A stretch of DNA of 64,000 nt from Corynebacterium renale (lineage in GTDB: Bacteria > Actinomycetota > Actinomycetes > Mycobacteriales > Mycobacteriaceae). Of the stretch, positions 1 through 64,000 are shown in pieces (the stretch's first letter is position 1; every line of letters begins with the position of its first letter). A model generated the notes under the pieces. The model was not told the origin of the DNA and ran no database searches. It saw nothing but the letters and a program-made list of their open reading frames with translations. Location of the stretch: the NCBI RefSeq assembly GCF_002563965.1, contig NZ_PDJF01000001.1, forward strand, positions 744,001 to 808,000. Reading direction: 5' to 3'. Both the position numbers and the translations under genes were made by a program.

Positions 1-831
1 CACGATGGCGGGATCGACGGCCAGGCACGTGCCCGCGGCCGCCGGCCCGGTGAGTGCATCCGCGTAGACGTCTAGGAGTTCTAAGAGGCGCCCACCTGGG
101 GAAAGTTGCTCGCTGAAGCTTTCGTTTTGGAGGAGAAGGGGCGGGTCTTCGGGGGCTTCGCCGGTCTCGCCGGGCGTGATGTAGGTGCGCGCCGTCAACG
201 GAAGTAAGAGTGAAACCTCCGGTACCGCCGCATCTGGCGATGCGTCGGTAGGCGCGTCGGAGGCGCCCGCCTCAACGCGGATGAGAGTGCGCTCCGACGT
301 GCTGATTAAGCGCGCGCCTTCGGGGGTGATCGCTTGCCCAGAAATGGCGAAGAGCAGCGGGTACGTGCCGGTAAAATTAAGCGATAGCGGGTTCTCTGCT
401 TCGTAGGTGAGCGTGACCTCGGCGCTCTCCCCCGGCGCTAAGTCTTCGAGCGCGGTCGTCTCCCCGACCGTGGTGTATGCCCCCACGTCTTGGGCGAGCG
501 CGCGCCGCGCCTCCGCAACGGTGGCTACCGCGCCGGCGCGCCGCGCCGTAATCGAGGCCTGCGTTATGGGTTCTGAGCTGCGGTTTGTCAGGCGCACGGT
601 TGCGCTCACGGAGCCGTCGGAAGTAAACGGAGTAACTTCTACCAGTTCCGCTGTGAGGGTCTCTTCGGCGTCCTTTTCACCGACGCGCACCACGGGATTC
701 GCCCACAGTTCGGAGTAATCGGGATGCGTTGGGCTCTGCGGGAACGGCGCGGCCGCGGCCGGGAAACTGGTGCCGAACAGCACGGTGCCCGCGACGCCGA
801 CCGCGAGCAGCCCCCGAAGCGTGCGCATCAT
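1..831 (-). CDS. DUF6049-type secreted/membrane protein (3' end outside window)
   Basis: The frame is open from an ATG at 831 (a second ATG is at 828) to the window edge, giving 277 codons. It opens with a signal peptide: a short basic start, a hydrophobic stretch and an AAAA processing region near residue 25. A Thr/Ser-rich extracellular domain follows, with the beta-sandwich look of DUF6049 proteins. The start overlaps the stop of the Nudix gene (ATGATG over TGA), so the two are probably translationally coupled. In corynebacteria this gene normally lies between a Nudix gene and murJ, which would be just off the left edge. Its molecular function is unknown; a cell-envelope role is inferred from context. 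Confidence 0.75.
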
Positions 832-1541
832 CGCGGAGTGAGCCTTCCGGCAGCCTTTTCCGCGCGGGCAAGATCCGGCAGTTGGTCGTGGGCGATGCGG
901 GCGAGTTTGCGTTCGTCGGCGTATGCGAGGTGTTCGATGAGGTGGTCGGCGGGTACCCACGACACTTCGGTGACCTCGGGGTCTTCGTCGTTCAAGTCGC
1001 CGTCGACGTAGCGCAGCAGGTGGTGGTGCACCGTCTTGTGGATGCGCACCCCATCGGAGACGAACCAGTAATCAATAACGCCCAGCTCGGAGATCACTTC
1101 CCCGGTCAGGCCGGTTTCTTCCCACACTTCACGCTCGGCGGTGGAAGCGTAGCCTTCGCCTGGTTCCACGTGGCCTTTCGGCATGGACCACAGGAGGCGA
1201 CCGCGCCGGTCGATGCGGCCGATGAGGGCGACGTAGACGCGGGAGAGGTCCACGGTGCCGTCGTCACGCACAGCCTCGGCGAGGCCGGAAACCATGAGGC
1301 CGCCTGCCGACGTCTCGTCGCGCGTGGGCATCGAGGGCCGCTGCGGTGCATGGCCACGGGCATTGCGCGAACGGCCTCGCTGCGCGCCCCGTGCACTTCC
1401 TTGACCCTGCTTGGGGTGGCGACGGCGACGTCGAGAAGCACCTGAGTGAGACCCCGTGCCAGAGTTTTTGCCGGCGCCGGAGGAACGGCGGCGGTTGGGC
1501 CGGCCGTTGGAACGCCGCGGTTTCTGGTTTGAGGTAGACAT
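828..1541 (-). CDS. Nudix hydrolase
   Basis: Predicted product about 237 residues. The first ~85 residues are basic, low-complexity and Arg/Ser/Gly-rich. The Nudix fold follows, with a complete box of the form G-x5-E-x7-R-E-x2-E-E-x-G (GHVEPGEG, then REVWEETGL). It should hydrolyse a nucleoside-diphosphate derivative; the substrate cannot be read from sequence. Three in-frame ATGs (1550, 1544, 1541) are possible. The one at 1541 is preferred because TAGTAT lies 7 nt upstream, as for other leaderless genes here. It is divergent from the CCA-adding enzyme gene and its stop overlaps the DUF6049 start. Confidence 0.85.
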
Positions 1542-1604
1542 CATGCCCATACTATCCCTAAGCCAGCGTGGGTGCCTAAATGTGGCCCAGGTAGACTGTC
1601 CTGC

Positions 1605-3059
1605 GTGAATTCCCCAGATGTGATGAGTCCTGACCAGGCCGCGACCCTCGCCCGCGCCGAGGCGGAGGTCCACCGCCTTGCCCCGGTGCTGGAACCGTTG
1701 GCGAAGGCCTTCCACGAACGCGGCGAGCAACTCTACCTCGTCGGAGGTTCGGTGCGCGACGCCCTGCTCGGCCGCCTGGGCCACGACCTCGACTTCACCA
1801 CCTCTGCCCGCCCGAACGTGATCCAGGAGATCCTCGAGGCGTACACGAACACCGTGTGGGACACCGGCATCGAATTCGGCACGATCAGCGCGGAGAAGGA
1901 CGGCCAGCAGATCGAGATCACCACGTTCCGCGCCGACCAGTACGACGGCATCTCCCGCAACCCCGACGTCACCTTCGGCGACACCCTCGAAGGCGACCTG
2001 ATCCGCCGCGACTTCAAGGTCAACGCCATGGCAGTGGAACTGCTTATCGACGCCTCCGGCCTCCACGCCGCCTTCCACGACCCGGTCGGCGGTTTCCCCG
2101 ACCTGGTGGCCGGGCGCCTGGACACCCCGGCGGTCCCATCCCAATCCTTCGACGACGATCCCCTGCGGATGCTGCGCGCGGCGCGTTTCGTGTCACAGTT
2201 GGGGTTCGCGGTGGCTCCGCGCGTCGTCGAAGCGATGAAGGCGATGGCCGACCAGATTTGCCGTATTACTACAGAACGCATCACCGTCGAACTGAACAAG
2301 CTCATGGCTGGGGTGGCGCCGTGGGATGGTTGGGACCTGCTGGTGGAAACCGGGCTGGCGCAGATTGTGATGCCGGAGGTTCCTGCGTTGCGCATGGAAC
2401 GTGACGAGCACATGCAGCACAAAGATGTGTACGCCCACTCGATGCAGGTGCTACGCCAGGCGATGGATCAGGAAGAAGACGGCCCGGACCTGATCCTGCG
2501 CTGGGCTGCACTCTTGCACGATTGCGGCAAGCCCGCGACCCGCGCCGCGAAGCCTGGTGGCGGGGTGACGTTCCACCAGCACGAGGTGGTGGGTGCGAAG
2601 ATGGTGCGCAAGCGCCTGCGCGCGTTGAAGTTCCCCAAGCGCGAGATCGAGGACATCTCGCGTCTTGTCTTCCTGCACATGCGTTTCCACGGTTTCGGCG
2701 ACGGCCAGTGGACTGATTCTGCGGTGCGCCGCTACGTCACGGATGCCGGCGACCTGTTGCCACGCCTGCACAAGTTGACCCGCGCGGACTGCACGACCCG
2801 CAACCCGAAGAAGGCGGCCCGCCTCCAGCGCACCTACGACCACTTGGAGGAGCGGATCGCCGACATCGCGGCGCGTGAGGATTTGGCGCGCGTTCGCCCC
2901 GATTTGGACGGCAATGAAATTATGCAGATTCTGGACCTTAAACCGGGCCCGGAAGTGGGTCAGGCCTGGGCTTTTATGAAGGAATTGCGGCTTGAGGAAG
3001 GTCCACTTGACCGCGATGAGGCGGTGGCTCGGCTACTCTCGTGGTGGAATCAACGCTAA
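1605..3059 (+). CDS. pcnB: CCA-adding enzyme (tRNA nucleotidyltransferase)
   Basis: A 484-residue class II nucleotidyltransferase that adds or repairs the 3' CCA end of tRNA. The N-terminal palm has GGSVRD (about residue 47) and the metal-binding pair DLD (about 61-63). A central primer-binding region is followed by an HD domain (LLHDCGKP, near residue 300), as in bacterial CCA enzymes with phosphohydrolase activity. GTG 1605 is chosen because TAGACT (1592-1597) sits 7 nt upstream, which suggests a leaderless mRNA. GTG 1572, GTG 1620 and ATG 1623 are alternatives. The next gene, yqgE, follows closely and is probably co-transcribed. Confidence 0.93.
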
Positions 3060-3068
3060 GGAGTGCCC

Positions 3069-3722
3069 ATGTTTGATCCGTTCGGTGGCGGCGGCCCCAG
3101 CGACTACGACCCATACCCCGGCGGTCTGTACGGCGACCGCCTCTTCAACGCTTTAGAGCGCACGGACCCGGAGCCCGGCCAGTTGCTTGTGGCTGCGCCG
3201 GGTATGTTGTCGCCGGAGTTTAATCGGTCTGTCGTCCTGGTGATCGAACACAACGAGTACCTCACTTTCGGCGTGAATCTGGCGGCGCGTTCGGACGTCG
3301 CCGTGTTCAACGTGATGCCGGAGTGGGAGCACCTACTGGCCGACCCGGCCGCCCTCTACATCGGCGGGCCGCTGCAGCAGCAGTCCGTCGTGGGCTTGGG
3401 CGTGACGGCCCACGGCGTGCGCATCGAAGAGCACCCCTACTTCACCCGCCTGGCTAACCGTCTGGTGCACGTGGATCTGCGGAAGGACCCCGAGGAGCTC
3501 ACGGAGCTTATCGACGGCCTCCGGCTCTTCGCCGGTTACGCCGAATGGGGCCCCGGACAACTCCACGACGAGATTGAACGCGGCGATTGGTTCGTCGCCC
3601 CGGCCCTCCCGGGTGACGTGATTACTCCCGGGGATGTGGATCTGTGGGCGAACGTGATGCGTCGTCAAGCGATGCCGCTGCCGCTCTTTTCTACGTTCCC
3701 GGCTGACGTTGTGGATAACTGA
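3069..3722 (+). CDS. YqgE/AlgH family protein
   Basis: A 217-residue protein of the YqgE/AlgH (DUF179) family. Family landmarks are the N-terminal GQLLVAAPGM, then FNRSVVLVIEH and later the YIGGPLQ stretch. The ATG at 3069 has AAGGAG five bases upstream; this Shine-Dalgarno overlaps the pcnB stop codon. The biochemical function of the family is not established. The stop codon shares bases with the azlC start (TGATG), so pcnB, yqgE and azlCD may form one transcript. Confidence 0.85.
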   Translation: MFDPFGGGGPSDYDPYPGGLYGDRLFNALERTDPEPGQLLVAAPGMLSPEFNRSVVLVIEHNEYLTFGVNLAARSDVAVFNVMPEWEHLLADPAALYIGGPLQQQSVVGLGVTAHGVRIEEHPYFTRLANRLVHVDLRKDPEELTELIDGLRLFAGYAEWGPGQLHDEIERGDWFVAPALPGDVITPGDVDLWANVMRRQAMPLPLFSTFPADVVDN

Positions 3723-4480
3723 TGGACGGCAATGTTTCACGTGAAACATCGACTGTCGCCGAGATCCGCAAGGGCCTCCGCGACACGTGGGCCGTGGGCC
3801 TGGGTCTGATCCCGCTGGGTCTCGCGTTCGGCGTGCTCATCGTCCAGTCGGGGTACGCCTGGTGGTGGGCGCCAATCTTCTCGTTAATCATCTACGCGGG
3901 TTCCGCGGAATTCCTGGCGATCAGCCTGGTTTCCTCGGCGATTTCCCCGCTGTCCGCGGCAGTCACCGGTTTCCTGGTGAATTTCCGGCACGTCTTCTAC
4001 GGCCTGACCTACCCGCGTAACTTGATCCGGTCGCGTTTGGGGCGCGCATATTCCACCTATTCGCTTACCGACGAGTCCTACGCCATCGTCTCCACCAAAC
4101 CACAGCAGGAGCTCACCGGTGTGCGTGTGGCTACCGTGCAGTGGGTGTGCCAACTATTTTGGGTCATCCCGGGCATTGTCGGCGCGTTGGCCGGGCAGTT
4201 GATTCCGCCCGGGCTGGAGGGCCTGGACTTCGCGTTGACGGCGTTGTTTGTAGTGTTGGCGTGGGACGCGTTTAAGGCTGCCCGGGATTGGTCGCTGGTG
4301 TTGATTGCTGGCGTGTTTGCGATAGTCGCCGGCTTGGTGGCTCCGGCGCAGATGTTGGTGATTGCGTTGGCCGCGTACGTGGGTGTGTTGGGTCTGCGCT
4401 TCGCGTTGCCGGGCGTGGATCGCGCGCTGCGGCTCGCCCCGCGTGGTGAGCGTGCACCGAAGGTGGTGGACGAGAAGTGA
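3722..4480 (+). CDS. AzlC/BrnF-type amino-acid exporter, large subunit
   Basis: A 252-residue polytopic membrane protein of the AzlC (LIV-E) family, with about seven or eight hydrophobic segments and the LGLIPLGLAFG motif of the first helix. Together with the small AzlD subunit downstream it should export branched-chain or related amino acids; corynebacterial BrnFE also exports methionine. The start is the ATG overlapping the yqgE stop. A perfect parS 16-mer lies in codons 5-9 and encodes VSRET, so the N-terminus may partly reflect the DNA site rather than protein function. Confidence 0.82.
   Translation: MDGNVSRETSTVAEIRKGLRDTWAVGLGLIPLGLAFGVLIVQSGYAWWWAPIFSLIIYAGSAEFLAISLVSSAISPLSAAVTGFLVNFRHVFYGLTYPRNLIRSRLGRAYSTYSLTDESYAIVSTKPQQELTGVRVATVQWVCQLFWVIPGIVGALAGQLIPPGLEGLDFALTALFVVLAWDAFKAARDWSLVLIAGVFAIVAGLVAPAQMLVIALAAYVGVLGLRFALPGVDRALRLAPRGERAPKVVDEK
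3733..3748. promoter_or_regulatory. parS site 1 (ParB-binding 16-mer)
   Basis: TGTTTCACGTGAAACA, a perfect 16-bp palindrome identical to the canonical bacterial parS sequence. It lies inside the 5' end of the azlC gene. It is one of four such sites in this window and probably serves chromosome segregation. Confidence 0.93.
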
Positions 4481-4848
4481 GTTGGTTGCACACTCCTGGG
4501 GCTTTCGGTTTGCCGGAGGGGACCACGCTCGCGCATGTGGCTGCGGTTCTGATCCCGATCGGTATTGTGACCGTGTTGTTGCGGTGGGCGCCGTTCCTGT
4601 TTCAGCGGGTCCTGGGGCGTTCTACGTTTGTTGCCAGCCTGGGCGCGACGATGCCGATTGGCGTGATGGTGGCGCTGGTGATTTATACGCTTTTCGGCTT
4701 GCGGGGAAACCCTGGGGGCATTGCGGCAGGCTTGATTGCGACGGCCGTGACGCTGGGTTTGCATTGGTGGCGCGGAAGCTTGGGCCTGTCTATTGCGGGC
4801 GGTACGGCCACGTACATGGTTTTCGTGAATGTGGTGTTTGCCGGGTAG
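4477..4848 (+). CDS. AzlD/BrnE-type amino-acid exporter, small subunit
   Basis: A 123-residue hydrophobic protein with about four membrane segments. Size and position match the AzlD small subunit of the LIV-E exporter. The GTG start overlaps the azlC stop by four bases (GTGA), the usual coupling for this pair. The AzlD motif region around RWAPFLFQR is visible. It should form the transporter together with the preceding gene; the substrate range is not readable from the sequence. Confidence 0.8.
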   Translation: MSWLHTPGAFGLPEGTTLAHVAAVLIPIGIVTVLLRWAPFLFQRVLGRSTFVASLGATMPIGVMVALVIYTLFGLRGNPGGIAAGLIATAVTLGLHWWRGSLGLSIAGGTATYMVFVNVVFAG

Positions 4849-4853
4849 TGGCG

Positions 4854-4994
4854 TCATCTGCGCGCTAAGGGATGTGCGCCCGCTTCCCGTGGCTCGTCCG
4901 CTGCCGGCTTGCTACCTTCATTAAAACTGTGGAGGGTGCGGTCGACTTCCTCCCCTACTTCTGGGAGTGGTTTGCGTGGAGTTGGCTTGTTCAT
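4854..4994 (-). CDS. Hypothetical 46-residue protein coupled to the Panacea gene
   Basis: A small frame starts at ATG 4994, overlapping the stop of the upstream Panacea-domain gene in an ATGA arrangement, and ends at TGA 4854-4856. The product is hydrophilic and rich in Pro, Glu, Lys and Arg, with no membrane segment and no family I recognise. Overlap coupling is the only support. It sits where a toxin or an accessory peptide of the antitoxin gene would lie, but it is short for a toxin. Confidence 0.4.
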   Translation of the reverse strand: MNKPTPRKPLPEVGEEVDRTLHSFNEGSKPAADEPREAGAHPLARR

Positions 4995-5476
4995 GCGCGC
5001 ACTCCCTCGAGGTCAAGTGATTCGTAGTAGGTAGTGTCGGCGGTAATGTCGTCAGGATCGAGGAAAGCTTGGTTATTTTGGTACGCCTTGTACCATGCTG
5101 AATCTTGAAGATGTGTGATTTCCGATAGAGTTACCGCTCCATAGCGCTTGGCTTTGTCCCATACTCGATCGAGCGCTCGTTTGAGGTGGGGATCCTCGGC
5201 TTCGTTGATAATGAATACGTTGCCGCGGGCGTCCCGGCCGTAACAGTCAATATCGTTTTTGCTGAACGTGCGGAATTCATCGTAGACGGAGCGGACGACG
5301 GGCCCGTACGCCCACGTGGAAAATGGTTCTGCGAGGAGCGGGCGCTGGGTTTCTTTCTGGTATTCGGCTGCGACGAAATAGAGTATTTTCTGCAGTTTCA
5401 TTGGGCTCATGTAGGCCTTTTCAGCGAATGCGCGGCTGAGGATGTTGTTGGCAATCATGATGGGGCTATACGTCAT
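4991..5476 (-). CDS. Panacea-domain (DUF4065/SocA/GepA-like) protein, putative antitoxin
   Basis: A 161-residue protein with the landmarks of the Panacea domain: MSPMKLQKILYF near residue 27, then WAYGPVV and a C-terminal TYYES. Panacea domains act as antitoxin/chaperone modules in many toxin-antitoxin and phage-related loci. ATG 5476 is chosen because AGGAGG lies eight bases upstream; a GTG at 5485 would overlap that Shine-Dalgarno. Base composition is more AT-rich than neighbouring housekeeping genes, which suggests an accessory origin. No conventional toxin is beside it; only the 46-codon frame follows. Confidence 0.75.
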   Translation of the reverse strand: MTYSPIMIANNILSRAFAEKAYMSPMKLQKILYFVAAEYQKETQRPLLAEPFSTWAYGPVVRSVYDEFRTFSKNDIDCYGRDARGNVFIINEAEDPHLKRALDRVWDKAKRYGAVTLSEITHLQDSAWYKAYQNNQAFLDPDDITADTTYYESLDLEGVRA

Positions 5477-5618
5477 GGTGTTCACCTCCTTTGACTAGGA
5501 CTATAGCAATCCAGCGGGTATGGTCGAATTGCTTGCAATATGCATCGGAAGCTTGGAATACAAGTGATTGTTGCGCGATGCTAGCTGCGTAACGTCGGAT
5601 CGCTCAGCTGAAGCAAAT

Positions 5619-5647
5619 AAAGAAAAAGCCCGAGCTTACGCCCGGGC
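5619..5647 (-). terminator. Intrinsic terminator of the HicB-like gene
   Basis: On the minus strand an 8-bp stem (GCCCGGGC/GCTCGGGC, one G-U pair) closes a GTAA tetraloop at 5628-5647 and is followed by TTTTTCTTT. It starts 15 bases after the stop of the HicB-like gene. Confidence 0.85.
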
Positions 5648-5662
5648 CTCTGCATGTCTTAA

Positions 5663-5854
5663 CTACCGAGGGATTAGTTCTCCAGCCTTGTCCATATCTG
5701 CGATTACCTCCGCAACGAGAGCAACCGCTCCAGCGCGGGCCGCCTGCTCTGTCGGCGCAAGCCAGGATAGTGAAGGAAACTCCGGCACGGTGGCTACATA
5801 TTCTTGGTCTTCTTCGGACCATTCCGTGCGGTATTCATACTCTTCTGCGTTCAT
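5663..5854 (-). CDS. HicB-like antitoxin-domain protein (short form)
   Basis: A 63-residue protein with the partial RNase-H-like fold of HicB antitoxins: EWSEEDQEYVATVPEFPSLS followed by an Ala-rich helix ending in ADMDKAGE. Full-length HicB proteins carry a C-terminal DNA-binding segment; this one stops at the end of the core domain. No hicA-type toxin gene is adjacent, so it is an orphan or a solitary regulator. ATG 5854 has a GAGAGGGG Shine-Dalgarno. A strong terminator follows immediately, so the gene is monocistronic. Confidence 0.7.
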   Translation of the reverse strand: MNAEEYEYRTEWSEEDQEYVATVPEFPSLSWLAPTEQAARAGAVALVAEVIADMDKAGELIPR

Positions 5855-5890
5855 CAACGCACCCCTCTCTTTAACTAATGGTCTGTAACA

Positions 5891-6202
5891 CTACCCCAGT
5901 TCCGGGAACTTGGCCACGGCCTCCGCCCACAACGCTTCGAATTCGGAGGCGTCGATGCGGCGGGCCATGATATCGGGGAAGGTGTCGTAGGAGTCTGGGT
6001 GTGGGACGTACCGTTGGGGCACGTTTGGGGTGCCGTGCATTCCGTCGGGGGTGCCGGCTCCGCGGACCACGTCGGCGTCGTCAAGCTCGACGATCCGGAG
6101 CATTTCTGCTTTCGTGTGGTCGATTTCGCGGATTTCGGCGACGTGGGTGACGGTGCCTGCTTCGGGGACGGTCATGGACATGCGCACGTACATATCAGTC
6201 AT
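5891..6202 (-). CDS. Hypothetical 103-residue protein
   Basis: A small acidic soluble protein, MTDMYVRM at the N-terminus, with no signal peptide or membrane segment. I do not recognise the family with confidence; the opening beta-strand resembles small immunity-type DUF proteins such as DUF6881. ATG 6202 lies seven bases after TAGACT (6215-6210), which fits a leaderless transcript. The GTG at 6208 is less likely. That -10 box overlaps the stop of the upstream transporter gene. Confidence 0.6.
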   Translation of the reverse strand: MTDMYVRMSMTVPEAGTVTHVAEIREIDHTKAEMLRIVELDDADVVRGAGTPDGMHGTPNVPQRYVPHPDSYDTFPDIMARRIDASEFEALWAEAVAKFPELG

Positions 6203-6212
6203 GGGCACTAGT

Positions 6213-7205
6213 CTAGGCGCCCTCGCCAGCCGCTCCCCGACCGCCCGCGCCCGCTACCTCGCCCGCGTACCTGCTGGCCAGCCAGGAGCACATCATGAGC
6301 TGGATTTGGTGGAAGAGCATGAGTGGCAGGATCATCAGGCCCAGGGCGCCGCCGCTGAACATGACGGATGCCATCGGTAGTCCAGAGGCGAGGGATTTTT
6401 TGGTGCCGCAGAATTCGGCGGCGATGACGTCCCAGCGGTTCATGCCGAGTTTCTCCGCGACGAAGCGGGTGAACCACAGCATGAATCCGACAAGCACCAC
6501 GGACAGGACGCACAGGAACACGATCTCCCACACGCCGGTCGAGGACCATACGCCCGCCACCATGCCCGCGGAGAACGCCGAGTACACGACCATCGCGATC
6601 GACCCGCGGTCCACGATCTTCGTCGCCGGGCTGGCCGCAAGTTTCCGCGTCCATTTTTGGGTCAGCTGCCCCACTATGAACGGCGCGAGCAGTTGCAGCG
6701 AAATGTCTATGAAGACTGAGGTATCGATGTGCAGGCTGCCGTCGGTAGTCATGAGCAGCAGCACGAGCAGAGGGGTTGCCACGACGCCCACCACATTGCT
6801 TAACGATGCCGCCACGATCGCCCCCGCAACGTTGCCTTTCGCAATGGACGTGAATGCGACTGACGATTGCACCGTCGAGGGCACGAGGGTGAGGAAGAGG
6901 ATGCCCGCGTACATGTCGGCGCCCAGCCAGTGCTGCAGCGGGCTCAAAGCCAGGCCGATGAGTGGGAAGAGCACGAACGTGAACGCGAGGATCAAGCTAT
7001 GCAGCTTCCAGTTTTTCAGGCCGCTGAGTGCTTCCCGCGTGGAGAGGCGGGCGCCGTAGAGGAAGAAGAGGAGCGCGATGGCGATTTTGACGGCAATGTC
7101 GAAGCCCGCCGCGAATGTTCCGCGGGCGGGCAGGAAGATGGCCAGGATCACCGCCAGGATGATGAGGACGATGAGTGGGTCGATCTTTGGTCGTCGAAAA
7201 CGCAT
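6213..7205 (-). CDS. SBF-like (bile-acid:sodium symporter superfamily) transporter
   Basis: A 330-residue polytopic membrane protein with nine or ten hydrophobic segments. Motifs typical of the SBF-like CPA branch (YfeH/Rch1 type) are visible: LLFFLYGARLS in the second segment, LVPSTVQSSVAFTS mid-protein and EFCGTKKSLASGLPM near residue 265. It is probably a sodium-coupled transporter of an organic anion; the substrate is unknown. The C-terminus ends in a Gly/Ala-rich tail. The start ATG at 7205 follows the Rieske gene by about 50 bases on the same strand. Confidence 0.82.
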   Translation of the reverse strand: MRFRRPKIDPLIVLIILAVILAIFLPARGTFAAGFDIAVKIAIALLFFLYGARLSTREALSGLKNWKLHSLILAFTFVLFPLIGLALSPLQHWLGADMYAGILFLTLVPSTVQSSVAFTSIAKGNVAGAIVAASLSNVVGVVATPLLVLLLMTTDGSLHIDTSVFIDISLQLLAPFIVGQLTQKWTRKLAASPATKIVDRGSIAMVVYSAFSAGMVAGVWSSTGVWEIVFLCVLSVVLVGFMLWFTRFVAEKLGMNRWDVIAAEFCGTKKSLASGLPMASVMFSGGALGLMILPLMLFHQIQLMMCSWLASRYAGEVAGAGGRGAAGEGA

Positions 7206-7255
7206 GGTGTTTATCCTAGCGGGGGCGCGTCACTTCCCCGCCGGTTTGCGGAAAC

Positions 7256-7642
7256 TTATCCGGTGACGGTGACCGTGCCGCCGGATGCGTCGGTCTGTGC
7301 GGGGGTGAGGCCGTCGCGGGCGGGGCCTTCGAGGACTTTGCCGGTGGCGATGTCGAAGATGGAGTTGTGGTTGGTGCACCGGACGGTGGAGCCTTCGACT
7401 TCGGTGATGCGTGAGTTTTGGTGCGGGCAGATGACGGAGTAGGCGCGGTACTCCCCTGCGGTGGGTTGGGCGATGATGAAGTCGCCGACGATGATGGCGG
7501 AGCCGACGGGTACGTCGGTGGCGGCGACTTCTTCGGTGGAGGTGCTGCCGCATGCGGCGGCGAGGATTCCGGCGAAGGTGGTTGCGCTGCCGACGAGGAA
7601 GAGGCGGCGGGAGCAGGCGGGGGCGGTGTGAGTGTCAGACAT
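7256..7642 (-). CDS. Rieske [2Fe-2S] lipoprotein
   Basis: A 128-residue exported protein. The N-terminus has a twin-Arg-like SRRLFLVG and a lipobox ending in Cys31 (LAAAC), so it is probably a lipoprotein. The Rieske cluster ligands are complete: C72-P-H74 and C89-T-N-H92. Small stand-alone Rieske lipoproteins occur in actinobacteria, where their redox partner is usually unknown. ATG 7642 is preferred over an upstream start because the signal peptide then begins properly and TACCCT lies six bases upstream. Confidence 0.8.
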   Translation of the reverse strand: MSDTHTAPACSRRLFLVGSATTFAGILAAACGSTSTEEVAATDVPVGSAIIVGDFIIAQPTAGEYRAYSVICPHQNSRITEVEGSTVRCTNHNSIFDIATGKVLEGPARDGLTPAQTDASGGTVTVTG

Positions 7643-7698
7643 GCTTCTAGGGTAGCCCACGGGTCCGCCCGTAGCGTCGGCCAATGGGCTGATATAAG

Positions 7699-7760
7699 TG
7701 ATAGCCACAGCCCTTATTCGGAGCCGTGGCTATCAGATAGTTTGGTCACCGTGACTAAAC
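7699..7760. terminator. Two inverted repeats downstream of trpA
   Basis: A 10-bp perfect inverted repeat (TGATAGCCAC at 7699-7708, GTGGCTATCA at 7726-7735) is followed by GTTTGGTCAC/GTGACTAAAC (7740-7760, one mismatch, 1-nt gap). Both lie between the trpA stop and the Rieske gene. They are the best candidates for trp operon transcription termination, although neither has a clear U-tract. Confidence 0.5.
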
Positions 7761-7765
7761 GGGGA

Positions 7766-8638
7766 CTACTTAGAGGTTGCCGCCTTCATGGCTGAAACAT
7801 ACTCTGAAAGTTCCTTTTTCAGCCCTTCCATGTCCGAAACCTTTTGCGCGGGCAGGTCGTGTTCGGAGAACGATTCCCGTTCCGGCGCGTCGACAAGGTA
7901 GCGTTCGATGATCTTGGAGATTGCCGATCCGGTGATCGCTCCCGCTGCCCCGGCGGCGATTGCGTCGGCTACGTGTTGGGGCGTGGAGATGCCGAAGCCT
8001 AGCAGCACTGGCGCGCCGCCGAACTTGGAGGCGTTCGTGACTACGTCCGCCAACCCGGTGGTCGAGGATTCCTTTTCGGCGCCGGTGACGCCGTCGCGGG
8101 AGATGGCGTAGATGTAGCCCTTCGAGTGTGCGGCCACGCCGCGTAGGACTTCTTCGGATGCTTGCGCTGGGGCGATGAAGATGGGGTCGACCCCGGCCTC
8201 TACCGCGGCTGAGGCGAAGGGGACGCCTTCGCGCACGGGGATGTCTGGCAGGAGGACGGAATCGGCGCCGGCTTCGTGGAATTCGGTGTAGAACTTGTCC
8301 ACTCCCCTGGTGAATGGCACGTTGCCGTAGATGAGCATGCCAATCGGGATGTCGGGGAACTCTGAACGGATTTGGCGGATTTGGGCAAGACACTTATCGA
8401 CGGTCGCCCCGCCGGCCAGTGCTCGGATGTGAGCTTTTTGGATGGTTGGGCCGTCAGCGACTGGGTCGGAGAACGGGACGCCTAGTTCGAGGGCGTCTGC
8501 TCCGGCGGCGATGACGGTGCGGATGATCTCCATCGATTCTTCCGGCGATGGGTCATTGAGCATGAGGAAGGGGACGAATGCTCCGGATGGTTTTTCGGCC
8601 GCGCTCAGTGCGCGGAACATGTTTTCGTAGCGCGACAT
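7766..8638 (-). CDS. trpA: Tryptophan synthase alpha subunit
   Basis: A 290-residue TIM barrel that cleaves indole-3-glycerol phosphate to indole and glyceraldehyde 3-phosphate. Catalytic Glu51 (ALELGVPFSDP) and Asp62 (ADGPTIQ) correspond to E49 and D60 of the E. coli enzyme. The ATG at 8638 overlaps the trpB stop (TAATG), so the two subunits are translationally coupled. The C-terminus carries about 25 extra residues after the usual end. Last gene of the trp operon. Confidence 0.95.
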   Translation of the reverse strand: MSRYENMFRALSAAEKPSGAFVPFLMLNDPSPEESMEIIRTVIAAGADALELGVPFSDPVADGPTIQKAHIRALAGGATVDKCLAQIRQIRSEFPDIPIGMLIYGNVPFTRGVDKFYTEFHEAGADSVLLPDIPVREGVPFASAAVEAGVDPIFIAPAQASEEVLRGVAAHSKGYIYAISRDGVTGAEKESSTTGLADVVTNASKFGGAPVLLGFGISTPQHVADAIAAGAAGAITGSAISKIIERYLVDAPERESFSEHDLPAQKVSDMEGLKKELSEYVSAMKAATSK

Positions 8639-9927
8639 TAGTTCTTCTCCAACTTGAGCTCGGGGTTCTGGTCGAGGGTGCGGCGGACGTGGTCGACGTC
8701 TTTGTCGCCGCGCCCGGAGAGGCAGACCAGGATGTTGAGGTCTTTGCCTTCTTCTTGCGCGGTTTTGGCGCGTTTGAGGGCGTAGGCGAAGGCGTGTGAG
8801 GATTCCAGCGCTGGGATGATGCCTTCGTAGCGGGCGAGCATCTGGAATGCTTGCAGTGCTTCGGCGTCGGTGATCCCCACGTAGGTGGCGCGGCCGGAGT
8901 CGTGCAGGTATGCGTGTTCTGGGCCGACGCCTGGGTAGTCGAGGCCTGCGGAGATGGAGTAGGACTCGGTGATTTGGCCGTCGGAGTTGCGCATGAGGTA
9001 GGACTTGGCGCCGTGGAGGATGCCGATTTGTCCGTTGTTGATGGTTGCGCCGTGCTTGCCGGAGTCGAGGCCGAGGCCGCCGGGTTCTGCGCCGACAAGT
9101 TCTACGCCGTCTTCGTCGATGAAGTCGGCGAACATACCGATGGCGTTGGAGCCGCCGCCCACGCATGCGGTCACAACGTCGGGAAGGCGTCCGGTGCGTT
9201 CGAGCATCTGGGCTTTTGCTTCTTCGGAGATGACGCGGTGGAAGTCTTTGACGATGCGCGGGAATGGGTGTGGTCCTGCCGCGGTTCCCAGGAGGTAGTG
9301 GGAGGTGTGGAAGGTTGCGGTCCAGTCGCGTAGTGCTTCGTTGACGGCGTCTTTGAGGGTGCCGGAGCCGGAGTCGACGGGGACTACGGTGGCTCCGTGG
9401 AGGCGCATGCGGTAGACGTTGGGTTGTTGCCTTTCGACGTCTTTTGCGCCCATGTAGATGACGCATTCCATGTCGAGGAGGGCGCATGCGAGTGCGGTGG
9501 CGGTGCCGTGTTGTCCGGCGCCGGTTTCGGCGATGATGCGTTTTTTGCCCATCTTTTTGGCCAGGAGGATTTGGCCGATTACCTGGTTGGTTTTGTGGGC
9601 GCCGCCGTGGACGAGGTCTTCGCGTTTGAGGAAGATCCGCACGTTCCCGGCCTTATTCGACTTAGCCCCACTCGAATCTGCCGGCAACGGCAGATTCGAA
9701 CATTCCGTGATGGGTGTTGGCCGGCCGAGGTAGTCGCGGAGGAGGCGTCGGTATTCGGCCATGAATTCGGGGTCGTTCCACGCTTCGACGAAGGCTGCTT
9801 CGAGTTGGTCGAGTGCGGGGATGAGTGATTCTGCGACGTATTGTCCGCCGAAGTCACCGTAGTATGCGGGGAGTATGGTTTTTCCGCCGGCTGCGGCGTC
9901 GGTGTCGCCGTTGAATGGGTTGGTCAT
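8638..9927 (-). CDS. trpB: Tryptophan synthase beta subunit
   Basis: A 429-residue PLP enzyme that condenses indole with serine to give tryptophan. The PLP lysine lies in HKTNQ (Lys112), and the phosphate-binding GGGSNAIG loop is intact. A short Ser/Lys-rich insertion precedes the RIFLKREDL motif. It forms the alpha2-beta2 complex with TrpA, encoded immediately downstream with a one-base overlap. The start is 13 bases after the trpCF stop, with a GAAAGA Shine-Dalgarno. Confidence 0.96.
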
Positions 9928-9939
9928 GGTGGTCTTTCT

Positions 9940-11472
9940 TTATGCGAGGCGTGCTTCTTCGAGTGCGCGTACTACTTGGCCGGGGTCTTTGTAGCCGGAC
10001 CAGTTGGTGGCGCCGGGGTGTTCTTTGGTGGAGGTGCGCTGCCCGCCTGGGCCTGGTTGTGGGGCGTCGATGTCCCAGGCGCCGTATTCGAGTCCGGAGT
10101 TGAGGTCGACGCCGAGGACTCCGGTGTCTTTGGCTGCGCGGACGGTGGCAGCGTTGATTCCTCCGGCGAGCAGTGAGATCTGCTTGACGCTGTCGGGGAT
10201 GGCGTCCCAGTCGAAGGTCTGGCCGGTTCCGCCGTCGCCGGAGTCGAGGATGAGCTTATCGACGATCCCCTGCCCCGCCAGCGCTTCCGCGACAGCTGGG
10301 CCGTCCACGTTGGTCATCGAGACTGCGCGCCATACTTCCGTGCCCTCGGGAACGGATGCCCGTACGCTCTCTACGAGCGCCAGTTCTGCGTCCACGGAGC
10401 CTTGATAGGGAGCGTGGATCTGCACCGCATGGACGCCCAATGCGGCGAGTTCTTCCCACCCGCTCGTGCGGCGTGAGACCGCGACGAACCGGAGGTGCGG
10501 CGTTTCCTGAATAATCTCGGTGGCCGTTTCACGTGAAACATTGCGTGGCGAGGCCTCTTCGAAGATCAGCCCGCCGTAGACCGCACCGGCTGCTCGAGCG
10601 AGCTGCGCCTCGGTGATGGTGCGCAATCCGCACACCTTGTTGGGTCCGTACACGAGTTCGCGCGCTGCAACATCGACGTCCGGTTGGCTGGTCAGTTGGG
10701 AGCCCACGAGGAATCCGTCGGAGTGGCCAGAGAGTTCACGCACGGTGGCGTGGTTGCGTACGCCGGATTCGGAGATGACCACTGCATCGGAAGGGATCAG
10801 TGCTTCTAAGCGCGCGGAGCGGCTCAGGTCGATGGAGAGGTCGTGGAGGTTGCGGTGGTTGATGCCGAATATTTTGGCACCGAGGCGTGTGGCCCGGGCG
10901 ACCTCTTCTTCGGTAATGACTTCCGTAATCACGTCCAGCCCCAGCGATGATGCCAGTTCGGAGAGCTCAGTGTATTCCTCGTCGGTGACGATGGAGAGCA
11001 TGAGCAAGATGGCGTCGGCCCCGTAGTATCGCGCGGCGATGACTTGTGCGCGGTCGACGATGAAGTCTTTGCACAGGACTGGCAGGTGCGTGTTTGCGCG
11101 TACGGCTGCGAGGTGTGCGTAGGAGCCGCCGAAGTAATCGGGTTCGCAGAGCACGGAGATGCCTACCGCGTAGCGCGAGTAGATGCGCGCAATGGCGGAC
11201 GGGTCGTAGGAGGGGCGGATCATGCCCAAGGAGGGTGAGGCGGACTTGCATTCCATGATAAAGTGGCGCCCTTCCCTACCTGCGCGCCCGCGGCCCGCGT
11301 TCCCCGACACGGTGCGGAACTCTTCCGTACCCCGGAGCACGTCGTACAACGACCGCGTAGACCGCGGCAGCGCGTCAACGTCCACATCAGCCACCTGCGC
11401 TTGAATCTCAGGGAGGTGTGCTCTGCGTCCCGCGGTGATGTTTTCGAGGACTGTGGGGAGTTTATCCGGCAT
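9940..11472 (-). CDS. trpCF: Bifunctional indole-3-glycerol phosphate synthase / phosphoribosylanthranilate isomerase
   Basis: A 510-residue fusion. The N-terminal half is TrpC (KSASPS near residue 77, LCKDFIVD, ISESGV). The C-terminal half, from about residue 275, is TrpF (KVCGLRT, then LLAGGINAATV and GVDLNSGLE). The fusion catalyses two consecutive steps of tryptophan synthesis, as in other corynebacteria and enterobacteria. The ATG at 11472 lies inside the last codons of trpD (11-base overlap). A near-perfect parS site lies in the TrpC-TrpF linker and encodes VSRET. Confidence 0.95.
   Translation of the reverse strand: MPDKLPTVLENITAGRRAHLPEIQAQVADVDVDALPRSTRSLYDVLRGTEEFRTVSGNAGRGRAGREGRHFIMECKSASPSLGMIRPSYDPSAIARIYSRYAVGISVLCEPDYFGGSYAHLAAVRANTHLPVLCKDFIVDRAQVIAARYYGADAILLMLSIVTDEEYTELSELASSLGLDVITEVITEEEVARATRLGAKIFGINHRNLHDLSIDLSRSARLEALIPSDAVVISESGVRNHATVRELSGHSDGFLVGSQLTSQPDVDVAARELVYGPNKVCGLRTITEAQLARAAGAVYGGLIFEEASPRNVSRETATEIIQETPHLRFVAVSRRTSGWEELAALGVHAVQIHAPYQGSVDAELALVESVRASVPEGTEVWRAVSMTNVDGPAVAEALAGQGIVDKLILDSGDGGTGQTFDWDAIPDSVKQISLLAGGINAATVRAAKDTGVLGVDLNSGLEYGAWDIDAPQPGPGGQRTSTKEHPGATNWSGYKDPGQVVRALEEARLA
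10525..10540. promoter_or_regulatory. parS site 2 (one mismatch)
   Basis: CGTTTCACGTGAAACA matches the canonical parS 16-mer at 15 of 16 positions (first base C instead of T). It lies inside trpCF at the linker between the two enzyme domains and is read there as VSRET. Confidence 0.8.
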
Positions 11473-12490
11473 AGTTGGCCTCCTCGTGCTTGCGCAACCA
11501 GTCGTTGACTGTGCCGTTGTCGATGAGTTCGAGTGCGCGGTCTACGCCGGCACGCAAGGAATCGGCGGCGCCGGTGATGTAGAACATTGCGCCGGCGGAG
11601 GCGGCGATGGCTGCGCGGTGTGCTGGCTTGCCCTTGCCGGCGAACACGTTGTACAGGTGCTGCGCGTTTTCTTCGCCGTCTCCGCCGACGAGCTCGTCCA
11701 GCGAGTACGTCTCCAGGCCGAGATCGGAGGGCGTGATGGTGTATTCGTTAATCTCGCCATCGCGGCCGAGTTCCCAGACCTGGGTTGGCCCCCAGACGGC
11801 GATTTCGTCGGTTCCTGCGCCGTGGACGACCATGGCGCGGCCGCGTCCGAGGTCGCGGAATACTTCGGCGATCATGTGGCCGACTTCGGGGTTGGCTACG
11901 CCCATGATTTGGTATTCGGGGCGTCCTGGTGAGAGGACTGGGCCTAACGTGTTGAACAGTGTGGGGACCTTGAGCGCGCGGCGTACGGGTTGTACGTGGG
12001 AGACGGCTGGGTTGTATGCGGGTGCGAAGAGGAAGGTGAAGTTGGAGGCTTCGAATTGGCGTACGGCGCGTTCTGGGTCGAGGTCGAGTGGGATGTTCAT
12101 GGCTTCGAGGACGTCCGCGGAGCCGGATTTGGAGGAGACGGAGCGGTTGCCGGATTTCACCATCTTGACTCCCCCGGCTGCGGCGACGAGGGATGCGCCG
12201 GTGGTGATGTTGATGGTGTTTTTGCCGTCGCCGCCGGTGCCTGCGGTGTCTAGGATTCCTTCGCCGGTGATGGCGAAGGGTCGGCCGGCTGCGATGAATG
12301 CTTGCGCAGCGCCTAGGAGGTCGGCGTAGGTTTCGCCGCGGGTCCTAATGGTCGCGAGCAGCGCCGCGATGTGGATGTCGTCGTAGTCGCCGACGGTCAG
12401 TGGCGTGAAGACCTCCTTGGCCTCCTCGACGGTCGGGTTCGGGTTATCCAGGAACTTAATCAGGTTGTCCAGTGTGTTCTGTGAAGTCAT
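11462..12490 (-). CDS. trpD: Anthranilate phosphoribosyltransferase
   Basis: A 342-residue enzyme that transfers the phosphoribosyl group of PRPP to anthranilate. Family motifs are present: GTGGDGKNTINITT near residue 80 and KSGNRSVSSKSGSAD. ATG 12490 is chosen because AGGA lies just upstream. An in-frame ATG at 12523 would start inside the parS palindrome and add eleven residues, MFHVKH onward, that are unlike the family. The stop overlaps the trpCF start. Confidence 0.94.
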   Translation of the reverse strand: MTSQNTLDNLIKFLDNPNPTVEEAKEVFTPLTVGDYDDIHIAALLATIRTRGETYADLLGAAQAFIAAGRPFAITGEGILDTAGTGGDGKNTINITTGASLVAAAGGVKMVKSGNRSVSSKSGSADVLEAMNIPLDLDPERAVRQFEASNFTFLFAPAYNPAVSHVQPVRRALKVPTLFNTLGPVLSPGRPEYQIMGVANPEVGHMIAEVFRDLGRGRAMVVHGAGTDEIAVWGPTQVWELGRDGEINEYTITPSDLGLETYSLDELVGGDGEENAQHLYNVFAGKGKPAHRAAIAASAGAMFYITGAADSLRAGVDRALELIDNGTVNDWLRKHEEANYAG

Positions 12491-12506
12491 AATTCCTATC
12501 CTTTCA

Positions 12507-12522
12507 TGTTTCACGTGAAACA
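12507..12522. promoter_or_regulatory. parS site 3
   Basis: TGTTTCACGTGAAACA, perfect, with the palindrome extended by one pair (A/T) on each side. It lies in the short trpG-trpD gap, just upstream of the trpD ribosome-binding site. Confidence 0.93.
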
Positions 12523-12534
12523 TCTTTAGTTTGC

Positions 12535-13170
12535 TTATCGACGATTCAGCGCCTCAAGGCACCGCTCCAAAATAATGGGGCCGGTCGGGCTGAGTACCGA
12601 CTCCGGGTGGAACTGCAGCCCCAGCGCCGCATACCCGCCCGAACCGGGAATCGCAGCTGCTTGTACCACGTCCCCGATCTTCGAGTTTGACCACGCGAGC
12701 ACCTCAAATTCCGTGGGTGGCTCTGTGCATCCCAACGAGTGGTATCGGGCGATCGGAACCCGCGTCCCCGGTACGCCTGGGTGTGCTGGGTCGCGGTCCA
12801 CGGTCAACCCCTCGAAGATCCCGCACGATTGCCCTGCCACAGTCAGCGACATCTCCCCTTTAGTCCCGTGCACAGGTCCGCATGGTTCGACGGTCCCGCC
12901 GAAGTGGTCGAGCAGCGCCTGGAATCCCAGGCAGATTCCCAGCACGGGAATCCCCCGCTCCAAACTCTCCCGCACAACGTCCATGAGGTTGCCGGCCTCA
13001 GTCGGGTGCCCAGGCCCCGGTGAAAGCACCACTACGTCCGGAGAACCGCCCAAAGCCACGGATACATCAACCGTGTTGCGGTAGACGGTGCAGTCGTGTC
13101 CGGTCTGTGCGAGCGCGTCGACGAGGTTGTACACGAACGAGTCTTGGTTATCGATCAGCGTGATCTTCAC
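12535..13170 (-). CDS. trpG: Anthranilate synthase component II (glutamine amidotransferase)
   Basis: A 211-residue class I glutamine amidotransferase that supplies ammonia to TrpE. The catalytic triad is complete: Cys80 in GICLGFQ, His188 and Glu190 in FHPES. The GTG at 13170 lies two bases after the trpE stop and gives the standard N-terminus (VKITLIDNQDSFVYN); longer upstream reading is inside trpE. With TrpE it makes anthranilate from chorismate. Confidence 0.94.
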   Translation of the reverse strand: MKITLIDNQDSFVYNLVDALAQTGHDCTVYRNTVDVSVALGGSPDVVVLSPGPGHPTEAGNLMDVVRESLERGIPVLGICLGFQALLDHFGGTVEPCGPVHGTKGEMSLTVAGQSCGIFEGLTVDRDPAHPGVPGTRVPIARYHSLGCTEPPTEFEVLAWSNSKIGDVVQAAAIPGSGGYAALGLQFHPESVLSPTGPIILERCLEALNRR

Positions 13171-13172
13171 TG

Positions 13173-14756
13173 TTAGCGCTCCACTTCTACGTCGTTGCCG
13201 TTGTGTCCGGCGGCCAGCGCCAGGGCTTTCAGTACGGCGAATGCTTTGTGGACGGTTTCGTCTGCTTCGGATTGCGGGTTGGAGTCGCGTACCACGCCCG
13301 CGCCTGCTTGTACGACCGCTACCCCGCCCTGTACGTAGGCGGACCGGATAACGATGCACGTATCCATCGACCCGTCGCCGCGGATGTATCCGACTGCCCC
13401 GCCGTAGGATCCGCGCCGCTGTCCTTCGACGCCGCGCAGCAGTTCGGTGGCGCGGATCTTGGGCGCGCCGGTGAGCGTGCCCATGTTCATGCATGCCCGG
13501 TATGCGTCCAGGGCATCCAATTCGGGCTTCAACTCAGCAGTAACCCGCGATACTAGGTGCATGACTCGCGAGTACCTATCTACCTGTAGCAGGTCTGCCA
13601 CGCGCCGCGTTCCGGGTACACCTACGCGAGCCAAATCGTTGCGCGCCAAGTCCACGAGCATGGTGTGCTCCGCGAGCTCCTTCGGGTCAGTCCGCATGTC
13701 CAGCTCATTGCGGATGTCCAGTTCTGCATTAATCGAACCATCCGCGTTCAATCCCCGCGGCCGCGTACCGGCAATTGGGTACAGTTCCACTTTCCTGTCC
13801 CCCGGCGTGAATTTTAGGTTCGATTCCGGCGATGCCCCGAACAGTTCAAATACTTCTGGGTTATCGCCGACGGTGTCGCGCACGTAGAACATGTATGGGC
13901 TGGGGTTCGTGGCGCGTAGTTGTTGGTATGCGGCAAACGCGTCCTTGCATTCGGCGGTAAAGGAGCGCGCTGGCACGACCTGGTAGATGTCCCCCTGGTA
14001 GATATTGTTTTGTAGCGCCTGGACGTCGGCACGGAAGTCCGCGTCGCTCACCGACGCGGTGACAGTAAACGGCCCGTGCCCTTCTTGCTTATCGACGCCC
14101 ACCTGTCCCCCAATCCGGCCCGCAATCTGCCGCAGTTCTCCGGCTAGGCTTTCGGCCTCTTCCTCGGTTGCAATCCCGATGAGTTCGGCCGTGCGTTCCT
14201 GGTGGTCGATGGTGAGGATAATCTGTCCGACAACGAAGTGATAGTCCGGGAACGTGTTCGGCCCCTCGGGTACCTCGGGGAGCGTTTCGAAGGAGGCCAG
14301 ATAGTCGAATGCCCATCCGCCGAGTAGGAGCGGCAGGTTCTCCTCCCCCGGCACGGTTGCGGGGCTGCTGAGGATGCGCAGCGCCTCCATCGAGGAGAGT
14401 GCCGTCAGCCGTTCCGCCTCAGTGGTAGCAAATCCTTGGGGGTAATCCAGCACGAGGCGCGATGTTTCACGTGAAACAATCTTCGCCTGTGTCTCATTCG
14501 CCAGATGCCCCACCAGCGCTTCGCCGTAGGGGGTGTACGCTTCCGCGGTTACTTTGGTGCCATCGCACTGGATTCGGAGAGCCGCGCCAAGGATCGCGAT
14601 GGAGTGCAACCCTGATTTCGTGGAAACATCCGCACTCTCGAGGAGCGCAGTGTGATCGTGCGCGGTTCCGCCGAGTTCGGCGAATAGTGCGGACGCATCC
14701 TCCGTGTAGGGGATGTTTTCCCGGAGGATTCGGATCCCTTTAAGTCTGTCGACCAT
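13173..14756 (-). CDS. trpE: Anthranilate synthase component I
   Basis: A 527-residue chorismate-using enzyme. The LLES tryptophan-binding motif (residues 38-41) near the N-terminus indicates feedback inhibition by tryptophan. The C-terminal chorismate-binding domain has the GTLTGAPKIRA stretch and ends with RAGAG-type motifs (VQAGAGVVRDS). It starts at ATG 14756 with AAGGG upstream, after a leader-peptide/attenuator region. A perfect parS site lies in the coding region at 14463-14478 (encoding VSRET). First structural gene of the operon. Confidence 0.95.
   Translation of the reverse strand: MVDRLKGIRILRENIPYTEDASALFAELGGTAHDHTALLESADVSTKSGLHSIAILGAALRIQCDGTKVTAEAYTPYGEALVGHLANETQAKIVSRETSRLVLDYPQGFATTEAERLTALSSMEALRILSSPATVPGEENLPLLLGGWAFDYLASFETLPEVPEGPNTFPDYHFVVGQIILTIDHQERTAELIGIATEEEAESLAGELRQIAGRIGGQVGVDKQEGHGPFTVTASVSDADFRADVQALQNNIYQGDIYQVVPARSFTAECKDAFAAYQQLRATNPSPYMFYVRDTVGDNPEVFELFGASPESNLKFTPGDRKVELYPIAGTRPRGLNADGSINAELDIRNELDMRTDPKELAEHTMLVDLARNDLARVGVPGTRRVADLLQVDRYSRVMHLVSRVTAELKPELDALDAYRACMNMGTLTGAPKIRATELLRGVEGQRRGSYGGAVGYIRGDGSMDTCIVIRSAYVQGGVAVVQAGAGVVRDSNPQSEADETVHKAFAVLKALALAAGHNGNDVEVER
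14463..14478. promoter_or_regulatory. parS site 4
   Basis: TGTTTCACGTGAAACA, a perfect canonical parS palindrome within trpE, translated there as VSRET (preceded by KI). Confidence 0.93.
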
Positions 14757-14821
14757 TCATTACCCTTCGATTCATTTCGTCACTGTGTCGTTTATTCTTG
14801 TGAACCGGTGCGGGTATGGGA

Positions 14822-14856
14822 AAGGCCCGCCGCTTCACGTGAAGTTGGCGAGCCTT
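14822..14856 (-). terminator. trp attenuator (terminator hairpin)
   Basis: In the transcript a 10-bp stem, AAGGCUCGCC pairing with GGCGGGCCUU (one G-U), closes a loop that contains the self-complementary CTTCACGTGAAG; UUUCCC follows. An alternative partner for the first arm is the GGCGGGCC at the end of the leader-peptide frame. That segment itself pairs with the Trp-codon region (GTGGCGCGCCAG/CTGGCGGGCCAC, 14891-14914). This is the 1:2, 2:3, 3:4 arrangement of ribosome-mediated attenuation. Confidence 0.8.
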
Positions 14857-14883
14857 AGTGTTTCTAAGTTTTAGGGGTGCACT

Positions 14884-14958
14884 TTAACGAGTGGCCCGCC
14901 AGCTGGCGCGCCACCACCACTGACTGTTCAGTGATGCCTGAGCGGTAGTTGTATGCAT
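14884..14958 (-). CDS. trpL: trp operon leader peptide
   Basis: A 24-codon frame, ATG 14958 to TAA 14884-14886, with three consecutive Trp codons (residues 14-16) and a fourth at residue 20. Ribosome stalling at the Trp codons when charged tRNA-Trp is scarce would favour the antiterminator. The ATG lies seven bases after the -10 box, so the leader peptide is probably translated from a leaderless mRNA. The frame runs directly into the base-paired attenuator segments. Confidence 0.88.
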   Translation of the reverse strand: MHTTTAQASLNSQWWWRASWRATR

Positions 14959-14965
14959 GGGGAAA

Positions 14966-14994
14966 ACTATAGCCCTGTTCTGGTGGCCGTGCAA
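14966..14994 (-). promoter_or_regulatory. trp operon promoter
   Basis: TTGCAC (14994-14989), a 17-bp spacer and TATAGT (14971-14966) form a near-consensus housekeeping promoter. The predicted transcription start is at or next to the leader peptide ATG at 14958. Confidence 0.85.
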
Positions 14995-15010
14995 TATTAA
15001 TATTCAACCG

Positions 15011-15427
15011 CTACATATCCAGGTTTTTGGCAGTATTCCGTAAGGCTTCGAGGTTTACGGCGGGCTTCGCGCCGCCCCGCTGTTCCTCTGCGATGGCACG
15101 TGCATCCACTGCGGCAACAGTGTGTGCAGCCTTTGCAGCCCCGGTGCCCACGGAACCTAAAGCAATCACGATGGTGAGTGCCGGGAGGGTCCACCACCAT
15201 CCGGTAGCCACAAAGCTAAAGGCGCCACCAAACGCGAGGGCGACCGCACCGAGCACCCAGAAAGGGCCGGCAATTTTGTGGGCCAATTCCCACAAGTCTT
15301 CCGACTTGCGCACTTCCGGGACTTTCAGGCCGATAAAGGAGTTGCCGGGGAGTTTTCCGGTCCACCCCAGTGCGCCAACGATGGCGAGCAGTACGGCGAT
15401 GACGAGCAGAATTATTCCAAGGATCAC
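15011..15427 (-). CDS. SdpI-family membrane protein
   Basis: A 138-residue protein with three or four membrane segments and the SdpI-like signature near residues 28-50 (GNSFIGLKVPEVRKSEDLW, then AHKIAGPFW). SdpI homologues act as immunity or signalling membrane proteins in Bacillus; the role here is unknown. GTG 15427 lies seven bases after TACACT (15440-15435), so it is probably leaderless. It is divergent from the large surface-protein gene and just upstream of the trp promoter on the same strand. Confidence 0.75.
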   Translation of the reverse strand: MILGIILLVIAVLLAIVGALGWTGKLPGNSFIGLKVPEVRKSEDLWELAHKIAGPFWVLGAVALAFGGAFSFVATGWWWTLPALTIVIALGSVGTGAAKAAHTVAAVDARAIAEEQRGGAKPAVNLEALRNTAKNLDM

Positions 15428-15440
15428 ATGGGAGAGTGTA

Positions 15441-15841
15441 CTGCCGGCATGTGCATGCAGCCCACAAAGCCTTGCGAGACTCCCGATCTGACATATGATG
15501 ACACGCTGATGTAATTAATTGCATACTTAAAGAATATGTGACCTGCGATTAATTAAAGATAGGTAAACACTTATTTACGTGTGCCGATTGAGCGTAAAAG
15601 ACAAGCAAAAACAACGTTCTATTTACAAGATGGATGCCGCGACTGAATCTAATCCGTTAAATAAATTCAAAATCCTAGCGAAGCGTGTAGACAATTCTCA
15701 TTGAATTCCAAGAGATGATAAGATACTTCACAGGTTAGGTGTCTTCAGGTGTTGAGTCATGCACATCTGGAGGCCAACCGGGAAACTATTTTCGTCAATG
15801 CACTGCTCACGGGTGGTGCGTTTGAGGAGTGAAGGACTCAC
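15441..15841 (+). promoter_or_regulatory. AT-rich leader/promoter region of the large surface protein gene
   Basis: About 400 bases without a gene, strikingly AT-rich between 15500 and 15720. The best -10 is an extended TG-A-TAAGAT at 15716-15724, predicting a 5' UTR of about 110 bases. The Shine-Dalgarno GAAGGA precedes the ATG at 15842. TTAATTAA-like runs at 15513-15555 could be regulator or UP-type sites. No other feature seen. Confidence 0.45.
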
Positions 15842-18800
15842 ATGACTAAAAATACTAAGAGCGCCTCAGGTCTCGCCCTGAGTGGCTTGGTCCTTAAGGA
15901 TCGTATGCGCACCCTGATTGCTGCGGGTGCTGCAGTTGCAATCACCGCAACGGGTACCGTCGTTGTTCCGGCAGTTTCCGGTAACGGCGCAGTCGCGTAC
16001 GCGCAGGAGGCTGCGGCAAACCAGCCGGGGAAGAATAAGATGGTTCCTGATGCCATCTACACTAAGGCGGGCTGGCGCGATTTCTACGGCTACCATGGAT
16101 ACGCCTACATCAACAAGAATGACAACCCGAATGATATTGAGGACTCCAATGAGCCTCTCGTGGGTAACGTCATTTATCTGCAGTACGTCACGGGTAAAGG
16201 CGTCGTGTCCCCGACCTTCTACACCTTGACCGACTCTGAAGGACGTTTCTCATTCGATCTGTCTCAGTCGATAACGGGGCCGGCGGGTGCACCTGAATTT
16301 GACTTGACAGATAGTAACGTCCGCGTTCGCGTATGGGGTGAAAACCCAGATGAGTCGAAGTACTCCGTAGTCATGTCTGGTGACATGAGGTCGGGTAAAT
16401 ACTCAACCCGCTTGGATCGTGTTCAAGAATCCTGGAACTTCACTGCCGGTCCTGCGGGCTCCCGTGTCAGCAACGGAAGGTTCGTGCTGGAAGAAAAACC
16501 AAACTTGGTGGGTTGGCTGGCAAAACCGCAGGATCAGTGGACGGTTGCCACTGACGGCCAGACTGGTGAGCCAACAGTTGACGGATTATTCAATGATTAC
16601 GGCCAGTACGGTGCTATCGGCAGCGTTGTAAGCGCTTCGCGCGTGTGGTGGGAAAACAATGAGAATGCCGGTGGACTGCCTGACTACTATGGCTATAACA
16701 CCAACAAGGGTGACCGTGGCGCCAATGGCATGAAGGTTGTCGCTTCCTACCTCAATGATGAGGTTGCACGCCAGATTGACGCTTGGAAGGACGCTAATAA
16801 AGGGTTCACCGTTGAGCAGGAGCGTGCTGCTCAGGAACGAATCATCAAGGAATACGTCGCCGAACACGGCGAGGGCTCACACATCGCTGAGACGGTTGTC
16901 GCACCTGCGAAGGCAGACGGCCAGTTCTACATTCCGTTTAAGGGTCTCTATGGCGATACACGGTATAAGGAAAACCAGACGGCGCAGGTGTCTAACAAGC
17001 TAGCGCCGGGTGAATTTGGTACTCTCGCGCCGACTTACGTGCCTGAAGAAGGCGGATCGCGCTACGCGGCATTTAGTAGCTTGGCGATTAACCAGTCGAA
17101 GAAACGCCACGTCAACACGGACTACATGTATGTCTACCCGTTGGTTGAGGGCTACGGCGTACGTATGTCGTCGTTCCCGGTAAACATGTTCCAGGATGTT
17201 CGTTCCACCGGTGGCCCTAAGGTTGATCCTGGCGTCACCATTAACGGTGTTGATTTCCCAATCATTACCGCGGAGCCGATTTTTGACATCCCTGAGTACA
17301 ACTCGTACGACAACAAGGGTCGCGCTGGTTCGAAGGTCACCACGAAGACTGCTGGTCTGATTCCGAATGCTGACTACGCAATCCGCTGGTATGCAACTGA
17401 TCCTTCGGGCAAGCAAGTTGAACTTGAGGATAAGATCTGCAAGGTCAAGTCCGACAACACTGGCGCTCTGCCTTCCTGTGACTTCGAGGCACCTAAGGAC
17501 CTCGACGAGACCACGGTGTACACCGCTGCATTTGTTGCCGTTGATCCAGTTTCCGGTGAGGTTGATAACACCTGGATGATGGCAGACTCGTTTACTGCTG
17601 TTGTTCCTGAGAAGCTGCCTCTTGGCTCGGTCGGAACAGCTTACGGCGAGAACAACCCAGCACAGCACTTTGAGAAACTCCCAGACAACAAGGTTGAAGG
17701 CACTGAGCCTGTCTACCGCGCAGAGGGTCTTCCTGAAGGTCTGTCGATTGATCCTGCTACTGGCAAGATTTCTGGAACCCCAACGAAGCCAGGTACTTCC
17801 GAAGTTATTGTTACCCGTGAAGTCGAGGTAAAGGTTTCCAAGACTAATGATCAGGGTCAAAAAGAAGAGACAACGGTAACGCAAAAGGAGCAGGTCGTAA
17901 CGCAGCTCGTAGTTACCGACACTCCTTTGGCGGACGGTACTGTTGGACAGCCTTACGAGCAGGAAGTGAAGCCTGAAGGCTTCCCTGTGAAGTCTGAGGA
18001 GAACCCGAACGGCTACACCATCAAGGACGGCTCTCTCAACGTTGAGGGGCTACCCGAGGGACTGACTTTCGATCCTGCTACCGGCAAGATCACCGGTACC
18101 CCAACTGCTAAGACTCCAGAGGGCGAGAACGCTCCTTCTGAGAAGAATCCGAACGTCAAGGTTACTTACACGCTCGTTGACAAGAAGGGCAACGAAACCC
18201 AGGTAACTGACGAAGTACCTCTCAAGGTCGTTGATGCAGTTCCTACTGCAGACACTGTCCAGCCTGAGTACGGCAACACGCTAGTCGTTCCTGGTACCCC
18301 AGCAACCGCAACTCCTACGTTCAAAGACAAGGATGGCAAGGACGTTGCTAAGCCTGAGGGCGCTAAGTTCGAACTGAAGAACCCAGATGGCTCCGACTAC
18401 GTCGCACCTGAGGGCTACAAGGTAACCGTTGATCCTGAGACCGGCGTTGTCACCGTTGAAGCTCCTGCAAAGCCAAATGGTGAGACCGCTGAGGAGCTGA
18501 AGGTTCCTGTCAAGGTCACCTACACCGATGGCTCCACCGATGATGTGACCGCACCATTCCAGTTGGATACTGATGGTGATGGAACCCCTGACGTCACCGA
18601 TAAGGATGACGATGGTGATGGCATCGAGGACAAGGATGAAAAGGAGAAGGGTTCCAACCCGAAGGACGGTAACTCCGCTCCGACCACCATTGGTGACATT
18701 CCTAACCAGAATGTCACCGTTGATAAGGCAATTGACCCTGTCAAGGTTGTAGTCACTGATGCTCCGACCGGCAGCACCGTTGAGGTCACTGGTCTTCCAG

Positions 18801-21469
18801 AGGGTGTGACGTACAATCCTGAGACTGGTGAAATCACTGGTACTCCAACCAAGCCTGGTACCTCTGAGGTCAAGGTTGTTGTCAAGGACAAGGATGGCAA
18901 GCCTGTTATCGGTGCTGATGGCAAGCCTGTCGAAAAGACCTTCACCTTCACCGTTGCTGACAAGCCAGTCGATGGTCCGAAGATCGTCGGTGGCAAGCAG
19001 ACTGATGAGGTTCCTGCTGACGGTAACCCGAAGAAGTTGGATGACAAGATCTCCGGCCCGACCGACGGCCTGACCGGTGAGGTCAAGGACAAGGACGGCA
19101 ACCCGATTCCTGGTTCCAAGGTTGAGATCACCCCTGACGGTGAGATCAAGGTAACCGTTCCTGAGGGCACCGACCCGCAGGATGGCAAGGTCACCATCAA
19201 GGACAAGGATGGTAAGGACCTCGGTGATATTGACATCAAGATCACCGATAAGGCTCCGGAAACCAAGATCGTCCCTGGTACCCAGACTGATGAGGTTCCA
19301 GCTGACGGTAACCCGAAAACCCTGGATGACAAGATTTCCGGCCCAACCGACGGCCTGACCGGTGAGGTCAAGGACAAGGACGGCAAGGTTATCCCTGATG
19401 CCAAGGTTGAGATCACCCCTGACGGTGAGATCAAGGTAACCGTTCCAAAGGGCACCAACCCTCAGGACGGCAAGGTCACCATCAAGGACAAGGACGGTAA
19501 GGACCTCGGTGATATTGAAATCAAGATCACCGATAACACCGCTCCTTCCATCGACAACGTGAAGTCCGATGACAAGAAGATCACCGGCACCGGCGATCGT
19601 CCAAACGAGGACATCACTGTCACCTTCCCAGATGGCACCGAAGCAAAGACCAAGACCGACGACAACAACAAGTTCGAGGTCCCAGTCCCAGCTGACAAGC
19701 CGCTGAACAATGGCGACACCGTCAAGGCTAAGGATGGCAACAGCAACGAGTCCGAGCGCATCGTTGGTGCAACCGACGCGGATACTCACAAGCCAAGCTA
19801 CGGCGCTGAAAACACCCGTACCGGCGTCAAGGTTGGCGAGAACGCCGATACTCCTAACCCGTTTGCTACCCCAGCACCGGTCAAGGACGTAAAGGTTGAC
19901 ACCCCAGCAGGTGCTAAGTACTGGACCTTCACTCCGAAGGCTGACCTGTCCGGCATCATCAACGGCCAGGCTCCAACGGCTGAGAACCTGAAGGCTGAGT
20001 ACACAACCGAAGCTGACAAGATTGGCAAGTCTTGGGACAAGTTCGTAGAGATCTTCACCCCGATCGCTAAGCCAGAGACCAAGGTTGACTTCACCTTCGA
20101 AGACGACTCCACTAACTCTGCAAACGCAAAGTGGGATCTGCTGGGCAAGGATGGCAAGTCCATCCTCGACCCGAACGGCGACGCTGATGGCGATGGCACC
20201 TCCAACAAGGATGAAATCGACAACGGCAACAATCCGTTCGACAAGGGTGACAAGCCTAGCGCTCCGACCACCGTCGACCAGGGCAATGTCAAGCCGGTTA
20301 ACCCAACCGACGACAAGCAGGGCACTGGCGTTATCGTCAACAACCCTGACAAGGACACCAAGGTCACTGCTAAGGATGAAGACGGCAAGACTGTTCCTGC
20401 AGTCATCAACCCTGAGACCGGTGAAATCGAAGTAACCCCAGGTAAGGACGTCGATGGTCCTATCACCGTCATCGTTGAGGATCCTGAGCTGCCTGGTGGC
20501 AAGGTTGAGATCGAGGTTCCTGTCAACGGCCACGAAAAGGGCCGCGATGACAACGGTTCCGACAAGGGGAAGACCTCTGTCGACCAGGGCAACGTCAAGC
20601 CGGTTAACCCAACCGACGACAAGCAGGGCACTGGCGTTATCGTCAACAACCCTGACAAGGACACCAAGGTCACCGCTAAGGATGAAGACGGCAAGACTGT
20701 TCCTGCAGTCATCAACCCTGAGACCGGTGAAATCGAGGTAACCCCAGGTGCTGACGTTGATGGTCCTATCACCGTCATCGTTGAGGATCCTGAGCTGCCT
20801 GGTGGCAAGGTTGAGATCGAGGTTCCTGTCAACGGCCACGAAAAGGGTCGCGACGACAACAAGAAGCCTGCCGGTTCCTCCGAAGGCATCGACGTTCAGA
20901 AGTGTGTTGCTACCGGCCTCGGTCTGGGCATCCCATTCCTGGCACTGGTTCCTCTGGCCCTCGGCCAAGAGCTGAACATCCCAGGCGCCAAGGAAATGAA
21001 CGCTCGTATCAGCCAGCAGATTCAGGATGCAAACACCGCGCTCCAGCAGCGTGCAGGTATCTTCAACCCACAGCTGGCACAGTGGGTCGATAACCTGAAC
21101 AACACCCTGAAGTCGCCACAGGTACAGCGCGGTCTGCGCCTCGCAGGTCTGCTCGCCTACGGCCTAGTCGCTGGTCTGACCATCGCTGACCAGTGCATGC
21201 CAGCAGAAAAGCAGTCCTCCCAGAAGACCGACCTCTTCGGCTCCCTCTCCTCCAAGAAGGATCAGCCAAAGGACAACGCGTCTTCCAAGAAGGATCAGCC
21301 AAACGCTAACGGTTCCTCCAAGGAAGCACCAGCAACCGAAGCACCAGCAACGGACGCTCCAACAGCCGAAGAGAACACCCCTAACGCTGAGCAGCCAACT
21401 GACGAAGCAGTACAGCCAGAAGCATCCGCAACTGACACCACTGCAGACGCAACCGGCGAAGAGGCATAG
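15842..21469 (+). CDS. Large repeat-containing cell-surface protein (1875 aa)
   Basis: An acidic secreted protein. Signal peptide cleavage is predicted after AYA (residue 54). A unique N-terminal region runs to about 590. Putative Ig-like (He_PIG-type) modules with GLPEGLxxxPxTGxIxGTP motifs lie near 630, 735 and 985. A thrombospondin-3-like calcium-binding DxDGDG stretch is near 908, two 95-residue tandem repeats at 1047-1236, and two ~94-residue repeats on a 102-residue period at about 1478-1673. There is no LPxTG sorting motif. The C-terminus has two hydrophobic segments (about 1690-1707 and 1764-1783) and a Ser/Ala/Glu-rich tail, so anchoring is through the membrane or mycomembrane. A role in adhesion or as a surface layer is inferred. 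A strong terminator follows, so the gene is monocistronic. Confidence 0.85.
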   Translation: MTKNTKSASGLALSGLVLKDRMRTLIAAGAAVAITATGTVVVPAVSGNGAVAYAQEAAANQPGKNKMVPDAIYTKAGWRDFYGYHGYAYINKNDNPNDIEDSNEPLVGNVIYLQYVTGKGVVSPTFYTLTDSEGRFSFDLSQSITGPAGAPEFDLTDSNVRVRVWGENPDESKYSVVMSGDMRSGKYSTRLDRVQESWNFTAGPAGSRVSNGRFVLEEKPNLVGWLAKPQDQWTVATDGQTGEPTVDGLFNDYGQYGAIGSVVSASRVWWENNENAGGLPDYYGYNTNKGDRGANGMKVVASYLNDEVARQIDAWKDANKGFTVEQERAAQERIIKEYVAEHGEGSHIAETVVAPAKADGQFYIPFKGLYGDTRYKENQTAQVSNKLAPGEFGTLAPTYVPEEGGSRYAAFSSLAINQSKKRHVNTDYMYVYPLVEGYGVRMSSFPVNMFQDVRSTGGPKVDPGVTINGVDFPIITAEPIFDIPEYNSYDNKGRAGSKVTTKTAGLIPNADYAIRWYATDPSGKQVELEDKICKVKSDNTGALPSCDFEAPKDLDETTVYTAAFVAVDPVSGEVDNTWMMADSFTAVVPEKLPLGSVGTAYGENNPAQHFEKLPDNKVEGTEPVYRAEGLPEGLSIDPATGKISGTPTKPGTSEVIVTREVEVKVSKTNDQGQKEETTVTQKEQVVTQLVVTDTPLADGTVGQPYEQEVKPEGFPVKSEENPNGYTIKDGSLNVEGLPEGLTFDPATGKITGTPTAKTPEGENAPSEKNPNVKVTYTLVDKKGNETQVTDEVPLKVVDAVPTADTVQPEYGNTLVVPGTPATATPTFKDKDGKDVAKPEGAKFELKNPDGSDYVAPEGYKVTVDPETGVVTVEAPAKPNGETAEELKVPVKVTYTDGSTDDVTAPFQLDTDGDGTPDVTDKDDDGDGIEDKDEKEKGSNPKDGNSAPTTIGDIPNQNVTVDKAIDPVKVVVTDAPTGSTVEVTGLPEGVTYNPETGEITGTPTKPGTSEVKVVVKDKDGKPVIGADGKPVEKTFTFTVADKPVDGPKIVGGKQTDEVPADGNPKKLDDKISGPTDGLTGEVKDKDGNPIPGSKVEITPDGEIKVTVPEGTDPQDGKVTIKDKDGKDLGDIDIKITDKAPETKIVPGTQTDEVPADGNPKTLDDKISGPTDGLTGEVKDKDGKVIPDAKVEITPDGEIKVTVPKGTNPQDGKVTIKDKDGKDLGDIEIKITDNTAPSIDNVKSDDKKITGTGDRPNEDITVTFPDGTEAKTKTDDNNKFEVPVPADKPLNNGDTVKAKDGNSNESERIVGATDADTHKPSYGAENTRTGVKVGENADTPNPFATPAPVKDVKVDTPAGAKYWTFTPKADLSGIINGQAPTAENLKAEYTTEADKIGKSWDKFVEIFTPIAKPETKVDFTFEDDSTNSANAKWDLLGKDGKSILDPNGDADGDGTSNKDEIDNGNNPFDKGDKPSAPTTVDQGNVKPVNPTDDKQGTGVIVNNPDKDTKVTAKDEDGKTVPAVINPETGEIEVTPGKDVDGPITVIVEDPELPGGKVEIEVPVNGHEKGRDDNGSDKGKTSVDQGNVKPVNPTDDKQGTGVIVNNPDKDTKVTAKDEDGKTVPAVINPETGEIEVTPGADVDGPITVIVEDPELPGGKVEIEVPVNGHEKGRDDNKKPAGSSEGIDVQKCVATGLGLGIPFLALVPLALGQELNIPGAKEMNARISQQIQDANTALQQRAGIFNPQLAQWVDNLNNTLKSPQVQRGLRLAGLLAYGLVAGLTIADQCMPAEKQSSQKTDLFGSLSSKKDQPKDNASSKKDQPNANGSSKEAPATEAPATDAPTAEENTPNAEQPTDEAVQPEASATDTTADATGEEA
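18980..19549 (+). repeat. Two tandem 285-bp repeats inside the surface protein gene
   Basis: Units 18980-19264 and 19265-19549 encode two near-identical 95-residue modules (KIVxGxQTDEVPADGNPK... to ...DIKITD). The DNA is closely similar, so slippage or recombination could change copy number. Confidence 0.85.
20273..20860 (+). repeat. Two 282-bp direct repeats (306-bp period) inside the surface protein gene
   Basis: Copies at 20273-20554 and 20579-20860 differ at only a few bases by eye and encode VDQGNVKPVNPTDD to EVPVNGHEKGRDDN. Such near-identity suggests recent duplication or gene conversion. Confidence 0.9.
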
Positions 21470-21497
21470 TTAGAACACCACTAACAAAACCTCCCCC

Positions 21498-21530
21498 AGA
21501 ACCCCAACTCCCCTCGGGAGTTGGGGTTCT
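21498..21530 (+). terminator. Intrinsic terminator of the surface protein gene
   Basis: A perfect 15-bp stem (AGAACCCCAACTCCC with GGGAGTTGGGGTTCT) and a 3-nt loop start 28 bases after the stop codon. The downstream U-tract is weak (CCCCATTTAA). Confidence 0.85.
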
Positions 21531-21569
21531 CCCCATTTAAAAAGCAACCCCAACTGCTACGGTCAACAT

Positions 21570-21968
21570 ATGAAGAAACTCACCACCGCAGCAGCAACCA
21601 TCCTCCTCACCGCAAACCTACTCACCCCCGCCACAGCACACGAAGCGCCCAACCCCGGATCCTCACAAACCGAACTCAACCAATGGCAACACGACCCGCT
21701 CGGTGCACTCGTCTAGGGGATCATAAAAACCGGTGCAAACATCCTCCAATCAAACGCGTTCGTCGCAAGCGTCGCATCCATGTACGCAATGGGACCCATC
21801 GGTCCACAAACGGGTGCCATCGCCGAACTCACCCACTGTGCCAACACGGCCACATCCTCAAACCCCACCGGAGCCGCTAGATACATCGGCGCGGCAGTAT
21901 GCCTCCTAACCAACCCAGGACTCCAACAACGCCTCGCTGACCAAGCCACCAACCCCCACTACCGCTAG
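21570..21968 (+). pseudogene. Small secreted protein interrupted by an in-frame TAG
   Basis: ATG 21570 opens a frame with a clear signal peptide (MKKLTTAAATILLTANLLTP, then ATAHEA). It reads 48 codons to TAG 21714-21716. The same frame then stays open for 83 more codons to TAG 21966-21968, with a plausible mature domain (GIIKTGANILQSNAF onward) containing two Cys. A single CAG-to-TAG change would explain the break, giving an original 132-residue protein. No frameshift is needed. Alternatives are amber readthrough, or a 48-residue secreted peptide plus a separate downstream frame from ATG 21780. The family is not recognised. Confidence 0.65.
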
Positions 21969-22108
21969 GCGGCAGCCCCCTACCCCCAAATGTGGATAAC
22001 GGCCATAAATTCTTAGCCAAAAGTTAGGCGCAAACACGCCGGTAGTGTACTGTTTTAGCAAACAAATCAATGCCCAACGGCTATAAATTTGCTAGAAAGA
22101 CACGCCGG

Positions 22109-23545
22109 ATGAACCTCAAAAAACTAAGCGGAAACCTCCTCGTCCGCATCATCGTCGCCATCATACTTGGCGTCGTATCCAGCTTCTTCTTCCCAGAATG
22201 GCTGGCACGCATCTTCATCACCTTCAACAGCCTCTTCTCCAACTTCCTCGGATTCTTCGTCCCCATCCTCATCTTCGCGCTCATCACGCCAGCCATTGCA
22301 GGCCTCGGTCGCGGCGCAGGTAAGTGGCTCGGACTGACCGCAGGTGTTGCGTACCTCTTCACCATCGTCTCCGGCCTGTTGGCCTACGTCACCGCACGAG
22401 GCCTCTACCCCACCCTCCTCGGCGACACCAACGTCAACGCCGTCGCAGACATCTCAGAGGGCGAACTCGAGCCATACTTCTCCATCGAAATGACCCCACC
22501 ATTTGAGGTCATGACGGCCCTCCTCCTGGCCTTCTGCCTTGGCATCGCGATGACTACGGTGAAGTCGGAAACCATGTACAAGGTGTCCCGCGAACTCGAG
22601 CAGGTCGTCATGAAGGTCATCTCAGCCTTCGTCATCCCACTGCTGCCGGTATTCATCTACGGCATGTTCCTCTCCCTGGGCATGAACGGAAACCTGCGCG
22701 AAACCTTCGTAGTCTTCGGTAAAGTCCTCGTGCTCTCGATCGCAGGCACGCTGGTGTACCTCCTCATCCAGTACCTCATCGCAGGAGCCATCGCCGGCAA
22801 GAACCCATTCAAGTCCCTGGGGAACATGATGCCGGCGTATGCGACGGCACTGGGAACGTCGTCAAGCGCGGCAACCATCCCTGTCACCTACGCGGGCGTA
22901 CTGAAGAACGGCGTGGACCGCAACGTCGCCGGCTTCGTTGTGCCGCTGTGCGCAACGATCCACCTCGCCGGCTCCATGATGAAGATCATGCTGTACGCAT
23001 TCGCCATCGTGTACATGGCAGGCATGGACGTCTCCCCGGGTCTGGCCATCGGCTTCCTGCTCATGCTCGGTATCACCATGATCGCCGCACCAGGCGTACC
23101 GGGTGGCGCAATCATGGCGGCCGTGGGTCTGCTTGGCTCCATGCTGGGCTTCGACGAAAACCAGGTCGCCCTCATGATCGCCGCGTACATTGCTGTTGAC
23201 TCCTTCGGCACCGCAGCGAACGTCACCGGTGACGGTGCGCTGGCACTGATCATCGACAAGTTCGCTCGTGGCAAGATCAAGCCAGTCGAAGAAATGGACT
23301 TGGATGACGCCTCCCTGGCCTCTGCAGGGTTCTCCTCCCAGCACTCCAAGGGTGCCCTGCACTCCGCAGCCGCCGAAGCCGTAGGATACGGCCGCACCGC
23401 GGGTTCCGCAGCGGACGATAGGTTCTTGCTCGCCGAGTCGGAAAGCGGCCCCGACTCCACCCGGGTAGGCGAAGACGTCTCCCCCGACCGGTTGACCAAC
23501 GGCCGGCTAATCGAAGAAGCCGGCGACCAAGCAGGCGAACGATAA
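22109..23545 (+). CDS. Dicarboxylate/amino acid:cation symporter (DAACS family)
   Basis: A 478-residue membrane protein with about eight transmembrane segments plus re-entrant loops. The serine-rich hairpin (TALGTSSSAATIP) and the cation/substrate loop of the last helices (APGVPGG, then NVTGDGALALI) are those of the GltP/DctA/SstT superfamily. It should import a dicarboxylate or amino acid with Na+ or H+. A hydrophilic C-terminal tail of about 80 residues is unusual. ATG 22109 follows an AGAAAGA motif; ATG 22070 is an alternative. It ends in a shared bidirectional terminator. Confidence 0.85.
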   Translation: MNLKKLSGNLLVRIIVAIILGVVSSFFFPEWLARIFITFNSLFSNFLGFFVPILIFALITPAIAGLGRGAGKWLGLTAGVAYLFTIVSGLLAYVTARGLYPTLLGDTNVNAVADISEGELEPYFSIEMTPPFEVMTALLLAFCLGIAMTTVKSETMYKVSRELEQVVMKVISAFVIPLLPVFIYGMFLSLGMNGNLRETFVVFGKVLVLSIAGTLVYLLIQYLIAGAIAGKNPFKSLGNMMPAYATALGTSSSAATIPVTYAGVLKNGVDRNVAGFVVPLCATIHLAGSMMKIMLYAFAIVYMAGMDVSPGLAIGFLLMLGITMIAAPGVPGGAIMAAVGLLGSMLGFDENQVALMIAAYIAVDSFGTAANVTGDGALALIIDKFARGKIKPVEEMDLDDASLASAGFSSQHSKGALHSAAAEAVGYGRTAGSAADDRFLLAESESGPDSTRVGEDVSPDRLTNGRLIEEAGDQAGER

Positions 23546-23583
23546 AAAAATTGTGCCACCCGCGCGGGTGGCACAATTTTTTT
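23544..23583. terminator. Perfect 40-bp palindrome, bidirectional terminator
   Basis: Seven A, then TTGTGCCACCCGC, its exact complement, and seven T: every base pairs. It overlaps the stop codons of both convergent genes (symporter TAA 23543-23545; secreted protein TAA 23584-23582) and provides a U-tract in both directions. Confidence 0.93.
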
Positions 23584-24418
23584 AACTCCGGGCTATCCGG
23601 ATCATCTCCGGCGTAATCGTGATGATGTGCGCCAACATGGCCAGCACACCAATCGAACCCACCACCCCGATAATGATCTGGGTGGTTAATTCTTGCCGGG
23701 CGGCGTCGGCGTCGTCCTGGTTCTTCTTATCCGAACTCATCTTCTCCAACGCGGCCAGGCCCGTGCGCTTCTTGAACTCCTCCTCATTGAAGGGGAATTC
23801 GCGCTTGATGTCGTCGCCAAGTGTGTCCGTGCCAAGCTTGTCCTTGAGCGTGTCCGAGACCTTATCGGCGCCAATCTTTTCCTTGATCTTGTCCCCATCC
23901 GGCTTCACGCCGTCCAGGGGGCCGATCTGCAGATGGTCCTTGATGCGGTCCTTGGCCTTATCGCCCAAGTTCTCCCCGCCAATACCTTTCAAGATCTTGT
24001 CCGGGTCAATCTGGAACTCCTTGCCCAAGGCCTGGCCCAGGCCTTCCGTGCCCAGCTTGTCCTGCAACTGCTTCGAGAAAGCATCGCCGGAAACCTTGTT
24101 CAGACCAATCTCCTTGGCCACAGCCTCGGAATCGATGGTCAGCTCGGGGAGCTTGTCGGTGCGCAGACGATCCTTGACCTTCTGCACAACCTTATCGCCA
24201 AGCTTGTCCAACGCCGCCTGCAACTCCGGGTGCAGGCCACCAAGGGCCTGGACGTCGGGGTCGTTCTGAAGCTCCAGAATCTCCTTCAACTCCGGCAGGC
24301 CCGTCAGCGTGGAGATCAGCCAAATCTCAAAACTCGACAAGGGGCGCGCCTGCGCGGGCTGGGCAACCGTACACGTCACCGCGGCTACGGTAACGAGGCT
24401 CACTGCAACACGATTCAT
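23582..24418 (-). CDS. Secreted protein with C-terminal membrane anchor (278 aa)
   Basis: A 278-residue exported protein: signal peptide to about residue 24 (AQPAQA), a helical Lys/Asp/Gly/Leu-rich middle, and a hydrophobic anchor near residues 245-266. The middle contains a degenerate repeat, DKLGTEGLGQALGKEF against DKLGTDTLGDDIKREF. I recognise no family. The gene lies two bases after the stop of a larger secreted protein of similar architecture (C-terminal anchor, Asp/Lys/Leu/Gly repeats), so the two are probably an operon and work together at the cell surface. It ends at the bidirectional terminator. Confidence 0.7.
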   Translation of the reverse strand: MNRVAVSLVTVAAVTCTVAQPAQARPLSSFEIWLISTLTGLPELKEILELQNDPDVQALGGLHPELQAALDKLGDKVVQKVKDRLRTDKLPELTIDSEAVAKEIGLNKVSGDAFSKQLQDKLGTEGLGQALGKEFQIDPDKILKGIGGENLGDKAKDRIKDHLQIGPLDGVKPDGDKIKEKIGADKVSDTLKDKLGTDTLGDDIKREFPFNEEEFKKRTGLAALEKMSSDKKNQDDADAARQELTTQIIIGVVGSIGVLAMLAHIITITPEMIRIARS

Positions 24419-24420
24419 AC

Positions 24421-26088
24421 TTACATCGCATTCTTAGCCAGCGGAATCATGTGCAAAATCGCGGCAATCAGGCCCAAGGCACCGAAGAGGCCGGCGAACA
24501 CACTCAGCATCTGCACAGAAGGCTTGCTGGAGGTGTAATCGATGAGGTCCTCACCAATCTTGCCCAACGTCTTGCCACCGGTCAGCTTGTCCAGCGACTT
24601 ATCAATGATGTCCTGCGCGACCTTATCCAACGTGTTGCCACCCATGGACTTCAAAATCATGCCGGCCACCACGTCATCGACCGGGCGGTTGCCCAAGGCT
24701 TCGCGCATGATGTTCAAAATGATGTCGTTGAGCTTGTCGTCGCCCAAGAACTGGTCGACGGTCTCCGCCAACACCTTATCCAGGGTCTTGCCGCCCATGG
24801 ACTTGATGATGGTGTTGGAAATGGCGTCGTCGATACCCTGCTCGCCCAGAGCCTCGCGGATGGCGCCCTGGATGATGTCGTTGAGCTTCTGCTCCCCGAT
24901 CAGGCCCTTCATGAACTGGTCGATCGTTTCGTTGATAACCACGTCCAGGGTCTTGCCGCCCATGGACTTCACGACCGTGTTCGCCAAGACTTCGTCGAGA
25001 GGCCGGTTGCCCAGGGCCTCCTTCGTGACACCCACGAGAACATCCTTGAGCTTATCCTCGCCCATCGTGCCCTTCAGGAACTGATCCACGGTCTCATTGA
25101 GCACCTGGTCCAGGGTCTTGCCGCCCATCGACTTGATGACGGTATCCGCAATCGCCTGATCAGCAGTCTTGCCGCCCAGAGCCTCCTTCAACGCATTCAT
25201 GATGATCGCGTTCAAGTCATTCTCACCGATCGCACCCGCGATGAACTTATCCACCGCGTCGCTGATGATCTTATCCAGGCCCAGACGCTTCAGCGGCGTG
25301 TTCTCATCCTTGACGTTCTGCAGGTGAGCCTCGCACGCCTGGCCCAGGCGGCGCAGGTCCTCGTTGTTGTAGTGGGTGCGGGCGTTCGCCACAGCGGTAA
25401 CGACAGGACCCCAATGGTCCTGGGCCCAGCCGCGCATGCGTGCGGAATCGTTGTAGATTGCGATTTCGCGAATGTTGAAGAACGTCTTGTTCGCCTGCTC
25501 GATTGGGCGGTACTGCTTCTCCACATCGTAGGTCTGGCCTTCGTCAGCCTTACGAAGATTAGCCGCTGGAACCAGATCTGCAGGCTTAATGTTGTTCGTC
25601 GGGAAGGTGATGTTCGTCGGCTGGAACCAGAGGACGCTCTTGAGGGCCGACAGGTCGTCGGCAAGCTCAGGGAGCATGACGATCAATTCGATGGAACCGT
25701 AACGGTACTTCTGCGGGCTGTTCCAGAGCTTATTCTCCAGATCCTTGTAGTTGGAGATCTTGCGCTTCATCCCATCGAGGTCACGGATGCTGGCCTTGTT
25801 TGCGCGGACATCAGCGTCAGCCTTGGCAAACGCGTCGGCGAGCTCGGGGTGCTTCGCGCGGATCTCCTTCACGGCGTCAAGGTACGCCTGCACGATTGCC
25901 TTATCGATCTCCTGGAACGCCGCCTTATCCTCAGGCGCGAACTCGAAGGTGCAACGATTAACATTTTCAGCACCCTGCGTAGCCAACTGGGGTTCAGCAG
26001 ACGCCTGCGGAACAGAGACGGTGGTCGCAGCGACGGCCGCGGCCACGAAAGAAGACGTCAGGGCAATACGGAAGCGAGAAGCTTTCAT
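24421..26088 (-). CDS. Secreted repeat protein with C-terminal membrane anchor (555 aa)
   Basis: Signal peptide (AxA cleavage near residue 31), an N-terminal helical domain to about residue 235, then about five repeats of ~55 residues. Two are exactly 55 long and the others 49-51. Each has the pattern SMGGKTLDxVxxETxDQF, a G-E/D-xKLxDII segment and EALGxRxxDxxxAxT. A C-terminal membrane segment (MLSVFAGLFGALGLIAAIL) anchors it. ATG 26088 gives the signal peptide; AGAAAG lies upstream. The family is not recognised. The amphipathic helical repeats suggest an alpha-solenoid or oligomerising surface protein. Confidence 0.75.
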   Translation of the reverse strand: MKASRFRIALTSSFVAAAVAATTVSVPQASAEPQLATQGAENVNRCTFEFAPEDKAAFQEIDKAIVQAYLDAVKEIRAKHPELADAFAKADADVRANKASIRDLDGMKRKISNYKDLENKLWNSPQKYRYGSIELIVMLPELADDLSALKSVLWFQPTNITFPTNNIKPADLVPAANLRKADEGQTYDVEKQYRPIEQANKTFFNIREIAIYNDSARMRGWAQDHWGPVVTAVANARTHYNNEDLRRLGQACEAHLQNVKDENTPLKRLGLDKIISDAVDKFIAGAIGENDLNAIIMNALKEALGGKTADQAIADTVIKSMGGKTLDQVLNETVDQFLKGTMGEDKLKDVLVGVTKEALGNRPLDEVLANTVVKSMGGKTLDVVINETIDQFMKGLIGEQKLNDIIQGAIREALGEQGIDDAISNTIIKSMGGKTLDKVLAETVDQFLGDDKLNDIILNIMREALGNRPVDDVVAGMILKSMGGNTLDKVAQDIIDKSLDKLTGGKTLGKIGEDLIDYTSSKPSVQMLSVFAGLFGALGLIAAILHMIPLAKNAM

Positions 26089-26197
26089 GAAAAACGCTTT
26101 CTGATAGCGGGGAGAGGGCTCACACGCGTTTGCTGTGAAAACCATCGGACACAATTCAAAATATCGTAAAGAGCCCTTACTTTGTTAACAGACGCGC

Positions 26198-27481
26198 CTA
26201 GACAGTGTGCCAGTCCAAATCAACATGCTCCGGGGTCAGATCGCTTATCGACGACACCCCCATCAACATGAGCGCCCGGTGCATCTCATTGCGGAAAATC
26301 TCCAACACGTGCTCCACGCCCTCCGCGCCGGCAGCCATCAGGCCGTACAGGTATGCGCGGCCGATGAGGACGGCGTCGGCACCCAAAGCAACCGCCGCGA
26401 GAACGTCCGCGCCACTCATGATGCCCGTATCCAGCAGGATGATCGCATCCTCCCCCAGACGCTCACGAGTCTCCGGCAGCGTGTACAACGGGACCGGCGC
26501 GCGGTCCAACTGGCGGCCACCATGGTTCGAGAGCACCACGCCATCCACGCCCTGCTCCATGCAGCGCACCGCATCATCGGCGGTCTGAATACCCTTCACC
26601 AGCAAAGTTCCCGGCCAATTGCGGCGCAGCCACTTCAGGTCATCGAAGTTCAAGGTGGCGTCGAAAAGCTTTCCAATCTGGTCAAATGTGGAAAGCCCGT
26701 GGCCCAGATTCGCGAAGCCCAACGGCTCAGTGGTGAGGAAATTAACCCACCACTCCGGGCGAATCGCGGCGTCGGCGAACGTCTTCCACGTAAGTTGCGG
26801 CGGGAACGTCAGGCCATTGCGCGTATCGCGGTGGCGGGCGCCCGTAATCGGGCAGTCGACCGTGACCATCAGCGTATCCATACCGGCCTCGTGGGCGCGA
26901 CGCATCAGGTTTTCGCTCATGCCGTGGCCCTCATCCTGCGTCAGGTACAGCTGGAACCAGTTGGCGGCGTTGTTGTTGGCGTTGTTGGTGGCTGCGGCGT
27001 TGGTGGCTGCGGCGAGGTCTTCGATCGTGGTGGTGCCCATCGTCGACAGCGTAAACGGGATGCCCGCTTTCGCGGCTGCGCGGGCGCCACCGATCTCCCC
27101 TTCCGCATGCATCATCCGGGTAAAACCCGTGGGTGCGATAGCCAGAGGCATACTCATGTCCGTATTGCCGACGCGAGTCTCCAGGCTAATATCCGCCACG
27201 TTGCGTAAGACGCCCGGGCGGAACGCCAGCTGATCGAACGCTTCACGAGAACGCGCAAGCGATAGCTCACGCTCCGCCGCGCCATCCACGTACTCAAACG
27301 GGCCCTTCGGCGTACGCTTTCTGGCGATTGCGCGGACGTCCCACACGTCCGCGGCCTTCTTCAGGCGGTTCGCGCGGCGATCCGTGGTTGGCAAATCAAG
27401 CTTCAGGTAATCCTTCAAGACCTTCGGGTTAGGGAACTGGCGTTTCACAGGGGCAAGGCGATTCAGCTTTGGCGTTTTCAT
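26198..27481 (-). CDS. lldD: FMN-dependent L-lactate dehydrogenase (quinone)
   Basis: A 427-residue FMN-dependent alpha-hydroxy-acid dehydrogenase. The active-site SNHGGRQLD, substrate-binding RHRDTRNG, FMN-binding PLAIAPTGFTRMMH and DTGIMSG stretches are all present. It oxidises L-lactate to pyruvate with electrons to the quinone pool. An Ala/Asn/Thr low-complexity insertion (AAATNAAATNNANNNAAN) just before NWFQLYL replaces what is normally a short loop; it is encoded by tandem GTTG/GCGGCG repeats on the plus strand. The racemase genes nearby fit a lactate-use region. Confidence 0.88.
   Translation of the reverse strand: MKTPKLNRLAPVKRQFPNPKVLKDYLKLDLPTTDRRANRLKKAADVWDVRAIARKRTPKGPFEYVDGAAERELSLARSREAFDQLAFRPGVLRNVADISLETRVGNTDMSMPLAIAPTGFTRMMHAEGEIGGARAAAKAGIPFTLSTMGTTTIEDLAAATNAAATNNANNNAANWFQLYLTQDEGHGMSENLMRRAHEAGMDTLMVTVDCPITGARHRDTRNGLTFPPQLTWKTFADAAIRPEWWVNFLTTEPLGFANLGHGLSTFDQIGKLFDATLNFDDLKWLRRNWPGTLLVKGIQTADDAVRCMEQGVDGVVLSNHGGRQLDRAPVPLYTLPETRERLGEDAIILLDTGIMSGADVLAAVALGADAVLIGRAYLYGLMAAGAEGVEHVLEIFRNEMHRALMLMGVSSISDLTPEHVDLDWHTV
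26961..27014. repeat. Short tandem repeat within lldD
   Basis: GTTGGTGGCTGCGGC occurs twice in tandem next to GTTGTTGGC-type runs. All units are multiples of three, so expansion or contraction keeps the reading frame. Confidence 0.7.
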
Positions 27482-27544
27482 GGGGTTTACGGTACTCCGG
27501 GGGCGTTGCGTGGGGTTGGGGGTGCGCGTTTGCGCGGGGAAGGT

Positions 27545-27674
27545 GTGAATAATTATCGGCTGGGATTAACTTGCCTGGTGGCGGGTGCTCTGGGGAAGGG
27601 ATGCGACCTGGGATATTAAGTCTGGCTGGTAAGGACAGCGTCGCGGGCGGGTACAGCGGCGCTTGGCGCCCGGC
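27545..27674 (+). repeat. MITE-like repeat, copy 1 (130 bp)
   Basis: Begins GTGAATAATTATCGGCTGGG and ends GCGCTTGGCGCCCGGC. It is nearly identical to copy 2 157 bp further on, and its first ~95 bases match copy 3 at 33610-33709. This and copy 2 fill most of the 530-base gap between lldD and the endonuclease gene. Confidence 0.85.
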
Positions 27675-27701
27675 TTGGGGGCTTCTGGCGGAGGGCAGGG
27701 G

Positions 27702-27831
27702 GTGAATAATTATCGGCTGGGGTTAACTTGCCTGGTCGGTGGTGTGTGGCGGAGATTGCGTGACCTGGGATATTAAGTCTGGCTGGTAAGGACAGCTTCG
27801 CGGCCGGGTACAGCGGCGCTTGGCGCCCGGC
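27702..27831 (+). repeat. MITE-like repeat, copy 2 (130 bp)
   Basis: Same length and orientation as copy 1. Its right half (GACCTGGGATATTAAG onward) is an imperfect complement of its left half, so the unit can fold into a long hairpin. Confidence 0.85.
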
Positions 27832-27922
27832 ACACAGCACCTGGCAAGCGCCCGACGCTGCCCTAGCGCTAGACGATCAAAGTCGGCCGCTGGTTCCAGG
27901 AAGTTGCCCAACAGTCGCATAG

Positions 27923-27959
27923 CTGTGGATAGGTACGCAGTGCGTACCACTATCCACAG
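27923..27959. promoter_or_regulatory. 37-bp hairpin/palindrome upstream of the endonuclease-like gene
   Basis: CTGTGGATA-GGTACGCA, a single G, then TGCGTACC-AC-TATCCACAG: 17 complementary pairs interrupted by a 2-base bulge. It lies about 50 bases before the next start and resembles an operator; the outer arms look like DnaA boxes. Confidence 0.6.
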
Positions 27960-28010
27960 GTTTTTAAAGTGGCAGGTGACAGCAGGCCGATTTCTGCTCA
28001 AACTGAAGGT

Positions 28011-28925
28011 ATGAGCACAGTATTTAAGACTCTTGACGGCACAGCGGATCTCATAAACACGCACACCGCCACCGCTAAGTACCTGGAAAAAATTGATATG
28101 CGCGGGTACCACAGGCTTATTTCTGGCGTTATCGTGCCACGGACGTGGATGCAAAATCGGCCACCGTGGGTTGTCGCGAAGGAGCAAGTTCATGCGATTG
28201 GAAAGGCGACCCCGCGTGCCGTCGTTAGTGGTATTAGTGCAGCGTTATGGCTTGACCTGCACGTTTTAGAAACTCCGAAGAAGGTCGAGCTTACGCTTCC
28301 GGGCGATTCGGGATTCCCACCCCGAACTTCGTGGCCACCGGAGGTGACGTACCGGGCGGGCTATCTACCGGCGGGTGAGATGCAGGTTTCCCGGGGAATT
28401 CGTACGACGACGATGCCCAGAACCATCTTCGATATAGCGCGTTACCAGGGGATGATGGCGGCGGTCGTGACACTTGATCACGCTTACCGCAACCGTTGGG
28501 TTAATAGGCGAACCCTGCTGCTATATACCGAAACGAAGAAGGGACGCAAAGGTAGCGTCGCCTTCCGCGAAACCATCGCGCTCGCTGACGGGAGTTCCGA
28601 AAGCCCTGGCGAGAGCGTGCTGCGTGTCCAATTGCGCCAGTCGAAGGACCCGGCCATCAAGACCGTTGAGCCCCAGGCGCGCATCGGTACGTATCGGGTG
28701 GACCTGCTGGTCAATGGGCACGTGGTGGTGGAATTCGACGGCAAGCACAAATACGGCGTGGACGGGCAGGACGCGGGACAGCAGATCATCGCGGAAAAGC
28801 AACGGCACAATGATCTCGAACGGCGAGGATACCGGGTGGTGCGCGTTACCTGGGACGAGCTCCTCGACGAGGCCAACGGCGTGAGCGCAGCCGTCAAACG
28901 GGTGCTCCTCGAGGTAAAACGCTAG
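28011..28925 (+). CDS. AbiEi-like/DUF559-type endonuclease-fold protein
   Basis: A 304-residue protein. The C-terminal ~110 residues have a PD-(D/E)xK-like core: YRVDLLVNG, then VVVEFDGKHKYG, and a final RHNDLERRGYRVVRVTWDEL, as in DUF559/Vsr-like nucleases of actinobacteria. The N-terminal part resembles the AbiEi antitoxin-associated region common in this protein class. ATG 28011 has GAAGG close upstream. A 37-bp palindrome in the leader suggests autoregulation. Many actinobacterial genomes carry several such genes of unknown biological role. Confidence 0.65.
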   Translation: MSTVFKTLDGTADLINTHTATAKYLEKIDMRGYHRLISGVIVPRTWMQNRPPWVVAKEQVHAIGKATPRAVVSGISAALWLDLHVLETPKKVELTLPGDSGFPPRTSWPPEVTYRAGYLPAGEMQVSRGIRTTTMPRTIFDIARYQGMMAAVVTLDHAYRNRWVNRRTLLLYTETKKGRKGSVAFRETIALADGSSESPGESVLRVQLRQSKDPAIKTVEPQARIGTYRVDLLVNGHVVVEFDGKHKYGVDGQDAGQQIIAEKQRHNDLERRGYRVVRVTWDELLDEANGVSAAVKRVLLEVKR

Positions 28926-28934
28926 GGTGGGCGC

Positions 28935-29246
28935 ATGGCAACACTACTTGTATTTGAATTCCCTTCCACCGGACCGTTCGGCGCCGAAGCCGTGGACGCG
29001 TACCGGGAACTTGCAGAAGACATCGCCGGTGAACCGGACCTGGTCTGGAAAGTCTGGACTGAAGACCCGGCACGCGAGGTGGCCGGGGGCGTCTACTTGT
29101 TTGCGAGCGAGGGGGCGGCGGTTGGTTACGTCGAGAAGCATACGAAGCGGCTCGAGGGCTTCGGGATTAGTGGCATCCAAGCCGTGAAATACCAGGTCAA
29201 CGAGGAGCTTTCGAAGATTGATCGCGCAGTCCTCCATGTGGATTGA
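28935..29246 (+). CDS. YdhR-like putative monooxygenase (ABM fold)
   Basis: A 103-residue protein matching the YdhR family of small ferredoxin-like monooxygenases: an FEFPSTGPFG N-terminal strand, WKVWTEDP, then GGVYLFAS and a C-terminal AVKYQVNEELS. The substrate is unknown. ATG 28935 lies a few bases after TAGGGT, which overlaps the stop of the endonuclease-like gene. Its 3' end overlaps larC by 11 bases, so the two are co-transcribed. Confidence 0.75.
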   Translation: MATLLVFEFPSTGPFGAEAVDAYRELAEDIAGEPDLVWKVWTEDPAREVAGGVYLFASEGAAVGYVEKHTKRLEGFGISGIQAVKYQVNEELSKIDRAVLHVD

Positions 29247-30381
29247 TGCCACCGCCGGGGTCGCCGGCGACATGCTCCTCGGCGCGCTGCTGGACCTCGG
29301 CGCGGGCGCCAGCGCCGTGCAGAAAGCCTGGGACGCCGTCCTCCCCGGGGCGCTGAAACTGCAGGTCACACGCGTGCAGCGCGCCGGGCAGGCCAGCACA
29401 CACGCCGAGCCCGTCCTGCAAGAAGAGGATTCGCCGCACCGGCATCTCTCTGACATCTGCGCGCTGCTCGACGCCGCCGACCTCGACCCGTGGACCCGCA
29501 CCCAAGCCCGCGCGGTCTTCGAGTTGCTTGCCGACGCCGAAGCGCACGTCCACGGAACCGGGCGCGATACAGTGCACTTCCACGAGGTCGGCGCACTTGA
29601 CTCGATCGCCGACGTCGTGGGCGTATGCGAAGCGCTGCGCCTCCTCGGCGCCCCGGACGTGCACGTCAGCCCGATCGCGTTGGGTGCCGGGCGCGTGCAG
29701 GCCGCCCACGGTTCCATTCCGGTTCCCGTTCCCGCGGTCATGCGCCTCATGGACGGCTGGGCGGCCGCCTCCAACCCCGGGCCCTCGCCTGGTGAGCTGG
29801 CCACGCCGACGGGCGTCGCGCTGCTGCGCCACTTCGCGGTAGGTGCACCGTGCGAATCGCCGGTGGGCGTCATCGGTGCAGTGGGCGTGGGCGCGGGCAC
29901 ACGCGACCCGCACGGCTGGCCCAACGTGGTGCGCGCCGTACAGCTCACGGACGCCGGCGAAGACGCGTTAGTGCAGCTCGAAGCCAACGTCGACGACATG
30001 GACCCGCGCCTGTGGCCCGGCGTCCTGGGCGCACTCTTAGGCGCCGGCGCGCGCGACGCCTGGCTCACACCCATCCAGATGAAGAAGGGACGCCCCGCCC
30101 ACACGGTTCACGCACTCGTCGAGGCCGGGCACGCGGACGCGGTGCGCGACGTCTTCTTCACCCACACCACCACCTTCGGCGTGCGTGCGCATGCGGTCAC
30201 CCGCTCCGTGGCGGAACGCCACTGGGAAGAAGTGCAGGTCCGCGGGCAGACCGTGCGCATCAAAATAGCCACCTGGAATGGCCGGGAGGTGACCCGGCAA
30301 CCGGAGTACGAGGACATCCGCGCCGCCGCCAATGCCCTCGGCGTGCCGGAACGGGAGGTCGTAGACGCTATCGGGCGGTAA
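29236..30381 (+). CDS. larC: Nickel-pincer cofactor biosynthesis protein LarC (nickel insertase)
   Basis: A 381-residue protein. The N-terminus has the LarC signature DATAGVAGDM(L)LGALLDLGA, followed by the metal-binding HFHEVGALDSIADVVG, SPIALGAG and the C-terminal half with EANVDDMDPRLWP and FTHTTTFGVR. LarC inserts Ni into the pincer cofactor of lactate racemase in a CTP-dependent step. In Lactiplantibacillus the gene is split by a programmed frameshift; here the frame is continuous. ATG 29236 is chosen because it begins the conserved MWIDATAG. It converges with larB, overlapping by 14 bases. Confidence 0.92.
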   Translation: MWIDATAGVAGDMLLGALLDLGAGASAVQKAWDAVLPGALKLQVTRVQRAGQASTHAEPVLQEEDSPHRHLSDICALLDAADLDPWTRTQARAVFELLADAEAHVHGTGRDTVHFHEVGALDSIADVVGVCEALRLLGAPDVHVSPIALGAGRVQAAHGSIPVPVPAVMRLMDGWAAASNPGPSPGELATPTGVALLRHFAVGAPCESPVGVIGAVGVGAGTRDPHGWPNVVRAVQLTDAGEDALVQLEANVDDMDPRLWPGVLGALLGAGARDAWLTPIQMKKGRPAHTVHALVEAGHADAVRDVFFTHTTTFGVRAHAVTRSVAERHWEEVQVRGQTVRIKIATWNGREVTRQPEYEDIRAAANALGVPEREVVDAIGR

Positions 30382-31018
30382 TCTGCGCCGCCAGGTGCCC
30401 CGCCCCATAACCGTTATCAATATTCACGACCCCCACCCCCGGCGCACACGAATTCAGCATCGTGAGCAGCGGCGCAATACCGCCCGCACCCGCGCCATAC
30501 CCGACGGAAGTGGGCACCGCCACCACCGGGGCGCTCACCAAACCACCGACTACCGACGGCAACGCCCCATCCATACCCGCCACCACAATAAGGCAACCGG
30601 CAGCACGCAGCCGTGACTCATGTTCGAGGAGGCGGTGAATGCCGGCCACGCCGACGTCGACAAGCAAATCCGTGGAGCGACCCAAAAAACGTGCCGTATG
30701 CAGCGCCTCCCGCGCGACGGGAAGATCCGACGTGCCCGCGCACACCACCAACACCGACTCGCCCGACGGCTCCGGTGGCGTCCCCGGGTGCGCCAGCAGG
30801 CGCGCGAGCGGATCGTAGAACGCGCCGGGCAGCACCTCCTGGACCGCGGCCGCATGCTCCGGATTCGCGCGCGTGAACAGGGTGCCGGGCGGGGCGACCT
30901 GCGCGATCGCGCAAACCTGATCGGGCGTCTTCGACTCGCAGAACACCGCCTCAGCGTATCCGCGTCGACGTGTGCGATCCGTGTCCAGGCGCGCAAAATC
31001 ACCAACCGGCTCAGACAT
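30368..31018 (-). CDS. larB: Nickel-pincer cofactor biosynthesis protein LarB
   Basis: A 216-residue protein with an AIR-carboxylase (PurE-like) C-terminal fold. GTSDLPVAREA, GVAGIHRLL, VVAGMDGALPSVVGGL and the VPTSVGYGAG loop are characteristic of LarB. It carboxylates and hydrolyses nicotinate adenine dinucleotide to make the dicarboxylated pyridinium precursor of the pincer cofactor. The ATG overlaps the larE stop by eight bases, so it is coupled to larE. Confidence 0.92.
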   Translation of the reverse strand: MSEPVGDFARLDTDRTRRRGYAEAVFCESKTPDQVCAIAQVAPPGTLFTRANPEHAAAVQEVLPGAFYDPLARLLAHPGTPPEPSGESVLVVCAGTSDLPVAREALHTARFLGRSTDLLVDVGVAGIHRLLEHESRLRAAGCLIVVAGMDGALPSVVGGLVSAPVVAVPTSVGYGAGAGGIAPLLTMLNSCAPGVGVVNIDNGYGAGHLAAQITAR

Positions 31019-31859
31019 AACGCAACTTCCCTTCCTCCGCGAGCGCCTTCAACGTCATCGCGCCCGACTGTAACCCGCCCAAATCTAGCGTGGCGAACTG
31101 GAAACCCACCTTCTTCGCAGCCGCGACGATGGCGCCCCGGTGCTCCAGCGCCATCTGCAGCTCCGCGGGCGGCACCTCAATCCGGGCGATCGCCTCGTGG
31201 TGACGCACGCGACAATCCGAAAACCCCAGGTCAAACAGGGTGTCCTCGAGCTGCTCGATCTGGCGCAACTTCTCCGGGTTGACCGGCAGGCCATGCGGAA
31301 CCCGCGACGCCAAACACGGCGCCGCCGGCTTGTCCGCCACATCCAACCCGAAGTACGCCGCCACCGCGCGCACATCCTGCTTCGTCAGGCCCGCCTCCGC
31401 GAGCGGGCGCAGCACCTGATGCTCCGTGGCGGCACGCGCGCCGGGACGGTCCGGGCGAGCGGCGTCGTCGGCATTCTCCCCGTACGCGACGGCGTCGAGA
31501 TTGTGCTCCTGGATGACCGTCGCATCGATCACGTCGAACATCTCCGACTTGCAGAAATAACACCGATCCGTCCCGTTTGCCTGATAATCCTCGTTCTGTC
31601 CCTCCCGCGTTTCGACCTCCACGAGCTCCACCCCAATCTGCCGGGCCGTCGCATGTGCGCGCCTGCGCTCCCGCCGCGCCAACGACGGCGACACCGCCAT
31701 AATCGCCACCACATTCCCCGCCCCAAGAACGTGCACCGCAATCGCCGTGAGCGTCGCCGAATCCACGCCCCCAGAAAACGCCACGCCCAGGCGCCCACGC
31801 GGGAGGTGTTCAGCGACGCGGCCAATCAGAGACTCAGGTGTTTCGGGCTTTTCAGGCAT
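31011..31859 (-). CDS. larE: ATP-dependent sulfur transferase LarE
   Basis: A 282-residue PP-loop protein (SGGVDS at residues 29-34). The conserved Cys182 (PCLASRVPHG) corresponds to the sacrificial cysteine of Lactiplantibacillus LarE, so this looks like the single-turnover type. A Cys pair at 100/103 (CYFC) is the segment shared with related PP-loop enzymes. It transfers sulfur to the LarB product. ATG 31859 lies seven bases after TAGGGT, so translation is probably leaderless. larE-larB form an operon. Confidence 0.92.
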   Translation of the reverse strand: MPEKPETPESLIGRVAEHLPRGRLGVAFSGGVDSATLTAIAVHVLGAGNVVAIMAVSPSLARRERRRAHATARQIGVELVEVETREGQNEDYQANGTDRCYFCKSEMFDVIDATVIQEHNLDAVAYGENADDAARPDRPGARAATEHQVLRPLAEAGLTKQDVRAVAAYFGLDVADKPAAPCLASRVPHGLPVNPEKLRQIEQLEDTLFDLGFSDCRVRHHEAIARIEVPPAELQMALEHRGAIVAAAKKVGFQFATLDLGGLQSGAMTLKALAEEGKLRYV

Positions 31860-31941
31860 GGCTACTACCCTAACCCGTTGTTTCGCGGGCCGGAAGAGGC
31901 TTCTCGACGGCCACGCCACGCGCTGGCGGGCCCCAGTTCTA

Positions 31942-32021
31942 CAAAGTGTCGGGTGAAACGCCTACAAAATGTCGGTTGAAGCAGTCTCAAAGTGTCGGAT
32001 AGAATCGTGTCAAAATATCGG
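31942..32021 (+). promoter_or_regulatory. Four 23-bp-spaced iterons with embedded promoter
   Basis: CAAAGTGTCGG (31942), CAAAATGTCGG (31965), CAAAGTGTCGG (31988) and CAAAATATCGG (32011) share CAAARTRTCGG at an exact 23-bp period. TTGAAG (31976-31981), an 18-bp spacer and TAGAAT (32000-32005) form a promoter inside the array. The exact spacing suggests cooperative binding of a regulator, probably controlling the ATPase gene that starts 28 bases downstream. Confidence 0.75.
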
Positions 32022-32048
32022 ATAGGTGCTTTTACTAGGGGAAACGCA

Positions 32049-33263
32049 GTGGTCAAATACGTGCCCAGGGTGGCCGATAAATTGCTCTCTGAAGGGCTAC
32101 AGCGCGCAGGTGCCGTTCTGATTGAAGGGCCAAAGGCGTGCGGCAAAACCGAGACAGCGCGTCAGCAAGCCGCCAGCGAACTACGCGTGGATACCGACCC
32201 CAACGTGGACATCGCGATGGGGACCGACCCAAACCTATTGCTCATGGGTGCAACACCTCGGCTTGTCGATGAATGGCAGGTGCAACCGCTGCTATGGAAC
32301 GCGGCACGACATCTCATCGATGATCGCCAGGATGTCGGACAATTCATATTCACCGGGTCTACAGCGCCGTCAGAACTCGTGGCCTCACACTCCGGCGCGG
32401 GGCGGTTTGCACGCCTCCGGATGTCCACGATGACGTTTTGGGAATCCGGAGACTCAACCGGCGAAGTGTCATTGACGGAAATCTCCAAAGGTAACACGCA
32501 GCTGGCCGGAGGGGCGTCGAAAAGCATCCAAGACATTGCCGAGCGCATGACTCGAGGCGGCTGGCCGGCGGGGCGCAACCTTCCGCTAGAAGCTGCGGCA
32601 CGCAACAACCGCGACTACATACGCACAATCGCTGAAGTAGATATTTCAACCCCCGACGGTGTAGCACGCGACCCCATGCGCGTGCATGCGTTGCTACGTT
32701 CACTTGCGCGAGGCATTGGAACTGAAATGACTACCGTGGCGATGGCAACGGATACCGGAATCGGGCGAGAGACTATCACCGACTATCTTGATTCCCTCGG
32801 CCGCATCTTCATTTCGCATGATCAGCCCGCTTGGGCCGCGTCACTGCGTTCGCGCAGCCCACTACGTAAAGCTCCAAAGCGCCACCTTGCAGACCCCGCA
32901 TTAGCGTTAGCAGCGTTGGGCAAAAAATCTGCAGACCTGCTGGGCGACCTGCCCTACATGGGGCAACTTTTCGAATCGCAAGTAGTCCACGACCTACGCG
33001 TATATGCCGATGGAGAAGTTAGCCACGCCCGGTTAGCCGATGGCTCCGAAGTCGACGCCATTGCAGAAGTGAACGGCACCATGATGCTCGTCGAAATTAA
33101 ACTTGGACATAGTGCGTCGGTGGTCGAGGAAGCCGCGAAATCGCTGCTACGCTTCGCAGAATTCTTCCCCGACGCGCAATGCCTAGTCATCACAGGTGGC
33201 GGCATGGCCTACCGACGCCCCGACGGAGTCCACGTGGCCCCACTTACCGCGCTGCGGCCTTAG
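32049..33263 (+). CDS. AAA-family ATPase with DUF4143 domain
   Basis: A 404-residue protein. Walker A is GPKACGKTE (residues 27-35), a LVDEWQ segment stands for Walker B, and the C-terminal half has the nuclease-like core of DUF4143 proteins (DGSEVDAIAEV, then MLVEIKLG). Such ATPases are widespread accessory genes of unknown function. GTG 32049 is chosen because AGGGGA lies six bases upstream and the longer frame would start inside the iterons. It sits between larE and larA and interrupts the lar region, which suggests later insertion. It overlaps the convergent small gene by four bases. Confidence 0.8.
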   Translation: MVKYVPRVADKLLSEGLQRAGAVLIEGPKACGKTETARQQAASELRVDTDPNVDIAMGTDPNLLLMGATPRLVDEWQVQPLLWNAARHLIDDRQDVGQFIFTGSTAPSELVASHSGAGRFARLRMSTMTFWESGDSTGEVSLTEISKGNTQLAGGASKSIQDIAERMTRGGWPAGRNLPLEAAARNNRDYIRTIAEVDISTPDGVARDPMRVHALLRSLARGIGTEMTTVAMATDTGIGRETITDYLDSLGRIFISHDQPAWAASLRSRSPLRKAPKRHLADPALALAALGKKSADLLGDLPYMGQLFESQVVHDLRVYADGEVSHARLADGSEVDAIAEVNGTMMLVEIKLGHSASVVEEAAKSLLRFAEFFPDAQCLVITGGGMAYRRPDGVHVAPLTALRP

Positions 33264-33442
33264 CTTTTCCGCGCCTTCAGCTTCGCCGCGATGAACTCGG
33301 CCCAGGTAGGGAAATACAGAACTGCAGTGATGACCGAGCCGACCCACCACAAACCGAGTTCGCCGGTGGCTTTGATGGGGATATACGTTGTTACAATCCA
33401 GACCACTAGGAAGCCCCAGATACTCTTTAACCATGTGCGCAT
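33260..33442 (-). CDS. Small membrane protein (60 aa)
   Basis: A 60-residue protein with two hydrophobic segments (SIWGFLVVWIVTTYI and LWWVGSVITAVLYFP) and a basic C-terminus. It converges with the DUF4143 ATPase gene, the stop codons overlapping. Size and topology fit a DUF-type small integral membrane protein; function unknown. The Shine-Dalgarno is weak (TTGGTG), which lowers confidence. Confidence 0.5.
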   Translation of the reverse strand: MRTWLKSIWGFLVVWIVTTYIPIKATGELGLWWVGSVITAVLYFPTWAEFIAAKLKARKS

Positions 33443-33609
33443 AATTACACCAAGCTTTCTTCGGCCGTGTCAGAGTGGCCCTTGTTCCAAGTAATGGATT
33501 CGGGAGGAAAAGTAAGAGTGGTGCGAGTGTAGCGCGGCCATGTTATTTCGTCTAGTAAAATTGAGGTATTTATTCGATGGATAGCATCCCAGCCGCTGGC
33601 GCGCCGCCT

Positions 33610-33709
33610 GGGTGAATAATTATCGGCTGGGCTTAATATGCCAGGTCGCGGGTACGCGCCGAAGAGCCGGTGACCTGGGAAGTTAAGGCTGGCTCGTAAT
33701 TATTCACCC
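33610..33709. repeat. MITE-like element, copy 3 (100 bp, intact ends)
   Basis: Bounded by perfect 13-bp terminal inverted repeats GGGTGAATAATTA and TAATTATTCACCC. The inner 25 bases on each side are also imperfectly complementary, so the element can fold nearly completely. Copies 1 and 2 share the left end but have a diverged right end. The element encodes nothing and lies between the small membrane gene and the larA stop. Confidence 0.85.
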
Positions 33710-33737
33710 AAACGCAGCGCCCCACCCCAGCGCACCA

Positions 33738-35039
33738 CTACCGCAACCGGTGCAGGATTTCGCCGGCGTGTTCCACGATGAGCGTGTCCGGATCGGCTTC
33801 GAAGGCCTCCCAGTCCAGCGTGTTCGGGTCGGCGTAGCCCAGGTTGTAGGCCTCGCACACCTCTGGCGGCACCTGTGATGCCAGGGTGATGCGGCAGCGT
33901 AGGTGTTCTTCGCCGGTTTCGGGGTCGTAGGTGCCGAGGCCACGGACGTGGGTGGAGTGTGCGATCTCGCCCCAGGGGTGGTCTTTGAACTTGTCCCACT
34001 GTTTGATGAAGTAGTCGATGCAGTGGTAGCCGATGTCGCCGATGCCGGGGTGCATTTCGGAGATTTCGGTGATGTGCGGGGCGTAGACGATGATTTCGCC
34101 GCCGTCGGCGCAGACGGGTTCCATTTTGTAGACGCCTTTTGCGCCGGTCCAGAGGTCTTCGTACATTTCTGGGACCTTGGAAACGATGCGCTTGTACGGG
34201 GCGTCGAGCCATTTGATGTGCGTTTCGTGGGCGATTTCGGCGCACGCCGCCCAGGCGGATTCGGTGGTTCCGTAGGAGACGGCGTGGAGGTGGGACGTTT
34301 CGTCGTCGCCAGTTGTGGCCACGTATTTGAGCGCCAGTTTTTCGCCGGGGATCATGTCGGAGGCGGTGTTGATGAGTTGGCGGACTGGGGTGATGCCGAG
34401 CGTGCCGATGATGTCGGATGCCGTGATCAGCGCGCCTACCCAGTGGGAGACGTCGATGACGTCGTGGACGGAGCAGCCCGGGAAGAAGTACTTGTTGCCG
34501 CCGGACATGCCGACGACTTCGTGCGGGAACACTGGCCCGATCACCAGGTTGACGTCGGCTTCTGCGACCAGCTTGTTGATCTGCACGTCCATGGGCCGGT
34601 CTTCGAGGAGCCCGTGGGTCAGGCGGGCAATTTCCTCGGCGGGCACGGTGCCGAGCGTGGCGATCGCGTCCGGGTTCTGCCAATCATGGTTCACGACCTC
34701 CGCCTTCGGGAACCGCGACAGCGGCGCACCCAGCAGCTTCTCGATCGCCGGCACACTCATCGCCGCGTGCGTACCCAGCGCAATCAGGATCGTGATGGAC
34801 TCCGCGCGGTCCGCGATGGCGTCGTACGCCGCCTGAATCATCAGCGCATGCGGGCCCGACCGCGTCCCATCCGGAATAACTACTACCACTTTCTTGCCGT
34901 CGATGTCCGCGCCCGCAAGCTGCTCCCCCACAAACTCGCGTGCTTGCTCATCGCTTATCGACGCCTCCGGCCCCCCAATCAACGCCGCCTGCGTAGCAAG
35001 ACCCTCGGGCACTGGTTCAGTCAGGTTTTTTGCACTCAT
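33738..35039 (-). CDS. larA: LarA-family nickel-dependent 2-hydroxyacid (lactate) racemase
   Basis: A 433-residue DUF2088 protein. The residues that hold the nickel-pincer nucleotide in LarA are recognisable: DGTR (57-60), the catalytic-type His91 (LGTHAAM), His173 (FPHEVVG), Lys183 (GGNKYFFPG) and His199. LarA paralogues racemise lactate or other 2-hydroxyacids, so the substrate is inferred. lldD and the three cofactor genes nearby support lactate. ATG 35039 is seven bases after TAGACT and also has AGAAAG. It follows a YbaN-like gene by five bases, probably as the last gene of an operon with the ThDP enzyme. Confidence 0.88.
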   Translation of the reverse strand: MSAKNLTEPVPEGLATQAALIGGPEASISDEQAREFVGEQLAGADIDGKKVVVVIPDGTRSGPHALMIQAAYDAIADRAESITILIALGTHAAMSVPAIEKLLGAPLSRFPKAEVVNHDWQNPDAIATLGTVPAEEIARLTHGLLEDRPMDVQINKLVAEADVNLVIGPVFPHEVVGMSGGNKYFFPGCSVHDVIDVSHWVGALITASDIIGTLGITPVRQLINTASDMIPGEKLALKYVATTGDDETSHLHAVSYGTTESAWAACAEIAHETHIKWLDAPYKRIVSKVPEMYEDLWTGAKGVYKMEPVCADGGEIIVYAPHITEISEMHPGIGDIGYHCIDYFIKQWDKFKDHPWGEIAHSTHVRGLGTYDPETGEEHLRCRITLASQVPPEVCEAYNLGYADPNTLDWEAFEADPDTLIVEHAGEILHRLR

Positions 35040-35044
35040 GCTTT

Positions 35045-35401
35045 CTAGTCTACGGTGCCGCGCAAGCGCCAAATGTGAACCGTGACGCCGCATGCGATGA
35101 GCGGCAGGATAATCCACGTAACCGTCTTATTGATCAGCGCCGCAGAGATGAGGATGCCAGCCCACATCAGAGCGAGTGTGCGCACCTTGTGGGCGCGCGT
35201 CATCGTATGTTCGTGATAGTTGCGGATGTACGCGCCCAAGTACGGGTGCGTGATCAGGTACGTGTGCAACCGTTCCGAACTGCGGGCGAACAAAAACGCC
35301 GCGAGCAGAAGGAAGGGCGTGGTCGGCAGAAGTGGAAGAAAAATTCCGATTACGCCCAGCGCCAACGCGACGCAACCCAAGCCAGCAAAAACAGGTTTCA
35401 C
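35045..35401 (-). CDS. YbaN-like (DUF454) inner-membrane protein
   Basis: A 118-residue membrane protein with the DUF454 signature LGVIGIFLPLLPTTPFLLLAAFLFARSS split over two helices, HPYLGAYIRNY and two more hydrophobic segments. Function unknown. The GTG at 35401 follows the stop of the ThDP enzyme by five bases, and its stop lies five bases before larA, so it sits in the middle of a three-gene operon. Confidence 0.78.
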   Translation of the reverse strand: MKPVFAGLGCVALALGVIGIFLPLLPTTPFLLLAAFLFARSSERLHTYLITHPYLGAYIRNYHEHTMTRAHKVRTLALMWAGILISAALINKTVTWIILPLIACGVTVHIWRLRGTVD

Positions 35402-35406
35402 AATAA

Positions 35407-37017
35407 CTACTCTTTGGTGGAGAACGCCTTCCCGATAAACGGACCCGCGATCGAGCGCGAAATATGGCAATCCAGCAGGTAGACGCCATCCTTGCCCGAA
35501 TCGACCCACTTCTTGAACTCGTCAAGGTCGGACTCGTTGCGCACAGTGATAGCGTTTCCTCCGAAAGCGCGGAAGATAGCTGCGAAATCGACGCCCGCAA
35601 TAAAGATCGATTCCTCCGGGTAATTCGGCCCCTTATACTGCTGGTATTCCGAACCGTAGGCCTCATCATTCATAATGATCACGACGCCACGCTTGGTCAC
35701 ACGGAGGAAACTTTCCGCATCCGCGAGACCCATGAGGGCGCCGCCGTCGCCAAGCACAGCCACCATGAAACGATCCTTCTCCTGCGCTGCGAGAGACACC
35801 CCAATCGCAGACGCCCACCCCATACCGATCGCCTCACTCGACGTACCCGTCAGGATCACCGAATCCGGCTCATGGAAACTGAAGTACATGTTCGGCCACC
35901 CAATGAAGTTGCCACCATCAGTGACCATCATCTTCTCCGCCGGAAGAATCGTGTCCAACTCCGCAATCAGCCCACGCGGATCCCACCGCGCATCCATACA
36001 CATCCGCGGCGGATCCGGATAACCCAACGGCGGCGGAATCTCCCGATCCCTCTGCTCCACATCCGGCAAAATCTGACGCACAGCCTCCCGCACGTCAGCC
36101 TGGTAAAACATGTCCACACGCTCATGCGTCTTATCGGGGACCAGATCAATCTGAATCACCACGGCCTCCGGGTGGAACGCGTCACCGAAAGCCGTCGTGT
36201 ACTTGTTCAACCCCGCGCCCAACACCAGGACGACGTCCGCCATCGCAGCATTAATCGCCCCATCCGCCGGAGCGAAACCGCCCACGATACCCACATGCCG
36301 CCACGGCCCCTCGTACGGGAAGAAACCCTGCGCCGGGGCGGTCGTAGCGACGTCGCAACGCAACAGACTAGCGAGCTCCAAGACCTCCTTGCGGGCACTT
36401 AACGCCCCGCGACCTGCGACGATAAGTGGATGGCGCGCATCATTGAGCGTCTGCGCCAACATCTCATCACGAGCCAGCGCCGGCTGCGGCCAAATATTCG
36501 GCTCCGGAGTCTGCGACCGCAACACCGCCATCTGATCCGTCAAATTATAAGGAATTGCAATAATCACCGGCGTGTTCTTATTAAACGCCGTCTCCACCGC
36601 CTGCACGGTCTCCTCAACCGCCGAATTCGCCGACACCGTGTAATACGGAATATTCAACGCCTGCGCCAAAGCCACCTGATCCACATCATGCGGCCGCTGC
36701 CCCCACACCGGCGCATCCCCCACCACGCACACCAGCGGCGTATGCGCCAACGTAGCCTCCGCAAGGCCAGTCAGAAGATTGGTAAACGCCGGGCCGTACG
36801 ACGTCGTGGCCAGCGCCAACTTACGAGTCCCCCGAAAATACGAATCCGCCGCCGCAGCCGCAGCCATCTCATGCCGCACCGCTGTATACGGCACATTCTG
36901 CGCGCCGAGCTCCTCAATAAAACGCGCATTACCATTACCCATCACACCAAACGTATGGTGCACATGTTTAGCCAACGCGCGGGCCACAGCCTGCGGCACA
37001 GTGAGAAACTCAGCCAT
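35407..37017 (-). CDS. Thiamine diphosphate-dependent enzyme (acetolactate synthase-like)
   Basis: A 536-residue three-domain ThDP enzyme. The catalytic Glu50 is in VRHEMAA, the central domain is Rossmann-like (LIVAGRGA, VLVLGAGLN), and the ThDP motif begins GDGGALMGLADAESFLR with the pairing Asn in MNDEAYG. It lacks an obvious FAD-binding hallmark, so decarboxylase or oxo-acid lyase activity is as likely as acetolactate synthesis. The Shine-Dalgarno AGGAAGGGG precedes ATG 37017. Its operon with larA suggests metabolism of a 2-oxo or 2-hydroxy acid. Confidence 0.82.
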   Translation of the reverse strand: MAEFLTVPQAVARALAKHVHHTFGVMGNGNARFIEELGAQNVPYTAVRHEMAAAAAADSYFRGTRKLALATTSYGPAFTNLLTGLAEATLAHTPLVCVVGDAPVWGQRPHDVDQVALAQALNIPYYTVSANSAVEETVQAVETAFNKNTPVIIAIPYNLTDQMAVLRSQTPEPNIWPQPALARDEMLAQTLNDARHPLIVAGRGALSARKEVLELASLLRCDVATTAPAQGFFPYEGPWRHVGIVGGFAPADGAINAAMADVVLVLGAGLNKYTTAFGDAFHPEAVVIQIDLVPDKTHERVDMFYQADVREAVRQILPDVEQRDREIPPPLGYPDPPRMCMDARWDPRGLIAELDTILPAEKMMVTDGGNFIGWPNMYFSFHEPDSVILTGTSSEAIGMGWASAIGVSLAAQEKDRFMVAVLGDGGALMGLADAESFLRVTKRGVVIIMNDEAYGSEYQQYKGPNYPEESIFIAGVDFAAIFRAFGGNAITVRNESDLDEFKKWVDSGKDGVYLLDCHISRSIAGPFIGKAFSTKE

Positions 37018-37106
37018 CAGAACCCCTTCCTAAATATTTTTAACCCAATCTTAGATAGCGACGTGTGGAAAGGCTATTTGACGTGCAGTTCGGGTGTGGA
37101 TTGGGT

Positions 37107-37350
37107 GGGTTGGCTTGGCCGTGCGCGCGGTTTTTCTGCCGTTTGTCGCAAACCCTCCAATCTGTACACGGTGCAAAAATCTGACATGCGGGTTTAACTT
37201 GGCCTAACCGTCAGAATGGAGGCTTTGCGACATGCGGCCTCCCGCCAAGCACCGCCCGTGATACGAAAAAGACATTGTGCACGGGGTGCAAAAATTTGAC
37301 CTGCGGGTTTCCGGCGCGCAGTCCTGCAGATTGTAGATTTCGTATCACTG
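37107..37350 (+). repeat. 244-bp direct repeat, copy A
   Basis: Begins GGGTTGGC and ends TTTCGTATCACTG. It matches copy B (38581-38823) over its whole length with roughly fifteen differences by eye, in the same orientation. Internally it carries an inverted repeat (GTCGCAAACCCTCCAATCTG with CAGAATGGAGGCTTTGCGAC) and two direct copies of GTGCAAAAAT-T/C-TGAC. The pair brackets the ATPase gene 37370-38521. Confidence 0.92.
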
Positions 37351-37369
37351 CGCCGGCTCAGCGCCGGTT

Positions 37370-38521
37370 CTACGCTTCTCCCAGCACGTCTCGGACGATA
37401 TATTCGGCGAAGCTTGGTGCGGAGAAGCTCAAGTATCCGTGCGAAGGGCTGTCTATGATTCCTTTATCTATCAACGACTGACGTGGCATGCTGATCGCTG
37501 ATGATTCCTTACCCATAGCGCGAGCAATCTCCGCTCGTGGGACCATGTCGCCGCCTAGTTTCGCCATAGCGATGAGGAACTCTTCTTCGGCTGGCGTTGC
37601 CTTCATCCAACGGGCACGGTGAAAGTTTCGGCTTTCCTCTTGAAAATCGGCCAAGCCTTCCGAAGCTTCCCGCAGCGTAATGAAGTGCTCCGGATCTGGG
37701 TAACCAGCTGCTTTCCAAATGCAATCCCCCACCAACTGCAGAAAGTACGGATACCCCTTGCTTTCCTCTAGCGCAGCGTCAAGCGCATCCGCGTACCAGC
37801 CGACTTCACGCGACTTAGTGCTTTTGGCCAACACCTCTTGACTAGCGTTCTGGTCCAGGTTCCCCAGGTATGTGTATTTAAAACGTTCCGCAAAGCTAAC
37901 CGCTTCAGTTATGACGTCCTGCGAATTGCTCAAACCCGCGGTCAGACACACTAACGGTAGATCAGCGTTCTCGTTTTGCATATGTTGCCAGGCATAAGCG
38001 AGTGCGCGTAGACCGTCGGAATCGGCCTCCTGGATTTCGTCGATAAGCAGAACTAGACCTGCATGCCCCGACTCTAAAGCGCCTGTGCAAGCCGTAGTCA
38101 GTGCATTTTGAACGAGGCGACCAGGCGATTGAATAGGCTCCGACCGGGTATTGAACTCCGCAGACACGCCCGGCGCTTGGATGGTGATGCGCTCCAACGA
38201 CGAACGCACGCGCCCCACCACGTCCGACGCCCAAGAAGCGGAAGTAGCGTGCAATGCTTCGGCAATGCTGTCACTGAGCGGTGCGTCTCCGGAAGTCACC
38301 CACGCGGTGGCGAACCCATATTTCTCCGTAGCTTCCGTCTGGATTGTGCGTAACAAGCTGGTCTTACCGACGCCCCGCGGGCCAACGAATACAGAAAGAC
38401 GACCTATCAGCTGCTCATCCATAGCAGCGGTCATGAGGTCAACACGTACCTCGCGGAGCAAGCGTGTGCGACCAAAAACGCGACGGGCGACATCTCCTGG
38501 TGTAAACGGGCTACGTTGCAT
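37370..38521 (-). CDS. ORC/STAND-like AAA ATPase with C-terminal winged helix
   Basis: A 383-residue protein. Walker A is GPRGVGKTS (47-55), Walker B is VLLIDE (ending D161-E162), followed by a sensor-like LTAGLSNSQ. The C-terminal ~90 residues look like a winged-helix domain (GGDMVPRAEIARAMG, SLIDKGII). This layout is typical of Orc1/Cdc6-like ATP-binding proteins found as solitary accessory genes. A 17-bp inverted repeat sits just upstream of the start and long direct repeats flank the gene. No partner gene lies between the repeats. Function unknown. Confidence 0.78.
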   Translation of the reverse strand: MQRSPFTPGDVARRVFGRTRLLREVRVDLMTAAMDEQLIGRLSVFVGPRGVGKTSLLRTIQTEATEKYGFATAWVTSGDAPLSDSIAEALHATSASWASDVVGRVRSSLERITIQAPGVSAEFNTRSEPIQSPGRLVQNALTTACTGALESGHAGLVLLIDEIQEADSDGLRALAYAWQHMQNENADLPLVCLTAGLSNSQDVITEAVSFAERFKYTYLGNLDQNASQEVLAKSTKSREVGWYADALDAALEESKGYPYFLQLVGDCIWKAAGYPDPEHFITLREASEGLADFQEESRNFHRARWMKATPAEEEFLIAMAKLGGDMVPRAEIARAMGKESSAISMPRQSLIDKGIIDSPSHGYLSFSAPSFAEYIVRDVLGEA

Positions 38522-38530
38522 ACTCCCTGA

Positions 38531-38576
38531 TTTTATACTTCTTTATACTTTGTTCGAAATATAAAGAAGTATAAAA
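38531..38576. promoter_or_regulatory. 17-bp AT-rich inverted repeat upstream of the ATPase gene
   Basis: TTTTATACTTCTTTATA and TATAAAGAAGTATAAAA are perfect complements separated by 12 bases, ten bases before the ATPase start codon. It is much more AT-rich than its surroundings. It is probably the operator or promoter of that gene, possibly autoregulatory given the predicted winged helix. Confidence 0.7.
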
Positions 38577-38580
38577 ATCT

Positions 38581-38823
38581 GGGTTGGCGGGCCGTGCGCG
38601 CGGTTTTTCTGCCGTTTGTCGCAAACCCTCCAATCTGCACGTGGTGCAAAAATTTGACCTGCGGGTTTAACTTGCCCTAACCCTCAGAATGGAGGCTTTG
38701 CGACATGCGACCTCCCGCCAGGCACCGCCCGTGATATGAAAAAGACATTGTGCACGGGGTGCAAAAATCTGACCTGCGGGTTTCCGGCGCGCGGTCATGC
38801 AGATTGTAGATTTCGTATCACTG
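38581..38823 (+). repeat. 243-bp direct repeat, copy B
   Basis: Counterpart of copy A (37107-37350) on the other side of the ATPase gene. Its internal inverted repeat is at 38618-38637 and 38685-38704, and its direct sub-repeats at 38644-38668 and 38759-38783. It ends about 100 bases before leuS. Confidence 0.92.
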
Positions 38824-38929
38824 GCCCGCGCCCAGCGCCGCCACCGACGGAGCGCGCCCCGTCGATAAGCAAAAGTTAAGCGCCTACCCACAGGTCCCCA
38901 CGCCTGAGCACCTACTACACTGTGCAGGT

Positions 38930-41749
38930 ATGACTGATGCGCAGGACAAATCCCAGGCAGGAACGCCCGCTACCCCATCGCAGCGTTATTCGGCGGCGCT
39001 AGCGAACGAGATCGAGGGGAAGTGGCAGCAGTATTGGCTGGATAATGGTACTTTCCATGCTCCGAACCCGGTGGGTGATCTCGCCGCGGATAATAAGGAG
39101 CGCCTCGATGGCGAGAAGCTTTTTGTGCAGGATATGTTCCCGTATCCGTCGGGGGCGGGTCTGCATGTGGGGCATCCGTTGGGGTATATCGCTACGGATG
39201 TGTATGCGCGTTTTAATCGGACTTTGGGTAAGAATGTCCTGCATACGCTGGGTTATGACGCCTTCGGTCTGCCCGCTGAGCAGTATGCGATTCAGACGGG
39301 TACGCATCCGCGGACCACGACGATGGCGAACATTGAGAATATGAAGCGTCAGCTGGGTGCGTTGGGTTTGGGTCACGATGAGCGTCGCGCGGTGGCTACC
39401 ACGGATCCTGAGTTTTATAAGTGGACGCAGTGGATTTTCCTGCAGATTTATAATGCGTGGTTCGATAAGGATCAGCAGAAGGCCCGCCCGATCGCCGAGT
39501 TGGAGGAGCTCTTCGCCACTGGTAAAAAGCAGCTTGACGACGGCCGCTCCTGGGATTCGCTCACTTCCCTAGAAAAGCAGCAGGTCTTGGACGAGTTCCG
39601 TCTGGTGTACCGCGCGAATTCGATGGTGAACTGGTGCCCGGGCTTGGGCACGGTTTTGGCGAACGAGGAAGTCACCGCCGACGGCCGTTCCGAGCGCGGC
39701 AATTTCCCGGTGTTCCGGAAGCGTTTGTCGCAGTGGATGATGCGTATTACGGCGTATTCGGATCGCCTGCTCGATGATCTTGACCTGCTGGATTGGCCGG
39801 AGAAGGTCAAGTCGATGCAGCGTAACTGGATCGGCCGCTCCCGTGGTGCGGAGGTTAATTTCGACGCCTCCGGCCACACCATCACCGTCTTCACTACCCG
39901 CCCGGATACTCTCTTCGGCGCGACCTACATGGTTCTGGCGCCTGAGCATGAGCTTGTCGACGTCCTCGTCTCCGATGAGCAGCGTGGGGCCGTCGATAAG
40001 TACCGTGCTGAGATTGCGTCCAAGTCTGACCTGGAGCGCCAAGAGAATAAGGAAAAGACGGGTGTGTTCATTGGCGCGTACGCCACGAACCCCGTCAACG
40101 GCGCGCAGCTGCCGATTTACATCGCCGACTACGTGCTGACCGGCTACGGCACGGGTGCGATCATGGCGGTGCCGGCGCACGATACTCGCGACTACGAGTT
40201 CGCCCAGAAGTTTGACCTGCCGATCGTGGAGGTCGTCACGGGTGGCGACATCTCCGAGGAGGCCTACACCGGCGACGGCGTCCTAGCGAACTCCGCGAAT
40301 GATCGCGGCCTGGACCTCAACGGCCTGGGCAAGGACGCGGCCATCGACGCTGCCATCTCCTGGCTGGCTAACGAGGGCGTGGGCCACGAGAAGGTGCAGT
40401 ACAAGCTGCGCGACTGGCTCTTTGCCCGCCAGCGCTACTGGGGCGAGCCCTTCCCCATCGTCTACGATGCAGACGGCGAAGCCCACGCCCTGCCGGAGTC
40501 GATGCTGCCGGTCGAACTGCCCGACGTGGAGGACTACACCCCGCCGAGCTTCGACCCCGAGGACGCTGACTCCGAGCCGCAGCCCCCGCTGGCGAAGGAA
40601 CGCGGCTGGGTCGAGGTAGAACTGGACCTCGGTGACGGCACAAAGACCTACTACCGCGACACGAACGTCATGCCACAGTGGGCGGGTTCCTCCTGGTACC
40701 AGCTGCGTTACATTGATCCGACGAACTCGGACGCGTTCGTAGACCTGGAGAACGAGCGCTACTGGACCGGCCCGCAGCCCGATAAGCACGGCGAGAACGA
40801 CCCGGGCGGCGTGGACCTGTACGTCGGCGGCGTGGAGCACGCGGTGCTGCACCTGCTGTACTCGCGCTTCTGGCACAAGGTGCTCTTCGACTTGGGCCAC
40901 GTGACGTCGCGTGAGCCGTACCGTCGACTGTTCAACCAGGGTTACATCCAGGCGTACGCGTACACGGATTCCCGCGGCGTGTACGTCCCGGCCGCCGAGG
41001 TTGAGGAGAAGGACGGCAAGTTCTACTACAACGGCGAAGCCGTAAATCAGGAGTACGGGAAGATGGGCAAGTCCCTGAAAAATTCCGTTACCCCGGATGC
41101 GATCGTCGCCGAGTATGGTGCGGATACGCTGCGCGTCTACGAAATGTCGATGGGCCCGCTGGATACGTCCCGCCCGTGGGCGACGAAGGACGTCGTCGGC
41201 GCCTACCGCTTCCTGCAGCGCACGTGGCGCCTGGTGGTGGATGAGGAAAGCGGCGAGGTCACCGTCTCCGATTCTGCGCTTAACGACGACGACCTGAAAG
41301 CCCTTCACCGCACCATCGCAGGTGTGCGCGAAGACTATGTCAACCTGCACATCAACACGGTGGTCGCGAAGCTCATCGAGTACGTCAACTACCTGACTAA
41401 GGCGCACACCGGATCCGTGCCGCGTGCCGCCGTCGAGCCGCTGGTTGTCATGCTCTCCCCCGTCGCGCCGCACATCGCGGAAGAATTGTGGGCGCGCCTG
41501 GGCCACGAGGGCGGTGTCACTTACGTGGATTACCCAGACTACGACGAAAAGTGGCTCGTCGACGACGAAATCGAGCTGCCCGTCCAGGTCAACGGCAAGG
41601 TCCGCGGCCGCGTCATGGTTGCCACCGACGCCGACAAGGACACCGTGGTTGCTGCTGCCCGCGACGCCGTCGCCTCCCACCTCGAGGGCAAGAACGTGGT
41701 CAAGGAGATCGTCGTCCCCGGTCGCATGGTGAACCTGGTGGTGAAGTAG
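38930..41749 (+). CDS. leuS: Leucyl-tRNA synthetase
   Basis: A 939-residue class I synthetase. The HIGH motif appears as HVGH (residues 79-82, [16 protein letters not shown]), the CP1 editing domain contains [11 protein letters not shown], and the KMSKS loop is KMGKS (711-715). Length and domain order are normal for bacterial LeuRS. The ATG at 38930 lies eight bases after TACACT (38916-38921), which suggests a leaderless mRNA. It is flanked by accessory sequence on both sides (repeat-bracketed ATPase upstream, Abi gene downstream). Confidence 0.97.
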
Positions 41750-41775
41750 CGCGCGAGCGCGTTGGGTTTCGCTGG

Positions 41776-41811
41776 CGCCCGCGTTTCCTGCTGTGTGCAG
41801 GGGCGCGGGCG
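41776..41811 (+). terminator. Probable leuS terminator hairpin
   Basis: CGCCCGCG pairs with CGCGGGCG, with an inner CCTG/CAGG that could extend the structure. It lies 27 bases after the leuS stop; there is no proper U-tract (TTGTGCTG). Confidence 0.5.
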
Positions 41812-41828
41812 TTGTGCTGTGTGGTGCA

Positions 41829-42740
41829 TTAAGGGTTCCACAGCTTAGATGATTGGAAATCGATAGGAACGTCCATGTCATCGAGCCAATCATCTTCGGC
41901 GCTGAGAAAGTGATCGCGTAAATCTGATACGACATTATTGTGTGGATCGATATGATGCACGATGAATGCTGCTACGGCAAGCAAGTAATAGAGTGAAGAG
42001 CGATCGGCATCTTCAATTGCTTCGCTCAGTAGGTGCGGGGGATTTCTGATAGCTGACATCGTCAATGACGTCTGACGATTCCAAACACGCGAATGATGTG
42101 CCGCCGCATTTCGAAAGACGGTAAATACCTGCAGGAAGCTTGCTAAAACAGACTGGTGAATGTCTAGCCGTTTGGCGATGTCTTTCCTAATCTTCTCCTG
42201 TTTAATGTTGTTGTAGAACTTTGAGAGGAGCCCGATTGACATGAGCTCCGTGACCATCCATATGGGAGGCCGTGTGTCAGCGTATTTCTTGTAGAAGGCT
42301 TTAATGAAAAATTCTTGATGCCGGTCTCGAAGTCGCTTATCAAGTTCACCCAGATCTCGTAGGTGTGCCTCTTGGTTATGAAATTTAGTCTTATCTTGGT
42401 AGCCCATCGGGCCGTAGTGGTGGGCAAGGGCGTTGGCTAATGCCGATCGTAGCCATACTTCGATGGGTTCGGAGAGGCGCATGATTAAGGTGCGTAGGGT
42501 TGAATCGAATTCGTAAAGGCTAATTACCTGGTCTAACGTTGTTCCTGGGAGAATAAGGTGGCTATCGGAGTCTTCATAAAACCACCACATGTATCCGGAA
42601 AGTCGGTAGTACCCGATGCGTTTGATAGCTGCTGTCAGCTCGTCCTTTTGGGCTCGCAGGCCTCGACCCCGTATTTTTTGGACCTGTTGATCGAGCGAGA
42701 TTGCAGGTTTAGAAAAGTGGACCTTTGCTCTTCCGCGCAT
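41829..42740 (-). CDS. Abi_2 family abortive-infection protein (AbiD/AbiF-like)
   Basis: A 303-residue protein of the Abi_2 family. It opens with KPAISLDQQVQKIRGRGL, then RIGYYRLSGYMWWF and YEFDSTLR, and has an RNAAAHH motif near residue 215, the R-x4-6-H signature of HEPN RNases. AbiD/AbiF-type genes confer phage resistance in lactococci, probably by RNA cleavage. GC content is clearly lower than in flanking genes, which suggests horizontal acquisition. It is a single gene between leuS and the FMN protein, without recombinase or repeats. TACGAT/TACACC lies just upstream of ATG 42740. Confidence 0.85.
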   Translation of the reverse strand: MRGRAKVHFSKPAISLDQQVQKIRGRGLRAQKDELTAAIKRIGYYRLSGYMWWFYEDSDSHLILPGTTLDQVISLYEFDSTLRTLIMRLSEPIEVWLRSALANALAHHYGPMGYQDKTKFHNQEAHLRDLGELDKRLRDRHQEFFIKAFYKKYADTRPPIWMVTELMSIGLLSKFYNNIKQEKIRKDIAKRLDIHQSVLASFLQVFTVFRNAAAHHSRVWNRQTSLTMSAIRNPPHLLSEAIEDADRSSLYYLLAVAAFIVHHIDPHNNVVSDLRDHFLSAEDDWLDDMDVPIDFQSSKLWNP

Positions 42741-43170
42741 GGTGTAATCGTAGAAGAAAATTAAGGAACCCGCCTATTTGAGGGCTTCAGCGACGTGAAA
42801 CTAACCTTGGCGGGTCTTGTTAACTGCAATCCTAGCACTTGAGAGTCACAAACTCCAGTGGGATGGAGGGTAATCGGAAGGCTACCTCATGCGCCCACAT
42901 GTACGGTTGTACACTGGAGTTTTCTCTGATAGTTTAAAGATGCGTGAGCGCAGCGCAAACGGGACCAGGCAAATTTTTTGTCAGTGCTGCGCTCATTCTT
43001 TTGCCTTAATGCGGGCTCGGGCGCGCGGGCCTCAGCCGCACCCCGTCTACCCGCACCCGCGGGGTGGTTCGAAGGTTTGAATAGCGGCGTTTTTTCGGCG
43101 AAAAATGTCTATTTTTCCAGGACAGCGTACGGTGGGGGCTGTTTATTGCACTTTTCCTATCCCGTATCCA
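42741..43170 (+). other. Intergenic region with promoter and hairpin, possible small RNA
   Basis: About 430 bases between divergent genes. AAACTCCAGTG (42850-42860) and CACTGGAGTTT (42912-42922) form an 11-bp inverted repeat. TTGTAC-17-TAGTTT (42907-42935) resembles a promoter. TGAGCGCAGC (42945-42954) pairs exactly with GCTGCGCTCA (42986-42995), followed by TTCTTTT. A transcript of about 60 bases ending there is possible. Otherwise it holds the leader of the next gene; small frames here look unconvincing. Confidence 0.4.
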
Positions 43171-43179
43171 AGGAGAATG

Positions 43180-44718
43180 ATGGCCGGTAAAAACCGCATG
43201 GGTAAAGGCAAGCTAGCGGCGCTCGCAGGTGCTCTCAGTGTGGGGGCGCTCGCTGCCCGTGACCTGACTCAGAAGAAGCATTCGATTTTGCGGATTTACC
43301 CCGTATTGGGGCATGCGCGTTACGCGTTGGAGGCGATTCGCCCGGAGCTGCAGCAGTATTTCATTGAACGTAACTGGGATGGCCGGCCGTTCGACCGTAA
43401 TACTCGTAGCCTGATTTATTCGCGTGCGAAGGGGCAGACGTCGACGACGGCGTTCGGTACCCAGGAGGACGTGTACGCGCAGGGGCATCGCAGTCTTATT
43501 CATTCGATGCGTCCGCTAGCTGTGCCGGAGGAGCCAGCGCGCGTGATGATTGGTGGCCCGCAGTGCGATAAGCCGTATAGCTGCTCGTTGCTCAACGTGT
43601 CGGCGATGAGTTTCGGTTCCCTGTCGGGTCGTGCTGTCGAGGCGCTGAATAAGGGCGCGGAGATGGGCGGCTTCTACCATGACACCGGCGAGGGCGGTCT
43701 GTCGCCGCACCACACGAAGCACAATGGTGACCTGGTGTGGGAGTTGGGCACCGGCTACTTCGGAGCACGTACTCCCGACGGTGGCTTCGACGACGAGACG
43801 TTCGCCCGCAAAGCGCAGTCCGACCAGGTGAAGATGACGCTGCTGAAGATTTCGCAGGGTGCCAAGCCTGGCCTCGGTGGGGAGCTGCCGGCGTCGAAGG
43901 TGACGGAGGAGGTCGCGGAGATTCGTGGCATCCCGGTGGGCAAGGCGTTTACGTCGCCCGGCGCGCATTCGGAGTTCGATACGCCGAAGGGGATGCTCGA
44001 GTTCCTGGACAAGATGCGTCGCCTCTCTGGCGGGAAGCCGGTGGGTTTCAAGCTGTGCGTGGGTTCGCGCCAGGAGTTTTTGGCCGTGTGCAAGGCCATG
44101 TTGGAGACGAACATTCTGCCGGATTACATCGTGGTCGACGGGGCCGAGGGCGGTACGGGTTCGGCGCCGAAGGAGTTTGAGGACCACGTCGGCATGCCCC
44201 TGACCGAGGGCCTGACCTTCGTGCACAACGCGCTTGTGGGCTGTGGCCTGCGCGAACACATCAAGATTGGGGCGGCTGGCAAGATTGCTGCGGGCAACGA
44301 CATCGTGCGCCGCCTGGTCCAGGGCGCGGATTTCCTCCTGTCGGCGCGCGCCATGATGATGGCCATCGGCTGCGTCCAGGCGATGGAGTGCCACCTGGGT
44401 ACGTGCCCGGCGGGTGTAGCTACGCAGGATAAGTGGCGTGAACGCGCACTCGACGTGCCGGACAAGGCGATGCGCGTCAAGCGCTACCAGGCGGCGACCG
44501 TCGCCTCGGCGATGAAACTCATGGCCACCATGGGCGCCACCAACCCCAGCGAGCTGCGCCCCGACATGATCCGCTGCAACGACGACTACGGCAAACCACA
44601 AACCTACGCCGAGCGTTACCAGTGGCTTGACGACGGCCAACTCACCGCCGGCGACATCCCCGACAACTGGGCCGCCGACTGGGCCGCCGCGTCGGCCGAC
44701 ACGTTCGCTCGCGTCTAG
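43180..44718 (+). CDS. FMN-binding glutamate-synthase-domain protein
   Basis: A 512-residue protein with one N-terminal hydrophobic segment and a complete GltS FMN-barrel domain: NVSAMSFGSLSGRA, DTGEGGLSPHH, QGAKPGLGGELP and DGAEGGTGSAP. The Cys-rich CHLGTCPAGVATQ matches the iron-sulfur ligands of the glutamate synthase large subunit. It lacks the amidotransferase and central domains, so it is not a complete glutamate synthase; stand-alone proteins of this class are of unknown substrate. AAGGAG precedes two adjacent ATGs (43177, 43180). Confidence 0.85.
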   Translation: MAGKNRMGKGKLAALAGALSVGALAARDLTQKKHSILRIYPVLGHARYALEAIRPELQQYFIERNWDGRPFDRNTRSLIYSRAKGQTSTTAFGTQEDVYAQGHRSLIHSMRPLAVPEEPARVMIGGPQCDKPYSCSLLNVSAMSFGSLSGRAVEALNKGAEMGGFYHDTGEGGLSPHHTKHNGDLVWELGTGYFGARTPDGGFDDETFARKAQSDQVKMTLLKISQGAKPGLGGELPASKVTEEVAEIRGIPVGKAFTSPGAHSEFDTPKGMLEFLDKMRRLSGGKPVGFKLCVGSRQEFLAVCKAMLETNILPDYIVVDGAEGGTGSAPKEFEDHVGMPLTEGLTFVHNALVGCGLREHIKIGAAGKIAAGNDIVRRLVQGADFLLSARAMMMAIGCVQAMECHLGTCPAGVATQDKWRERALDVPDKAMRVKRYQAATVASAMKLMATMGATNPSELRPDMIRCNDDYGKPQTYAERYQWLDDGQLTAGDIPDNWAADWAAASADTFARV

Positions 44719-44731
44719 GCGTATACGCCTA
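44716..44731. repeat. 16-bp perfect palindrome at the end of the FMN gene
   Basis: TAGGCGTATACGCCTA begins with the stop codon of the FMN-protein gene. Its right part belongs to the 14-mer ATACGCCTACCCGT, which occurs exactly at 44723, 53469 and 56824. It may be an operator for the DUF364 gene or a dispersed short repeat. Confidence 0.5.
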
Positions 44732-44750
44732 CCCGTCTTAGACTGGTGCC

Positions 44751-45467
44751 ATGAGCTGGCACATTTACGACACCCTGCGCGCACCCCTGCCCCGCGACAT
44801 CACGGTGACCGACTTCGGCATCGCCCCGCACTGGGCGTGGGTGCGCACCTCCGACGGGCATATCGGCATGGGCGCGGTGTACCCCGGCGACGGACGTCCC
44901 GTCGCATCCGACTCCCCGGTCGGTATGTCGCTTCACGACGCCTCCGCACTCATCACCTCCTGGAACTTCGCGGAAGCCGGCGTCGGATTGGCCACGATGA
45001 ACGCCTGGTACAACCGTCCACCCGTACCCGCCGGCACGGACGCCGACGCGTTCTCTGCTTTCGCGCGCCGCTGCGCGGGTAAGCGCGTGGGCGTGGTCGG
45101 TCATTTCCCGGGTCTGGAGAAAACCCTGCACCCGGTGGCGGACGTCCACGTCTTCGAGCGTGTGCCCCGCCCCGGCGATTACCCCGACTCGGCTGCCGAA
45201 TTCCTCCTGCCGACCATGGACGCGGTCTTCATCACCGCGTCAGCCCTGGTGAACAAAACGTTGCCGCGCCTGCTTGAGCTGTGCCCGCATGCGTGGGTCG
45301 CGCTCGTGGGCCCCTCCACGCCGCTGGCCTCTGCGCTTTTCGACGCCGGCGTGAACTGCCTTTCCGGCTTCATACCCACGAATCCCATGGGCTTGCATGC
45401 GAGCCTACGGGGTATTGGTGGCGGCCGGAAGTGGGACCACGGCGTCCGGGTGAACGTGGAGGGTTAG
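44751..45467 (+). CDS. DUF364 (putative heavy-metal chelation) family protein
   Basis: A 238-residue protein. The N-terminal domain carries GIAPHWAWV and GMGAVYPGD; a Rossmann-like C-terminal domain follows (RVGVVGHFPGL, then DAVFITASALVNKTLPRLL and VALVGPSTPL), as in the DUF364/DUF4213 proteins often linked with metal or molybdenum genes. The biochemical role is unknown. ATG 44751 is six bases after TAGACT, suggesting leaderless translation. Confidence 0.78.
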   Translation: MSWHIYDTLRAPLPRDITVTDFGIAPHWAWVRTSDGHIGMGAVYPGDGRPVASDSPVGMSLHDASALITSWNFAEAGVGLATMNAWYNRPPVPAGTDADAFSAFARRCAGKRVGVVGHFPGLEKTLHPVADVHVFERVPRPGDYPDSAAEFLLPTMDAVFITASALVNKTLPRLLELCPHAWVALVGPSTPLASALFDAGVNCLSGFIPTNPMGLHASLRGIGGGRKWDHGVRVNVEG

Positions 45468-45676
45468 TAATCCGGCATCGAGAGTGGCGCCGGACCGTAC
45501 CAGGATTCCGGAATCGCCTCGGGGGAGAACGACGGGTGCACTTCCGTTGGGATTGGGGGTTGGATCGGTTCGATCGTTTCGGCCTCATGGGTAGTTGCTT
45601 GACCGGGGTTCAAGTAGATAGCTCCGCCCGCGACGATGATGGCTGCGGCGACGAGCACGAAGTTACGTTTGTGCAT
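45464..45676 (-). CDS. Small exported protein (70 aa)
   Basis: A 70-residue protein with an N-terminal hydrophobic segment (NFVLVAAAIIVAGGAIYL) and a Pro/Glu-rich outer part ending in GPAPLSMPDY. A membrane-anchored or secreted peptide is likely. AAAGGA lies six bases before ATG 45676, a good ribosome-binding site. It is convergent with the DUF364 gene, overlapping by four bases. Family not recognised. Confidence 0.6.
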   Translation of the reverse strand: MHKRNFVLVAAAIIVAGGAIYLNPGQATTHEAETIEPIQPPIPTEVHPSFSPEAIPESWYGPAPLSMPDY

Positions 45677-45776
45677 AGTGGTTCCTTTCGATGCGGTGTT
45701 ATCGGAACACTATCCCAGCGCAGCGCCTAACACAATAGTTTGTTTGAAAATTTCTGCAGTGAGAATATTTCCTGGG

Positions 45777-46208
45777 CTACAGCGTCGTCGCAGTTACACC
45801 ACCCACGACGAGCGCCAGGAAGCAGACTGCCGCGACCGCCCACCAGTGGCGTTTCGGCAGAAGCGGAAGCTCATCGTCCGGGCGCGCGAAAGCACGACGC
45901 TCGGAGATGGCCAGCAGTTCCCAATTGGTGCTGTATTCCTCACGTGCCTGCGCCCACGCCCGCACGGTCCGGGTATCGGCGCGGTTGCGCAGGTGCCAAT
46001 ACGTGCCGGGCAGGGCGAAGGTCACGAAGTACGCCAGTGCGGTGGCCGTGTTTGTGGGGGTGGGGGCGTCGATAAGCGGTAAGAGCATGAGCGCGCCCAG
46101 TACAATCGTCCCACCCGCGGCGATGCGCTTGGCGCGGGTGGGCCGGTACTTTTGCAGCCGCGCGCCGGCATCGGTCTCGGCGAGGTAGGGCAGGAGCGGG
46201 TCGGACAT
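45777..46208 (-). CDS. Hypothetical membrane protein (143 aa)
   Basis: A 143-residue protein with two hydrophobic segments near residues 30-48 and 57-70 and one at the C-terminus (WWAVAAVCFLALVVGGV). A charged cytoplasmic loop lies between (residues about 73-115). No family recognised. The start lies four bases after the stop of the upstream oxidoreductase. TACACT six bases before ATG 46208 also fits its own leaderless start. Confidence 0.6.
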   Translation of the reverse strand: MSDPLLPYLAETDAGARLQKYRPTRAKRIAAGGTIVLGALMLLPLIDAPTPTNTATALAYFVTFALPGTYWHLRNRADTRTVRAWAQAREEYSTNWELLAISERRAFARPDDELPLLPKRHWWAVAAVCFLALVVGGVTATTL

Positions 46209-46212
46209 GCGC

Positions 46213-46806
46213 TCAGTGTACGTACGACTCCAAGGCCAGGGCGAATTCCTCCGCCGTGAAGCGTCGCCCGAAGAACGGCTGCCCAGGCGTCAAGGCGCGT
46301 GCGGGTGCACGTACCGGGTCGAAGCCCATGTCGCTGATCAGCTTGTCGACGGCCACCGCATACTCCTCGGCACCCGCAACACCCATCGCGCGCCCTAGGT
46401 GGGCTTCCGTGTGTAACTCGCTGTAAGTCGTGTGGTTTAGCGTCTTGACCACCGGGTTGTTGGGGAAAAGCTCGGGCACGTTGACTTCGGGGGCGTCGTC
46501 CCAGGCGTTGGTGGCGTCGATAAGCAGGGTGCCGGGCGTGGGGTCGAGCGTGTGTAGCGCCTCCTGCGGGATGGCGAGGATGACGGCGTCGGCGTGTTTC
46601 CACAGCTCAGCGGGGGTAACCCAGTGGGCGCCGGGCAAGGTAGTTTCGACGATCATCGCGTTAATCGGCGTGTCCCGGCCGGTGACATAGGTGGGGTAGC
46701 CAGCCTCGAGGGCCAGGCGCGCGACCGCGGTGCCCAGGCGGCCGGTACCGACGACCCCGACGGTGGTGATTGCGTGGGTGTGCTCAACTCCGCTAGTGTG
46801 TGACAT
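46213..46806 (-). CDS. F420-dependent NADP reductase-like (NADP oxidoreductase, coenzyme F420-dependent domain) protein
   Basis: A 197-residue Rossmann protein. The GVVGTGRLGTAVARLALEAG motif is split across residues 15-34, followed by VTGRDTPIN, DAVILAIPQEAL and TLLIDATNAWD. This is the fold of NADP oxidoreductases of the F420-dependent type, which in corynebacteria may act with other cofactors; the substrate is not known. ATG 46806 is chosen because it gives the normal family N-terminus; longer reading would run across the divergent flavin oxidoreductase gene. Confidence 0.75.
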   Translation of the reverse strand: MSHTSGVEHTHAITTVGVVGTGRLGTAVARLALEAGYPTYVTGRDTPINAMIVETTLPGAHWVTPAELWKHADAVILAIPQEALHTLDPTPGTLLIDATNAWDDAPEVNVPELFPNNPVVKTLNHTTYSELHTEAHLGRAMGVAGAEEYAVAVDKLISDMGFDPVRAPARALTPGQPFFGRRFTAEEFALALESYVH

Positions 46807-46833
46807 ATCAACAACCATAGCAAAGGAGACACC

Positions 46834-47862
46834 ATGACACACCTCGAGTTTGGCGTCGAAACATTCGGCGACGTCACCAAAGATGCCACCGGCACGTTCA
46901 TTCACCCGGCGCAGGTGATCCGCAACGTCGTCGAGGAGGCGCGTACGGCTGAACGGGTGGGCCTCGACGTCTTTGGCATCGGCGAGCACCACCGCGACGA
47001 CTACGCCATCTCTGCACCGGATACGGTGCTCGCCGGAATCGCCACTGTGACGGAAAAGATTCGGCTAGGAACCGCCGTCACCGTCCTCTCCTCCGACGAC
47101 CCAGTGCGCATCCACGAACGCTTTGCCACCCTCGACGCCCTATCCAACGGACGCGCAGAAATCATCCTCGGCCGCGGCTCCTTCACCGAATCCTTCCCGC
47201 TCTTCGGCTACGACCTGGCCAACTACGAAGAACTCTTCAACGAAAAACTCGAGCTCTACATGCGGCTGCGGGGCGCACAACCCGTGTCCTGGAAAGGCAC
47301 GCACGCGCAAGACCTGGACAACGTCACCGTCTACCCGCCGTATGAACACGGACGCCTCAAAACGTGGATCGCCGTAGGCGGGTCACCGCAATCGGTCGTA
47401 CGTACTGCCCATTACGACCTCCCGCTCATGCTCGCAATCATCGGCGGCGACCCGTCCCGCTTCGCCCCATTCGCCGACCTGTACCGGCGCGCCCAGGAAG
47501 AATTCGGCCACGCACCCCAGCCGGTGGGCTACCACACGTGGGGTTACGTCGCCGAGACGGACGAGGAGGCGCGCGAGGAATTCGCCGAACCGTACCTGGC
47601 GGTGCAGCGCCGCCTGGCGAAGGACCGCGGGTGGTCGGCGGCGAACCGCGCCGTGTACAACAACGAACTCGTGCGCGGGTCCCTGGCGGTCGGGTCACCG
47701 CATACGGTTGCACGTCGGATTGCGGATGGGATGAAGGCGCTCGGCGCGACGCGTTACGACATGAAGATTTCCAACGGCCCGCTGTCGCACGAGAAGATTA
47801 ATCGCTCCATCGAACTGTTCGGCACGAAAGTGGTGCCGTTGGTTAAGGACATGCTCGCTTAG
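46834..47862 (+). CDS. LLM-class (luciferase-like) flavin-dependent oxidoreductase
   Basis: A 342-residue TIM-barrel oxidoreductase of the bacterial luciferase superfamily: FGIGEHHRDDYAISAPD near residue 48, then RLGTAVTVLSSDDPVRIHERFATLDALSNGRAEIILGRGSF spread over residues 70-110, and an SPHTVARRI C-terminal motif. It probably uses FMNH2 or a related reduced flavin; the substrate is unknown. AAAGGAG lies six bases upstream of ATG 46834. It is divergent from the F420-reductase-like gene with a 27-base gap, so regulation may be shared. Confidence 0.85.
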   Translation: MTHLEFGVETFGDVTKDATGTFIHPAQVIRNVVEEARTAERVGLDVFGIGEHHRDDYAISAPDTVLAGIATVTEKIRLGTAVTVLSSDDPVRIHERFATLDALSNGRAEIILGRGSFTESFPLFGYDLANYEELFNEKLELYMRLRGAQPVSWKGTHAQDLDNVTVYPPYEHGRLKTWIAVGGSPQSVVRTAHYDLPLMLAIIGGDPSRFAPFADLYRRAQEEFGHAPQPVGYHTWGYVAETDEEAREEFAEPYLAVQRRLAKDRGWSAANRAVYNNELVRGSLAVGSPHTVARRIADGMKALGATRYDMKISNGPLSHEKINRSIELFGTKVVPLVKDMLA

Positions 47863-48001
47863 ACGAGTCGTGCGCGCTGTCGGTTCCCGCGATTTCCCGT
47901 GGGCGCGCCGGGCTGTGGATAACGTGGCGCGCATAGGCGTTGTTAACAGGCGGAAAAATTAGTTTCCCCGGGGCGGGTTGCGTGCTTTTAGGCTCGCAGC
48001 C

Positions 48002-49042
48002 ATGAGTCTTATTGATAAGTTAACGTCCCTGTTCGCGAGCGGTTTTGCCATCATCGAGGCGGTCGGTGATGCCACGTGCGAGGAGTTGAAGAACGCCCAC
48101 ATCCCGCCGCATTTGGCGAACCAGCTCGTTGCGGCTCGGCGCATGCTTTTTGGGGCCACGACCCATTCGAGGTACCAGAAGAGGGTGCGGAAGGTGGCCG
48201 TCGATAAGCAATTAGATGTGCTGCTCATCATTGCCCAAACGACGGCCCGGGTGAAGCACGAAACTACCCGGTGGCGGCTCCGCGAAGAGCTCCTGGCCAG
48301 CACACTTGCCGCCGAGCCGCTGCGCAAATACGCCAACAAGCGCATCAAAGATTTACAGCCGCCCGCCCCGCCGGAACCCGGCATCACGTATACGCGTCAC
48401 CGCGGGGACGCCGCGAGCGTCAAAATCACCACCGACTCCGCCACCATCGCCGACCTAAAAGCCAACCTCAAAGACCTCAACGACCTCACCGCGCTTTTCG
48501 ACGGCACCCTCGCCAAACAACCCATAGCCACAACCGTGACCATCACGCTCGACGAACTCACCGACGTCATTCGTGGCGACGACTCGGTAGAAATCATCGC
48601 CACCAACGGCGCACGCTACACCGGTGAAGAATTCGTCAACCGCATGGTCGCCGACTACGGGTACGCCGTCCTCTTCCACCCACTCATCGGCCCCATCGAC
48701 GCCTTCCGCACCGCCCGCACCGCCAACTACAAACAAGCACTCATGGCACGCGCCGAAACCAACACATGCGTCTGGCCCGACTGCCGACGACCCGCCGACG
48801 AAACCCAAATCCACCACCTCAAAGCCTGGAAAAACGGCGGCAACACCAACCAAGAAAACCTCTGCTGCCTCTGCGCCTTCCACAACGCCGTCAACGACGA
48901 CGAACGCCTCCACGGCAAATTCGGCTACATGACCCGCATCGACGGCAAACTCCAATGGGTCCCACCAACCACCGGCCACGTCGACGCGAATGCGGAGGCA
49001 CAGCTAGCGCAAGACCGGCTGACGGAGGTAGCCGCGACGTAA
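48002..49042 (+). CDS. HNH endonuclease-domain protein (DUF222-like N-terminus)
   Basis: A 346-residue protein. The N-terminal ~240 residues are helical and resemble the DUF222/13E12-type region that precedes HNH domains in actinobacterial multicopy proteins. The C-terminus carries CVWPDCRRP, QIHHLKAWKNGGNTNQENLCCLC with FHN, a complete zinc-type HNH motif. The 3' half has extreme C/A-rich codon usage. ATG 48002 lies seven bases after TAGGCT. The role is unknown; such proteins are often found as dispersed repeats. Confidence 0.8.
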   Translation: MSLIDKLTSLFASGFAIIEAVGDATCEELKNAHIPPHLANQLVAARRMLFGATTHSRYQKRVRKVAVDKQLDVLLIIAQTTARVKHETTRWRLREELLASTLAAEPLRKYANKRIKDLQPPAPPEPGITYTRHRGDAASVKITTDSATIADLKANLKDLNDLTALFDGTLAKQPIATTVTITLDELTDVIRGDDSVEIIATNGARYTGEEFVNRMVADYGYAVLFHPLIGPIDAFRTARTANYKQALMARAETNTCVWPDCRRPADETQIHHLKAWKNGGNTNQENLCCLCAFHNAVNDDERLHGKFGYMTRIDGKLQWVPPTTGHVDANAEAQLAQDRLTEVAAT

Positions 49043-49046
49043 CGGG

Positions 49047-51002
49047 TTACTTCGGGTGTTTATTAAGAAACTGCCACACTACGACCGACAGTAAGATTGC
49101 GAACGCAAGGGTACAGAAACCAACTATCCAGTTGAACTCAAGCCCGAACGCTTCGGCCCACGCTGGCGTGGCGAATGCGACACCGGCGATGGCAATAAGC
49201 AAATTTCGCTTCTGATCCTGTTTTTCAGCTTGTGCTTGCTCAAAGTCACGCTGCTCTTGGAGTTTTTTCTCAGCTTCAGCTTTTTCGTCTTTTTCTGCTT
49301 CGAGAGCTCGCCGATATATCGTGTCATAGATATCTTTTCGACTTTCTAGCTCACTACTGAAGTCTTCGAAACGTTGTCGGTTTCCACTCGTATTTTGGAT
49401 TGCGTTCAATATCTGTGAGTCTTCGACTCGATTTCCAATAGCGTTAAACCACAAGTGGCGGCGGAAAGCCAACGCTAATCGCTGTACATGCTCTATATGG
49501 TTAAGGCGTGCACTTAGTGATATATCAGATTGCTCATTATCATCATTCCGCAGAGCTACTTGCATTCCATTTAATGCATATTCACAACGCATGTTGAGAA
49601 TTACAATATCAGCAACCGTGGTAGAAGCGAGCATCAAAAACTTGAAATCTGTACCGGTTAACTGCGAGGGCTCGGGTCGTCGCACGAAGGCCAGATTTGA
49701 GTCATCTGCGAGTACTTGCCACATCAGGAAGTCCCCAACCTGATTTTTCTTCAAGGCTTCAGGGCTAATATTCGGGACTGCTTCGGCGTAGATATCCGAA
49801 CCAGTAGCGAGTTGCCAAGCCCATGCAGTCTGTTTTGCCCAGCTGTCATCAGCCAAACATTGGATATTGGCGTTTCGGAACAGGCGAGGAAACTGTGTTA
49901 TAGACTCCTTTCCTGGAATCGCGCAGACTATTCGTGATGGCGAAGCTAATTTCTCTTCTACCTTATGCCACTTTTGGCTTACTTTGCCAGAAATATATCC
50001 GCCGTCTGTTAAGTGGGCAGAAAAAGGGAAGTCTGATTTGGGGGATATAGCAATCGAATTATTGACTGTCTTTATTGCAAAATCTACAAAATAGCGAAGG
50101 AGCTTGTAGTGTGAGTCCTTCTTGCTATCGTTATTTCTCCAAGGTTTGTGACGATAATTTTTTACGCACTCATGTATTGATGTTTCATTGAGAAGTCGAA
50201 GCCCATTGCGGGGCCTATTAAGTGCTTCCGATATTTGAGTTAAAACATCATTTGAGCAATCTTGGGCTACGAAATGTAAAACCAGGTAGTAACTTTTACG
50301 AGGTTCTTCATTAGGGTCAGCATCAGACTTTGTGTCAAGATACTGCAAGAACTCAAGACCAGTAAGAGTCAAGCGCCCTTCCAAAGGGTATGCGGCTAAT
50401 GGTTCAAATAATTCTCGGTAATTATTTGACCATTGCTGGGTTAAGTCGAAGCTTGTTTTCCCAGGCTGCTCAGCTATACGACGGTGATAAAAACGGAACC
50501 TCGGTCCGTGATCTTTTGAGCTTGTCCGCTTCTCTGCTCTGGTGTCAGAGGGTTTACTCTCATCTGCTCCGACACTTTGCGCAAAGCTTGCCGGGAATCG
50601 TCGACCTGACTCCTGATAGTATGAGGTGCGTTTCATTTCTGGGGAGTCAGTTGATTTGAGGGTGAAGCCCTTGATTCCGTGGTATCGACCGCGTTCCCAG
50701 CCTTCAAGGTCAATGAATTCTCCCTTGTGGGGAGCATCTGCCAGTAGTGCAGGGTGAATCGGGAAAATTAGACTGAATGTAGCGAGCAGCCAATCAGGGC
50801 GCTCATCCTCTTCAGAGCTCCATGTGTGCTTTGTTTGGATACCTATCTCGGCATAGCTGCGGCGATGTATTTGTTTTTGACGTTCTGTTGCGTCATTGTC
50901 TTGAATAGAATCCAACCATAACTTGTATTCAGATTTACAGAAAACATCTACGTAGAAATCTTCGTCGAAGTTCTTTTTGTTTGGCTCTGCAGGCTTCTTC
51001 AT
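49047..51002 (-). CDS. Unrecognised 651-residue protein with C-terminal coiled coil and membrane anchor
   Basis: GC content is markedly lower than in neighbours and codon use differs, suggesting foreign origin. The N-terminal ~560 residues are soluble, with no family I recognise. Residues about 565-605 are Glu/Lys/Gln-rich and predicted to form a coiled coil. Two hydrophobic segments follow (NLLIAIAGVAFATPAWA, then WIVGFCTLAFAILLSVVVWQFL) near the C-terminus. ATG 51002 has GGGAG eight bases upstream. It stands alone between the HNH gene and an MFS gene. Soluble sensor plus coiled coil plus membrane tail is a layout seen in anti-phage effectors, but that is inference. Confidence 0.7.
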   Translation of the reverse strand: MKKPAEPNKKNFDEDFYVDVFCKSEYKLWLDSIQDNDATERQKQIHRRSYAEIGIQTKHTWSSEEDERPDWLLATFSLIFPIHPALLADAPHKGEFIDLEGWERGRYHGIKGFTLKSTDSPEMKRTSYYQESGRRFPASFAQSVGADESKPSDTRAEKRTSSKDHGPRFRFYHRRIAEQPGKTSFDLTQQWSNNYRELFEPLAAYPLEGRLTLTGLEFLQYLDTKSDADPNEEPRKSYYLVLHFVAQDCSNDVLTQISEALNRPRNGLRLLNETSIHECVKNYRHKPWRNNDSKKDSHYKLLRYFVDFAIKTVNNSIAISPKSDFPFSAHLTDGGYISGKVSQKWHKVEEKLASPSRIVCAIPGKESITQFPRLFRNANIQCLADDSWAKQTAWAWQLATGSDIYAEAVPNISPEALKKNQVGDFLMWQVLADDSNLAFVRRPEPSQLTGTDFKFLMLASTTVADIVILNMRCEYALNGMQVALRNDDNEQSDISLSARLNHIEHVQRLALAFRRHLWFNAIGNRVEDSQILNAIQNTSGNRQRFEDFSSELESRKDIYDTIYRRALEAEKDEKAEAEKKLQEQRDFEQAQAEKQDQKRNLLIAIAGVAFATPAWAEAFGLEFNWIVGFCTLAFAILLSVVVWQFLNKHPK

Positions 51003-51078
51003 TGGCAGTACTCCCGTCTTATTTGCCTTTAGCGTAAAGCAAAGCACCAAGGCCGTCTAGACGAAACTTCTAACGCAA

Positions 51079-52242
51079 CTACCGCGTCAACGGTCGCGTC
51101 CACAGCAAAACGGTCGACAGGCCCAACACGGACAGCAGCGCCATCACCCACAGGGTCGCCGACACCGCGCCCGCGCCCACCAGGACAGCGCCAATCGCCG
51201 AACCCGACGCAATCCCCACCTGATACGTCACCACATATACGGACGACGCCCGATCCGGATTATCACGCCCCGCGTACATGAAATACGTGGTCGCAACCGT
51301 CGGAAGCGCGCCATACGCCGCACCCCACAGGGCAATTGCCGGCAAAATCAGCCATCCCGCCCAGGCGAATGCGGCCTCCCCTGCGATGGCCGCGAGTACT
51401 AGCGCAGCCGCGACGACAAGCGTGCCCCGAATCATGCGCCGATCCACATGGCGCGTCGCCGCCGTCACGCCCACCAAACCGCACGCGCCAAACGCGAACA
51501 GGCCAACCGCCACCCAGCCGGCGCCCATAAGCTTCTCGACGATCAAACCCAAGTACGTGTACGCGGTGAAAACGCCCGTGACCACGAGCGTGAGAAACAG
51601 GACGAGCGAAGGTACCCCCCACCGTGAAGGCGTATTCGCATCGACGTTGGTGTGGGCTTCCGCCGGCCTGATATGCGGCAACGTCGCCAGCAGTAGGATG
51701 AGCCCGCCCACCGCCATGATGGTCAGTGCCCCGGACGTCCACCGCCACCCGATGAGCCCACCAGCGGCCGTGGTTAGCGGCGAGCCGAGCACGAGTGCCA
51801 GCGTGGAACCAGTGGATACGATGCCAATCGCTTTCCCCGTGTGGCCGGGCGGGGTGATGCGCGCTGCGATGGGTGCGACGAGCGCCCAGAAGATGCCGTG
51901 CGTGAGTGCCGCGATGATGCGCGCGACCACGAGTACGCCGTAGTTGAATGCGACTGCCTGGACGAGCGTTCCGGCGGCGAGGAACCCGATGGTAGCGAGG
52001 AATACGGGACGTTTGTCGAAGCGCCCCAGGAACCACATGGCGGGAATGGTAACCACGGCGACTACGCCGGCGTACACGGACATCAGCAAGCCGATTTGGG
52101 ATTCGCTGACACCCAGGTCGGTAGACATGGGGGTGATGAGGCCGACGGTGAACATCTCGAAGGTGACGTAGACGAAGGCCGCGAAGCTCATCGCGGTCAG
52201 CGGAATCCAGGGGAAGGTGTTCGTGCGGGTGGTGGTGCTCAA
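51079..52242 (-). CDS. MFS transporter (AraJ/sugar-efflux-like)
   Basis: A 387-residue membrane protein with about twelve transmembrane segments. The first loop has FEMFTVGLITPMSTDLGVSESQIGLLMSVYAG, split over two helices, followed by the MFS loop motif WFLGRFDKRP. This resembles the AraJ/YdhP/Cml group of drug or sugar exporters. The TTG at 52242 follows the NAD(P)HX-repair gene by 13 bases with a GAAAG motif; ATG 52191 is an alternative. Probably co-transcribed with that gene. Confidence 0.82.
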   Translation of the reverse strand: MSTTTRTNTFPWIPLTAMSFAAFVYVTFEMFTVGLITPMSTDLGVSESQIGLLMSVYAGVVAVVTIPAMWFLGRFDKRPVFLATIGFLAAGTLVQAVAFNYGVLVVARIIAALTHGIFWALVAPIAARITPPGHTGKAIGIVSTGSTLALVLGSPLTTAAGGLIGWRWTSGALTIMAVGGLILLLATLPHIRPAEAHTNVDANTPSRWGVPSLVLFLTLVVTGVFTAYTYLGLIVEKLMGAGWVAVGLFAFGACGLVGVTAATRHVDRRMIRGTLVVAAALVLAAIAGEAAFAWAGWLILPAIALWGAAYGALPTVATTYFMYAGRDNPDRASSVYVVTYQVGIASGSAIGAVLVGAGAVSATLWVMALLSVLGLSTVLLWTRPLTR

Positions 52243-52255
52243 AAGGGGACTTTCG

Positions 52256-53611
52256 CTAGTGGTGGGTGGCCAGGGCGATGGCGTCTGGCAGGTGGGCGGC
52301 GATGTTGCTGGCGGTGGTTGGGCCAGGTCCGTACGCGGTTGCCGCGGAGAGCCACGACGCTAGAGCGTGTAACTGTACACCAGCGGTTGCGGCTTGGTGG
52401 GGGTCGCCGTAGCGGGCCAGGAGAGCGCCGATGCACCCGGAGAGTACGTCGCCGGAGCCGGGGGTGGCTGACCAGGAATGGCCGGCGTCAATCAGGGTGG
52501 TTGGCTGGCCTGGGCTGGCGACGGTCGTCGTGCGCCCTTTGAGCACGACCGTGGCGCCGAGTTCGGTGGCTAAGGCTTCGGTGCAGGCGCGTCGGTCGTC
52601 GTCGAGCGGGGAGAGGCGGGCGAATTCACCGCCGTGGGGTGTAAGGACAGTTGCAGCGTCCCGGCTAGAAAGGCGGGCGCGGAGGTCCGGGTTGTGGGCG
52701 AGGGTGGTGATGGCGTCGGCGTCGAGAAGCAAGGGCAGGTCCGTGTCGAGCAGGTCAGCGAGTTCGCCTGGGCGTTGACCGCGGCCGGGCCCGTACACGT
52801 ATGCCTGGCACTGGCCCAAGCGGTCAAGCGTAGGCGCGGCGACGACTTCCGGGGCGGCCGGGGCGCCGACGGCCCGCACCATCGCCGGTGTGGTGTGCAG
52901 GGCACCGAGCTGGGAAAGCAGGCTCGCGCCGGGGTACGTCTCGGAGCCGGCGATGATGCCAACAACTCCGCCGGTGTACTTGTTGTCGGCGGCACCGGGT
53001 TCGAAGTTGTCGTCGAGGTGCACGTTGGGGCCCGGGTTGAGTACGCGCGTGTACAGGGCACCCGTGGTCTCTGGGCGTAGGCCCACATCCGCCACGACGA
53101 GGGTGCCACAGTTGTGGTTGTACGCGTGTGCTTCCATGACGCCGGCGAACGTGACGGTGCACTCGGCGTGTACCGCATTCGGGCCGCCGGTGCCGGTCGG
53201 GATATCGACGGCCAGTACCGGCACGTCCGCGGGCATCGCCGGGTGGGGGCGCGTCGGGTCGGAGCCAAGGCCGGCGATTGCGTCGATCACCAGGTCGGGC
53301 ATGGCGGCGTATTCGCTTACCCGGCCGCCGGCGTGGCGGAACGCCGCCAGGGCGCGTTCGTGCGCTTTTCCGGCGGTGAGTTCGGCGGTGACGTCGTAGT
53401 CGGCGGCGAGTTCCGCCCCGGCGTAGAGTCCGTCGCCGCCGTTGCCGCCGGGGCCTACGTATATGTGTATACGCCTACCCGTGGTGAGGGTGCGGGCGGT
53501 TTCGGCGATGTGGTGTGCGGCGCGGCGCATGAGTTGGTCTGGTTCGGTTTGGTTGGCCAGTGCGTGGTGTTCGGCTGTGCGGACGGCTTTGTGTGTGACC
53601 AGGTTGTGCAT
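52256..53611 (-). CDS. nnr: Bifunctional NAD(P)H-hydrate epimerase / ADP-dependent dehydratase
   Basis: A 451-residue fusion. The N-terminal YjeF domain has the GPGGNGGDG loop. The C-terminal ribokinase-like domain has LTPHGGEFARL, VVLKGRTT and the catalytic ATPGSGDVLSG. It repairs hydrated NADH and NADPH. The N-terminal domain looks short compared with other bifunctional members. ATG 53611 is seven bases after TACCAT. It is divergent from the iron-controlled RNA/kinase region. Confidence 0.88.
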   Translation of the reverse strand: MHNLVTHKAVRTAEHHALANQTEPDQLMRRAAHHIAETARTLTTGRRIHIYVGPGGNGGDGLYAGAELAADYDVTAELTAGKAHERALAAFRHAGGRVSEYAAMPDLVIDAIAGLGSDPTRPHPAMPADVPVLAVDIPTGTGGPNAVHAECTVTFAGVMEAHAYNHNCGTLVVADVGLRPETTGALYTRVLNPGPNVHLDDNFEPGAADNKYTGGVVGIIAGSETYPGASLLSQLGALHTTPAMVRAVGAPAAPEVVAAPTLDRLGQCQAYVYGPGRGQRPGELADLLDTDLPLLLDADAITTLAHNPDLRARLSSRDAATVLTPHGGEFARLSPLDDDRRACTEALATELGATVVLKGRTTTVASPGQPTTLIDAGHSWSATPGSGDVLSGCIGALLARYGDPHQAATAGVQLHALASWLSAATAYGPGPTTASNIAAHLPDAIALATHH

Positions 53612-53660
53612 GTTTTTTATGGTAGTTCGGTGGGGTGTAAAAGTTTTTTTGGTTAGACCC

Positions 53661-53689
53661 TTGACGCTTCTGTGCAACTAGGTTAGGCT
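53661..53689 (+). promoter_or_regulatory. Strong promoter of the predicted small RNA
   Basis: TTGACG (53661-53666), a 17-bp spacer and TAGGCT (53684-53689). The predicted transcription start is about 53696. The DtxR-type box covers the -10. Confidence 0.75.
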
Positions 53690-53696
53690 TACCTAC
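53678..53696. promoter_or_regulatory. DtxR-type iron box
   Basis: CTAGGTTAGGCTTACCTAC matches the 19-bp DtxR consensus TTAGGTTAGGCTAACCTAA at 16 of 19 positions. It overlaps the -10 box of the promoter at 53661-53689, the classic position for repression by Fe(II)-DtxR. Confidence 0.82.
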
Positions 53697-53778
53697 GATC
53701 GCCTTTCGGGGTGGTCACAACGGGATAAAGTGAGTGCGAGGACACCCCAGTGGTTTATACCGCTGGGGTGTTCTTTTA
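53697..53778 (+). ncRNA. Predicted DtxR-controlled small RNA (about 80 nt)
   Basis: Inferred from promoter and terminator. Transcription from the DtxR-covered promoter would run about 45 bases and then meet a 12-bp stem (ACACCCCAGTGG pairing with CCGCTGGGGTGT, 53742-53753 and 53760-53771, 6-nt loop) followed by TCTTTT. No convincing reading frame lies inside. The downstream kinase gene has its own -10 (TACTAT, 53777-53782) eight bases before its ATG. The hairpin therefore ends a separate short transcript rather than attenuating the kinase mRNA. Iron-responsive sRNAs are known in other bacteria. Confidence 0.6.
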
Positions 53779-53790
53779 CTATTAATAGGT

Positions 53791-55230
53791 ATGCGCCGTC
53801 ATTCATTGCACATTAGCGCCAAAGAGGCTGTAGGACCGTACCTTATTGCTCTGGATGTGGGGTCGACTGCCTCACGTGGGGGTATTTACGATGCGTCGGG
53901 GCGGCCGTTGTCGGGGTCGAAGCAGCGTCGGGCGCACGCATTTACCACCGCCACGGATGGCACGTCGACCATTGACGCTGACCAGGTGGTCGAGGAGATT
54001 CGCAGCATCATCGAAGACATTAAGTCTTTCGCTGCGGAGGCTGGTATTGAGCTCAGTGCGGTGGCGTTCGATACGTTTGCGTCGTCGCTGGTGTGCGTGG
54101 CGGGTGGGGAAGCTATCACGCCGTGTGTGACGTATGCGGATGCCCGGTGTGCGGCTTACGTCGATAAGCTGGCGGAACTTGCCGGCGACGAGGCCGAGTA
54201 CCACGCGCGCACGGGTGTGCGTTTCCACACGTCGTACCTGCCGGCGCGGATTCTGTGGCTGGCGGCTGAGCACCCGGACGTGCTGGCGCGCACCGAAAAG
54301 ATGATGAGCCTGGGCGAGTACGTGTACTTCAAGCTCGCTGGCATCGAAGGTCAAGCCGTCGCGACGGCCGCGTGGGCGGGCATCCTCAACGCGCACACCG
54401 CCGAATATGACACCCCCATTCTGGAAGCGGTCGGCGCGAACATGGACTGGTTCGCCCCACTGAAGTTCCCGGATGAGCCCGCGCTTCACGACGGCCTCCG
54501 GTGGTTCCACGCCATCCCCGACGGCTGGTCCTCCAACGTGGGCTCCGGCGCAGTCGACGGCATCGTCGGCCTGTCCGCCGCCACCTCGGGCGCGGCCCGC
54601 CTCCTGCTTGACCACGTCCCGGAGAAAATTCCGACCGGCCTGTGGTGCTACCGCGTCGGACGCCACGAAGCGCTCCTCGGCGGGGCACTCAACGACGTTG
54701 GCCGCGCCATCTCCTGGCTCGAAACCAACCTCGCACCCGTCAGCGAGAAACAACGCACCGCCCTGCTTGCCGCCGACTACGAAGACACAATCCCCACCGT
54801 CCTGCCATTCTTCACCGGCGAACGCTCCACCGGGTGGCGCGGCGGCACACGCGCCGAATTCCACGGCGTCAGCGCGTCGACCACCCCCGCCGACCTGTGG
54901 CGCGGCACCCTCGAAGGCGTTGCCGTATCGTACGCGCGCGTCTGGGAACACATGCTGTCCACCGGGGCGCGCCCCAAAGCGGTGGTGGCGTCGGGAAGCG
55001 TCACCGCGACAGTCCCCGGGTGGTTGCAGCTGCTCGCCGACCAGCTCGACACCCCCGTCATCCCGCTCAACATGAAGCGCGCCACCCTCCGCGGCACCGC
55101 AGTCATCGCCATGGAGCAGCTTATCGACGCCCCTCCGGTGCCCGACCTGCCCTTCGGAAAACCCTACGCGCCGGGCAACACCACCGCCGCCCGCGCAGTC
55201 TACGACAAATTCATCCACCACTACGGATAA
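53791..55230 (+). CDS. FGGY-family carbohydrate kinase
   Basis: A 479-residue two-domain sugar kinase. The phosphate-1 motif is LDVGSTASRGGIYD near residue 19; the second domain contains GALNDVGRAISWLE, PFFTGERSTGWRG and the adenosine motif VVASGSVTATVPGWLQLLADQL. Gluconate or a pentulose is a plausible substrate but cannot be decided. ATG 53791 is preceded by TACTAT at 8 bases, so leaderless; an upstream GTG-type start would lie across the small-RNA terminator. The thioesterase gene follows after two bases. Confidence 0.82.
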   Translation: MRRHSLHISAKEAVGPYLIALDVGSTASRGGIYDASGRPLSGSKQRRAHAFTTATDGTSTIDADQVVEEIRSIIEDIKSFAAEAGIELSAVAFDTFASSLVCVAGGEAITPCVTYADARCAAYVDKLAELAGDEAEYHARTGVRFHTSYLPARILWLAAEHPDVLARTEKMMSLGEYVYFKLAGIEGQAVATAAWAGILNAHTAEYDTPILEAVGANMDWFAPLKFPDEPALHDGLRWFHAIPDGWSSNVGSGAVDGIVGLSAATSGAARLLLDHVPEKIPTGLWCYRVGRHEALLGGALNDVGRAISWLETNLAPVSEKQRTALLAADYEDTIPTVLPFFTGERSTGWRGGTRAEFHGVSASTTPADLWRGTLEGVAVSYARVWEHMLSTGARPKAVVASGSVTATVPGWLQLLADQLDTPVIPLNMKRATLRGTAVIAMEQLIDAPPVPDLPFGKPYAPGNTTAARAVYDKFIHHYG

Positions 55231-55232
55231 CC

Positions 55233-55613
55233 ATGGATAACCTCGGCCCCCTGGCGCAGCGCCTGGGCATCACCCTCGAACGGGGCACCGAATACGCCAC
55301 CGCGTCCATGCCCGTGGCCGGCAACGAACAACCCTTCGGCGCCCTCCACGGCGGGGCCACGCTCGCGCTCATCGAAACCGTCGGAAGCGTCGCGGCGCTT
55401 GCGCACGCCCGGCAGCGCGGGTGCGTGCCCGTCGGCGTGGACGTGCACGCCACGCACCACCGCGCCGTCACCACCGGACGGGTCACCGCATGCGCCACCC
55501 CGTTGCATGAGGGGGGCCGCGTGGCCTCGTACCGGGTGGACGTTACGGATGAGGAGGGCCACCTGGTGGCGTCGGGCACGGTGACGAACCTGCTTGTAAC
55601 CGCCCCCCGTTAG
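55233..55613 (+). CDS. PaaI-family hotdog thioesterase
   Basis: A 126-residue hotdog-fold protein. FGALHGGATLALIETVGS near residue 34 and VGVDVHATHHRAVTTGRVTA at about 70-89 are the catalytic and CoA-binding segments of PaaI/YbdB-type thioesterases. In menaquinone organisms such a protein can hydrolyse DHNA-CoA, but no menaquinone genes are nearby, so the substrate is open. The ATG lies two bases after the kinase stop. Confidence 0.82.
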   Translation: MDNLGPLAQRLGITLERGTEYATASMPVAGNEQPFGALHGGATLALIETVGSVAALAHARQRGCVPVGVDVHATHHRAVTTGRVTACATPLHEGGRVASYRVDVTDEEGHLVASGTVTNLLVTAPR

Positions 55614-55637
55614 GGCGTATGCGCTAGCATGTGGCGG

Positions 55638-56840
55638 GTGAGAAAACTATTCACCGCTGTGGTTGCTGTGGCCGTGTGTGCCGCGGCTGTTGTGTCGCCG
55701 GCGTCGGCGCAGAGTTCTTTCGGTTCGTCATCGCCGACATCCCCGGATGCGTCAGTGTCTGCGACGCAGTGGGCGTCGAAAATTTCGGAGGGACTCAAGG
55801 TCACCCGCGTCACGGACCTATTCGGGCGCGGCCTGTCGGACTTCCTGAACATCCTGTCCGGTGACCTGGGCATGATGGCCCCGCTGGGTTCGGGGGAGGA
55901 GTTCGCCATTATCTTCGGCGACTCGTTCCGCGGGCACACGGTCGGCCAGGGCGAGTGGTTAAGCCCCATCGGGGCCCGCGCCCGGATGAATGCGGCGGGC
56001 GAAATTGAATTACTCGCCCCCCTCAACGATGGGGCCCAGGTAGAGCAGCTGCTCGAGTATGAGCACACGGACATGCTCACTCTCTTGCCTAGCGACGTCA
56101 TCAACATCCGCGGCACCTTATATATGCAAGGAATGTGGAACCGGGGCGTCGGCAACGTGTTGGGCACCGAAATTTGGCGGTCAACCGACAACGGCCAGAC
56201 GTGGCAGTCGGTGGCGAAGACGTCGACAAGCTACATGGGTGGCATGGGCAACCTCATCACCTGGGAGCACGGGCCTGACGGCTACATCTACGTGATGAGT
56301 TCCCAATTCCAGCGCAACGACCCCGTCTACCTGTCCCGCTTCCGCGAAGCCGACATCGCCGACCGCAGCAAATGGGACCTCTACGACCCCACCACCGGCC
56401 AATGGGGCACCACCGGCCGACCCATCCTGGACGACCGGATGAAAGCCGGCGAAATGAGCCTGCGCTACATCCAAGGCCACTGGGTACTCGCCATGTTCAA
56501 CCAGGCGACCATGGCCATCGAAGTACGCATCAGCGATACCATCGCCCGCGACTGGGATACCATCACCCCGGCGAACGTCGTCATCGCTGGGCACGGCGGC
56601 TGGGGCGCCGCCCAAACCCCGTCAAACTTCACCCAACTCTACGGCGGATACATCGTCCCCGGCTCCACCCTGGACAACCTGGACCTCGTGGTCTCCCAAT
56701 GGAACACCGGCACCAACGCCCGCTACAACTCCACCCAATTCAACGTCCGCGGCCTGGAAACCTTCTTCGGCATCGGGGCGCGGCCCGCCACCCGCGACGC
56801 CAACACCCTCGACGTCACGGCGCATACGCCTACCCGTTAG
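55638..56840 (+). CDS. Secreted DUF4185 protein, possible arabinan-active glycoside hydrolase
   Basis: A 400-residue exported protein: signal peptide (AVVAVAVCAAAVVSPASA) then a DUF4185 domain with IIFGDSFRG, MNAAGEIE, EIWRSTDNGQTW and WGAAQTPSNF, probably a beta-propeller. Members of DUF4185 have been shown in mycobacteria to be endo-D-arabinanases (GH183). A role in arabinogalactan or lipoarabinomannan turnover is therefore a reasonable inference for an organism with an arabinan wall. GTG 55638 is seven bases after TAGCAT; ATG 55629 is the alternative. A VanZ gene follows after eight bases. Confidence 0.8.
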   Translation: MRKLFTAVVAVAVCAAAVVSPASAQSSFGSSSPTSPDASVSATQWASKISEGLKVTRVTDLFGRGLSDFLNILSGDLGMMAPLGSGEEFAIIFGDSFRGHTVGQGEWLSPIGARARMNAAGEIELLAPLNDGAQVEQLLEYEHTDMLTLLPSDVINIRGTLYMQGMWNRGVGNVLGTEIWRSTDNGQTWQSVAKTSTSYMGGMGNLITWEHGPDGYIYVMSSQFQRNDPVYLSRFREADIADRSKWDLYDPTTGQWGTTGRPILDDRMKAGEMSLRYIQGHWVLAMFNQATMAIEVRISDTIARDWDTITPANVVIAGHGGWGAAQTPSNFTQLYGGYIVPGSTLDNLDLVVSQWNTGTNARYNSTQFNVRGLETFFGIGARPATRDANTLDVTAHTPTR

Positions 56841-56848
56841 GAGGAAGT

Positions 56849-57382
56849 ATGAAAACGTGGGCACGCTTTTCCCTCCTCGGCTACGTGGGCGTGATTATTG
56901 CGCTGACGTGTTTGAAGACGTTCTACCAAATCGGCTACCTGTGGCTGCCGGAAAATCAGCGCGTCCGCGAGCTGCGGCTCATCCCGTTCGTGCGTTTCTT
57001 TAACGGGCGCGGCTGGTTCGCCCCACTTTTCGACATGGTCGGCAACATCATGCTCTTCGCCCCACTGGGTGCGCTGCTCGTAGTGGTGGGCGTCCGGGTG
57101 GGCCGCGCAGTGTGGGCTGGTTTCGCGCTCAGCTTGTCAGTGGAGGTCATCCAGTTCGTATTCGCTGTTGGGCGCACGGACATCAGCGACCTCATTTTCA
57201 ACACCTTGGGTGCGTTCCTCGGCGCGTGGGTGGCCAGCGTCGTGCGCACCCCGTCGTGGCGTATGCGGTGGCACGCGTTCATTGTGGGCTTAACGACGGC
57301 CGCCGTCGCCGTCTTTATCGTCTTGGTGATTCTGGGCCCGGCGTTGGGGGATCCGGCGAAGGTTGTGCCGGTCGGTGCTTAG
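56849..57382 (+). CDS. VanZ-like membrane protein
   Basis: A 177-residue protein with about five hydrophobic segments and the VanZ signature: IPFVRFF, DMVGNIMLFAPLG, SVEVIQF and GRTDISDLIFNTLGAFLG. VanZ-family proteins influence resistance to teicoplanin-type glycopeptides and other envelope stresses. AGGAGG lies five bases before ATG 56849, overlapping the DUF4185 stop region; the pair forms an operon. It converges with the glycosylase gene, overlapping by four bases. Confidence 0.83.
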   Translation: MKTWARFSLLGYVGVIIALTCLKTFYQIGYLWLPENQRVRELRLIPFVRFFNGRGWFAPLFDMVGNIMLFAPLGALLVVVGVRVGRAVWAGFALSLSVEVIQFVFAVGRTDISDLIFNTLGAFLGAWVASVVRTPSWRMRWHAFIVGLTTAAVAVFIVLVILGPALGDPAKVVPVGA

Positions 57383-58215
57383 CCCAGCCGCCCTTTCCGG
57401 CGGCGTTTCGGCTGGCAGGTGGGGCACCAGAATAGGTTGCGGCCTTCCATGACTTGGTGGCGGATGGGGGTGCCGCATTGGTAGCAGGGCTGACCTTCGC
57501 GGCGGTAGACGTAGACTTCGCCGCCGTGGTCGTCTTTGCGGGGTTCGCGGCCCATGGCTTCGGGGAGGTGTTCGTCGCGGACGGTGTCGATGCGCCCGCG
57601 TTCCACGCCGATGGCCATGAGGTGGACGAGGTCGTCCCAGATGTCGCGCAGTTCGGAGTCTTTGATTTCGTGGCCGAGCTGGAAGGGGGAGATGCCGAGC
57701 CGGAAAAGCGTTTCGGCGCGGTAGATGTTGCCCACGCCGGCGAACAGTTTCTGGTCCATGAGTAGCGCGCCGATCGTTTTGCGCGACCGGGCCACTTTCT
57801 TGAACACGCCGCTGGGGTCGGAGTCTGGGCGCAGCGGGTCGGCACCCTGCTTGCCGACGACCGCCCCCATCGCTTCCGGGCTAATCAGACGGCACCACTG
57901 GGGCCCGTGCAGGTCTGCGTCGGTGTGCCCGTCGCTGATGCGTAGGCGCACTTGCCCGACCGGGTCGGCGTGTTCGCTTAAGCGCATGATGCCGATGAGG
58001 CCGAGGTGGATGTGGACGATGTTGTCGTCGGTGGGGGCGTCGAACTCGATGAAGAGGTGTTTTCCCCAGGCGGAGGCGTGGGTGAGGGTGGTGCCGTCGA
58101 GAAGCGCTGCTTCGGTGGCGAAGCGGCCTTGCGGGCTGCTGACCGCTACGGTGCGTCCGGCGAAGGCGGCGCTTAGATCGCGGGCGAGGGCATGGATGAC
58201 GTGACCTTCAGGCAT
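57379..58215 (-). CDS. Fpg/Nei-family DNA glycosylase (Nei2-like)
   Basis: A 278-residue base-excision enzyme. The N-terminus MPEGH supplies the catalytic Pro2 and Glu3. KTIGALLMDQKLFAGVGNIYRAE, split around the helix-two-turn-helix, is followed by a C-terminal zinc finger (CYQCG and CPTC). VIHALAR after the N-terminus is typical of actinobacterial endonuclease VIII homologues rather than Fpg proper. It removes oxidised bases and nicks at abasic sites. TAAACT lies eight bases before ATG 58215. Confidence 0.9.
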   Translation of the reverse strand: MPEGHVIHALARDLSAAFAGRTVAVSSPQGRFATEAALLDGTTLTHASAWGKHLFIEFDAPTDDNIVHIHLGLIGIMRLSEHADPVGQVRLRISDGHTDADLHGPQWCRLISPEAMGAVVGKQGADPLRPDSDPSGVFKKVARSRKTIGALLMDQKLFAGVGNIYRAETLFRLGISPFQLGHEIKDSELRDIWDDLVHLMAIGVERGRIDTVRDEHLPEAMGREPRKDDHGGEVYVYRREGQPCYQCGTPIRHQVMEGRNLFWCPTCQPKRRRKGRLG

Positions 58216-58221
58216 AACCGC

Positions 58222-58734
58222 CTAGTTTAGCCCGGAAAGGTGCAGTTCGGCGGTGTCGATGGTGGGGGCGTCGTGGCGTGTGCGCGTGCGCGTCCAGACG
58301 GGGTTGAGGCCGGGCATGAACCAGACGAGGACTGCGACGAGTGCGGCGATGATGGCGCCGCCTGCCGTCGTGAAGCGGTCGGGGACCCACCAGAAACCGG
58401 CGACGCAGAGCGTGGCGATGGCGGCGACGAAGACGCCGACTGCGATGGGGATGAAGGCGGGGGATTCGTTTTCTGCCCAGTCTTGTTCGGGGAAGCGGGC
58501 GCGGGCTTCGGAGCGGATGCGGCGTGGCGTTTTGCGCGATTGAGCGATGCTGGCCCCGGTGGCTAAGACGACGCCGACTCCGCCGACGATGAGGTCCCCG
58601 GTGACGGCACCGAATGCGAGCACCGCGAACGCCAGTGCCAGGGCCGTGCGTTCGGGGGCGGTGGTGGCCAGGCCTGTGCGGGGGTCCACGTCGGGGTAGA
58701 GGAAGTTAAACGACCGGGAGTGGGGGTGTGGCAT
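58222..58734 (-). CDS. Hypothetical membrane protein (170 aa)
   Basis: A 170-residue protein with about four hydrophobic segments in two pairs (residues about 29-62 and 95-140) and a charged loop between them. No family recognised. It starts at ATG 58734 with GAGGT upstream and lies seven bases before the glycosylase gene on the same strand, so the two are probably co-transcribed. It is divergent from the haem-uptake cluster. Confidence 0.62.
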   Translation of the reverse strand: MPHPHSRSFNFLYPDVDPRTGLATTAPERTALALAFAVLAFGAVTGDLIVGGVGVVLATGASIAQSRKTPRRIRSEARARFPEQDWAENESPAFIPIAVGVFVAAIATLCVAGFWWVPDRFTTAGGAIIAALVAVLVWFMPGLNPVWTRTRTRHDAPTIDTAELHLSGLN

Positions 58735-58773
58735 GCCGGTGACCTCGGGGTATGCGGTTTCAGGGAAGGATAT

Positions 58774-58792
58774 GAAAGGTAGCCTACCCTAA
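58774..58792. promoter_or_regulatory. Degenerate DtxR-like site upstream of htaA
   Basis: GAAAGGTAGCCTACCCTAA contains the AGGT...ACCC core of an iron box but is one base short at the centre compared with the 19-bp consensus. Its position upstream of a haem-uptake operon makes iron control plausible. Confidence 0.4.
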
Positions 58793-58892
58793 CGGGGTGC
58801 GCCTGTGATAGTCTCCACGGTAAAACTGCAAGGTATGCCTAGGCTTAGTAACCGTTGGCTTACCGAACCTTTATCCTGTGGAGTTTCTATAC

Positions 58893-60749
58893 ATGACCGT
58901 ACTTCGCATCCCGCGCGCCGTCGCTGCAACGCTCGCGGCCGCAAGTATCGCGCTGCTACCAGTGAGTTTCGCGGCGCCTCACGCCACCGCGGCCAGCGGA
59001 CAGTGCTCTTTCGAGTGGGGCATCAAGCAAAGCTATCGTTCCTACATCCGGGGGCCCATCGCGAAGGGCGGCTGGAAGGGCAATGGTATTGGCTTTACCG
59101 GAAGTGAAACGGGTGCCGACGGCGCCTTCGTCTTCACCCCCGGCAAGGCCGAGGTCTCCGGCGACACCGTGACCATTCCGTTCCCCGGCACGATCGCGTT
59201 CACCGGTCATGATTACGGTGGCGGCCCGCTGTTGGATATGACGCTGTCGGACTGGAAGGTCCGTGCCTCCGGTTCGCAGGCGGAAATCATGGTGGACTAC
59301 GTGTCCTACACCTCTGACATGGTGGATAAGACGAAGAAGGGCGACCGCATCTCTGGGGATGACATCGTCATCGCCACCATTAACCTGGAAAGACCGGTTG
59401 ACGCGCAGGCGAAGACCGTGGATCTCACCGGTTCTACCTCGCTGGCCTCGGGCGGGCATGACCTGTTCCTGCAGTACAGCGTAGGTGAAACCTTAGATCC
59501 GGCGCGTGGTGTTGTGACTACCGACGGCACCTGCGCCCCAGGCGGCGGCACGGGCGGCGGCACCGGTGGCGGCAAGGCGAACCGCACCCTGGGAACAATC
59601 AAGGGTAATTTCTCTGGCTTTAACAAAGAGGCCATGGCGATTCTTTCGGAAACCAACGACACCATGAACGCCATGACCACGTTTATGGGTAACGCAGAGG
59701 CGTTCTTGGATCAGTTGGACTCCTTCCAGAATCGCGGTAAGTCCACGAACTCGGGCAGCGGAACAAAGAGCGCATCCACCGCGTCAACCGCGTCAACGGC
59801 AGCGACCAGCGGGGGCGGGGCAGCGTCCACGCCGGCACGCTCCAACTCTGCGTCCACCGGCGGGGGCGCCTCTGGTCCGGTGGCGAGCGGATCGGCGGCC
59901 GGAGGGCCGTCGCAAAGCGGGCAAGCAGCCAAGTGCGAGGCAGTCAGGTCTGTGACCAGCGCGAACGCGGCGTGGGCGATCAAAGAATCGTTCCAGTCCT
60001 ACATCACGGGATCCATCGCGAAGGGCCGGTGGACGCTCAGCGGCGCCAGCCACTCGGGCGGAAAGTTCCAGTTCAGCGGCTCTAAGGGCAATGTGGACAC
60101 CGAAACCAAGCAGGGTTCAGTGCTTTATGACGGCTCCGTCCACTTCACTGGCCACAACGGCGTCCTTGACCTGAAGATTTCCAACCCAGAGATCCACTTC
60201 AACGGCAATTCCGGGCAGCTCATCGCGCAGGTGCAGTCGTCCAACATGGAAGGCAAGAGGACTGACTTCGGGCGCGTGGCGCTGGCCAACCTGCAGTTCT
60301 CTAACCTGAATGTAGGCGACACCGTCAGTGGTGAGGCCTCTACCGTCCTGACCGCCGACGGCGCGAAGGCATTCGCCGACTTCTACGAGGCCGGCATCGC
60401 GCTCGCACCGATTTCCTTTAGCGCCCAACTCGGTGGCGCCGGCGATTGCGGGGCTATCGGAGCTTCGGGTGCGTCCGGTAATTCGGCCAGCGGGTCTGGC
60501 TCGAACGCGCAGGCAGCCAAGGATGTTATGGCGCAGGGCACCGACGCCGACGGGAGCGCGCCGGGCTCCAGCCCCAGCGACACCACCGGCTATGACGGTA
60601 CCAACAAGTTCAAGATCAAGTCCGCCGGCGAATCCGGGGCCAGTGGGTTCAGTGACGAGAACGCACTGACGTACGTGCTGCTCATCCTTGCCGCCATTGC
60701 AGTCGCGGGCGGTTCCATGGGCCGACTGGCAACGAACAACCCCGCGTAG
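58893..60749 (+). CDS. htaA: Surface haemin-binding protein HtaA
   Basis: A 618-residue exported protein: signal peptide to about residue 35, and two conserved-region (CR) domains, each beginning [11 protein letters not shown] or [11 protein letters not shown] (near 43 and 350) and containing FTGH (about 111 and 415), the His region used for haem binding. A Ser/Thr/Gly/Ala-rich linker lies between them, and a membrane anchor ([16 protein letters not shown]) at the C-terminus. In C. diphtheriae HtaA takes haem from haemoglobin and passes it to HmuT. It starts at ATG 58893 with GTGGAG nine bases upstream. First gene of the cluster. Confidence 0.93.
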
Positions 60750-60757
60750 GAGGACAT

Positions 60758-61837
60758 GTGACTTTCTTGACCACAACCAAACGCGCTGCCTGCGCGCTTA
60801 TCACCGCCGCGGCCCTGACACTGACCGGCTGCGGGGTCCAGGGCGCGTACGAATCCGTCGACGCCTCCCTGCGCGAGGAGCTGCCCAGCGCCTCTGAGCT
60901 GCGTGATCCGCGCACGATCACGGGTGTTTCGCACGTTCAGGACTTCGCGGACGTCACCCCGGTGACGGACAACCCCAAGCCCCAGTTGCCCGTTGAACTC
61001 GTGGATTCTGACGGCTTCGACGTCACCGTCGACAACGTGGACCGCATCCTGGCGCTGGACCTGTACGGCACGTACACCAAGACGCTGACCGGCCTGGGTC
61101 TGGCGGATAATATCGTGGGCCGCACGGTGTCCTCCACCGAACACGTGTTGGCGGACCGCCCCGTGGTGACCCAGGGTGGGCACAACATCAACGTGGAGGC
61201 CGTGCTCTCGCTGCAGCCGACACTGGTAATCGTGGACCATTCGATCGGCCCGCGCGACGCCATCGACCAGATCCGCGCCGCCGGCGTGACCACCGTGGTC
61301 CTCCAGCCAGAGCGCACGATCGACGCAGTGGCGCAGGACATCAAGACGTTGGGCTCCGTTGTGGGGCTTAACGACGAAGCCGAGACCCTAGCCAACGCAT
61401 CCGTCGAAGAACTCGACAAGGATATTGCGGCCGTCAAGGAACTCGTGCCCGCCGAGCCGATGCGCGTGGCCTTCTTGTACGCCCGCGGTAATGGTGGCGT
61501 CTTCTTCATCCTGGGCGAAGGCTCGGGCGCCAAGGATCTCATTGAGGCCGTCGGTGGCATCGACGTCGCCGCGGAGAACAACCTCTCGCAGGCTGAACCC
61601 GCGAACGCGGAGGCGCTCGCCCGCCTCAACCCGGACGCCTTCTTCATGATGACCGACGGCCTAGAATCCACCGGCGGTATCGAGGGCCTGCTCCAACGCC
61701 CCGGTATCGCCCAGACGAAGGCGGGCCAAAACAGGCGCGTCATCGCGATCCCGGATGGTCAATCGTTGGCGTTCGGGCCGACCACCGGCCAGGTTCTTCT
61801 CCGGACAGCGCAGGCGCTTTATGACCCCCAGTCTTAA
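60758..61837 (+). CDS. hmuT: Haemin ABC transporter substrate-binding lipoprotein
   Basis: A 359-residue periplasmic-binding protein of the haem/B12 class. The lipobox LTGC gives a mature lipid-anchored Cys. DNVDRILALDLYGTYTKTLTGLGL, TQGGHNINVEAVLSLQPTLVI and GQSLAFGPTT are class III binding-protein features, spread along the chain. The conserved His and Tyr haem ligands of HmuT cannot be assigned with certainty by eye. GTG 60758 has AGGAGG four bases upstream. It overlaps hmuU by 17 bases. Confidence 0.93.
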   Translation: MTFLTTTKRAACALITAAALTLTGCGVQGAYESVDASLREELPSASELRDPRTITGVSHVQDFADVTPVTDNPKPQLPVELVDSDGFDVTVDNVDRILALDLYGTYTKTLTGLGLADNIVGRTVSSTEHVLADRPVVTQGGHNINVEAVLSLQPTLVIVDHSIGPRDAIDQIRAAGVTTVVLQPERTIDAVAQDIKTLGSVVGLNDEAETLANASVEELDKDIAAVKELVPAEPMRVAFLYARGNGGVFFILGEGSGAKDLIEAVGGIDVAAENNLSQAEPANAEALARLNPDAFFMMTDGLESTGGIEGLLQRPGIAQTKAGQNRRVIAIPDGQSLAFGPTTGQVLLRTAQALYDPQS

Positions 61838-62888
61838 AGAAGCCCCGGCTGCCGAAGCCCGCAGCGTTTTTGGGAGGCGCAGGAGGCGTCGATTAGCAAC
61901 CGTCCTTGTGCTCGCACTCCTGCTGGTGGTGACGGCCATCCTGTCGATTGTGCTGGGCCAGTACTACGTGCCGTTCGGCGACCTTGCCGCCATCATCGGC
62001 GGTGGGCCCGGCCAGGAACACCTGTCCGCGAACGTGGTGTGGGACATTCGCCTGCCGCGTATTCTGCTCGGTTTCCTCGTCGGCGCGTGCCTGGGCATCG
62101 CCGGCACGATTATGCAGGCGGTATTTGCGAACCCGCTCGCTGAACCGTCGGTGATCGGCGTGACCTCGGGCGCGGGCGTGGGCGCCGCGGCGGCGATCGT
62201 GTTCCAGATTTCCTGGCTGGGTACCTTCACGGTTCCGGTCTTCGCCTTCGCGGCCGCGCTCCTGGTCGCGGGCGTGATCTACCAGTTGTCGCGCAGCGGC
62301 GGGCGGGTGGCCGTAATTAACCTGATCCTGACCGGCATCGCCGTGAATGCGGTGTGCGGCGCGATCATTTCGTTCACCGTCTACCTGGCGCCGACGACCT
62401 CCCGCGAGCAGATCATTTTTTGGCAGATGGGTTCGCTCAATGGCGCGCAGTGGAAACACGTGTGGGTGGTTGTGCCGATCACGATTATCGGCATGCTCAT
62501 CGCCCTGCGCCTCGGTGGCGCGCTCGACGTGCTGGCGTTGGGGGAGCGCGCGGCGGGCCACACGGGCATCGACGTCGCCCGCCTGCGCGTCATCGCGATC
62601 ATCGTGGCCGCCTTCCTGACCGCCGGTGCCGTCGCCTTCGCGGGCCTCATCGGGTTCGTGGGCCTGATCGTGCCGCACGTGTTGCGTACTGTCATCGGCC
62701 CGGAGAATTCGCTGCTCATCCCGCTGTCGGCCCTGGCGGGCGCGATCCTGATCGGGCTTTCCGACATCGCCGCGCGCACGCTTATCCCCTTCGCGGACCT
62801 GCCGATCGGCGTGTTCACAGCGCTCGTCGGCGGCCCCACCTTCTTCGTGTTGCTGCGCCGTATGATGCGAAAGGGGCTGCACCGATGA
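61821..62888 (+). CDS. hmuU: Haemin ABC transporter permease
   Basis: A 355-residue FecCD-family permease with about ten transmembrane segments. Motifs include VWDIRLPRILLGFLVGACLGIAG, GVTSGAGVGAA, LALGERAAGHTG and GLIVPHVLRTVIGPEN. It moves haem across the membrane with HmuV as ATPase. ATG 61821 overlaps the end of hmuT; its stop overlaps the hmuV start by four bases (ATGA), so hmuTUV are translationally coupled. Confidence 0.94.
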   Translation: MTPSLKEAPAAEARSVFGRRRRRRLATVLVLALLLVVTAILSIVLGQYYVPFGDLAAIIGGGPGQEHLSANVVWDIRLPRILLGFLVGACLGIAGTIMQAVFANPLAEPSVIGVTSGAGVGAAAAIVFQISWLGTFTVPVFAFAAALLVAGVIYQLSRSGGRVAVINLILTGIAVNAVCGAIISFTVYLAPTTSREQIIFWQMGSLNGAQWKHVWVVVPITIIGMLIALRLGGALDVLALGERAAGHTGIDVARLRVIAIIVAAFLTAGAVAFAGLIGFVGLIVPHVLRTVIGPENSLLIPLSALAGAILIGLSDIAARTLIPFADLPIGVFTALVGGPTFFVLLRRMMRKGLHR

Positions 62889-63751
62889 CTCACATGCTTC
62901 ACGACGTCCCCTCCGGCGGGGGCGTCGTAGTCCACGACGTCACCATAAACATCGGGGATAAGACCCTGCTGGAAAACGTCAATTTTGTGGCACAGCCTGG
63001 TGTTGTGACAGGGCTCATCGGGCCCAACGGCGCTGGTAAGTCCACACTGCTCGCAGCCATTGCCGGTGATCTTCCGGTGGCCCGTGGCAGCATCACGGTG
63101 GCTGGGCACAACCCCAGTACCTCCACCCCGCGTGCCCTTTCGCAGGCGCGCGCGGTCATGCTCCAAGACGTGGGCGTGTCCTTCCAATTCTTCGTCCGCG
63201 ACATCGTGGCGATGGGCCGCCGGCCCTGGAAGGGAACTCCTGCTGAGGCGCACGACCCGCAGATCATCGACGCAGCGCTCGCAGCCGTCGACTGCCTGCA
63301 CCTCGAGGCACGTGACATCGTCACGCTGTCCGGCGGCGAACGCGCCCGCGTGGCGCTAGCCCGCGTGCTTGCACAAAACACTCCCGTTGTTCTTCTCGAC
63401 GAACCCACCGCGGCCCTCGACATCAAACACCAGGAACGCGTGCTCAGCCTGGTGCGCACCCTCGCGCACGAAGCTGGCGTCACCGTGATCGTGGTTGTTC
63501 ACGACCTGGGGGCGGCGGCCGCGTACTGCGACAACATCGTCTGCCTCGCAGACCGCACCGTCGCAGCAGCGGGGACCGTCGAAGAAGTTTTCACCGACCA
63601 GACATTGACGGACATCTACGGGTGGCCGATCCATGTTGGTCGCGCGGACGGCGCTGTGACCGTCCATCCAACGAGGCGCCACGTCGACGAGTCGGCGTAT
63701 GCGCTTCTACGTACGCTTCATCACAACTTTCTAGGAGAACATCATGCGTAA
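62885..63751 (+). CDS. hmuV: Haemin ABC transporter ATP-binding protein
   Basis: A 288-residue ABC ATPase. Walker A is GPNGAGKST (about residues 43-51), the signature is LSGGERARVALARVL, Walker B is VVLLDEP, and the switch His is in VVVHDLG. It powers HmuTU haem import. The last codons overlap the following hta gene by eight bases. The C-terminal extension after DRTVAAAGTVEEVF is normal for HmuV. Confidence 0.94.
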   Translation: MTHMLHDVPSGGGVVVHDVTINIGDKTLLENVNFVAQPGVVTGLIGPNGAGKSTLLAAIAGDLPVARGSITVAGHNPSTSTPRALSQARAVMLQDVGVSFQFFVRDIVAMGRRPWKGTPAEAHDPQIIDAALAAVDCLHLEARDIVTLSGGERARVALARVLAQNTPVVLLDEPTAALDIKHQERVLSLVRTLAHEAGVTVIVVVHDLGAAAAYCDNIVCLADRTVAAAGTVEEVFTDQTLTDIYGWPIHVGRADGAVTVHPTRRHVDESAYALLRTLHHNFLGEHHA

Positions 63752-64000
63752 GTACGCAATCCCCACGACATTCGCTGTGGCAGCAGCCACCCTCGTTGTT
63801 CCTTTCGCACAACCTGCATTTTCGGATGAGGCCGCTAAGCCGGCTGAAAAGTGCTCCATCACCGTTGAGTCCGGAACTCTGGACTGGGGCGTGAAGCAGT
63901 CATTCCGCCGCTACATTTCCGGCGGTATTGCTAATGGACAGTGGACTACAACCGGTGCGGTCACCGAACACGGTGAAAATAAAAAAGGTAAAGATTTCTT
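63744..64000 (+). CDS. Second CR-domain haemin-binding protein (HtaB/HtaC-like), 3' end outside window
   Basis: The first 85 codons are visible. A signal peptide (MRKYAIPTTFAVAAATLVVP) is followed by a CR domain start, LDWGVKQSFRRYISGGIANGQW split across residues 48-69, matching the HtaA domain. By position after hmuV it is the usual htaB (or htaC) gene. ATG 63744 has AGGAGA upstream and overlaps hmuV. The product should be a surface-anchored haem-binding protein. Confidence 0.85.
   Translation, partial: MRKYAIPTTFAVAAATLVVPFAQPAFSDEAAKPAEKCSITVESGTLDWGVKQSFRRYISGGIANGQWTTTGAVTEHGENKKGKDF

What the first reader, a model, noticed from the sequence alone, without database searches (positions are those of the whole stretch)
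53661..53778. Predicted iron-controlled small RNA upstream of an FGGY kinase
A near-consensus promoter (TTGACG-17-TAGGCT) is overlapped by a 16/19 DtxR box. About 45 bases later comes a 12-bp terminator stem with a TCTTTT tail, and no frame lies between. The kinase gene downstream has a separate -10 box beyond the terminator. Promoter, iron operator and terminator together predict an ~80-nt RNA made only in low iron, a possible functional analogue of RyhB-type regulators. Seen: all three elements. Known: DtxR consensus. Inferred: the RNA and its role.
Basis: partly seen in the sequence, partly recalled or inferred. Interest (0 to 1): 0.78.

Follow-up and report, generated by a model that had tools for sequence, protein, structure and literature searches.

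The report
Iron-repressor box driving predicted small RNA
Between two bacterial genes lies a very good iron-repressor binding site on a promoter, followed 41 bases later by a strong stop signal; this predicts a small RNA made only when iron is scarce, but the RNA and its targets are unproven and it seems private to this species.

Summary
In a divergent intergenic region of a Corynebacterium genome, TTGACG-17-TAGGCT overlaps a DtxR box (16/19; 21.6 bits, beaten by 3 of 31 published C. glutamicum motifs; no equal score in 30 simulated 64-kb sequences). A 17-pair hairpin with a T tract follows 41 nt later. Of the 12 other boxes in this genome, 7 adjoin iron/heme acquisition genes; none has a comparable terminator. 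The kinase has its own promoter candidate and probable leaderless start past the hairpin. A free, DtxR-repressed RNA of about 81-83 nt is the best reading.

Corrections: the -10 is inherent in any DtxR box, the stem is 17 pairs not 12, and of the RNA's structures only the terminator beats chance. No homologue appeared in the other 241 genus genomes searched (blastn, covariance model; operator-plus-T-run patterns gave one doubtful look-alike). Target scans do not favour sdhC or leuC; acn is weak. The RyhB-like role stays open. The genome appears to lack RipA, the protein that represses iron enzymes in C. glutamicum and C. diphtheriae, which leaves a vacancy such an RNA could fill. A new member of a known kind (compare MrsI, IsrR, RyhB), unproven.

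The parts
53661..53689 (+). sigma-A-type promoter TTGACG-17-TAGGCT
   Evidence: -35 5/6, -10 3/6 (TAnnnT); best pair on either strand over the box; the -10 is shared with the DtxR box
53678..53696 (.). DtxR operator CTAGGTTAGGCTTACCTAC, overlapping the -10 and the expected start of transcription
   Evidence: 16/19; 21.6 bits, beaten by 3 of 31 published motifs, 0 equal in 30 x 64 kb simulated; one of 3 sites with 2 or fewer mismatches to the W-consensus in the genome
53697..53777 (+). predicted DtxR-repressed small RNA of about 81-83 nt (5' end 53695-53697 inferred from the -10, 3' end inferred from the T tract)
   Evidence: fold -42.3 kcal/mol, z -6.1 for 53694-53778; no transcript data
53697..53716 (+). 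predicted 5' hairpin of the RNA (8 pairs, UUCG loop)
   Evidence: -10.9 kcal/mol; not better than chance (130 of 1000 shuffles)
53738..53775 (+). intrinsic terminator, 17 pairs, loop of 4, T tract TTCTTTT
   Evidence: -31.1 kcal/mol
53754..53782 (+). separate promoter candidate of the kinase, TTTATA-17-TACTAT
   Evidence: 4/6 and 4/6
53791..55230 (+). FGGY-family carbohydrate kinase (substrate unknown), probably leaderless
   Evidence: Pfam FGGY_N and FGGY_C; below every NCBIfam equivalog cut-off; N-terminus lines up with relatives' starts by eye
52256..53611 (-). divergent gene: YjeF_N plus Carb_kinase domains (NAD(P)H-hydrate epimerase/dehydratase, nnr type)
   Evidence: Pfam (run on 52256-53614); start ATG at 53611 read from the sequence

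Best explanation
A small RNA gene under DtxR. With iron, DtxR sits on 53678-53696 over the -10 and the start site and blocks transcription. Without iron, RNA polymerase starts near 53695-53697 and stops at the hairpin about 81-83 nt later, releasing a free RNA before the kinase, which is transcribed from its own promoter. Shown by sequence: operator, promoter hexamers, terminator, absence of a good frame, kinase promoter candidate. Inferred: binding, the transcript, its iron control. Most likely function (inferred, about 0.35 on its own): a trans-acting, iron-sparing RNA that pairs with mRNAs of iron-using enzymes, taking over work that RipA does elsewhere in the genus.
For: Operator strength. 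The same box search marks a real iron regulon in this genome: 13 places against 4 for the reversed pattern; of the 12 others, 7 lie upstream of iron/heme acquisition genes (three substrate-binding proteins of the Peripla_BP_2 family, one of them paired with a SIP-family protein; heme oxygenase; two HtaA proteins; an FTR1 permease) and two more upstream of SdhC and a WhiB. A DtxR orthologue exists: NCBIfam DtxR model 284.4 bits (cut-off 290), with all three Pfam domains of DtxR. Terminator in a divergent region, T tract on the + strand only, preceded by no annotatable + strand gene. Among the 12 other boxes only one has a T-followed hairpin of 7 or more pairs within 150 nt, and that has 8 pairs. 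RipA seems absent: one AraC-type (HTH_18) protein in the genome, which matches the five RipA-like proteins found in relatives at best 24% over 98 aa, while those five share 38-55% with each other.
Against: No transcript data. No relative of the RNA in the other 241 genus genomes by blastn or covariance model. No box of 16/19 or better beside 29 nnr and 29 kinase relatives. The 5' hairpin is no better than chance. Target scan: 373 of 386 gene starts pair better than sdhC, 193 better than leuC, 103 better than acn; with the linker alone 16 beat acn. Without the trivial antisense entry the ten best average -39.7 kcal/mol, like shuffled RNAs (-40.1). The linker lacks the C-rich runs of IsrR. Seven other strong T-tailed hairpins in 464 kb also follow no co-directional gene, so an orphan terminator is not rare by itself.
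Confidence: 0.7

Rival explanations
1. Leader of the kinase with a regulated terminator (attenuator): the DtxR promoter drives the kinase, and the hairpin is opened under some condition by pairing of 53708-53713 (GGGGTG) with the terminator's 5' arm.
For: An alternative fold exists on the partial transcript: -15.7 kcal/mol for 53697-53755 with GGGGUG paired to CACCCC.
Against: Equally extensive pairing with the terminator arm appears in 525 of 1000 shuffles of the 5' part. The kinase has its own promoter candidate and a start suited to leaderless mRNA; a read-through mRNA would have only a poor ribosome site. No Rfam match in the window. FGGY kinases have no known iron link (recalled).
Confidence: 0.12
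2. The operator serves the divergent nnr gene (or both genes), DtxR acting from upstream as an activator or as a roadblock; the short + transcript is a by-product.
For: DtxR can act as activator when bound upstream of the -35, as at ftn (PMC13001254, passages). Three of 29 nnr relatives (L021, L027, L029) carry a 13-14/19 half-matching sequence just upstream of the matched frame.
Against: The box lies 67-85 bp upstream of the nnr start, whose own -10 candidate TACCAT sits at a leaderless distance. No box of 16/19 or better in the 29 relatives. The box overlaps the + promoter as the tox operator overlaps its -10 and start (PMC5784534, passages). nnr repair enzymes have no known iron link (recalled).
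Confidence: 0.1
3. A real DtxR-repressed transcript that has no regulatory role: a recent, species-private product of an operator and a terminator that happen to be close.
For: No conservation, no clear targets, ordinary 5' part.
Against: Joint occurrence of a top-ranking box, a -35 at 17 bp and a 17-pair terminator is unlikely to be chance. Iron-sparing RNAs of different groups are not orthologous (PMC9410917, abstract), so lack of distant homologues is weak evidence.
Confidence: 0.25

Closest known systems
MrsI (ncRv11846), Mycobacterium tuberculosis
   Same: About 100-nt RNA of an actinobacterium whose promoter has a site for IdeR, the DtxR orthologue; made in iron starvation (PMC8628891, passages; the original paper PMC6016810 is not held)
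   Different: MrsI has a defined 6-nt seed and targets (hypF, bfrA); here no target is known. MrsI's sequence was not held or compared; the whole window gives no Rfam match
IsrR, staphylococci
   Same: Iron-regulator-repressed, Hfq-independent iron-sparing RNA of a Gram-positive (PMC9410917, abstract and outline)
   Different: Fur not DtxR; C-rich single-stranded regions, absent from the linker here; conserved in its genus, which this RNA is not
RyhB, Escherichia coli
   Same: Iron-repressed promoter and terminator-bounded intergenic RNA (recalled)
   Different: Fur-controlled, Hfq-dependent, no Rfam match here
RipA, C. glutamicum and C. diphtheriae
   Same: Same place in the network: made only when DtxR is off, then lowers iron-using enzymes such as aconitase and succinate dehydrogenase (PMC13001254, passages; ripA box in PMC1382209, section 7)
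   Different: RipA is an AraC-type protein; this is a predicted RNA

Membership tests
DtxR operator | 19-bp palindrome TTAGGTTAG(G/C)CTAACCTAA at a promoter | tested here: met
   16/19, 21.6 bits, 3 of 31 published motifs higher
DtxR operator | DtxR binds it in an iron-dependent way | not testable with these tools
   needs band shift; a DtxR orthologue is encoded
Iron-sparing sRNA (functional class: RyhB, MrsI, IsrR) | short intergenic transcript unit with own promoter and intrinsic terminator | tested here: met
   sequence only
Iron-sparing sRNA (functional class: RyhB, MrsI, IsrR) | transcript repressed by iron through Fur/IdeR/DtxR | not testable with these tools
   operator present, no RNA data
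Iron-sparing sRNA (functional class: RyhB, MrsI, IsrR) | pairs with mRNAs of iron-using proteins | tested here: inconclusive
   sdhC and leuC poor; acn beaten by 103 of 386 gene starts (42-nt 5' part) or 16 of 386 (linker)
Iron-sparing sRNA (functional class: RyhB, MrsI, IsrR) | conserved in related genomes with its operator | tested here: not met
   no relative found in the other 241 genus genomes; patterns gave only ordinary operators, coding hits and one doubtful look-alike
RyhB and the other Rfam 15 families | match to a covariance model at its gathering score | tested here: not met
   0 matches in the 64-kb window
Riboswitch or attenuator leader | anti-terminator competing with the terminator, beyond chance | tested here: not met
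   525 of 1000 shuffles pair as much with the terminator arm

The most novel reading that the evidence does not exclude
In a Corynebacterium without RipA, DtxR hands the iron-sparing task to a small RNA: the AraC-type repressor step of C. glutamicum and C. diphtheriae is replaced by an RNA step in the same position of the network. Since 19 of 41 sampled genus genomes have no HTH_18 protein at all, other RipA-less corynebacteria may each have their own unrelated RNA.
Probability: 0.22. Interest if true: 0.65.

Novelty: new member of a known kind. Interest (0 to 1): 0.42.

Why it matters
Iron-sparing RNAs are known under Fur (RyhB, IsrR) and IdeR (MrsI). In Corynebacterium the known iron-sparing step is a protein, RipA. 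In none of the listings did I see a DtxR-repressed small RNA of Corynebacterium; those searches cover open-access papers only, and I saw titles and the starts of abstracts, plus passages of a few. A confirmed case would show an RNA standing where relatives use a protein, and would give a small, testable regulator in an organism group without Hfq.

Tried and rejected
Homologues: blastn of 53640-53800 in 242 genomes gave 5 other genomes; the five matches are a box-containing stretch (L002), a hairpin (L003) and three stretches that lie inside long open frames (L004, L005, L006). A covariance model made from this one sequence gave, besides itself and its own reverse strand, 5 weak matches in 4 genomes (E 0.023-0.46), hairpin terminators with no box above 13/19 nearby. 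Strict core box plus TTTT at 56-86 nt: 10 of 242 genomes, own included. My first scoring of those hits read only one orientation of the loci; re-scored all hits in both. Own hairpin -31.1 kcal/mol; the rest -15.4 or weaker. The -15.4 (L096) is a second operator palindrome between two divergent genes that look HtaA-like by eye; -13.8 (L099/L111, genome G128) is a T-tailed hairpin at +84 in an intergenic stretch before a frame that looks like a transposase by eye, perhaps an insertion-sequence end: a doubtful look-alike, not followed; -13.4 (L097, L102) falls in or at the start of a frame. A looser box with TTTTT at 60-90 nt gave 6 of 242 and misses the window's own unit, which has TTTT only.\n\nTargets: complement of the linker GGGATAAAGTGAGTG with 2 mismatches gave 5 places besides itself, against 0 in the control. 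Two lie within 100 bp of each other, but the gene there is on the other strand, so its mRNA carries the same sense as the RNA and cannot pair. The other three fall in regions with long open frames and were not pursued. Duplex scan over 386 gene starts: uninformative; starts are first-codon guesses and the sample is 464 kb of 2.35 Mb. The apparent excess in its ten best came from the trivial antisense entry.\n\nAttenuator: rejected as special by shuffles. Plasmid collection: no match. Rfam: none. RipA: inferred from an AraC-type gene with a DtxR box upstream; no C. glutamicum RipA sequence was compared.\n\n

Full report
Where it is. The window is G000:C1:744001-808000 of a 2.35-Mb single-contig genome. 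The genus is Corynebacterium by inference: the closest named kinase relatives are Corynebacterium, and it has a DtxR of the actinobacterial type and HtaA proteins. The finding lies in a divergent intergenic region: on the - strand a gene with YjeF_N and Carb_kinase domains, on the + strand an FGGY kinase of unknown substrate (below every NCBIfam cut-off). The kinase ATG at 53791 fits the starts of relatives by eye.

What is there. On the + strand: TTGACG 53661-53666, 17 bases, TAGGCT 53684-53689; a DtxR box at 53678-53696; a hairpin of 17 pairs at 53738-53775 with a T tract. The box covers the -10 and the expected start, as the tox operator of C. diphtheriae covers its -10 and starts (PMC5784534, passages). 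It scores 21.6 bits on a matrix from 31 C. glutamicum motifs (PMC1382209, section 7 and passages), 3 of which score higher; no equal score turned up in 30 x 64 kb of simulated sequence. The -10 comes free with such a box, so the independent support for the promoter is the -35 at 17 bases (0.8% by chance) and the fact that no better pair lies on the other strand.

The box is a working kind of signal in this genome. The same consensus with up to 3 mismatches occurs at 13 places, against 4 for the reversed pattern. Of the 12 other places, 7 lie upstream of iron or heme acquisition genes, one upstream of sdhC (as in C. glutamicum, PMC1382209), one upstream of a WhiB domain, and 3 near a secreted protein without an informative domain, an FMN-dependent dehydrogenase and a glycosyltransferase. 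Two weaker boxes in the window itself (58774, 58829; 16.4 and 12.2 bits) precede an HtaA gene and a Peripla_BP_2 gene. Only one of the 12 others is followed within 150 nt by a T-tailed hairpin of 7 or more pairs, and that one has 8.

The transcript. Start near 53695-53697 and end near 53777 give 81-83 nt. The RNA folds at -42.3 kcal/mol, z -6.1, nearly all of it terminator; the 5' hairpin is not special. No good frame is present. Beyond the hairpin TTTATA-17-TACTAT places the kinase start at a leaderless distance; leaderless mRNAs make up 20% of C. diphtheriae genes (PMC5784534, passages). Strong hairpin terminators occur 27 times in 464 kb, so one within 100 nt of the box on the right strand has a chance of about 0.3%; 7 others in that sample also follow no co-directional gene, so an orphan terminator alone would prove little. 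A free RNA is therefore more likely than a kinase leader; the alternative pairing that could act as anti-terminator is matched by 525 of 1000 shuffles.

Is it conserved? Not in what is held. Among 242 genus genomes (own included) blastn and a covariance model of the whole unit find nothing but itself and unrelated hairpins, boxes or coding stretches. Neither 29 nnr nor 29 kinase relatives have a box of 16/19 or better nearby; one has 15/19 about 1 kb from its kinase. Pattern searches for box plus T run found no hairpin better than -15.4 kcal/mol against -31.1 here; one look-alike (genome G128) is left open. This lineage is isolated: the best nnr relative is 53% identical and the best kinase relative 59% over the matched stretches. 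So conservation neither supports nor excludes function; close relatives are missing.

What would it do? The network position is suggestive. In C. glutamicum and C. diphtheriae DtxR represses ripA, and RipA lowers iron enzymes such as Acn and Sdh when iron is short (PMC13001254, passages). Here only one AraC-type protein was found. It is not like the five DtxR-boxed AraC proteins from relatives that I take for RipA (38-55% among themselves; the own protein matches one of them at 24% over 98 aa). 19 of 41 genus genomes had no such protein at all. A DtxR-repressed RNA could fill that role as MrsI does under IdeR (PMC8628891, passages). But duplex scans do not pick sdhC or leuC, and acn only weakly with the linker alone (16 of 386 starts better), at a site about 35-50 nt before its likely start. 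The linker has no C-rich run like IsrR's (PMC9410917, abstract). The role stays a hypothesis.

Verdict. Observation confirmed with corrections; interpretation partly supported: DtxR-controlled short RNA likely (0.7), RyhB-like function open (about 0.35), RNA in place of RipA the boldest reading (0.22).

Noticed in passing
58774-58847 (window), upstream of the HtaA gene at 58878: Two weaker DtxR-like boxes (16.4 and 12.2 bits) before an HtaA gene, a Peripla_BP_2 gene and what read by eye as a permease and an ATPase: a heme-uptake locus 4-10 kb from the finding.
   Followed up: partly
L079 (G000:C1:438106-438124): A box with 2 mismatches to the W-consensus upstream of sdhC, as strong as the one in the finding; DtxR may control succinate dehydrogenase directly here, perhaps as activator.
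   Followed up: no
L108 (G000:C1:1341355-1341591): Only HTH_18 protein found in this genome, not RipA-like; its neighbour frames look by eye like a fumarase/tartrate-dehydratase-type enzyme. 19 of 41 sampled genus genomes have no HTH_18 protein.
   Followed up: partly
L083 (G000:C1:136226-136244): DtxR-like box near a frame with a WhiB domain; the box lies inside the longest reading of that frame but before the domain.
   Followed up: no
L099 (genome G128, C52:152535): Exact DtxR core box followed at +84 by a 13-pair T-tailed hairpin in an intergenic stretch, possibly an insertion-sequence end; the only look-alike of the finding among the pattern hits.
   Followed up: partly
L021, L027, L029 near 1477-1496: Three nnr relatives have a 13-14/19 DtxR half-match just upstream of the matched frame.
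   Followed up: no
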